DNA of 32,457 bases from Alphaproteobacteria bacterium (lineage in GTDB: Bacteria; Pseudomonadota; Alphaproteobacteria; Rhizobiales; Beijerinckiaceae). Made by a program: the position numbers and the translations under genes. Shown here in pieces: positions 1 through 32,457 of the stretch (position 1 is the stretch's first letter; every line of letters begins with the position of its first letter). A model generated the notes under the pieces. The model did not search any database. It saw only the letters and a list, made by a program, of their open reading frames with translations, and had not been told where the DNA came from. The stretch is from positions 1-32,457 of the forward strand of contig VGCJ01000018.1 in assembly GCA_016870035.1 (NCBI GenBank). The letters are read 5' to 3'.

Positions 1-605
1 AGCAAGGCGCAAGGGCCAAGCGAATCTGCGCGCCTTCTTTTTTATCATGATAGCGCGAGAGCGCCCTTTCGCTATCAGCCAAAATCGTATCTTCATCTTG
101 CACAACTGAATCACGCGGCAAGCCGCCATCTTTCTGCGACAAATTTATCGAGCCGCGCGTCACCGTCATGCGCATACCGAGTTTCTTCGCTTCATCGACT
201 TCGATATCGATCGCTTCATCAAGACCTGCGGGAAAAAAGATAATGATAATCCGCCGCCGTTGTGCAGCCCGACATCAATAATTCGATTAGCGCCAAACGC
301 ACTGCCACGCGGAACCGCTCCGGATCAAGCCGCGCCCAAATCGGATAAAGCGCTTTCAGCCACGGGAATAATTCTTTGTTGATTGCCGCCGGATGCGCGC
401 GTGTGAGCGTCTGATAAAAATGATGATGCGTGTTAATGAGGCCCGGCAAAACAACATGGCGCGATGCGTCGAAGATATAATCAACAGGCCCGCGTGGTGA
501 CGCGTCACGCGGCACAAGCTGAACAATCTTACCGCGCTCGATCACAAGCCCGCGTTCCGCCCCCTCAGCAAGAATAGCTCGAGGGTTTTTGAGATATAAG
601 CGCAT
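1..605 (-). pseudogene. 8-oxoguanine deaminase-type amidohydrolase, frameshifted and cut by the window edge
   Basis: The first 128 codons read in frame from the ATG at 605. They show the amidohydrolase N-terminal beta-sandwich and the metal motif NTHHHFYQTLTRAHP. The frame then ends at a TGA near 219. Removing one base from the run of six A at 233-238 (six T on the coding strand) restores an open frame to the window start. The restored frame reads LFPAGLDEAIDIEV, RGSINLSQKDGGLPRDS and DEDTILADSERAL, which are typical of 8-oxoguanine deaminases and related hydroxyatrazine hydrolases (family knowledge). These zinc enzymes deaminate 8-oxoguanine to urate. The restored part looks undecayed, so the shift is either a recent mutation or a homopolymer sequencing error. 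The C-terminal half lies outside the window. The family assignment is firm; exact substrate is inferred. Confidence 0.8.
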
Positions 606-703
606 GGTGAAACATCCAATAGAAATGATCCAGATTTAACTTTTAAGGGTTAGGGGCGGCGCTGCAACCGAGGATTGGTTGAAACCATCAGAGACTTGGT
701 CGA

Positions 704-761
704 TTTTTGATTTCAGGGGCGAAACTCATATTTTGACAATACAACCTTAAAGGTTTATCCA
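704..761 (+). promoter_or_regulatory. candidate mqsRA promoter region
   Basis: Two sigma-70-like arrangements are visible. One is TTGATT near 704, a 16-base spacer and TATTTT, which would start the transcript just before the operator and leave a short leader. The other is TTGACA at 733-738 with TATCCA at 756-761, which would start the transcript almost at the TTG start codon and make it leaderless. The operator palindrome lies downstream of the first -10 box or between the boxes of the second, so the antitoxin could repress either. Neither is proven. Confidence 0.35.
743..755. promoter_or_regulatory. MqsA operator palindrome
   Basis: The sequence AACCT-TAA-AGGTT is a perfect inverted repeat with a 3-base spacer, 11 bases before the mqsR start. 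It matches the AACCT-N3-AGGTT palindrome bound by Escherichia coli MqsA. Its place directly upstream of an mqsR-mqsA pair strongly suggests autoregulation. A second, looser repeat (CAACC, 7 bases, GGTTG) lies around 665-681. Confidence 0.75.
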
Positions 762-765
762 ATCC

Positions 766-1029
766 TTGGAAAAGCAGAAGCCAACCCATGATCTTGTGGC
801 ATTCAAGCTGGCCGTCAAGCAGCATAGGGCCATCACGCTAAGTGCCGTCCGATCCGCGCGTGAATTTGTTTATTCCGTGGCCGATCTTGTGAGTTTGATT
901 GAAGACCTTATGCCGCGTCACTTCTATAAATCGATGACGAGTTTACACAATCATCGACAATGGCAAGATGTTTATCATCTACCTGATAGGGATCGTCTGA
1001 TCTATGTGAAATTTACAGATCATATTTAA
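766..1029 (+). CDS. mqsR: MqsR-family mRNA interferase toxin
   Basis: This 87-residue protein matches the length and plan of MqsR toxins, RelE-fold endoribonucleases that cut mRNA and are neutralised by MqsA. Visible family landmarks are the start MEKQKPTHDL, the central FYKSMTSLHNHRQWQDVYH block, which is nearly the E. coli motif, and the C-terminal strand with LIYVKFT. The start is a TTG at 766, chosen because the N-terminus aligns with the family and because AAAGG lies about 12 bases upstream. The protein ends right after the YVKFT strand, earlier than E. coli MqsR (98 residues), so it lacks the last C-terminal strand. It is followed after 35 bases by the antitoxin gene. The family call is firm; toxicity is untested. 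Confidence 0.85.
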   Translation: MEKQKPTHDLVAFKLAVKQHRAITLSAVRSAREFVYSVADLVSLIEDLMPRHFYKSMTSLHNHRQWQDVYHLPDRDRLIYVKFTDHI

Positions 1030-1064
1030 CTGAATTCATTCTCTTGTCGTTCAAGGAAAAATAA

Positions 1065-1472
1065 ATGGCCCGCGCAAAGACCATGAAACATCCCGAAACG
1101 GGCGCAACACTCAAGCGCGCGCGCCGTGTTGAGACCGTGTCTTATATGGGCATGTCGAAACAGGTCAAAATCGAAGGCTGGTTTCCCGATGATGACAGCG
1201 ATGGCCTTCTCATTGGCAATGATTCTTTGCCATTAGACAAAGCGATTGCCGAGCTTAAAACGGCCTATCTCGAACAAACCAAAGCACTTGCCAAAAAAGT
1301 TCGCGCTTCAACTGGTTTAACACAAAAAGACGCAAGCCTTTTGCTCACCGGATCACCTAACAGTTTTTCGAAATATGAACGCGGCGTGGCGCAACCGAGT
1401 TGGCCCACTTATGTGCTTTTGAAACTTTTAGATCGACAACCAAAACTGATTGAGACGATTAAAACTGTTTGA
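1065..1472 (+). CDS. mqsA: MqsA-family antitoxin without zinc cysteines
   Basis: This 135-residue protein has a short N-terminal domain, a linker helix and a C-terminal HTH-XRE domain with GLTQKDASLLL, NSFSKYERGVAQPS and LLKLLDRQPKL, closely following the MqsA DNA-binding domain. It should bind MqsR and repress the operon through the palindrome at 743-755. E. coli MqsA has an N-terminal zinc domain with two CxxC motifs. Here the protein has no cysteine at all, and the usual CPETG start of the alphaproteobacterial subfamily is HPETG. The toxin-binding domain is therefore probably zinc-free. A plausible ribosome site (AAGGAAAAATAA) precedes the ATG at 1065. Confidence 0.85.
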   Translation: MARAKTMKHPETGATLKRARRVETVSYMGMSKQVKIEGWFPDDDSDGLLIGNDSLPLDKAIAELKTAYLEQTKALAKKVRASTGLTQKDASLLLTGSPNSFSKYERGVAQPSWPTYVLLKLLDRQPKLIETIKTV

Positions 1473-1553
1473 GTTGCCGCACGGGGTGACACATCACCCG
1501 CATCTTGGTAAGAAGCGCACCGCACTTCACACAGATTTACGGGATCATACGCC

Positions 1554-2399
1554 ATGTCACATGACGCGCTCGCAGCCATCATCGACGCCGCTTGGGAAAA
1601 GCGCACCGAACTCAACACTGCAACCAAGGGCGAAGTCCGAGACGCGGTCGATTTTGCGCTTCAAAAACTCGATTCTGGCGAATTGCGGGTAGCGACCAAG
1701 GGCGATGACGGCGCTTGGACGACGCATCAATGGCTCAAAAAGGCGGTGCTTCTGTCCTTCCGGTTGAACGACAATGTCATGATCTCTGGCGGCCCGGGTG
1801 GCTCGAGCTGGTGGGACAAGGTACCCTCGAAATTTGACGGCTGGACGGCGGCCGATTTTACGAAGGCAGGTTTCCGGACCGTTCCGAATTGCACCGTACG
1901 TCGCGGGGCCTATATCGCGCCCAACGCGATTTTGATGCCGTCTTTCGTCAATGTCGGCGGCTATGTCGATAGCGGTACTATGGTTGATACATGGGTGACG
2001 GTCGGCTCCTGCGCGCAGATCGGCAACAATGTGCATCTTTCAGGCGGCGTCGGCATTGGCGGCGTGCTTGAGCCCGTGCAAGCCGGCCCCACCATCATTG
2101 AGGACAATTGCTTTATCGGCGCGCGCTCGGAAGTTGTTGAAGGCGTTGTCGTGGGTGAAGGCTCGGTGATTTCGATGGGTGTCTTTATCGGCCAATCAAC
2201 GAAGATCATCAATCGCGAAACGGGCGAAGTGTTTATGGGCCGCGTGCCGCCTTATTCGGTCGTGGTTTCGGGCTCCATGCCCGGCAAGCCTTTGCCCGAT
2301 GGTACAATGGGCCCGTCGCTATATTGCGCCGTCATCGTCAAACGCGTGGATGCGAAGACGCGCGCGAAGACCGGTATCAATGAATTGCTGAGGGATTGA
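1554..2399 (+). CDS. dapD: 2,3,4,5-tetrahydropyridine-2,6-dicarboxylate N-succinyltransferase
   Basis: DapD transfers succinyl from succinyl-CoA to tetrahydrodipicolinate in the succinylase branch of lysine and meso-diaminopimelate synthesis, a cytoplasmic step. The 281-residue length is typical. After an N-terminal helical domain (about 1-100) comes the left-handed beta-helix with hexapeptide repeats, including [33 protein letters not shown] and [10 protein letters not shown]. The C-terminal part contains [14 protein letters not shown]. The ATG at 1554 follows GGGA. The next gene, dapE, starts on the base after its stop, so the two form an operon. A small GGGTGA/TCACCC stem lies between mqsA and dapD, without a T run. 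Confidence 0.97.
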
Positions 2400-3572
2400 T
2401 TGAACGTGTCACTCAATTCCAAAGACCCCGTCGCGTTAACGCAAGCGCTCATTCAATGCCCTTCAGTGACACCTGAAGAAGGTGGTGCGCTGCGTTTGCT
2501 TGATGCGCTGTTGAAAGAGCGTGGGTTTGAGAGTCACATCGTGCGTTTCACAGATGAAGACACGCCCGATATTGATAATCTTTATGCACGCATTGGCACT
2601 GAAGCGCCTTGTCTTGTTTTTGCAGGCCACACAGATGTTGTACCCACAGGCGATGAAACGCACTGGTCGCAAGCGCCATTTTCCGGCGCGATTGTCGACG
2701 GAATTCTTTATGGCCGTGGTGCCGCAGATATGAAAGGCGGCGTTGCCGCTTCTGTCTCGGCCGCATTGAATTTTCTTGATGAGCAAGGCGCTTCGTTCAA
2801 AGGCTCGATTGCGTTTTTGATCACCGGCGATGAAGAAGGCCCCGCCGTTAACGGCACCGTGAAATTGCTTGAATGGGCGAAAGCGCGCAGCGAAAAATTT
2901 GATCACTGTATTTTGGGTGAACCAACGAACCCCAACACGCTTGGCGATATGATCAAGATCGGCCGTCGCGGATCATTGAGCGGTCATCTTGTTGTGGAGG
3001 GCAAGCAAGGCCATATCGCCTATCCGCATCTGGCTGAAAATCCCATTCGCGGCATTGTGAAATTGATCGCGGGTTTGAATGAAGAACAGCTTGATCACGG
3101 CACGGATCATTTCCCGCCGAGCAATCTTGAATTTTCAACCGTGGATGTCGGCAACAAAGCGTCGAATGTGATCCCGCAATCCGCACGCGCGAGTTTCAAC
3201 ATTCGTTTCAACGATAAATGGACACAAGACTCGCTGAGAGCAGAAATCGAAAACCGCTTGCGTCTAATTGCCGGAAACAGCGTGCGCTACACTCTTACCT
3301 TCGAACCCTCGAATGCGGATTCATTTGTCACTGCACCGAGTCCTTTCGTTGATATGGCGATCCAATCGATTGAACAGTCAACCGGCATCCGCCCCGCGCT
3401 TTCAACATCGGGCGGCACATCTGATGCGCGCTTTATTAAAAATTACTGCCCCGTGATCGAGTTCGGCCTTGTTGGCCAGACCATGCATCAGATCGACGAG
3501 CGCGTGCCGGTGGCTGACATCGTTAAACTTGAGATGATCTATCGCAGCTTTCTGACACGTTATTTTTCGTGA
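2400..3572 (+). CDS. dapE: succinyl-diaminopimelate desuccinylase
   Basis: DapE is a dinuclear zinc M20 peptidase-family enzyme that removes succinate from N-succinyl-LL-diaminopimelate, two steps after DapD. At 390 residues it is normal in length. The active site is complete: [11 protein letters not shown] (His77, Asp79), RGAADMKGG (bridging Asp110), and TGDEEGPA (catalytic Glu145 and metal ligand Glu146). A lid/dimerisation domain follows, and the C-terminal metal His is in GQTMHQID. The start is a TTG at 2400, directly after the dapD TGA; a GTG at 2406 is an alternative. A weak start next to a stop suggests translation coupled to dapD. Confidence 0.96.
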
Positions 3573-3604
3573 GCGCGCCGGGGGCGTGCGGGCACCTTTG
3601 GTCG

Positions 3605-3626
3605 GGCTTTTCAAATCCCAAAAGCC
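3605..3626 (+). terminator. weak hairpin after dapE
   Basis: GGCTTTT and AAAAGCC pair across an 8-base loop about 30 bases after the dapE stop. No T run follows, so it may be a weak terminator or an mRNA-stabilising stem. Confidence 0.2.
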
Positions 3627-3673
3627 AGACTATCACCGAGCGCAGAATTTTCGAGGATTAAGAGGACCGCATC

Positions 3674-4672
3674 ATGGCTCAGCCCTTCGAGCAGCTTGTC
3701 ACCGTTTTTGGCGGATCGGGGTTTATCGGCCGCCATGTCGTGCGCGCTTTGGCCAAACGCGGCTATCGGGTGCGGGTGGCGGTGCGCCGGCCTGATCTTG
3801 CGAATTTCCTTCAGCCTTTGGGCAATGTCGGCCAAATTCACGCCGTTCAGGCCAATTTGCGCTATCCGGACTCGGTCGCGCGGGCGGTGAAGGGGGCCGA
3901 TGCGGTCGTCAATCTTGTCGGCATTCTCGCGGAAAAAGGTCGCCAGCGTTTCTACGCGGTGCAGGCCAATGGCGCGAAAGCGATCGCGGAAGCCGCCACG
4001 CGCGAAGGCATCACCCGTTTTGTGCAGATGTCGGCGATTGGCGCTGACGCGAACTCCGCCTCAGCTTACGCGCGCTCAAAAGCGGCGGGCGAAGAGGCTG
4101 TGAAAGCGGCGGTCAAAGACGCGGTCATCCTGCGCCCTTCAATCGTGTTCGGCCCTGAAGATGATTTCTTTAACCGTTTTGCGGCGCTCGCCCGCGTGAT
4201 GCCCGCTCTGCCTTTGATCGGCGGCGGTGAGACAAAATTCCAACCCGTTTTTGTGGGCGATGTTGCTGAAGCCGTCGAACGTGCCGTTGATGGTGCATTG
4301 AAAGCGGGTGCGACCTATGAGCTTGGCGGGCCTGAGTTAAAGAGCTTCCGCGACTTGATGCAAGCGGTGTTGAAAATCACCAATCGCCGCCGCGCCTTGG
4401 TGCCGCTGCCCTTCCCGCTCGCGCGCATTCAGGCAGGCGTGATGGAAATCGCGAATGCGGTTTCCTTCGGCTTGATGCCGCACGCGCTACAATTAACACG
4501 TGATCAAGTGACATTGCTCGAACAAGATAATGTTGTCTCGGCAGAAGCATCTAAAGCGGGCCTGACGCTTGAAGGCATCGGCATCAAGGGCGAAACCATT
4601 GATGCCATTGTTCCGTCTTATCTCTATCGTTTCCGCAAAGCGGGACAATTCGAGAAAATGGCGGACGCGTGA
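3674..4672 (+). CDS. NDUFA9-like complex I NAD(P)-binding protein
   Basis: This 332-residue protein belongs to the extended/atypical SDR family. It has an N-terminal Rossmann motif GGSGFIGRHVVRALAKRGY, the DAVVNLVGIL strand typical of the NDUFA9 group, a YARSKAAGEE motif with the SDR Tyr-x-x-x-Lys pair, and VILRPSIVFGPEDDFFNRF. NDUFA9 is an accessory subunit of mitochondrial complex I, and alphaproteobacteria carry a close homologue annotated as a complex I NDUFA9 subunit family protein. It is probably peripheral and NAD(P)H-binding, with structural rather than catalytic function (inference). AGAGGA lies 8 bases before the ATG. No other complex I gene is nearby, which is common for this family. 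Confidence 0.85.
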   Translation: MAQPFEQLVTVFGGSGFIGRHVVRALAKRGYRVRVAVRRPDLANFLQPLGNVGQIHAVQANLRYPDSVARAVKGADAVVNLVGILAEKGRQRFYAVQANGAKAIAEAATREGITRFVQMSAIGADANSASAYARSKAAGEEAVKAAVKDAVILRPSIVFGPEDDFFNRFAALARVMPALPLIGGGETKFQPVFVGDVAEAVERAVDGALKAGATYELGGPELKSFRDLMQAVLKITNRRRALVPLPFPLARIQAGVMEIANAVSFGLMPHALQLTRDQVTLLEQDNVVSAEASKAGLTLEGIGIKGETIDAIVPSYLYRFRKAGQFEKMADA

Positions 4673-4703
4673 GCGTTTAATTTTTGCTCGCTCGTCTGTC
4701 ATT

Positions 4704-4814
4704 CTCCCTCTCCTGTAGGGAAGGGTGTCGAATGCGAAGCATTTGACGGGTGGGGAAAAATTGAGGCCCTGCCCCCTCCGTCCGCTTTGCGGACACCTCC
4801 CCCTACAGGGGGAG
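4704..4814. repeat. long imperfect inverted repeat (REP/MITE-like)
   Basis: The left arm starts CTCCCTCTCCTGTAGGGAAG and continues through GTGTCGAATGCGAAGC. The right arm, read on the other strand, gives CTCCCCCTGTAGGGGGAGG then GTGTCCGCAAAGCGGAC. The arms are clearly related, so the whole element can fold into one long hairpin. It does not code for protein. Elements of this look recur in many Hyphomicrobiales genomes (recollection, not searched). Confidence 0.65.
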
Positions 4815-4850
4815 CAAATCAATATGACGCTCGAAGATTAAAATTACTCT

Positions 4851-5078
4851 TTAATCTGATACCTCTCGTCTCTCCAACTTCTCTAAAAGCGCGTTCGCTT
4901 CGCTCTGTGTATCTTCGAGCAGTGAACACAATAATGCGGCGTTGAGAATCGTCTCGTCGCGCGTTTCACCAAAATTCACTTCGTCACGCAACGCGACCAT
5001 GACGCCGTGAAGCGCAAGACTAAATTGCTCAAGCGTGTTTATGAAGGTCTGAGGTTGAGTGAAATCAAACGACGGCAT
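4851..5078 (-). CDS. small hypothetical protein, 75 residues
   Basis: The protein begins MPSFDFTQPQTF and is predicted mostly helical, with a conserved-looking stretch LNAALLCSLLEDTQSEANAL and an acidic and basic end EKLERREVSD. I do not recognise a family. The start at 5078 is chosen over a longer frame starting at 5126, because AAAGGGGGC lies about 10 bases upstream of this ATG and is a good ribosome site. There is no signal peptide or membrane segment. It stands alone between a repeat element and a structured intergenic region. The good ribosome site and coherent frame favour a real gene. Confidence 0.5.
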   Translation of the reverse strand: MPSFDFTQPQTFINTLEQFSLALHGVMVALRDEVNFGETRDETILNAALLCSLLEDTQSEANALLEKLERREVSD

Positions 5079-5112
5079 TTCGCTTGCCCCCTTTACTCGA
5101 AACAGAACGACC

Positions 5113-5282
5113 CCAGCGTGAGCCACGCTGGAGTCGGGGTGCTAGAAAGCCACACAAACATGGCTGCGACGCTTTTAGCTTTGCAGCCTGAAGATAACGT
5201 CACCACCCCGACGTGAAAGCGTCAGGGCAGTTTGGTCACGGCAGATGCACTGCCGGTTTGTGTGAGGTTTTCTAGACCCCGA
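5113..5282. ncRNA. candidate structured RNA with a 23-pair closing stem
   Basis: The arms 5134-5159 and 5256-5282 pair almost perfectly: TCGGGGT with its complement, CTAGAAA with TTTCTAG, and CACACAAAC with GTTTGTGTG, interrupted only by small bulges. Inside lie GGCTGC/GCAGCC, ACGTC/GACGT and GGCAG/CTGCC hairpins, plus a competing GACGCTTT/AAAGCGTC pair that would replace two of them. A separate perfect hairpin CCAGCGTG-AGC-CACGCTGG sits at 5113-5131. The overall shape is a multi-branched closed structure. I do not recognise tmRNA, 6S, SRP RNA, RNase P or a known riboswitch core. It could be a trans-acting small RNA or a repeat element. The strand is unknown. Confidence 0.45.
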
Positions 5283-5397
5283 GTCATGATGTGCATGACC
5301 TTAGGGCAACTAAAGCAAACCCCGCACCAAACCGCAAATCGCCCGACGTGCTACACGCAGACTAGGCAAGTTAAGCACGAGGTGATGACGGGCGATG
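5283..5397. other. further intergenic hairpins beside the RNA candidate
   Basis: GTCATG-ATGTG-CATGAC at 5283-5299 is a perfect 6-pair hairpin. TCGCCCG at 5339-5345 pairs with CGGGCGA at 5389-5395, and CGTGC at 5347-5351 pairs with GCACG at 5375-5379 inside it. No protein frame is credible here. These may be part of the same transcript as the candidate RNA to the left. Confidence 0.35.
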
Positions 5398-5448
5398 AAA
5401 ATGAATAGGTACAGTTGAATTAAACGCGATCGAACGCACCGTTGTCCC

Positions 5449-5542
5449 GTCATGGCAGGTCTTGTGCCTGCCATCTACGACTTTAGGCGATGCTCGAAGG
5501 TCAAAGTAGGTCGTGGATGGCCGGGTTAAACATGGCCATGAC
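5449..5542. repeat. REP-like palindromic element (GTCATGGC family)
   Basis: The left arm at 5449-5481 begins GTCATGGC and ends GCCATCTACGAC. The right arm at 5510-5542, read in reverse, begins GTCATGGCC and ends GGCCATCCACGAC. This GTCATGGCCGGG...CCATCCACGAC pattern is a common interspersed repeat in Hyphomicrobiales (recollection). It is noncoding. Confidence 0.65.
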
Positions 5543-5577
5543 GATAAAATATGATGAGCCGAGATACGCAGCAGCGC

Positions 5578-5629
5578 GAGTCGAAGGACGTCCTTCGAGA
5601 AGCGCCTGGCGCTCCTCAGGATGAGGACG
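5578..5629. repeat. second REP-like palindromic element
   Basis: It holds the perfect 16-base palindrome CGAAGGACGTCCTTCG at 5582-5597, then GCGCC/GGCGC and TCCTCA/TGAGGA pairs. The string resembles the well-known CCTCATCCTGAGGAGC...CTCGAAGGACG repeat of rhizobia and relatives (recollection). It is noncoding. Confidence 0.6.
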
Positions 5630-5718
5630 TTATTATATTGTAAGGCTTGAAAGCGCACACTTTGCCGGTGTGGCAAAGCTAAATGCCGCCACGATGAAGA
5701 GCGCGCACCCGCTCAAAC

Positions 5719-6093
5719 TTACTTCTTTGAAATCAACATAATCTGCGTCAAATCTTTGAAATGCGAGTCGCAGGTCAAAAGATCAGCGCCATGCTCACGC
5801 GCGGTTGCGTAAACAATCGCGTCAGCTGTTGCGAGTTGATGCATTCGCGACAGGTCGGCGGCCAAAAGCGCGATGCGCGTGGTCAGCGGAACGACAACAC
5901 ATTTTTCCGTGAACGCAATGATCTGATCAGCTTTCTCCTCGCCAATCTCACGCGTGAGCCATTTCGTGAGTTCAAGCTGAATGATCGTCGGCACAACCCA
6001 TTGCGACTCTTCCGGCAATTGACGACCTACTGTTTTTCCAACCGGAGTATCGATGAGCCACTCAATCCATGCCGAGGTATCGACAACTCTCAT
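5719..6093 (-). CDS. vapC: VapC-family PIN-domain ribonuclease toxin
   Basis: This 124-residue PIN protein carries all four acidic metal-binding residues expected of an active nuclease: Asp5 in VVDTSAWIEWL, Glu41 in IQLELTKWL, Asp91 in LATADAIVYATA, and Asp109 in LLTCDSHF. VapC toxins cleave tRNA or rRNA and are held inactive by VapB (family knowledge). The gene starts 3 bases after the end of the upstream antitoxin gene, so the two are co-translated. The length is normal and nothing appears broken. Confidence 0.9.
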   Translation of the reverse strand: MRVVDTSAWIEWLIDTPVGKTVGRQLPEESQWVVPTIIQLELTKWLTREIGEEKADQIIAFTEKCVVVPLTTRIALLAADLSRMHQLATADAIVYATAREHGADLLTCDSHFKDLTQIMLISKK

Positions 6094-6096
6094 CGC

Positions 6097-6309
6097 TTAA
6101 TACCGATCGTTGCGATCACGATAATTTTCGGGATTTGCGCCTCTGGCGATACCGACCAAATCTTTCCGATCCGGCACAGGCACGAGCATCACGCCACTGC
6201 CTTTCTGCAGAAATGTGAATTTCTGCCCCGCTTCCCAATTCTGGGCTTCGCGGATCGCCTTTGGGATCGAGATTTGAAACTTGGCGGAGAGTGTGGCTTG
6301 GTCGTTCAT
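6097..6309 (-). CDS. vapB: VapB/AbrB-type antitoxin
   Basis: This 70-residue protein has the swapped-hairpin AbrB/MazE DNA-binding fold at its N-terminus: ATLSAKFQISIPKAIREAQN, then WEAGQKFTFLQKGSGVMLVPV. A polar C-terminal tail (ARGANPENYRDRNDRY) would wrap the VapC toxin. It is first in the operon and should repress its own promoter together with VapC. A perfect palindrome (TGATCGATCA) lies 16 bases upstream. Confidence 0.87.
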   Translation of the reverse strand: MNDQATLSAKFQISIPKAIREAQNWEAGQKFTFLQKGSGVMLVPVPDRKDLVGIARGANPENYRDRNDRY

Positions 6310-6324
6310 GGTCTTACCATATTT

Positions 6325-6334
6325 TGATCGATCA
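6325..6334. promoter_or_regulatory. candidate VapBC operator
   Basis: TGATCGATCA is a perfect 10-base palindrome in the AT-rich leader of vapB, next to TATAGA on the minus strand, which could be a -10 box. AbrB-type antitoxins bind such palindromes near their promoters. Position and symmetry are the only support. Confidence 0.3.
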
Positions 6335-6384
6335 TTCTATAGTAAGAAATTAACACGGAACTGGGCTTGTGAAAAGTGCCCTCT

Positions 6385-6858
6385 TCACTGCCCTGCCCGC
6401 CGGTCAGGGTCAGCCAAACGATGCAGGCGGTCGGCAGCAGCGCGGGCGAGGCGCACCAACATGGCTTTTCTCGTCGCTGCCGGCATTTTGTGTTCGGGCG
6501 CATCGCGCAGCACCGCCGCGCCATAGGCATCGGCCAGAATGAGACCCGCATCTTCCGGCATAATCTCGGTGGGTACATGGTCCGGAATGGCAAAAAATAG
6601 CCGGTCGCAATGAATCCGGTATTCGGGCCATTTCTGATCGACCCGAAAATCCTCGATGCTCGATTTGATTTCGACAATCCAGACGGTGCCGTCATCGGCA
6701 AGGGCGACGAGATCGGCCCGCCGGCCGGAAGCCAGCGACACTTCCGTCACTGAAACGAAGCCAAGGCTCGTTAAAAGCCGCCTTGTCCCCCGCGCGACTA
6801 TTAAAGCGGTCTCGGATTGACGGCCGTCAGGGGGCAGAATGAGGTCGGAAGCGGTCAT
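6385..6858 (-). CDS. mmcB: MmcB-family DNA repair protein
   Basis: This 157-residue protein matches the MmcB (former DUF1052) family of alphaproteobacteria, which has a PD-(D/E)xK nuclease-like fold. The core motif is visible as SGRRADLVAL followed by VWIVEIKSSIEDFRVDQKWP, giving the Asp and Glu-x-Lys active-site set. In Caulobacter, mmcB is SOS-regulated and linked to mitomycin C resistance (literature knowledge). I found no GTTC-type alphaproteobacterial SOS box in the bases just upstream, so local control is unclear. It is divergent from the rpmI operon. Confidence 0.85.
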   Translation of the reverse strand: MTASDLILPPDGRQSETALIVARGTRRLLTSLGFVSVTEVSLASGRRADLVALADDGTVWIVEIKSSIEDFRVDQKWPEYRIHCDRLFFAIPDHVPTEIMPEDAGLILADAYGAAVLRDAPEHKMPAATRKAMLVRLARAAADRLHRLADPDRRAGQ

Positions 6859-6917
6859 GGCTATGATTTTACGGGAAAAACGGGCGATCGGCTCAAAAAA
6901 TTAAAGTCCTTCAGCGG

Positions 6918-6946
6918 TTGCATTACCGGGGCTTTTCTTCTAATGA
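6918..6946 (+). promoter_or_regulatory. candidate promoter of rpmI-rplT-pheST
   Basis: TTGCAT at 6918-6923 and TAATGA at 6941-6946 are separated by exactly 17 bases, a good sigma-70-like arrangement. The transcript would have a leader of about 120 bases before rpmI, with GC-rich pairing potential (GCCCGGCCGG...CCGTGG), where L20 autoregulation could act. Confidence 0.4.
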
Positions 6947-7075
6947 AACGCCCTTGATCGCCCGGCCGGTAAGGGCTGCCGTGGCGGTCATTTTCGCTCA
7001 TAATGAGACGAACGGCGTGGCAATACGTCGCCTATTTTTAAAAACGGTGAAGTGTTTCGCCGGATGGAGAGCAAA

Positions 7076-7276
7076 ATGCCCAAGATGAAGACCAAATCGG
7101 CCGCTAAAAAGCGGTTTAAAGTGACCGGATCGGGCAAAGTCGTCTATGCCCAAGCCGGCAAGCGCCACGGCATGATCAAGCGCACGAACAAGCAAATCCG
7201 TAACTTACGCGGCACCAATGTGCTGTTCGAGACGGACGGCTACAACGTCAAGAAATACTTCCTGCCCAACGGCTGA
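7076..7276 (+). CDS. rpmI: 50S ribosomal protein L35
   Basis: L35 is a small basic protein of the large ribosomal subunit. The 66-residue product starts [20 protein letters not shown] and ends KKYFLPNG, with the typical [18 protein letters not shown] block. The ATG at 7076 is chosen over an in-frame start at 7052 because it gives the universal L35 N-terminus and follows GGAGAGCAAA. It is first in a rpmI-rplT-pheS-pheT cluster; infC, often present upstream in other phyla, is absent. Confidence 0.97.
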
Positions 7277-7330
7277 TCGCCCGGGCTTTTGTATTTTTCG
7301 CTTCATTCCGAATTATAAAGGAGATCAGCG

Positions 7331-7696
7331 ATGGCACGCGTCAAACGGGGTGTAACATCCCACGCCAAACACAAGAAAACCTACAAGGCCGCTAAAGGGT
7401 TTTACGGCCGCCGCAAAAACACGATCCGCGCCGCAAAGGCCGCTGTTGATCGTTCGATGCAATACGCAACACGCGACCGTCGCGCCAAGAAGCGCACGAT
7501 CCGTGCACTCTGGATTCAGCGTTTGAACGCCGCTGTGCGTGAGCACGGCCTCGTCTATTCGCGTTTCATCGACGGCCTCAATAAAGCGGGCATTTCGGTT
7601 GATCGTAAGGTCCTCTCCGATCTCGCCATCACCGAGCCGGCTGCTTTCGCCGCGCTTGTCGCGAAGGCCAAAGCGGCATTGCCGGCGGTTGCCTGA
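7331..7696 (+). CDS. rplT: 50S ribosomal protein L20
   Basis: L20 binds 23S rRNA early in large-subunit assembly and in many bacteria also represses its own operon by binding the leader mRNA. The 121-residue product begins [19 protein letters not shown] and shows the family signature around [28 protein letters not shown] precedes the ATG at 7331. It is 54 bases from rpmI and is followed by an intrinsic terminator before pheS. Confidence 0.98.
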
Positions 7697-7735
7697 TTAC
7701 GCAACCACCCGACTTATTCGTCGAACCGCTACAAG

Positions 7736-7763
7736 GCCCGCAAGTCTCATCGCGGGCTTTTTT
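7736..7763 (+). terminator. intrinsic terminator or attenuator between rplT and pheS
   Basis: GCCCGC (7736-7741) pairs perfectly with GCGGGC (7752-7757) across a 10-base loop, followed directly by six T. It lies 39 bases after rplT and 23 bases before pheS. It can end the ribosomal transcript or limit read-through into pheST. No Phe-rich leader peptide is visible upstream of it. Confidence 0.8.
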
Positions 7764-7786
7764 CTTAACCCATTCGGGATTGTCCC

Positions 7787-8869
7787 ATGACCGATCTTTC
7801 CGCGCTCGAAACCAATTTAACCAAAGCGATTGCTACCGCCAGTGATGAGGCAGCGCTCGAAGCCGTGCGTGTTGCAGCCCTTGGCAAAGCCGGTTCGATT
7901 TCTGCTTTGCTAAAAACACTCGGCGCGATGACGCCCGATGAGCGCAAAGAAAAAGGCCCGCTCATTAATGGTCTGCGTGACCGTGTGAGCGAAGCGCTGA
8001 CAACGAAACGCGATGCGCTGAAATCAGCTGCACTCGATCAACGTCTCGCAAGCGAACGTGTGGATGTCACTTTGCCTTTGCCGCAAAGCCCTGCTGCACG
8101 TGGCCGCATTCATCCGATCAGCCAAGTGATTGATGAACTCACGACGATCTTCGCGGAAATGGGTTTCTCGGTTGTGGAAGGGCCCGATATCGAAACGGAT
8201 TTTTATAATTTCACCGCGCTAAATTTTCCGGTTGGCCATCCCGCGCGTGAAATGCATGACACATTCTTTTTCAACCCGAATGAGAAGGGCGAGCGCAAGC
8301 TTTTGCGCACGCACACAAGCCCTGTTCAAATTCACACCATGATGAGTGTAAAACCGCCGATCCGCGTGATCATTCCCGGCCGCACCTATCGTTGTGACTC
8401 AGATCAAACACACACGCCAATGTTCCATCAGGTCGAAGGACTGGTAATCGATAAAGGCTCGCATCTTGGTCACTTGAAATGGATCTTGGCGGAATTCTGC
8501 AAAAGCTTCTTCGAAGTTGATGATGTGAAAATGCGTTTTCGCCCAAGCTTCTTTCCCTTCACCGAGCCCTCCGTTGAAGTTGATATTCAATGCTCGCGCA
8601 AAGGCGGCGAAATCCGTTTTGGTGAAGGTGAAGATTGGCTTGAAATTTTGGGATGCGGCATGGTGCATCCGAATGTCATCCGCAATTGCGGTCTCGATCC
8701 TGATGAATATCAAGGTTTCGCCTGGGGCATGGGCATCGACCGCATCGCGATGCTGAAATATGGCATGCCGGATCTTCGTCCCTTCTTTGAAGCCGATATG
8801 CGCTGGCTCTCGCATTACGGCTTCCGCCCGCTTGATCTGCCAACTTTGGCAGGCAGCTTGAGCGTATAA
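7787..8869 (+). CDS. pheS: phenylalanyl-tRNA synthetase alpha chain
   Basis: PheS carries the class II catalytic core of the alpha2-beta2 enzyme that charges tRNA-Phe. The 360-residue protein has an N-terminal coiled coil (about 1-90), then motif 1 around [19 protein letters not shown], motif 2 in [19 protein letters not shown], and motif 3 in [34 protein letters not shown] is also characteristic. All catalytic motifs are intact and the length is normal. The ATG at 7787 directly follows the terminator region. pheT starts 12 bases after the stop. Confidence 0.98.
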
Positions 8870-8880
8870 GGAGAGACACA

Positions 8881-11301
8881 ATGAAATTCACACTCTCCTG
8901 GCTCAAAGACCATCTTGATACATCCGCTTCGCTCGACCAAATCGTTGAAGCGCTGACGCGCGTCGGTTTGGAAGTTGAAAGCGTCGAAGATCCAGCAAAA
9001 GTTTTAGCGCCCTATATTACGGCAAAAGTGATCTCGGCCGAGCAACATCCGAATGCGGATCGCTTGCGCGTGTGCATGGTCGACACGGGTGACGGCAAAC
9101 CGATTCAAGTGGTTTGCGGCGCACCGAATGCACGTGCAGGCATGATGAGCGTGTTCTCGCCGCCTGGCACTTTTATCCCGGGTAAAAACATCACGATTAC
9201 GGTGGGCGTTGTGCGTGGTGTTGAATCGGCCGGCATGCTTTGCTCGGCCTTTGAGTTAGGTCTATCCGAAGATCACGAAGGCATTATAGATCTGCCTGCC
9301 GATGCTCTCATTGGCGTGCGTTATGTTGATTACGCTGGCGTTGATGATCCGGTGATTGATGTTGCGATCACGCCGAACCGTTCCGATGCGCTCGGTGTTT
9401 ATGGCATTGCGCGCGATCTTGCCGCCGCAGGACTCGGCTCCTTAAAACGGCATGATTTAACGGCGATCAAAGGCAAGGGCGCCTGCCCGGTCGATGTGAA
9501 ATTAAATTTTGCAAGCGATCAAAAACATTTTGCGCCCGCCTTCGCGCTGCGTCTTGTGCGCGGAATAAAAAATGGCCCAAGCCCTGAATGGATGCAGCGT
9601 CGCTTGAAAGCGATTGGTTTGCGTCCCATCAACACGCTTGTCGATATCACGAATTACATCACATTCGATCGCGGTCGGCCTTTGCATGTGTTTGATGCCG
9701 AAAAAGTCAAAGGCAATCTCGTTGTGCGTCATGCAAAAGACGGCGATGAGATTCTCGCTCTTGATGGCATGACCTACAAACCCGATCCGTCTGTTGTCGT
9801 GATCTGTGATGATAATGGTATTGAATCAATTGCGGGTATCATGGGTGGGGAACATTCGGGGTGTGATGAAAACACAACCGATGTGTTGATCGAATCCGCA
9901 CTCTGGGATCCGTTGAACATCGCGCGTTCGGGCCGTGCACTCGGCATCAACACCGATGCGCGTTATCGTTTCGAGCGTGGTGTTGATCCGGCCTTCTGTG
10001 TGCCGGGTCTCGATCTTGCGACAAAGATGGTTCTTGATCTTTGCGGCGGCGAAGCGAGCGAAGCGCTTGTGGCGGGCGAAATTCCAGCCCCCGAAAAGAT
10101 CATCACGTTCCCGTGGTCGGAAGTGAAACGTCTCACGGGCCTTTCACTGCTTGTACCGGAGATGAAAGCGATTCTCACCGAGCTTGGCTTTTGGGTTTCG
10201 GGCACCTACAAAGAAGTCAAAGTTGCCGTACCCTCATGGCGGCCGGATGTCGAAGACAAAGCCGATCTTGTCGAAGAAATCATGCGTATCGCAGGGCTTG
10301 ATCAAGTTGAGGCCGTGCCCTTCCCGCGCGAAGTGGCGGAAGTGCCAAAGCCCGTTTTGACGCTCATTCAAAAACGTACGCGGCTTGCCAAACGCGCGCT
10401 TGCCACGCGCGGACTTGTGGAAGCGGTGACATGGTCTTTCATCTCAAAAGCGGAAGCCGTAATTTTTGGCGGCGGGAAACTGGAACTCGCACTCGCCAAT
10501 CCGATTGCGGCAGATCTTTCCGACATGCGCCCAAGCCTTTTACCGGGGCTGATCAAAGCCGCTGGGCGCAATGCGGATCGCGGTTTCGGTGACGCGGCAC
10601 TTTTTGAAGTCGGCCAAGTCTTCGCCGGCGCAGAGCCGAACGGGCAAACAATCTCCGCCGCTGCGATCCGTCGCGGCTTAGCCGCATCGAAGGGCCTTGG
10701 CCGTCATTGGCAGGGCCATAACAGCATTGATCTCTTTGAAGCCAAGGCGGATGCATTGGCTCTTCTTGAAGCGCTTGGTGTTCCCACCGCCGGACTTCAG
10801 ATCGCGCAGGGCGGACCGAGCTGGTTCCATCCGGGTCGCTCGGGCACGCTGCAATTCAGCCCGAAAATGGTTGTCGGTTCATTTGGTGAAATTCATCCAC
10901 GCATTCTCGAAGCGCTCGATGTGAAGGGGCCGATTGTCGCGATCGAGATCACGCTTGATGCCTTGCCGCCACCAAAGGCACGCCCGACCAAAATGAAACC
11001 GAAGCTCGTTTTGTCCGATTTCCAACCGGTGAGCCGCGACTTTGCGTTCATTGTTGATAAAACGGTTCCGGCAGCCGATATTTTGAAAGCGGCGCAAGCA
11101 GCCGAGCGGACACTCATCAGCGACATCACGGTCTTCGATCTCTATGAGGGAACAGGCGTCAGTGTAGGTAAAATCTCGGTCGCCATCGCGGTGACGCTAC
11201 AACCAACCGACAAAACACTGACCGATGTCGAAATTGACGCAGTCTCCAGCCGCATTATTGCCGAAGTTCAGAAGAAAACAGGAGCTACGTTACGAGCCTA
11301 A
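8881..11301 (+). CDS. pheT: phenylalanyl-tRNA synthetase beta chain
   Basis: PheT is the large subunit of phenylalanyl-tRNA synthetase and carries the B3/B4 editing domain that clears mischarged Tyr-tRNA-Phe. The 806-residue product has an N-terminal strand KFTLSWLKDHLDT, an EMAP-type tRNA-binding domain (about 40-150, HPNADRLRVC), the B3/B4 domain with FDRGRPLHVFDAEKV and IESIAGIMGG, a B5 domain, a catalytic-like domain, and a C-terminal anticodon-binding domain (SDFQPVSRDFAFIVD). AAGGAGA precedes the ATG at 8881. It is cotranscribed with pheS. Confidence 0.98.
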   Translation: MKFTLSWLKDHLDTSASLDQIVEALTRVGLEVESVEDPAKVLAPYITAKVISAEQHPNADRLRVCMVDTGDGKPIQVVCGAPNARAGMMSVFSPPGTFIPGKNITITVGVVRGVESAGMLCSAFELGLSEDHEGIIDLPADALIGVRYVDYAGVDDPVIDVAITPNRSDALGVYGIARDLAAAGLGSLKRHDLTAIKGKGACPVDVKLNFASDQKHFAPAFALRLVRGIKNGPSPEWMQRRLKAIGLRPINTLVDITNYITFDRGRPLHVFDAEKVKGNLVVRHAKDGDEILALDGMTYKPDPSVVVICDDNGIESIAGIMGGEHSGCDENTTDVLIESALWDPLNIARSGRALGINTDARYRFERGVDPAFCVPGLDLATKMVLDLCGGEASEALVAGEIPAPEKIITFPWSEVKRLTGLSLLVPEMKAILTELGFWVSGTYKEVKVAVPSWRPDVEDKADLVEEIMRIAGLDQVEAVPFPREVAEVPKPVLTLIQKRTRLAKRALATRGLVEAVTWSFISKAEAVIFGGGKLELALANPIAADLSDMRPSLLPGLIKAAGRNADRGFGDAALFEVGQVFAGAEPNGQTISAAAIRRGLAASKGLGRHWQGHNSIDLFEAKADALALLEALGVPTAGLQIAQGGPSWFHPGRSGTLQFSPKMVVGSFGEIHPRILEALDVKGPIVAIEITLDALPPPKARPTKMKPKLVLSDFQPVSRDFAFIVDKTVPAADILKAAQAAERTLISDITVFDLYEGTGVSVGKISVAIAVTLQPTDKTLTDVEIDAVSSRIIAEVQKKTGATLRA

Positions 11302-11386
11302 TAGCGCGTAACGTTTGATCGGGTAAGAAATCCTTATCTATTCTTCGCGTATTTTGTGGGATCAATTCTGTATTGGTGTTTGACCC

Positions 11387-12133
11387 ATGGCTCAATCGCA
11401 TATGAGTTTTTCTGTAATGTCATTGTATCGGGGAGCGGCGCTCGGCCTCTGCGCGCTCGCTGTGTCTCTGCCTGCTTTTGCCACAGAAGTGACAAGCGAA
11501 GGCAGCGGCGCCACGATCCAGCTTGCAAGCACCGAAACCTATCATTCGGTTGAGCCCCCTGATGATGCCGATCAATGGTATGTTGGGTCTATTCCCGATG
11601 AGCCTTACGACATTCCAAAAATTGACCGATCACGTCTGCGCGCGGATTTGCGCCGCGAAACCGTTTCGGCACCCGAAGATATGCCGGCGAATACGATCGT
11701 GGTCGATATCGATAATCGCCATCTCTTTTTCTATCCGGGCGATGGCACCGCCATTCGTTATGGCATCGGCGTTGGGCGTCGCGGATTTTCTTGGCAAGGC
11801 AATGCGAGCATCGGCCGCAAAGGTGTGTGGCCTGATTGGATCCCCACACCAACCATGCGCGCTTTGATCCCGAATTTACCAGCGAGCATAGAAGGCGGAC
11901 TTGATAGTCCGCTTGGGGCGCGCGCGCTTTATCTTTATCAAAATGGCCAGGACAATCTCTTCCGCATTCATGGCACCAATGAACCATGGACGATCGGCGA
12001 ACAGGTTTCGAGCGGCTGTGTCCGCATGCTCAATGAAGATGTCGCTGATCTTTATAATCGCGTCGAGATCAGTACCAAAGTCATTCTGCGGAATTCGAAA
12101 TACGCGTCCACACGCGTTTCACAATCAGAGTGA
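11387..12133 (+). CDS. L,D-transpeptidase (YkuD family), exported
   Basis: YkuD-domain enzymes form 3-3 peptidoglycan cross-links or anchor proteins to peptidoglycan in the periplasm. The 248-residue protein has a signal peptide with a hydrophobic core (GLCALAVSLPAFA), with likely cleavage after AFA. The catalytic domain (about 105-240) includes IRYGIGVGRRGFSWQGNASI, FRIHGTNEPWTIG with His195, and SSGCVRMLNEDV with nucleophile Cys211, all intact. An ATG at 11402 is an alternative start and still keeps a signal peptide. Its 3' end overlaps the convergent adenylyltransferase gene by 9 bases. Confidence 0.92.
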   Translation: MAQSHMSFSVMSLYRGAALGLCALAVSLPAFATEVTSEGSGATIQLASTETYHSVEPPDDADQWYVGSIPDEPYDIPKIDRSRLRADLRRETVSAPEDMPANTIVVDIDNRHLFFYPGDGTAIRYGIGVGRRGFSWQGNASIGRKGVWPDWIPTPTMRALIPNLPASIEGGLDSPLGARALYLYQNGQDNLFRIHGTNEPWTIGEQVSSGCVRMLNEDVADLYNRVEISTKVILRNSKYASTRVSQSE

Positions 12134-12919
12134 AGCATTTGATCCCGTCAGCGGATTATCGGAATCCCAGCGATACTGAACCGTTTCAAATCGCATTGCG
12201 CGCGCGTCAATCATCAAGAGTTTGCCGACAAGCGGCTCGCCAAAACCAACAATCGCGCGAATCACTTCGAGCGCCATTAAACTTCCTGCAAGACCTGCGA
12301 GCGCGCCGAGCACACCCGCTTCGGCGCAAGCCGGAACCATGCCTGCGGGCGGCGGCTCGGGAAACAAACAACGATAGGTTGGATTGAGAACGCCATCCGC
12401 ATTTTTTTCGAATGGCCGAAGCGTTGTGACCGTTGCATCCATCGCACCAAGCGCGGCGGTGATGAGCGGCTTCTTCTCAACACAACATGTATCGGACACA
12501 AGATAACGCGTTGTGAAATTATCAGAGCCATCGGCAATCACATCATAAGATGAAATCAATGATGACGCATTCTCTGGCATGATGCGCGTGTGATGCGCCT
12601 CGACCTTCACATGCGGATTGATGAGATGCATCGCTTCCGCAGCACTTTCCGTTTTTGCACGACCAACATCCGATGTGCCATGAATGATCTGCCGCTGAAG
12701 ATTAGAGAGCGAGACAACATCATCATCAATGATGCCAATCATACCGACACCAGCGGCGGTGAGATAGTGCAACAAAGGCGCACCCAAACCACCCGCGCCA
12801 ATCACCAAAACACGCGCAGCCTTCAAACGTTGCTGCCCCGGCCCGCCGACATCACGCAGCACGATATGACGCGCATAGCGTTCAAGCTCTTCGGAGGAGA
12901 GTGTGGGAAGCGTAGCCAT
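12125..12919 (-). CDS. moeB: HesA/MoeB/ThiF-family sulfur-carrier adenylyltransferase
   Basis: E1-like enzymes of this family adenylate the C-terminal Gly-Gly of MoaD or ThiS for molybdopterin or thiamine synthesis. Visible motifs are YARHIVLRDVGGPGQQRL, the nucleotide-binding GAGGLGAPLLHYL, DDDVVSLSNLQRQI, DGSDNFTTRYLVSD and the catalytic-cysteine loop VPACAEAGVLGALAG. There is no C-terminal rhodanese domain, and I do not see the paired CxxC zinc motifs of E. coli MoeB. An ATG at 12919 is preferred over the TTG one codon upstream; its A is also the last base of the polA stop (TGATG), so translation is coupled. MoeB and ThiF cannot be separated from sequence alone. Confidence 0.85.
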   Translation of the reverse strand: MATLPTLSSEELERYARHIVLRDVGGPGQQRLKAARVLVIGAGGLGAPLLHYLTAAGVGMIGIIDDDVVSLSNLQRQIIHGTSDVGRAKTESAAEAMHLINPHVKVEAHHTRIMPENASSLISSYDVIADGSDNFTTRYLVSDTCCVEKKPLITAALGAMDATVTTLRPFEKNADGVLNPTYRCLFPEPPPAGMVPACAEAGVLGALAGLAGSLMALEVIRAIVGFGEPLVGKLLMIDARAMRFETVQYRWDSDNPLTGSNASL

Positions 12920-15897
12920 CAATGCGCCTCGTCCCAGTTTTTGGCGGCACGCGCATCGACTTGCAAAGGCACCGCTAATTCGATTGCTGGATGAGGCGCG
13001 TCTTCCATGACTTTTTTCACGATGGCAATGGTCACATCGACTTCGGCATCCGGCACTTCGAAAATCAATTCGTCATGCACTTGCAACAACATGTCCGCTT
13101 TGAGTTTTTTTTTATGCAACGCCTCTTCCATGCGGATCATCGCACGACGAATAATGTCGGCGGCGGTGCCTTGAATGGGCGCGTTGATCGCCGCGCGTTC
13201 ATTAAATGCGCGCTCGGAAGGATTGGACGAATTGATTTGCGGGTAGTGACACCGCCGCCCGAAAATCGTCGTGACATAACCATGTTCACGCGCGAATTTT
13301 TTTGTCGATTCCATATAGTCGCGAATACCCGGAAACCGCTCGAAATATTTTTTGATATAGACGCCTGCTTCCTCGCGGCCGATGCCCAATTGATTGGCAA
13401 GACCAAAAGCCGAGATGCCGTAGATGATTCCGAAATTGATCGCTTTCGCGCGACGACGGATCATTGGATCCATGTCTTTGACCGGCACGCCGAACATTTC
13501 AGACGCTGTCATCGCATGAATGTCGATTCCATCCGCAAAGGCTTTGCGTAAAGCCGGGATCTCGGCCATATGCGCGAGAATGCGCAATTCGATTTGCGAA
13601 TAATCGGCGCTCACCAATTTATGACCCGGTGTGGCAACAAAGGCCGCGCGAATCTTGCGTCCTTCTTCGGTACGCACCGGAATGTTTTGCACATTCGGAT
13701 CAGATGAAGAGAGGCGTCCCGTTGTGGTTGCGGCAAGCGAGAAACTCGTATGAACGCGCTTGGTTTGCGCATTTACAAAATCCGGCAGCGCATCAGCATA
13801 AGTTGATTTGAGTTTGGAAATTTGCCGCCATTCCAAAATGCGCTTTGGTAAATCATGGCCTTGATCGGTAAGCTCTTCAAGAATTTGTGCGCCTGTGGCC
13901 CATGCTCCCGTTGCGGTTTTCTTGCCTCCGGGCAGACCCATTTTGCCAAAAAGAATATCGCCCAATTGTTTCGGTGAAGCGGGATTAAATGTTTGCCCCG
14001 CCGCTTCATGAATCTCATGTTCGAGTCGCGCCATGGTTTGCGCGAATTCACCGGACAAACGCGAAAGCATTTGACGATCAATCGAAATACCGCGCCGTTC
14101 CATACGCGCGAGCACTTCAAGCAAAGGCCGCTCGAGTGTTTCATAAACCGTTGTCATGCGTTCGGCGGCGAGACGTGGCTTCAACACACGCCACAAGCGC
14201 AAAGTGACATCAGCGTCTTCGGCAGCATAGGCGGTGGCTTTATCGAGCGGCACACGCGCAAAACCGATGAAATTTTTGCCAGAACCCGCCACTTCAGAAA
14301 ACGGTATCGTCTCATGTCCCAGATGACGTTTTGAAAGCTCATCCATGCCATGCGAACCACGCCCCGCATCAAGCACATAAGAAAGCAGCATCGTGTCATC
14401 ATAGGGCGCGACTTCGATGCCGTGTTTTTTCAAAACAAGCCAATCATATTTGAGATTTTGTCCGATCTTCAAAATCGATTTGTCTTCGAGAAGCGGTTTC
14501 AGATGTTTGATCGCATCGCGCACTGGCAATTGCCCCGCGATTAAATTATTACCGCCAAAGAGATCGCCTGATCCTTCGCTGCGATGCTGCAGAGGAATAT
14601 AGCAGGCACGACCTGGCCGCACCGCAAGCGAGATGCCGACAAGATCGGCACCCATCGCGTCAAGATCGCTTGTTTCCGTATCAACCGCGATTACACCCTC
14701 CTCGCGTGCTTCCGCGATAAATTGATCGAGAATTTTAAGATCGGTAATGGTGACATAAGATGACCGATCAATCTTTGAAGCGAGCGCTTCATCAGCGCGA
14801 TTCTTGGCAAGAGCGGCCGGCGTCATTGCGCCCGCTTGTGCCTTGGCCATCGGCGCGGCTCCGCGTGAAGCGGGAGAAGACGCGTGAGGTTCGGAGGCAG
14901 GCGCATCCTCCGTCGTGACTCTTTCTGTCACCCCCTTGCCCCATACTGTTCCCGCGCCCGCTTTGGAGAGTTCCGGATCAGCGTCAATCAAAGACACATC
15001 CGCCTCATAGGCTTCGGCTACGCGGCGGGTGATGGAGTTGAATTCCATCGCTTTGAGAAAAGCGATGAGGTTACGTGGATCGGGATCATGCAAAGTGAGA
15101 TCATCAAGCGGAACGTCGAGCGGCACATTCGCTTCAAGCCGAACGAGATCACGGGAGATGCGCGCTTTATCCGCGTGTTCAACGAGGGATTCACGGCGCT
15201 TGGGTTGTTTGATTTCACCCGCACACGCAAGCAGCTGATCGAGATCCCCATATTCAGTGATGAGTCGAGCGGCCGTCTTGATGCCGATACCCGGCACGCC
15301 TGGCACATTGTCAACCGAGTCCCCCGCGAGCGCCTGAACATCAACAACACGTTCGGGTGGCACCCCAAATTTCTCAATGACTTCATCCATGCCGATGCGT
15401 TTGTCTTTCATCGAATCGTAAAGCGACACACCATTGCCAACGAGCTGCATCAAATCCTTGTCAGAGGAGACAATGGTTGTGGTGGCACCTGCCTCGGAGG
15501 CAAGACGCGCATAGGTCGCAATCAGATCATCCGCCTCATAGTCCTTCTGTTCGATGGACGGTATTTCAAAAGCTCTTACGGCGTCACGGATGAGTTTGAA
15601 CTGAGGGCGCAATTCCTCATGAGGTTCGGTACGGTTGGCCTTGTAATCGGGGTAAAGCCGGTTGCGAAAGGTCTCGGACGAATGGTCAAAAATCACCGCG
15701 AGATGGGTGGGCCGCTCGCCCGCAACCGAATCCCGCAACAGCTTCCAGAGCATGTTGCAAAAACCCGCCACAGCCCCGATGGGCAGCCCGTCGGATTTTC
15801 GCGTCAGGGGCGGCAAAGCGTGAAAAGCGCGAAAAATATAGCCCGACCCGTCCACCAGAAACACGTGGTCGCCGCGTTTGATTTTTGATTTTGTCAT
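12919..15897 (-). CDS. polA: DNA polymerase I
   Basis: Pol I fills gaps and removes RNA primers and damaged strands. The 992-residue protein has all three domains: the 5'-3' exonuclease (about 10-300; FLVDGSGYIFRAFHAL, QKDYEADDLIATYA, GDSVDNVPGVPGIG); the 3'-5' exonuclease (about 385-590; VIAVDTETSDLD, KIGQNLKYDWLVL, YAAEDADVTLRLW), whose acidic residues are present so proofreading should be active; and the polymerase (DYSQIELRILAHMAE, RRAKAINFGIIYGISAFG, LLQVHDELIFEVP). An Ala/Pro-rich linker lies around residues 315-365. The ATG at 15897 is preferred over a TTG two codons upstream. Confidence 0.98.
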   Translation of the reverse strand: MTKSKIKRGDHVFLVDGSGYIFRAFHALPPLTRKSDGLPIGAVAGFCNMLWKLLRDSVAGERPTHLAVIFDHSSETFRNRLYPDYKANRTEPHEELRPQFKLIRDAVRAFEIPSIEQKDYEADDLIATYARLASEAGATTTIVSSDKDLMQLVGNGVSLYDSMKDKRIGMDEVIEKFGVPPERVVDVQALAGDSVDNVPGVPGIGIKTAARLITEYGDLDQLLACAGEIKQPKRRESLVEHADKARISRDLVRLEANVPLDVPLDDLTLHDPDPRNLIAFLKAMEFNSITRRVAEAYEADVSLIDADPELSKAGAGTVWGKGVTERVTTEDAPASEPHASSPASRGAAPMAKAQAGAMTPAALAKNRADEALASKIDRSSYVTITDLKILDQFIAEAREEGVIAVDTETSDLDAMGADLVGISLAVRPGRACYIPLQHRSEGSGDLFGGNNLIAGQLPVRDAIKHLKPLLEDKSILKIGQNLKYDWLVLKKHGIEVAPYDDTMLLSYVLDAGRGSHGMDELSKRHLGHETIPFSEVAGSGKNFIGFARVPLDKATAYAAEDADVTLRLWRVLKPRLAAERMTTVYETLERPLLEVLARMERRGISIDRQMLSRLSGEFAQTMARLEHEIHEAAGQTFNPASPKQLGDILFGKMGLPGGKKTATGAWATGAQILEELTDQGHDLPKRILEWRQISKLKSTYADALPDFVNAQTKRVHTSFSLAATTTGRLSSSDPNVQNIPVRTEEGRKIRAAFVATPGHKLVSADYSQIELRILAHMAEIPALRKAFADGIDIHAMTASEMFGVPVKDMDPMIRRRAKAINFGIIYGISAFGLANQLGIGREEAGVYIKKYFERFPGIRDYMESTKKFAREHGYVTTIFGRRCHYPQINSSNPSERAFNERAAINAPIQGTAADIIRRAMIRMEEALHKKKLKADMLLQVHDELIFEVPDAEVDVTIAIVKKVMEDAPHPAIELAVPLQVDARAAKNWDEAH

Positions 15898-16028
15898 GTT
15901 CAATCCCGATTCCAGACCATTATTTCACGGTCAGCCCGCCGGGGCAAAGGCCTCAGGGATTGCATTCTGTAAAAGGCATGGTCAACCATGAGCCAAACGA
16001 ATAAGAAGGCATTGCGGGGGCGTCTTTT

Positions 16029-16892
16029 ATGTCGTCGGGCCAAGATCAGCTTTCGATCAGACAGATCGAATTGATCGATTCGATTGCGCGTCACCGCTCC
16101 ATCAGTCGGGCGGCGGCGGAGCTCAACCTGACCCAATCAGCGTTATCACATTCAATCAGCGCGATCGAAACACAATTGGGCATTACGCTTTTCATGCGGT
16201 TGAAAAACGGCGTGGAACCCACGCCTTTTGCCTATGCATTTCGGGCCCGCGCCGCCATCATTCGGGACGTGATCGCCGATACGAAACGCGATCTCCATTC
16301 CTATGTTCGACCGAAAAAGCCAACGCTTCACATCCAGGCCGGAACACGGGCAACGCCCCTTTGGGTCACGCCATCCGTAGCAACGCTGTCATCGCGCTTT
16401 CCGGAATTCATGTTTGATGCACAAACTAATCTCAATAATCTCGCGCGCAATCTCGAACTTCATGAAACAGATTTGGTCGTCACAGCGCTCGTCTTTTTTC
16501 AAGAGACCAGCTCGCTAATAGAGTTGATGTGAAGATAGAGAATTTAAGGCAATATCCGCTTGAGGGCGATGTTGTTCCGCGCGCACTCGTAGACTTTATC
16601 GAGGGCGATCCGGATCAACTTGAATAATTTAATACCTTCACGGGCGAAATGATTTCCTCAATTCGCGTAACGGCAATTTATGAAATTTTTAGCATAATTG
16701 CCTTATGACCTTTTGTATGGAGTCAAGGCGGCGAGCCGCATTGTCGAATTGAAAGATCCGAGCTTGAAGCCCCTCCCGGTCGAAATTTCTGCAATTGGTC
16801 TCGAATCAAAACGCCAGCTTCCAGAAATCGCAGCGATGATCGATGTGATCAAGGATGTTGAAAGTCCGCGGCCACATTTGCCGCGTCTATGA
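16029..16892 (+). pseudogene. LysR-family regulator, inactivated by deletion, frameshifts and a stop
   Basis: The first 167 codons encode a good LysR winged-helix domain (QIELIDSIARHRSISRAAAE, LTQSALSHSISAIETQLG) and the start of the effector domain, ending at TGA 16532. Typical LysR proteins have about 300 residues. The rest is present but broken. A second frame from 16529 reads IENLRQYPLEGDVVPRALVD and GDPDQLE, hits an in-frame TAA, and continues FNTFTGEMISSIRVTAIYEI. After another frame change come LPYDLLYGVKAASRIVEL and the C-terminus to 16892. Some thirty residues between the first two blocks seem lost. The order of fragments matches one LysR effector domain, so this is a genuine pseudogene at the border of the accessory region. 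Confidence 0.85.
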
Positions 16893-17283
16893 CTTTTCGG
16901 ACTGGCTTACAAGAAAGCTTACAATATCGACTTTTAGGGCTGCGAGAGCGATAATATGACGCCTCTCGATAGGCTTCACAATCAAGGTCTGCGAGCCAAT
17001 CCTAAACCAACATAACTACTGGATCGCATCATGGGGGCGGGCCAATGTCAGTGGCTGGGATTGACAAAATTAATAACCAATCCGTTGCACCAACTTCGAC
17101 ATACGTATTTCTGAAGCAAGACATTCTTCCTTAGTTTTTTTAAAAGGGAATATCCTAATTTTTTTTAATAAATCCAGCTTTCAATTCTAAGTACGCGCTC
17201 GATCTAAGTTATTAATAAATTGAATTTTTTTAGATCTTCTATATCCAAGCTATTTAGTATAAAATAAAAAATGGGAGGTATTC
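16893..17283. other. AT-rich intergenic border region
   Basis: The composition changes sharply here, from the GC-rich core to runs of A and T (17,100-17,275). No protein frame, tRNA or clear attachment repeat is visible. The last 100 bases must hold the promoter of the following dehydrogenase gene, but several AT-rich hexamers fit and none stands out. Confidence 0.5.
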
Positions 17284-18054
17284 ATGTCTACATTAGATTT
17301 ATTTGATCTTAAAGGGCGTCGTGCACTGATTACAGGGTCGAGCCAAGGTATTGGATTAGGCCTTGCCGAAGGATTAGCGAATGTCGGTGTAGAGGTTATC
17401 CTCAATGGACGCAATTTTGAAAAGCTTAATAATGAAGTATCTCGTTTAAAAACTAAAGGGTATGACGTACATGGTGTGGCCTTTGACGTCACCAATAATC
17501 TAGATGTTATGAGGGCTATCGAGAAAATAAAGAGTGAAATTGGTATAATAGATATTCTTATAAATAATGCTGGCATGCAGTTTCGTTCGTCACTAGAGGA
17601 TTATCCAGATGAAAAATTTGAAGAAATTCTAGATGTTAACATTAAAGGTGTTTTTCTAGTCAGTAAACTCGTAGCGGGTCAAATGATAAAACGCGGTGAA
17701 GGTAAAATAATCAACATTAGTTCAATAACGAGTGAGATGAGCCGTCCGACGGTCGCGCCTTATGCTGCTACCAAAGGTGCTTTAAAAATGCTGACAAAGG
17801 GTATGTGTGCTGATTGGGCAAAGTATGGACTACAAATTAACGCAATTAGTCCTGGTTTTTTTAAAACACCTATGAACCAGGCGCTCATATCTAATCCCGA
17901 ATTTTTCTCTTGGGTTGAAAAGCGAACACCGTCTGGTCGTTGGGGTAATATTGATGAATTAGTTGGCGCTGCGATTTTCTTAGCAAGTAAGGCTTCATCC
18001 TTCGTCAATGGACATACACTATATGTTGATGGTGGCATAACCTCAGTCTTATGA
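17284..18054 (+). CDS. SDR-family sugar (acid) dehydrogenase
   Basis: This 256-residue classical short-chain dehydrogenase has the cofactor motif ITGSSQGIGLGLAEGL, the NNAG motif (ILINNAGMQF), the catalytic Ser-Tyr-Lys set (ISSITSEM and YAATKGA), and the C-terminal FVNGHTLYVDGG. It most resembles gluconate 5-dehydrogenase and KduD-type enzymes. In the rhamnose island it could be L-rhamnose 1-dehydrogenase or the 2-keto-3-deoxy-L-rhamnonate 4-dehydrogenase of the non-phosphorylating pathway; the sequence does not decide. GGGAGG lies 6 bases before the ATG. The gene is much richer in A+T than the core genes, suggesting recent acquisition. It converges on rhaM. Confidence 0.85.
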   Translation: MSTLDLFDLKGRRALITGSSQGIGLGLAEGLANVGVEVILNGRNFEKLNNEVSRLKTKGYDVHGVAFDVTNNLDVMRAIEKIKSEIGIIDILINNAGMQFRSSLEDYPDEKFEEILDVNIKGVFLVSKLVAGQMIKRGEGKIINISSITSEMSRPTVAPYAATKGALKMLTKGMCADWAKYGLQINAISPGFFKTPMNQALISNPEFFSWVEKRTPSGRWGNIDELVGAAIFLASKASSFVNGHTLYVDGGITSVL

Positions 18055-18139
18055 AACGTAGTAAATTTGGCCCGCGAGATGTGCCATTAAACTTGAAATC
18101 GTTGAAGAGGGCAAGATCACGCAATTTATATGGATATGA

Positions 18140-18457
18140 TTAAGGAAGATAGAAAACTCGTTTCAATGGGATTTGAACCGGTACATTATCGGCATCAGTT
18201 GCCATGATGTCGCGCATGAAGGCCCACCATCTCTTAGTGATTTCTAGCTCTGCGACTTTATCTAGCGTATTATCATCCGATAAAGTGAGAATGCCAAATA
18301 AATGATAGCTTTCTGCATCAAGCCAGATGGCATAATCCGAAACGCCTGCATCTTTCAGCGCCTTCTTTAATTCAGGATAAACTTCATCATGACGCTTTTT
18401 ATATTCGGCTGCTTTGCCAGAAAATAAATTCATACGAAACGCAATTTGTTTAGGCAT
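18140..18457 (-). CDS. rhaM: L-rhamnose mutarotase
   Basis: RhaM interconverts the alpha and beta anomers of L-rhamnose. The 105-residue product follows the E. coli enzyme along its length: RMNLFSGKAAEYKKRHDEVY with the family His at position 23, then YAIWLDAESYHLFGIL, RWWAFMRDIM and the ending PLKRVFYLP. The length is normal and all landmark Tyr, Trp and His residues are present. AAGGAG lies 9 bases before the ATG at 18457. It stands alone on the minus strand, convergent with the dehydrogenase gene. A second, divergent member of the same family is encoded at 26050. Confidence 0.92.
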   Translation of the reverse strand: MPKQIAFRMNLFSGKAAEYKKRHDEVYPELKKALKDAGVSDYAIWLDAESYHLFGILTLSDDNTLDKVAELEITKRWWAFMRDIMATDADNVPVQIPLKRVFYLP

Positions 18458-19287
18458 ATCTCATTCTCCTTACTCTGTTCAATTCATGAAATGGTCACAA
18501 TTTTTCTTTGTATCCACTTGAAAATTACTAGTATAGGCCTAATTGACTTTCACTGAATTTGGATTTTTGATGAAGTTGGGAAGGTTAATAAGCTGCGAAT
18601 TTTTTGAATTTTTCTTCTAGTTAAAATTCGCGGTGACAAAAATTAGGATCTTCATCATGAAATTCTGGCGCCAAAGCCTGGAATATATGGTCATCGGCGC
18701 CATCACATGATAAATAGAATTTGATATAAATAAATTGAACTATAACATAGTCATAAAAAGTACCACTGTAATCGAGATTTCAATTTATATGATCACATTA
18801 TTACCGCCTCATAAGCAACACATAAAACCACAATAGTCAACAATCAACAACTATCCGTTCGTCAAAATTTCGTTGCCATAAAAATAATCATTTGTAAGTA
18901 TCAAATACAAAGGCTCTATTAATAAACAAGGCAAAACATCATTAAAAAGTTTGCCTTTATGGCTTTCAAAAATTCCTGTGAGTGGTAACGTCTTCAACGT
19001 CCCACGAAAAGCATGAGAAAATATCTCCAGATTAATCACAGCCATTGTCCTAATAGTAAACGTGCAATTATGTATAAATTGCTGAAGTTCACCTTAGAAA
19101 AAAGATGATGCGACATTCGCTCAGAGAAAGAGTGGCGAAAAACATTGCGCTGTATACTCTTACTCTCAGTGTCCGTTTTAGTACTTGGGTAAGTGGCTTA
19201 AAATAATCGAGATCTAAATAGCACCGCGTTTGTGTCGCTGCTAGTATCTTGGTAACAATTTTTTCTTATTTTCATGTTAAGTAAGGC
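18458..19287. other. 830-base AT-rich gap with a start-less open stretch
   Basis: No intact gene is seen. On the minus strand, 18621-18779 is open without a start codon and reads protein-like text such as DDHIFQALAPEFHDEDPNF before a TAA. It looks like the tail of a dead gene that I cannot identify. A 64-codon minus-strand frame at 18851-19045 has an ATG but no recognisable family and very AT-rich codons. The region upstream of rhaM (18,460-18,560) should hold its promoter. Confidence 0.4.
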
Positions 19288-20169
19288 TTATAATTCAATT
19301 TTATAGAAACGAATTGCATTTTCGCGATAGATCAAACGCGTTTCCTGTTCATTGAGACTCAGTTTTACGAAGGCTTCATCCAATACATCCACCCATTCTT
19401 CCATGGTCGTCGATTGTAAAAGGATTGGATAATCGCCCGCGTAGATCACACGCTCGGGTCCGAAAATATCAATTGTAGCAGCGATATAGGGAAATAGTTG
19501 CTCGCGACTCCATTTTGGTCCGGCATAGGGTGGGAGATCAGAAAGCTTTACCCAGATATTTTTGTAGCGTGCCAGATCACGAAGATCGTCACGAAACTGA
19601 GATAATGCGTTTTGCGCAATGCCGGGCTTACCGCAATGATCAAGTATAAGAGGAACTTGTGACGAGATCTGCGGTACAAATTTTCGAATGATATCCATTT
19701 GCGTATAGTTGGGATTAATATCGAAAGAATAATTGAAGTTCTCAAGACAATTTACACCCTCGATAAATTTAGCGCTTAAGGTCAGCGTTCGCGGGTCTTT
19801 ATCAAATTCCATGATGCGGCGAATGCCATGAACTGAAGGATGATGATCCTTCAATTTTTGTAAAATCACTTCAACCTTTTTACCCCATTCAACAGGCGCC
19901 ATTGGGATGATGGTTTTAATACGTGGATCACGTTTGGCTTCCTCCTCGACAAATTGGACCTCTTCAATATATTGGCCGCCGCCTTCCCAAAAATCAGCAT
20001 AACATTCGAGAAATACCATGGCTTCAATTTTTAGTTTGCCGCAGTCGCGCTGGTAATCTTCAATATGATAGGGATGACCAAAGATTGGATGCCCGTCAAA
20101 AGCTGAATATTTTAACCGCTTCTGATCCCAGATGTGAAGATGCGTATCAATGATTGGAAAATTTGGCAT
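19288..20169 (-). CDS. COG3618 amidohydrolase, probable sugar-acid lactonase
   Basis: This 293-residue TIM-barrel protein belongs to the amidohydrolase-2 group that includes L-rhamnono-gamma-lactonase and L-fucono-1,5-lactonase. It starts with IIDTHLHIWD (metal His10 and His12), has the LILDHCGKPG loop, and ends with VIYAGDYPI carrying the conserved Asp. In most relatives the last motif is GSDWP, so GDYP is a small variation. In the cytoplasm it would open the lactone formed by sugar 1-dehydrogenase, giving rhamnonate or a similar acid. Neighbouring rhamnose transport and mutarotase genes support this, but the exact lactone is inferred. It lies downstream of rhaQ on the same strand, separated by a 727-base decayed stretch. 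Confidence 0.82.
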   Translation of the reverse strand: MPNFPIIDTHLHIWDQKRLKYSAFDGHPIFGHPYHIEDYQRDCGKLKIEAMVFLECYADFWEGGGQYIEEVQFVEEEAKRDPRIKTIIPMAPVEWGKKVEVILQKLKDHHPSVHGIRRIMEFDKDPRTLTLSAKFIEGVNCLENFNYSFDINPNYTQMDIIRKFVPQISSQVPLILDHCGKPGIAQNALSQFRDDLRDLARYKNIWVKLSDLPPYAGPKWSREQLFPYIAATIDIFGPERVIYAGDYPILLQSTTMEEWVDVLDEAFVKLSLNEQETRLIYRENAIRFYKIEL

Positions 20170-20896
20170 GACTTTTTTCTAATTACCTTGAAAGGAATAT
20201 CAGTTAGTTTTTATGTCAACCCAAAACGGCGTTTGTGATCATCAAAGTCAATAAGGCCGACTTTGTCTTCTGTTTCGTCGTTAAAAATATACCACGATAA
20301 TTCATCGCTAAATTCAAGTGAAACTTTTAGGAAATATTTGTTAATCTACCTCAACTATGAAAATATTCTTATACGATAATCATGTATTCGACAGGTGAGC
20401 GTAATTATCTGAATATCGTGATATTCGCAGAGATTAATGATTTTCTTGCTGTGGTTGTATCGTCCACGCGATTGACGTAATTTTCCACATTTTTATAAGC
20501 GCCGAGATGCGAAGGGTCGCAAAATTCTGACCGCGTATGTTCTTGTTCGTCAAGAGTAATATTGATGAAATTATTTGCATGCAAAACAGCACAGGCATGA
20601 AGATTATTAACGATAATAAATTATTCGATCTATCTTTAATTAAAGGATCCAGTCATGCATGATATATGTTTGGTATATTCGAGCTTTCAGAACATATAGG
20701 TCCATCCACGATTTCGATTTCGGAGGGTATTGCTTCCTGTTTTGCATGGATTAAATCAAGAACTTTTTTAATGCCGAATTAATTGTCTCTCAGGCTGAGG
20801 CCAAAAGGCAACATGAAAGGCGGTTTGTTGGATGAATTCGAAACCGATTGCAGTGGCTGAGTGAAATTTATAGCGGATTTAGTACACTACCCCACG
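20170..20896. other. 727-base stretch of decayed coding sequence
   Basis: No intact gene is seen, but three minus-strand stretches are open without start codons and read like real protein tails. They are 20653-20832 (listed separately), 20405-20620 (NFINITLDEQEHTRSEFC, then DPSHLGAYKNVENYVNRV), and 20211-20345 (FSDELSWYIFNDETEDKVGL, then IDFDDHKRRFG). The second has a DPSHLGA string that recalls the catalytic Asp-x-x-His block of SGNH hydrolases, but this is weak. They suggest that one or more genes once lay between rhaQ and the lactonase gene. Confidence 0.4.
20653..20832 (-). pseudogene. possible remnant of a LacI-type regulator C-terminus
   Basis: This start-less stretch contains one in-frame stop and then FGIKKVLDLIHAKQEAIPSE followed by IEIVDGPICSESSN. 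The plan (LLDLI, a short gap, an I-E-I strand, then a ReSs-like end) resembles the last 35 residues of LacI-family sugar regulators. LacI-type repressors are common next to rhaSTPQ operons. The match is by eye and short. Confidence 0.3.
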
Positions 20897-21844
20897 TTAC
20901 GTGGACACTGAACGTAGCCTTTCCAACATATTAGGAATGAGCACCGACGCGATCAGAAGAATACCAATTACGGCTGTCTGGATGTGGCCCGTAATGTTCA
21001 TGAGTGCCATCCCATTCCGTAAATTCAGCACGATTAGTATAGATAGAACTACACCCAGCATCGAGCCCTTGCCGCCGAATATAGAAACACCACCCAAAAG
21101 AACCATTGTAATGATGTCGAGCTCAAATCCAAAAGCTGCATCGCCCCGCACGGATGCGAGCCGCGCAGCATAGAAGAGGCCCGCCATAGCTGAAATGCCA
21201 CCGGATAGAATAAACAGAATTGATTTCACTCGTGCCACGCGGAGTCCGGAATAATGTGCCACTTCCGCACTATTGCCAATTGTGAAGACTTCTCGGCCGA
21301 AACCCGTACGATGCAGGACAATACTGAGAGTGGCGACGAGAAGGGCAAAGGCAAAAAATGAGAGCGGTAACGAGCCGATGAGGCCATCGCGACCCAAGGC
21401 TATAAACCAGTCTGGGAAGCCGGTGATGCCACGGTCTTCCAATAGCACGCGCGCAAAACCACGATATCCGATCAGTGAGGCGAGCGTGACAACGAGCGAA
21501 GGAATACCAATAATGGTGATCCAGAACGCATTTATGGCCCCCAGCATTATTCCAAGCCCGAGACACAACAGAATTGCTAGCGAAGCGGGCATTCCGACGT
21601 CGATAATCGTACCAAATGTACACGCCGAAAGACCCATGATGGAAGCGACAGATAGGTCAATTTCACCATTAATTATGATTAAAGTCATGATCGTCGCGAT
21701 AATAATTTTTTCGATCGACAGTTGGAAGAGGTTCACTTGGTTTTGTAACGTTAAAAATTCTGGCGCGAGTGATATATTTACAGCAGTCGTAATGCCCAGA
21801 ATAAGAATAAGCAAAGATTCCCATGAACGCAGGAATTTACTCAT
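20897..21844 (-). CDS. rhaQ: rhamnose ABC transporter permease RhaQ
   Basis: This 315-residue inner-membrane permease of the BPD_transp_2 (ribose/xylose/rhamnose) family has about nine to ten hydrophobic segments, for example AINAFWITIIGIPSLVVTLA, and the signature LGGVSIFGGKGSMLGVVLSI near the C-terminus, where the ATP-binding protein docks. It pairs with RhaP to form the sugar channel. Its ATG at 21844 overlaps the rhaP stop in an ATGA junction, so translation is coupled. The order S-T-P-Q equals that in rhizobial rhamnose operons (family knowledge). Confidence 0.88.
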   Translation of the reverse strand: MSKFLRSWESLLILILGITTAVNISLAPEFLTLQNQVNLFQLSIEKIIIATIMTLIIINGEIDLSVASIMGLSACTFGTIIDVGMPASLAILLCLGLGIMLGAINAFWITIIGIPSLVVTLASLIGYRGFARVLLEDRGITGFPDWFIALGRDGLIGSLPLSFFAFALLVATLSIVLHRTGFGREVFTIGNSAEVAHYSGLRVARVKSILFILSGGISAMAGLFYAARLASVRGDAAFGFELDIITMVLLGGVSIFGGKGSMLGVVLSILIVLNLRNGMALMNITGHIQTAVIGILLIASVLIPNMLERLRSVST

Positions 21845-22842
21845 GCGACGAGCTTCCGAAGCTGGACGTAGGAGCGTGCCATGAATGTGTCCACCGCGAC
21901 AGCCGTCATGATGAGGATACCTAGTAGTGCTTCCCGCCAGAATTCGCTGACTATGGCCCAGCGTATCAGGCTGTTGTCAATCGTATCTACAAGTAAGGTA
22001 CCAAGCACGACGCCAAGGATCGTTCCTGATCCACCAAAAATATTTACGCCACCAACGACGACTGCGGCGATCGATTTTAGTTCAAAGCCAAGTCCCGCGA
22101 CCACCGTGATGTTTCCGAAACGGGCGAGGAAGATAAGGCCTGCCAACCCAGCCAGCATCCCGCTCAGAACAAAGGCCGTGAAAACAACACGCTCCGAATT
22201 AATGCCAGCCATGATAGCGGCATCTGGATTTGAACCGACCGCGTAAAACTTGCGCGCTGCACGAAGTTTCCACAAGGCAAGACTGAAGATTAGTGCCGCT
22301 ACCAGAGCAACAATTACCATGACGCGGACTTCGAGCACACCGACACTGAAGAGTGTCGTTTGTGGTAATTCGACGACCCATTTTGGAAGACTATCGGTGG
22401 TGATAGTTCGCGCTTCGGAATATTCGACCAAGAAAGTACGGAAAAGCGCTAGCGTACCAAGTGTTACAATTATTGATGGCACTCGGCCATATGCCACAAG
22501 CACACCGTTGAACGCTCCACATAGGGCACCGATACTTAGAGCAATAAAAAGGGTGAGAAATGGTCCGAACGGCGCGTAGGCCAGTATGTCGCCGGTAACA
22601 TAGGCGGTGATCCCGACGAGCGAACCTACCGAGAGATCGATATTGCGCGTCATCACGACAATCGCTTGACCAATGGCAATAGGTAGGATGACAGCGGCGC
22701 TGGAGGCGATGCGATTAAGTGTACGAGGCGAGAAATAATTGTCAATCTGCGAAACAAAGAAGACAATCACGAGCAGTAAAACGACAGCGAGTGTTATAAC
22801 GCGAAGCGTTTGTGGGTGGAAATTTCGTAGCAACACATTCAT
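21841..22842 (-). CDS. rhaP: rhamnose ABC transporter permease RhaP
   Basis: This 333-residue polytopic permease of the ribose/rhamnose family starts with a hydrophobic segment ([19 protein letters not shown]), includes [19 protein letters not shown], a family hallmark, and has the [20 protein letters not shown] docking signature. It should form a heterodimer with RhaQ. The ATG at 22842 overlaps the rhaT TGA by four bases (ATGA), and its own stop overlaps the rhaQ start in the same way, so three genes are tightly coupled. No defects are seen. Confidence 0.88.
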
Positions 22843-24383
22843 TGGGACATTGCTGCCGTTTGACCGGTGGCAAGCGCCATGATGTTTTCCTGTGTGGCTT
22901 CACTAATATCAAAGATGCCCATCTGTCGGCCTTCGCGCATTACGAGAACGCGGTCCGCAAGCATTAAGACTTCGGGCAAGTCGGACGAAATTACAATGAT
23001 TGCTACGCCCCGAATAGCAAGTTCACGGATAATATTGTGTACTTCGGTTTTTGCGCCAATATCAATGCCGCGGGTAGGTTCGTCAAAGATCAGGATGCGA
23101 GGCTCCGTTTCCAGCCACTTTGCTAACATTACTTTCTGTTGGTTGCCTCCGGAAAGCTTGCCGACATCAATGGTCACGTTGGGTGTGCGAATGCTTAGGC
23201 GTTCTCGATGGCTTTCGGCCATCGCGATTTCAGCTTTGCGATCAATGAGTCCAAATAATCGTAGTAGCTTCTTCAAGCTTGGCAGTGAGATATTCGCAAA
23301 GATCGGCATATTCAGAGCAAGGCCGAACTTTCTTCGGTCTTCTGATACGTAAGCAATAAGATACTTTAACGCTGACTGCGGAGAGTCGATAGTGACTGGT
23401 TGACGAGCCACCTCGATATAGCCTGATGTTGCTGGTTCAACCCCAAAGAGGGCAAGGCCTACATCCGTGCGCCGAGATCCAATCAATCCGGCAAAACATA
23501 AAACCTCACCAATGTGCAAATCAAAGCTTACATCGCTAAACACACCATCACGCGTTAGGTTGCGGACGGAAAGAATCTTTTCGCCATGAGCATTTGCAGC
23601 AACCTTCATAGAGAAATGATTAATCGAGCGGCCCACCATGTCGCGCACCATGCCCTGCTGTGTCACCTGAGAGATCGGTTTCGTTGAAATGTGCTTGCCA
23701 TCGCGCATAACAGTGACCGTATCGGCGATACGGAAAATTTCCTCAAGCCTGTGACTAATGTAGATAACGGCAACACCTCGCATTTTCAGCGCCTCAACAA
23801 TTTGCACAAGCCTATCGACCTCATGAGCTGACAGCGATGCGGTTGGCTCGTCCATGATAAGGGCGCGAACATTGAGCGATAATGCTCGGGCAATTTCAAC
23901 GGTTTGTTGTTCTGCGAGCGTCAGGCCGTTAGCGAGCCGCCGAGGATCGAGGGTGATCCCAAGGCGCGCAATGATTTCATTGGCGTGCTGGTATTGTGTG
24001 GCCCAATTCATCACAAGACCGAGATTATGATGGCTAATAAAAATGTTTTCCGCCACGTCAAGATCAGGAAACACCATCGGTTCCTGAAAAATCGCCGCTA
24101 TACCATGCTTCTGGGCGTCCTCAGTGGAGCGGATCTGCATTTGCTTGCCGTCCACGAGCATTTCGCCCTCGTCAGGTTGGTGGACACCAGTTAGGATCTT
24201 GATTAGCGTTGATTTACCCGCGCCATTCTCTCCAACAATTGCGTGCACTTGCCCCGGCAAAATGGCAATCGAAACATCTGCCATTGCCGCCGTCATCCCA
24301 AATGATTTCGAGATGTGACGTAATTCGAGGATAGGATGAGAGACGATTGTGGATCTCTCCCCCGCTAACGGGGGAGAGATCAT
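22839..24383 (-). CDS. rhaT: rhamnose ABC transporter ATP-binding protein RhaT
   Basis: This duplicated ATPase (514 residues from the ATG at 24383) powers the importer. The first half has Walker [10 protein letters not shown], a signature loop reading [15 protein letters not shown], and Walker [12 protein letters not shown]. The second half has a degenerate Walker A ([11 protein letters not shown]) but a good signature [15 protein letters not shown] and Walker [15 protein letters not shown], as usual for the AraG/RbsA/RhaT group. The start is uncertain: the ATG at 24383 has no ribosome site and sits in a 13-pair hairpin, while homology suggests the protein begins near [15 protein letters not shown], where the codon is GTC rather than GTG or ATG. 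Confidence 0.9.
24352..24381 (-). promoter_or_regulatory. 13-pair hairpin between rhaS and rhaT
   Basis: GATCTCTCCCCCG (24352-24364) pairs perfectly with CGGGGGAGAGATC (24369-24381) across a 4-base loop. It lies 10 bases after the rhaS stop on the minus strand. No T run follows, so it is more likely a stem that protects rhaS mRNA and lowers rhaT translation, giving the usual excess of binding protein over transporter. It overlaps the rhaT start region. Confidence 0.65.
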
Positions 24384-24390
24384 GGGAGAA

Positions 24391-25419
24391 CTACTTTGCC
24401 GCCGCTTCGACATTTTTCTTATTGTAGACTGTGAATGGTCCCATGAGGATTCGTTTTGTATTTTTACGGCCCGGATCTGCCTCGATCTTAAACTTACCCA
24501 TCCTGCCGGCATTGACTTCATCGCCGATGTTACCCTTAATCGCAGAAGTCGCCAAAGCGTAACTTGTGTAGTAAGTAAGATAACCTAAGTCAACGAAGCT
24601 CCACAAAGCGAATTCCGGTGCACAACCATTCATAGTGTAACTCACCATCTCGGCAGGAACGCCAAGGCCTGAGACTTTGATTTTATCGCACAATTTTTCG
24701 TCTTGTAAGGCTTTCGAGGCCGCGACTATGCCGACAGAGGTTGGCGCCATGATAAGCTTCATATTTTTATGCTTATCGACGAGCGCCAGCGCAGCGTTGT
24801 AAGATTTCTCCGCCTGATCATCGCCGTAGACGGTATCGACTAATTTCAAGTTTTTGTACTTGTCTCCCTTAAGCGTTTCCTTCATGGCCGCAATCCAAGC
24901 ATTTTGATTGGCAGCGTCGGGTGTTGCGGATAAAATAGCAAAGTCTCCAGAACCTCCCATGATGCTATGTGCCATATCAGCCATAACGACACCAATAGAA
25001 CCGAAGTCGACTTGCGCGACAAATACTGTCTCGCCTTTGCCGGAGGGAATTGGCGAATCCCACGTCACTACTTTGGTGCCGGCTGCTTGGGCGGCTTCTG
25101 CGGCCGCAGCAATCTGATCACCGGCGTTGTTGGAAAGCATAACAACGTTTTTCTTCTGCGTCGTGGCCGTTGTCAGCATTTCAATCTGGCCAGCGACCGA
25201 ATTTTCAGGAGTTGGACCAATATAATCTAGTGAACCCTTGTTTTGAAGCTCCTTATGTGCCTCTTCAGCGCCGCGGCGCGCTTGATCGAAAGGCAAGATA
25301 CCCAAAAACTTAGGCAATAACACGAGGTTGGCCGTGCCGCCCTTCTGCACATCGGCTGTAACGGAAACACTAGAAATTAAAACAGCAGCAAACGCTACTA
25401 TAGCTCGTATTTTTAACAT
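24391..25419 (-). CDS. rhaS: rhamnose ABC transporter substrate-binding protein RhaS
   Basis: This 342-residue periplasmic binding protein of the ribose/rhamnose type begins [20 protein letters not shown], a clear signal peptide with cleavage near VTA-DVQ. The mature part has [55 protein letters not shown] and [15 protein letters not shown], a pattern close to annotated RhaS proteins. The start at 25419 is preferred over a longer frame because GGGGAGG lies 7 bases upstream and it gives a clean signal peptide. It is first in the rhaSTPQ operon. Its promoter must lie in 25,420-25,540. Confidence 0.9.
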
Positions 25420-25540
25420 TAAATCCTCCCCATTTTGTTTATATTCGGATAAGCTTAGTCTATAAAAGAACATACTTCAATCATAAAAAACTATAATATT
25501 TTCCGCCTTATTTCTAAGACTTCGCGGTCAAGGATATAAT

Positions 25541-25651
25541 TTATAAGAAGGGACTTCGTACTCTTTCCGCCAAGCTTTTGTTGAAGCACTCGATGAAGGC
25601 GTTTTGGTTTGGCTTGCGGGTTTGAATATTTGGCTTGCCATATTGAATATA
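25541..25651 (-). pseudogene. IS3-family transposase (OrfB) fragment
   Basis: A start-less minus-strand stretch reads YIQYGKPN, then RKPNQNAFIECFNKSLAERV and a stop. This is the end of the DDE integrase core of IS3-family transposases (usual form QPGKPTQNAFIESFNG), including the final catalytic Glu. GKPN appears partly duplicated. Only about 36 codons remain. Confidence 0.65.
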
Positions 25652-25795
25652 ACGACGGCCCGGCGAACTCACATTAGGGAAAATATTAGAGCGATCGCCA
25701 CAGAGTTACTGATCCGTCACGGTTTGAATGGAATGAGCTTTGGGGTTTTTTGTTAAAATAAGGCTCGTCAAATTCATAGCAACCTACCCCCCCCC

Positions 25796-25861
25796 TTCGA
25801 CGCGACATTCCATCTTGATCTGAAAGAAACTGAATGGCGCTTCAATCATCGCCATTCCTAA
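25796..25861 (+). pseudogene. possible IS1595-type transposase tail
   Basis: A short open stretch ends LDLKETEWRFNHRHS before TAA. It resembles the C-terminal LKETEWRFNHR block of IS1595/IS1016-type transposases. It is only 21 codons, directly after the poly-C run, so confidence is modest. Confidence 0.4.
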
Positions 25862-26049
25862 AAATATAAAAACCTGCTAACCTAATTAGTTAAGACCTTA
25901 CAATAAAATAGCTGTCACTTTTTCGGTTGATGGAAGCGTTCACGAACGATCTAATACGGTAAATTAGATTATCACAGACGTTGTCTATCAGATGACCATG
26001 ATTCTCGATGAAAAGCGTTGACTTCATAGCCATGACCAGAGAGGAATCA

Positions 26050-26385
26050 ATGAAAAGCAAGATCCGTAAGGCTTTTGTTCTAAAGCTTAAACCTGACGCG
26101 CTTGATGAGTATGTTTATTGGCATGAGAATATGTGGCCTGAATTACAAGCTGAACTTTTCAATCAGGGTATTGCCGAAATTACGCTTTACGAGATTGATG
26201 ATAAGGTTTTTCTGTTTTCTTATGTTGAGGATGAAGCCGCTTGGAACCGACTTTGGGATACAGAAGTTCACCATCGTTGGGCCAGAGAGCGCATGGTGCC
26301 TTTGATGCATTATCGGCAGGATGGCGTCGTCGATGCGCGAGAAATGCGGGAAATTTGGCATTTCGTGCCCAAAGCCAAGACCTGA
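26050..26385 (+). CDS. second L-rhamnose mutarotase-family protein
   Basis: This 111-residue protein belongs to the RhaM (DUF718) dimeric alpha/beta-barrel family. It begins MKSKIRKAFVLKLKPDALDE and keeps WHENMWPELQ (family His and Trp), a LYEIDDKVFLFSYVE strand pair, HHRWARERMVPLM, and an ending WHFVPK where RhaM has VFYLP. It is clearly diverged from the 18140-18457 copy and may act on another 6-deoxyhexose or rhamnose derivative. GAGAGGA lies 6 bases before the ATG at 26050; an upstream in-frame ATG at 26008 is less likely. The GMC oxidoreductase gene follows after 4 bases. Confidence 0.82.
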   Translation: MKSKIRKAFVLKLKPDALDEYVYWHENMWPELQAELFNQGIAEITLYEIDDKVFLFSYVEDEAAWNRLWDTEVHHRWARERMVPLMHYRQDGVVDAREMREIWHFVPKAKT

Positions 26386-26389
26386 ACCA

Positions 26390-27850
26390 ATGACGAAAGC
26401 AGATATTATCATCGTCGGTGCGGGTTCAGCAGGCTGCGCATTAGCCAACCGGCTGTCGAGCGATCCCTCTTGCAAGGTAGTGCTCCTCGAAGCTGGCGGT
26501 ACGGACGACCGCGACGCTATTCGTTCTCCCCGAGAGTACTTCTCCTTGTGGGATACGGACGCTGATTGGCAATATGTTTCCACGCCACAACGTGGCACAG
26601 CAAATCGTTCTCATAAAATGCCGCGTGGTAAGGTGCTTGGGGGTACCAGCAGCCTGAATGGCATGGTTTATCTGCGCGGTGCCCAATCGGACTATGATGG
26701 CTGGGCCGCTCAAGGCTGCGACGGCTGGGACTGGGAGAGCCTGCTACCGGAATTTGCCGGGCTCGAAACTTGGCTCAAACCCGCTGTTCTTGATCCGCTA
26801 AATGAATTGTCTCGGGCATTGGTTGAAGCGGCGATCGAGGCCGGTTTCAGGCGGAGCAGTACCTTCGATGCAGGAGTACTCGATGGTGCGGGTTGGAATA
26901 AGTCATGTATTATTGGGGGCGAGCGCTATAACAATCACCGTGCCTTCATCGTTCCGATCCGTAATCGCAAAAACTTAACGATCTGTTCTCATTCAACCGT
27001 TGCGAAACTGTTGATGGAAGCGAAAAAAGTGACAGGCGTCGTTTTAAGTGGTGGAGAGGAGATTAAAGCGGGCGAAGTCATTCTTTGCACGGGTGCGTTC
27101 GACTCACCCCGCCTGCTAATGATTTCTGGTATCGGTCCCGCCGCCGATTTGGCGGCGCTTGGCATCTCGCCGCAAATTGATCTTCCAGTGGGTGAAAACC
27201 TTACCGATCACTTACTGATCGGTATTGTTTATAATTCACAGCGGGCGATCTCGGATCTTAACGCATTATGCACTGAGAGCTGCGCGTTCGCGCGCTCGAC
27301 GCCGACGCGTTCAGATTGCGATATCGAAATCTCCTTTGCTACTAAGCCGCACTTCGCGCCTGAGGCTCATGACGACGTGCAGCGCTTCACTATTATTCCG
27401 GGCATAACCAAGCCGAAGAGCCGCGGCACTGTCCGTCTTACTTCAGCCACTCCTGGCGCAAGGTTGGCGATAGACCCCAATTACTTTGATCATTCAGACG
27501 ACATGAAGGCCATGATCGCGGCTGTGCGGCTGAGCCGCAGCATTGGCCAGCAAAAAGCTCTGGCCGAGTGGACGACGGGCGAATGGTGGCCCGGAGCCAG
27601 CGTCGAAACAGATGAAAAAATCGCCTCATATGTGCGCGAGGGTGTCAGTACTTGGTTTCATCCTGCTGGCACTTGCCGGATGGGTCTGGGTCCTGACAGT
27701 GTAGTTGATGCCAATTTGCGTGTTTATGGCGTTGAGTCTTTGCGTATTGCTGACGCCTCAATAATGCCCGAAATTGTCGGGGTTAATACCCACGGAGCCA
27801 GCACTATGATTGGCTGGAAAGCAGGGGGGCTCATCTTGGGTGGACGATAG
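26390..27850 (+). CDS. GMC-family FAD-dependent oxidoreductase
   Basis: GMC enzymes oxidise alcohols, including choline, glucose and other sugars, with FAD. The 486-residue protein has the N-terminal dinucleotide motif IIIVGAGSAGCALANRL with LLEAGG, the GMC signature MPRGKVLGGTSSLNGMVYLR, the second signature CTGAFDSPRLLMISGIG, the active-site His in TWFHPAGTCRMG, and VNTHGASTMIGWKAG at the end. The second catalytic position (usually Asn or His) is His here. It lacks a signal peptide. It forms an operon with rhaM2, so its substrate is probably the same sugar or its derivative; an oxidase or dehydrogenase acting on rhamnose or rhamnoside is an inference. Confidence 0.87.
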   Translation: MTKADIIIVGAGSAGCALANRLSSDPSCKVVLLEAGGTDDRDAIRSPREYFSLWDTDADWQYVSTPQRGTANRSHKMPRGKVLGGTSSLNGMVYLRGAQSDYDGWAAQGCDGWDWESLLPEFAGLETWLKPAVLDPLNELSRALVEAAIEAGFRRSSTFDAGVLDGAGWNKSCIIGGERYNNHRAFIVPIRNRKNLTICSHSTVAKLLMEAKKVTGVVLSGGEEIKAGEVILCTGAFDSPRLLMISGIGPAADLAALGISPQIDLPVGENLTDHLLIGIVYNSQRAISDLNALCTESCAFARSTPTRSDCDIEISFATKPHFAPEAHDDVQRFTIIPGITKPKSRGTVRLTSATPGARLAIDPNYFDHSDDMKAMIAAVRLSRSIGQQKALAEWTTGEWWPGASVETDEKIASYVREGVSTWFHPAGTCRMGLGPDSVVDANLRVYGVESLRIADASIMPEIVGVNTHGASTMIGWKAGGLILGGR

Positions 27851-27851
27851 G

Positions 27852-27903
27852 AATAATTTAGCGACATCGTTCTGTCGCATTAAAAATTTTACGCTAAATA
27901 ATT
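27852..27903. other. competing inverted repeats after the GMC gene
   Basis: ATTTAGCG (27856-27863) pairs with CGCTAAAT (27892-27899). GCGACA (27861-27866) can instead pair with TGTCGC (27873-27878). The two stems share three bases and exclude each other. It may act as a terminator for the rhaM2-GMC operon. Confidence 0.3.
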
Positions 27904-28037
27904 GTTTTCTATAAATACTTTTACGTAACGGGAATTTTGGGTTTAAATAAGATTTTTAGGCACGGTTGAGCTTATGACTCCATTACCGCCCCACGTACCG
28001 TAAATTACCGAGCACGAATAGCCAAAAGGATCGACCC

Positions 28038-28088
28038 ATGATAACCGACTATCCCTCCGAATTGATGAAGAGAGAAGCGGGAGAATGA
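28038..28088 (+). CDS. possible 16-residue leader peptide before the DUF4037 gene
   Basis: An ATG at 28038 follows AAAAGGA at 8 bases and opens a 16-codon frame ending MKREAGE. Its TGA overlaps the DUF4037 ATG (ATGA). The DUF4037 start has no well-placed ribosome site of its own (GGGAG is 3 bases away), so this small frame may deliver ribosomes by coupling. It may also be the tail of a dead gene. Confidence 0.3.
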   Translation: MITDYPSELMKREAGE

Positions 28089-29134
28089 GGAGATCAATTA
28101 TCGACGATAGTCGCGCCTTTTGGGCTGAAGTTGTGCGTCCCCTTCTCCAATCGCACTTCCCCGAAGACATGCAGCAGATGGCCGTTGGCTTTTTTGGCTA
28201 CGGTTCTGAAGTGTTGCGGCTCGATGACAAATATTCGACGGACCACCATTTCGGCCTAAGGGTAAACATCCTGCTACCCGAGGCATTAAAAAACGCGCGG
28301 GGTCCAGCAATCGAAGAAGGCCTCAAGGTGTACCTGCCCCAACAATGGCGTGGGCGCGAGTTGCGTGAAAGCTATACAAGTACGAAAGGTGTAGAATTCG
28401 CGAGCCTCGAACAACACTTGCGCTCCACCATTGGACTCGACCGCCCACCGGAAAGCTTTATCGAATGGCTGAAGATACCTGAGGAAGATATCACTCACAT
28501 CGTCGCCGGCGAAGTCTGGTACGATCCGTCTGGTCGCTTCACTTCAATCCGTGAAACGCTTTCCGCATATTATCCCGAACCTGTCCGCCTTCGCCGCCTC
28601 GCGCATTGGTGTCGCTACTTCTCGGGAATGGGAGTCTACGCCCTAAATCGCGCGTTGCTGCGCAACAATCTTCTTTACGCTTCCACTACCTTCGCGCGGT
28701 CCCTCCGCTGGGGTGTGCAAATTGCCTTCCTATTGGACCGGCGATACTACCCATATGACAAATGGATGACCGACATTTTCCACAGTTTGCCCCGGATGGG
28801 GCAGCGTCTAACCCATATCGTCAACGAAGCCCCTCGCCTTGAAATACCTTGGGCGCGCAAGCTTGACCTGCTGCACGAGATGTCGGACATCCTTGACGCT
28901 GCAATGGTAGAAGACGGCTTAATCACCCACCACCCGCAATACCGCGTGTCGGAAACCTCAGGTTACCGCCTGCTCGAATATGCATACGCTGAACTAATCC
29001 GCCGATGCCCGACCGAGATCCAGGGCATCGTTCCCGAATGGGAACAGGTGCACTGGGAGGGTTTCCATTCCAAATTCGTAGCCGGTGTAAACCTGACAGA
29101 TTGGCGTCGTATGCTTGTTCTGGAGGAACGCTGA
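28085..29134 (+). CDS. DUF4037-domain putative nucleotidyltransferase
   Basis: This 349-residue cytoplasmic protein matches DUF4037, a family of unknown function with a nucleotidyltransferase-like N-terminus. The motif is GYGSEVLRLDDKYSTDHHFG (residues 38-57), with the Gly-Ser pair and acidic residues where Pol-beta-type transferases bind metal and nucleotide. A helical C-terminal half follows, rich in Trp, Tyr and Arg (LRRLAHWCRYFSGMGVYALN, RSLRWGVQIAFLLDRRYYPY, YPYDKWMTD). No signal peptide is present. It is first in a coupled operon with the URO-D-like and GH78 genes (TGATG junction with the next gene). A role in modifying or activating a sugar or an antibiotic-like rhamnoside is possible, but I do not assign one. 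Base composition is closer to the core than that of the rhaSTPQ block. Confidence 0.8.
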   Translation: MRRSIIDDSRAFWAEVVRPLLQSHFPEDMQQMAVGFFGYGSEVLRLDDKYSTDHHFGLRVNILLPEALKNARGPAIEEGLKVYLPQQWRGRELRESYTSTKGVEFASLEQHLRSTIGLDRPPESFIEWLKIPEEDITHIVAGEVWYDPSGRFTSIRETLSAYYPEPVRLRRLAHWCRYFSGMGVYALNRALLRNNLLYASTTFARSLRWGVQIAFLLDRRYYPYDKWMTDIFHSLPRMGQRLTHIVNEAPRLEIPWARKLDLLHEMSDILDAAMVEDGLITHHPQYRVSETSGYRLLEYAYAELIRRCPTEIQGIVPEWEQVHWEGFHSKFVAGVNLTDWRRMLVLEER

Positions 29135-30120
29135 TGAACTCTCTCGAACGCGTAATGGCTACAATCAAACGCGATCCCGTCGACCGAACGCCAATCGACT
29201 GCTGGCTCTACCAAAAGCAATTCCTCGAACGGTTAGAGGCCGACTACGGCCCGCGCGAAAAGTTCATCGAAGAATTCGGCGTCGATGTCTTCGTCGGCTT
29301 GATGCCATTCCCTAACCAGCACGGGCGCAGGGTCCACATCCACGAACTGGCAAGCGTCACCTTAGAGGACCCGCGCGATCCAAAATGGCTGAACCACACA
29401 GATTGGAACTACGATTTTGGTGGCGTGAACATCGCTACCGCCATTCAAGAGCAGAAAGGCAAGCGCTGCGTGCTAGCCCACTGCTGGGGTATGGTAGAAG
29501 GCACTTCCTCTTTTCTTGGGATCGAGAATTGCTGGATGAATCTCGGCGGCAAACCTGATCTGATGGCGAATTTTTTCGACCGCTATGCCGACTGGCTTTG
29601 TTTGCAGGTCGACCAGATGGTCGAGGCGGGCGTTGACATGATTACGCTCTCCGACGACTGGGGATCAAACGGCACGATGCTGTTTTCCCCAAAACTCTGG
29701 CGTAAGATTATTAAGCCCTACGCCATGCGCGTGGTGCAGCATGCTCGTTCAAGGGGACTGCCAGTAAATTTGCACTCTGATGGTTATATTTTGCAGATCG
29801 TAGATGACATTATCGAGATGGGCTTCACCTCATGGCACCCGGTGCAGGAAAGTGCTGGTATGGATCCGAGAGATGTAAAGGCGAAATATGGCGATAAAAT
29901 CGTGATCTATGGTTCTCTTGACGTGGTGGATGGCCTACTAAAATACGATGGCGATATGCTTGACGAGTACATAACAGAACGCTTCGGCATCTACGCCCCA
30001 GGGGGTGGGTTCATTTTTAACAGTGGGCATTTCATCCAGCCCGACATCCCCCCTGCCCGCCTCATCCGAGCTTATCAGGTAGTTAACAAACTCGCTCGTA
30101 ATTATGGCACTCTTCAATAG
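29134..30120 (+). CDS. URO-D superfamily protein lacking the metal cysteine
   Basis: This 328-residue TIM-barrel protein is in the uroporphyrinogen decarboxylase superfamily, which holds HemE and corrinoid methyltransferases such as MtaA and CmuA. It starts NSLERVMATIKRDPVDRTPI, has ITLSDDWGSNGTMLFSPKLW, and then LPVNLHSDGYILQIVDDI. Methyltransferase-like relatives usually have His-x-Cys-Gly there; here it is His-Ser-Asp, and no later Cys fits, so zinc thiol activation is unlikely. HemE function is also unlikely, because the arginine-rich HemE N-terminal motif is absent. The ATG at 29134 shares a base with the upstream TGA and follows GGAGGA. Its operon with GH78 suggests a sugar-related reaction, unassigned. 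Confidence 0.8.
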   Translation: MNSLERVMATIKRDPVDRTPIDCWLYQKQFLERLEADYGPREKFIEEFGVDVFVGLMPFPNQHGRRVHIHELASVTLEDPRDPKWLNHTDWNYDFGGVNIATAIQEQKGKRCVLAHCWGMVEGTSSFLGIENCWMNLGGKPDLMANFFDRYADWLCLQVDQMVEAGVDMITLSDDWGSNGTMLFSPKLWRKIIKPYAMRVVQHARSRGLPVNLHSDGYILQIVDDIIEMGFTSWHPVQESAGMDPRDVKAKYGDKIVIYGSLDVVDGLLKYDGDMLDEYITERFGIYAPGGGFIFNSGHFIQPDIPPARLIRAYQVVNKLARNYGTLQ

Positions 30121-32131
30121 GGTCGGCGCAGTGAAGGCACCTATTGGCACCTACTGGATAGGTTCGGACCATCCCTTCGACCTCCACGAGGCGTATCTCG
30201 TCTTCACCGCCGACCTGACACTGCCGACTGTGCCGCTCGAAGCCAACCTTCACCTCAGCGCCGACAGCCGCTACCGTCTTTTTATCAACGGTAACTACGT
30301 CGGCCGAGGCCCCGAACGCTCATGGCCTACTGCTATGGCCGTTGACAGTCTCCCCATTTCGCTGCGCCAAGGCCAGAATCGCATCTGGGTGGAAGTCTAC
30401 TGCCCCGGTTATTCCAACTTCGCTCATGTCCACCGCGCCGCCTGCGGGCTAATCGCGTGGCTGGACGTGAACGGTGAAACCCTCCTAACCACCAACCGTG
30501 AAAACTGGCGCGTGCGCCGCGATTTGTCGTGGTCCGAAAGCGTACCTCGGGTCTCAATCTACGGTACCGGAGTTGAAGACCGCGACCTCACCCGCGCACT
30601 CCTGTTTAGCGATGATACCGCAAAATGGGCGGAAGCCCGTATTGTCCAACCGCCCGAAGGCCCAATCTGGCTCACCCTCCGCCCGCGCACCACACCTCTC
30701 TTGATCGAGGAACTGCAGCCCTTAGCAATACCGTGGCGAACCCATCACGGCCCAACCATCCCACAAGAAGACCCGCACGAGTCGATCCGCCACGCCCTGA
30801 CCCTTCCGCAAACCGAAATCCCCGCCTTCCTCGCAAAAGACCACACCGCCCTCTGGATTTTCGACTTGACCGAAAGTCGTGTCACAACCGCCGCCGCCAC
30901 GCTCATTGCAAATGAAGGCGATATCCTCACCGTTAGCTATGCTGAAAAACTCCGCGATGGCGACCCGCTGATCTCAGACCCTGCAAACTATTGCCGGATG
31001 CGCCTTACCGACCGCTTCCGCCTCATCCATGGGCGAAACAACATTGAAGGATTTACCCCGCGAGGCGCTCGGTACATCCTTTTCCAACTCGACTCAACTC
31101 AAGACATCAACATCGCGATCTCCTTTCACGCCCGCCTTCCTCGCTACCCCCTTAACGCACCAGAACAAACGGACCCTGTCGCAGCCATTTGCCAACGCAC
31201 CACTATCGCCTGCCTGCAAGACGGCTTCGTCGACTCGGTCTGGCGTGAAAGCTCGCAATGGCTGGGCGATGCGGTAGCCCAATCCTTTGCCCTTCTAGCG
31301 ATTACTGAAGACCCCCGCCCCCTTCGCCTAACGCTAGAGCAGGCGGCCGTTGGCGCAGCCGAGGACGGCATCCTCCCCTCGGTCCTGCCGGGAGAGATCC
31401 CTTCTTATGTAGTCATCGACTACAACTTTTCATGGGTAGAGCTACTGAATTTCTGGCATCAGCACCCGAAGACTGACCCAACACTTATCTCAGCGCTGTG
31501 GCCCACGCTAACCCGGCTGTTCAACCGCGTCCACGCCGACACTAACTCCGATGGCCTTATCCGCAGCCAGCCGGGCCGCCGCGTCTTTCTCGACTGGTCC
31601 GGAATGGACCGGGGGGAACCAAACCTTACATATAACCTGCGCTACTTGTTCGCGCTGCAGACAGCGAACTCCCTCGGTGGCGCCACTGGTAATCCGGTAC
31701 CCCCCGAATGGGCCCAACGCATCGAAACGCTTCGCCAAGCCCTTCATTCTACCCACTTCATAGCCGGAAACTGGCACGAAAGCCAAAACGGCTTTCCAGC
31801 ATGCCAACTTGCCCTTGCCCTCCTTATCCTCACTGGCCTCGCTGACGACCTTAACGTCCTCGCCGACACTCTGGTTGAGCGCTCCCTTGATCTCGACGAC
31901 GGCCCCAAGTCCCCGGCTCTTGCAAGTCCTTTCATGCACCATTATCTGTTTTTGGCTCTACAAAACCTCGACCGTTCTCGAGACATCCGCGCCATCATTA
32001 AGGCGCGCTGGGGCCGCTGGGCCACCGAGGGTCGCACAACGACGCCAGAAAACTGGAACATCGAATTTCCCGACGGCTCTGCCTGCCACGGCTTCTCTGC
32101 CCACCCGCTACGCTGGCTTCAGATTACCTAA
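30104..32131 (+). CDS. GH78-like alpha-L-rhamnosidase, cytoplasmic
   Basis: GH78 enzymes release terminal L-rhamnose from glycosides. The 675-residue protein has N-terminal beta-sandwich domains (YRLFINGNYVGRGPERSW and GQNRIWVEVYCPG are typical), then an (alpha/alpha)6 barrel from about residue 360. The barrel begins with DGFVDSVWRESSQWLGDA, where Glu382 aligns with the general acid of the family motif, and includes VFLDWSGMDRG. Near the end, TTPENWNIEF (Glu649), then GSACHGFSAHPLRWL resemble the TTxWExW...SxxH region that holds the base. There is no signal peptide, so it acts inside the cell on imported rhamnosides. It overlaps the URO-D gene by 17 bases; a GTG at 30131 is an alternative start. 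GH78 proteins are often longer, so this is a compact form. Confidence 0.82.
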   Translation: MALFNRVGAVKAPIGTYWIGSDHPFDLHEAYLVFTADLTLPTVPLEANLHLSADSRYRLFINGNYVGRGPERSWPTAMAVDSLPISLRQGQNRIWVEVYCPGYSNFAHVHRAACGLIAWLDVNGETLLTTNRENWRVRRDLSWSESVPRVSIYGTGVEDRDLTRALLFSDDTAKWAEARIVQPPEGPIWLTLRPRTTPLLIEELQPLAIPWRTHHGPTIPQEDPHESIRHALTLPQTEIPAFLAKDHTALWIFDLTESRVTTAAATLIANEGDILTVSYAEKLRDGDPLISDPANYCRMRLTDRFRLIHGRNNIEGFTPRGARYILFQLDSTQDINIAISFHARLPRYPLNAPEQTDPVAAICQRTTIACLQDGFVDSVWRESSQWLGDAVAQSFALLAITEDPRPLRLTLEQAAVGAAEDGILPSVLPGEIPSYVVIDYNFSWVELLNFWHQHPKTDPTLISALWPTLTRLFNRVHADTNSDGLIRSQPGRRVFLDWSGMDRGEPNLTYNLRYLFALQTANSLGGATGNPVPPEWAQRIETLRQALHSTHFIAGNWHESQNGFPACQLALALLILTGLADDLNVLADTLVERSLDLDDGPKSPALASPFMHHYLFLALQNLDRSRDIRAIIKARWGRWATEGRTTTPENWNIEFPDGSACHGFSAHPLRWLQIT

Positions 32132-32186
32132 GAACGGAATGTTAGACGAATAAGAACCGATACCCTTTTTGTGCACTGGTGATATG

Positions 32187-32457
32187 TGAGGTGCCCCTAG
32201 CAAAGTGGTCCGGATTTGATGTTAGTTTTTTGGCGGATTTTCCATCGAGGAACAGGGGAGATCGGCTATGAAGAAGAAGCGGTTTTCGACCGAACAGTTT
32301 GTTGCGGTTTTGAAGCAGGCGGAGATGGGGATGGCCGTGGCCGACCTGATCCGGCAAATCGGGATCTCGGAACAGACCTTCCATCGCTGGAAGAAGCAGT
32401 ATGGCGATCTCCAGTCTGAATAAGTCTGAGAGCTGAAGCAGCTCACCGAGGAGAATG
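32187..32457 (+). mobile_element. IS3-family element, left end, cut by the window edge
   Basis: The left terminus seems to begin TGAGGTGCCCCTAGCAAAGT, similar in layout to IS3-family ends that open with TG and a run of C. The orfA frame follows after about 80 bases. The rest, including orfB and the right end, lies beyond the window. Confidence 0.65.
32268..32457 (+). pseudogene. IS3-family transposase OrfA with two stop codons
   Basis: The frame starts MKKKRFSTEQFVAVLKQAEM with an HTH (VADLIRQIGISEQTFHRWKK). Relatives continue YGxLQSDQVRELKQLxEEN. Here the text is YGDLQSE, TAA, V, TGA, ELKQLTEEN, so two codons, expected Gln (CAA) and Arg (CGA), have become TAA and TGA by single C-to-T changes. 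AGGGGAG lies 7 bases before the ATG. The 51-residue product would be inactive. Confidence 0.75.

Follow-up and report, generated by a model that had tools for sequence, protein, structure and literature searches.

A distinct clade of DUF4037 proteins and a URO-D-fold protein (here UROD) are encoded together, usually with a GH78-type alpha-L-rhamnosidase, in the rhamnose operons of two groups, Rhodobacterales-type Pseudomonadota and Chloroflexota. The trio lies in the window, the whole 32,457-nucleotide stretch of DNA that was analysed, and its arrangement is far from chance. A functional link of the trio to rhamnose use is highly probable. Our main reading, held at a probability of roughly 0.5, is that the trio serves L-rhamnose or rhamnoside use as an accessory module, in which the DUF4037 protein and UROD form a rhamnoside-tailoring pair of unsettled chemistry. 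The features concerned are as follows.

17284..18054, plus strand: SDR dehydrogenase, possible sugar dehydrogenase (PRK07523-type SDR, 406.3 bits of 413)
18140..18457, minus strand: RhaM, L-rhamnose mutarotase (TIGR02625, 113.4 bits over 99.6; 48% to the L123 copy next to RhaQ)
19288..20169, minus strand: amidohydrolase resembling L-fucono-lactonase, possible sugar lactonase (PF04909; NF052480, 73.9 bits of 400)
20897..24521, minus strand: sugar ABC ATPase and two permeases, RhaT/P/Q-like (PF00005; PF02653 twice)
24391..25473, minus strand: RhaS-like rhamnose ABC substrate-binding protein (TIGR02637, 277.4 bits of a 342.25 cut-off, E 1.4e-82)
26008..26385, plus strand: RhaM-like L-rhamnose mutarotase, diverged copy (PF05336, 56.3 bits, cut-off 23.4; TIGR02625, 58.2 of 99.6)
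26321..27850, plus strand: GMC oxidoreductase (PF00732/PF05199), overlapping the RhaM copy and directly upstream of the trio
28085..29134, plus strand: DUF4037 protein, 349 aa, rhamnose-operon clade, predicted ANT/LinB-like nucleotidyltransferase fold (PF13228)
29134..30120, plus strand: URO-D-fold protein, 328 aa, predicted His214/Asp216/His299 site (PF01208)
30104..32131, plus strand: GH78-type alpha-L-rhamnosidase, 675 aa, no evident signal peptide (PF17389)

The three gene identities proposed in the initial annotation were borne out by Pfam scores above cut-off (DUF4037, 96.4 bits over 22.1; URO-D, 78.9 over 23.9, with the fold in agreement; GH78 as Bac_rhamnosid6H, 46.3 over 24.5), and the adjoining rhamnose transport and mutarotase genes are present as well, namely the RhaS-like gene, the ATPase, two permeases and two RhaM copies. 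Its description of the trio as locked by three overlaps needs correction. DUF4037 and UROD share one base of a TGATG (29132-29136) between stop and start, and UROD and GH78 overlap by 17 bases (30104-30120). The ATGA belongs elsewhere: the ATG at 28038 opens a separate, out-of-frame ORF of 16 codons whose ATGA abuts the DUF4037 start at 28085, where the N-terminus aligns with orthologues, so the overlaps among the trio genes are two, not three. The GMC oxidoreductase, used as a query, had no match in the relatives' loci.

A recurring DUF4037/URO-D neighbourhood with GH78 or sugar transport was the test set beforehand, and such a neighbourhood was found. A DUF4037 gene of the distinct clade directly precedes this URO-D gene at 25 non-redundant loci, 15 from Pseudomonadota (window included) and 10 from Chloroflexota; these are the window, all 14 of L012-L025, eight Chloroflexota loci and L121-L122. 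Among 22 ordinary DUF4037 loci taken as controls, none had this UROD in the flank examined. The clade has 100/100 support in a tree built without the partial rows (L025, L078 and a second partial copy in L077). GH78 follows the pair in 18 of the 22 loci whose contig continues and does not adjoin it in L067, L068, L069 and L071. Rhamnose-gene matches lie near the pair at 24 of 25 loci, weak only in L069 and L078 (RhaM 30%, partial RhaI 33%), and no rhamnose marker was found near the pair in L073. A 4-base ATGA overlap joins DUF4037 to UROD at 14 of the 25 loci, one of them from Chloroflexota. The claim that the trio functions as a unit connected with rhamnose transport and breakdown thus holds across two phyla.

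Among 249 sampled genomes of one Chloroflexota class, 8 had both genes, 4 this DUF4037 type only, 2 this URO-D only and 235 neither (Fisher p 6.6e-11, indicative only since the sampled genomes are related). The DUF4037-only genomes, 4 of the 12 with this type (L074-L077), carry it without UROD or rhamnose genes; their proteins form one sub-branch with DHQ for DHH. In the two of ten UROD-bearing genomes that lack this DUF4037 type, UROD lies beside ABC sugar-transport genes, an AXE1 esterase or other alpha/beta hydrolase, GH2 and GH94. In the window's own phylum one of 398 genomes matched, the window's own; a search of 80 relatives returned that genome and G052, whose match was rejected as a 33% gene in two pieces next to a recombinase-like ORF, outside this clade. 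Eleven congeners of the window's organism have no such DUF4037 gene. No match was found in 398 Bacillota genomes at 1e-60, a search run with no positive control, so that its empty result proves nothing, and none was confirmed in the viral contigs searched. The scan of genome contigs used exact 8-residue stretches, which distant orthologues escape.

In the kinds of transporter, mutarotase, isomerase and RhaEW genes that they hold, the loci agree with the L-rhamnose operons with RhaEW/RhaI described by Rodionova 2013 (PMC3870299), which also places glycoside hydrolases in many rhamnose regulons; the terms uroporphyrinogen, URO-D and nucleotidyltransferase have 0 occurrences in its main text. An RhaS-type transporter together with RhaM, by which we recognized an L-rhamnose operon, is present in the window, with RhaM over its cut-off and the RhaS-like protein under its own (E 1.4e-82) and 67-79% to RhaS-like genes in those Pseudomonadota loci that reach that far. 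RhaT and RhaP keep the same order in relatives, and RhaQ was seen in L123. RhaEW and RhaI are both over NCBIfam cut-offs in L121, RhaA is so in L071 and L072, and L067 has a rhamnulokinase-type gene (484 bits of a 528 cut-off). In the window's genome RhaEW had no match at 1e-50 and the RhaI-like match is only 26%; either could sit in an assembly gap. Rhamnonate dehydratase was rejected there, the enolase-type genes found scoring at most 80.1 of 393 bits, so a non-phosphorylated route is a guess from the SDR dehydrogenase and the amidohydrolase. Since this genome keeps the trio with neither RhaEW nor a close RhaI match, the step of the pair probably lies ahead of the point where the rhamnose routes diverge, which we consider somewhat better than an even bet. 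The proposal of a rhamnoside substrate gains indirectly from this, as rhamnoside or rhamnose is favoured over phosphorylated intermediates, but not a rhamnoside specifically.

The DUF4037 model (pLDDT 83.6) matches ANT(4') (6p01_A; Z 11.5, rmsd 6.1, 238 aligned) and LinB (Z 10.0, rmsd 6.7, 234 aligned) best, a moderate match that points to a nucleotidyltransferase fold with a helical C-terminal domain; no other family appeared at comparable Z in the VIA-align lists, which does not prove absence. DUF4037 is listed alongside Aminoglycoside_NT_C (PMC3710099). Identity to ANT(4') and LinB is only about 10%, and the protein differs from them in sitting in a catabolic operon and in its motif. ANT enzymes carry a GS...D-x-D/E metal motif, with a carboxylate two residues after the motif Asp. 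When the DUF4037 sequences are read by themselves, GS and Asp53 are retained; position Asp+2 is His55 in the clade linked to UROD and differs among the other DUF4037 proteins. Because of this His, nucleotidyl transfer stays putative. Loss of the catalytic Asp as a peculiarity of the rhamnose clade was dropped, because the position following DH is variable in the DUF4037 set examined. A role in place of rhamnulokinase was also rejected, given the FGGY kinase by the rhamnose transporter in G467 (best NCBIfam match L-fuculokinase, 60.5 of 470.9 bits) and the rhamnulokinase-type gene of L067. Between the window and L012, dN and dS are 0.089 and 1.04 for DUF4037 and 0.068 and 1.29 for UROD, values that indicate purifying selection on both.

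UROD is the most conserved trio gene in the Pseudomonadota loci (81-89% identity to 10 relatives, 63% to L024). Its model, made with 12 sequences only, matches human URO-D (3gw0; Z 19.9, rmsd 3.0, 270 aligned), MtaA (Z 17.8) and MetE (about 14). It shows the URO-D/MtaA fold. Its confidence is no more than fair (pLDDT 68.4; residues 297-299 score below 50), and the predicted metal site is therefore drawn from sequence and not from geometry. The initial annotation had read His-Ser-Asp at the His-x-Cys position, correctly: His214-Ser-Asp216 aligns with His-Ile-Cys of MtaA. All 24 sequences compared (window included, L169 left out) have His-Ser-Asp within a His-x-Asp...His pattern where kin have His-x-Cys...Cys; two His-Ile-Cys paralogues do carry Cys...Cys, and in L010 and L166, two kin with His-Ser-Asp, Asn occupies the third triad position. 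With HemE the protein shares the TIM-barrel fold and a C-terminal FN-x-GH motif; it differs in having HSD, not FTK, at residues 214-216, and its hemE equivalog score is 39.8 of 302.95 bits. Two arginines in RQAGR of HemE bind the substrate; they align with Leu25 and Gln29, in a low-scoring ungapped stretch with which a second alignment agrees, and are absent from the window protein. It resembles MtaA/CmuA in fold and in where the His-x-Cys motif falls; it differs in the motif itself and scores far under the family cut-off (39.3 of 235.4 bits). By the marks examined, UROD is neither HemE nor an MtaA-type methyltransferase. A heme role was rejected for want of the HemE marks and because G467 and G1202 have separate high-scoring URO-D genes (398.6 and 391.9 bits), presumably HemE.

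The rhamnosidase matches 2OKX by phmmer (3.3e-30), which we take to be GH78 RhaB of Bacillus sp. GL1. Asp377, Glu382, Asp389 and Glu649 align with 2OKX positions 567, 572, 579 and 841 (counted from the phmmer alignment), presumably the catalytic Asp/Glu set, and all four are kept. The proteins differ in length, 956 residues against 675 in the window, and the latter has no evident signal peptide on reading its N-terminus. L025 and L021 were left out of the GH78 consensus.

In the module that we favour, a rhamnose-containing saccharide would be imported by the RhaS-type ABC system and bound by the DUF4037 protein, which, going by a modelled fold shared with enzymes that nucleotidylate sugar hydroxyls, would probably nucleotidylate a hydroxyl. 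UROD would then cleave a bond or remove a group at a re-tooled His-x-Asp...His metal site, predicted to stand where related methyltransferases have a His-x-Cys...Cys zinc site. GH78 would free L-rhamnose, which RhaM would feed into the isomerase/kinase/RhaEW route; in the window's genome a different route would take over. We regard this named chemistry, in which nucleotidyl tailoring of a rhamnoside precedes a metal-dependent step, as doubtful. Its more specific form, in which the nucleotide is a leaving group on a rhamnoside hydroxyl that the His-x-Asp...His enzyme eliminates or replaces before GH78 acts, is less likely still. That the first two proteins tailor a rhamnoside before GH78 cleavage, as was first proposed, stays a conjecture: GH78 is missing in 4 of 22 loci, and two genomes have UROD without DUF4037.

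The strongest alternative, possible but clearly less likely than our reading, is that the pair leaves the rhamnose ring untouched and works instead on the aglycone or on a substituent (ester, carboxyl, other sugar), or that its step follows GH78. The hydrolase genes beside the lone UROD in those two genomes fit this, as do a GDSL esterase in L069 and the presence of UROD kin by several kinds of sugar transporter. Against it, the four loci that have the pair beside rhamnose genes (strong in L067, L068 and L071) and no GH78 are better fitted by a rhamnose-level substrate. It is improbable that UROD is a demethylase taking methyl from O-methylated rhamnose like its MtaA/CmuA kin: the fold matches to MtaA and MetE and a best NCBIfam match to a methyltransferase model speak for this, but Asp and His stand in all 24 sequences where the two His-Ile-Cys kin have Cys, the scores are far under methyltransferase cut-offs (52.4 of 244, besides the MtaA/CmuA value), and no corrinoid-protein gene lies among the annotated neighbours, which are only part of all neighbours. 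More improbable again is that both proteins are enzyme-derived sensors or chaperones tuning rhamnose use with no catalysis; the clade's missing carboxylate at Asp+2 would suit such a role, but UROD shows the highest conservation in the trio, its pocket motif does not vary, and the relatives' clusters have a DeoR regulator gene for ordinary control. Chance assembly of a heme enzyme, a resistance-type nucleotidyltransferase and a rhamnosidase, which the rarity of the operon in the window's own group might suggest, is refuted by 25 recurrences in two phyla against none in 22 controls, by the presumed HemE genes elsewhere in G467 and G1202, and by the absent HemE arginines.

The accessory module that we favour would add a missing step to rhamnoside use, and the occurrence of the pair in rhamnose operons of two unrelated bacterial groups suggests that rhamnose use includes a step not yet described. 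The leaving-group route by two enzymes, if true, is unknown in sugar catabolism, and the same chemistry might run in other His-x-Asp URO-D proteins with other partners. These seem to form a large group, commonly encoded near sugar transporters, for which the literature searched offered no described function. Here one of them is locked to a sugar of well-known catabolism and has a fixed partner, and a presumed isolate, Rhodobacter sp. Har01 (L016), is available, so that growth experiments and enzyme assays can now address the function of this branch. His-Ser-Asp is no oddity of the operon: 16 of 20 URO-D relatives in stretches from one Chloroflexota genome have His-x-Asp-Gly, in a sample that favours such kin because two His-x-Asp queries were used to find it. 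L163 had no URO-D match at the cut-off used; another Chloroflexota genome had 61 URO-D family matches.

The initial annotation had read three overlapping genes near the end of the window. All three are present, but the first of them, the DUF4037 gene, begins at 28085; the ATG at 28038 is the start of an out-of-frame ORF of 16 codons. Neighbours of the trio are a RhaS-like ABC system, two copies of the mutarotase gene RhaM, a GMC oxidoreductase, an amidohydrolase and an SDR gene. Features with their positions are:

28085-29134, forward strand: DUF4037 gene, overlapping the next by 1 base
29134-30120, forward strand: URO-D-fold gene, overlapping the next by 17 bases
30104-32131, forward strand: GH78 rhamnosidase gene
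26321-27850: GMC oxidoreductase gene, overlapping a diverged RhaM and unmatched in the clusters of relatives
17284-18054: SDR gene of possibly foreign origin, with 39% GC where the window has 51%
32268-32423: stop-terminated transposase OrfA fragment (HTH_Tnp_1), just 3′ of GH78

The DUF4037 protein was used as the sole query against 84,980 species, each represented by a single genome, in a scan that detects close relatives only. It yielded 15 loci, 14 of which hold orthologues. Twelve are in Pseudomonadota (titles mostly Rhodobacteraceae, Rhodobacter or similar): 11 match at 72-84% identity across almost the full gene length, and one is partial at 76%. The other two, at 54-56%, are in Chloroflexota. 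The URO-D gene lies immediately 3′ on the same strand in 14/14. Among 249 genomes of one Chloroflexota class (that of G475), 39 have some DUF4037 match and 12 have the 51-56% type, which adjoins URO-D in eight and lacks it in four. A URO-D query of an equal-sized sample of this class found 10 genomes at 1e-60, eight being those with the pair. Three of 295 genomes in the family of G467 matched, two of them new, and both new loci carry RhaEW, RhaI, DUF4037, URO-D and GH78 in order.

The DUF4037/URO-D pair thus recurs in 25 non-redundant loci, 15 in Pseudomonadota (window counted) and 10 in Chloroflexota, and in 14 of them the two genes overlap by four bases (ATGA). Rhamnose-gene matches lie inside the fetched flanks of 24, the sole match being weak in L069 (RhaM, 30%) and L078 (partial RhaI, 33%); in the flank of L073 none was found, and a LacI regulator and solute-binding protein are present. 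Pseudomonadota loci that reach far enough have a DeoR regulator, RhaS, RhaT and RhaP on one strand and RhaEW, RhaI, DUF4037, URO-D and GH78, in that order, on the other. Exceptions are L017, where no RhaI match was found, and L025, where RhaI and RhaEW lie beyond GH78 on the opposite strand. GH78 is 3′ of the pair in 18 of the 22 loci whose contig continues, and is not next to it in L067, L068, L069 and L071; L015, L020 and L023 were left out of this count since their contigs end inside URO-D. The proposal that the trio forms one unit linked to rhamnose is borne out, and a functional link to rhamnose use is very likely. Some Chloroflexota clusters use two URO-D proteins, since a second paralogue (His-Thr-Asp) adjoins the pair (L024, 8000-9166; also L069, L071 and L078).

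Each partner also occurs alone. URO-D occurs without the operon-type DUF4037 in two further genomes (L106, L107). There it lies near genes for GH2, GH94 and either AXE1 or a different alpha/beta hydrolase, and near ABC transporter and LacI-like ORFs; this is a second sugar system using the same URO-D type. The four DUF4037 genes without URO-D (L074-L077, in G611, G545, G691 and G513) form one sub-branch (support 100/100). Its position among the Chloroflexota sequences is poorly resolved (80/80), so partner loss there and gain elsewhere are indistinguishable. This tight sub-branch has a DHQ motif and lies outside rhamnose operons, with neighbours unlike the operon's; G513 has a partial second copy. 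As controls we took 22 ordinary DUF4037 loci (16 from the Chloroflexota search, five plasmid-collection records and one from Lachnospiraceae). None has the URO-D gene of the pair within the flanks examined, several on short contigs, and all 22 separate in the tree from the operon type plus the four-member sub-branch (100/100, long branches flagged). At L003/L004 (G052) a DUF4037 relative is split over two reading frames and adjoins an ORF judged by eye to be recombinase-like.

Modelled with pLDDT 83.6, the DUF4037 protein most resembles kanamycin nucleotidyltransferase ANT(4′) (Z 11.5, rmsd 6.1, 238 aligned), then LinB (Z 10.0), with non-nucleotidyltransferases at Z 6.3 or below. The GS...SxDH motif is retained; DH is followed by His in the URO-D-linked clade and by various residues in other DUF4037 proteins. 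GH78 keeps four catalytic positions of reference structure 2OKX.

Structures that match the URO-D model (pLDDT 68.4, pTM 0.74) are MetE (Z about 14), MtaA (17.8) and HemE-type entries, which reach Z 19.9. The Arg pair of HemE is replaced by Leu25 and Gln29. His214, Asp216 and His299 are invariant in 24/24 sequences, window and two lone URO-D included, whereas Cys takes the place of His299 in two His-Ile-Cys paralogues from a single Chloroflexota genome. The alignment suggests that the two motif sites change together, although two His-Ser-Asp kin (L010, L166) with Asn at the last position count against a strict rule. In 15 stretches of G578, 20 URO-D relatives, part of 30 family matches in that genome, comprise 16 His-x-Asp-Gly and four His-x-Cys-Gly proteins, as found with two His-x-Asp queries biased to similar proteins; nine stretches have a sugar-type ABC transporter match.

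The genome of the window, 2.38 Mb in 177 contigs and 98% complete, retains the trio, two RhaM genes and the transporter; RhaEW was not found at 1e-50 and the best RhaI-like match is 26%, though an assembly gap could hide either gene. In relatives the trio accompanies RhaEW/RhaI. The pair therefore probably acts ahead of the point where the rhamnose routes part.

In the literature, preprints and subscription papers being outside scope, no paper was found pairing DUF4037 with uroporphyrinogen decarboxylase, or combining the latter with rhamnosidase and operon; four papers mention DUF4037. The words uroporphyrinogen, URO-D and nucleotidyltransferase do not appear in the main text of a rhamnose regulon paper (PMC3870299). 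The value of the trio is a clear route to test its chemistry.

The DUF4037 gene is in none of 11 congeners, and its closest relatives are in Rhodobacter/Tabrizicola-type genomes (82-84%). The trio was likely transferred into the genus; its genes have 52-59% GC, against 60-69% in the pair locus L012.
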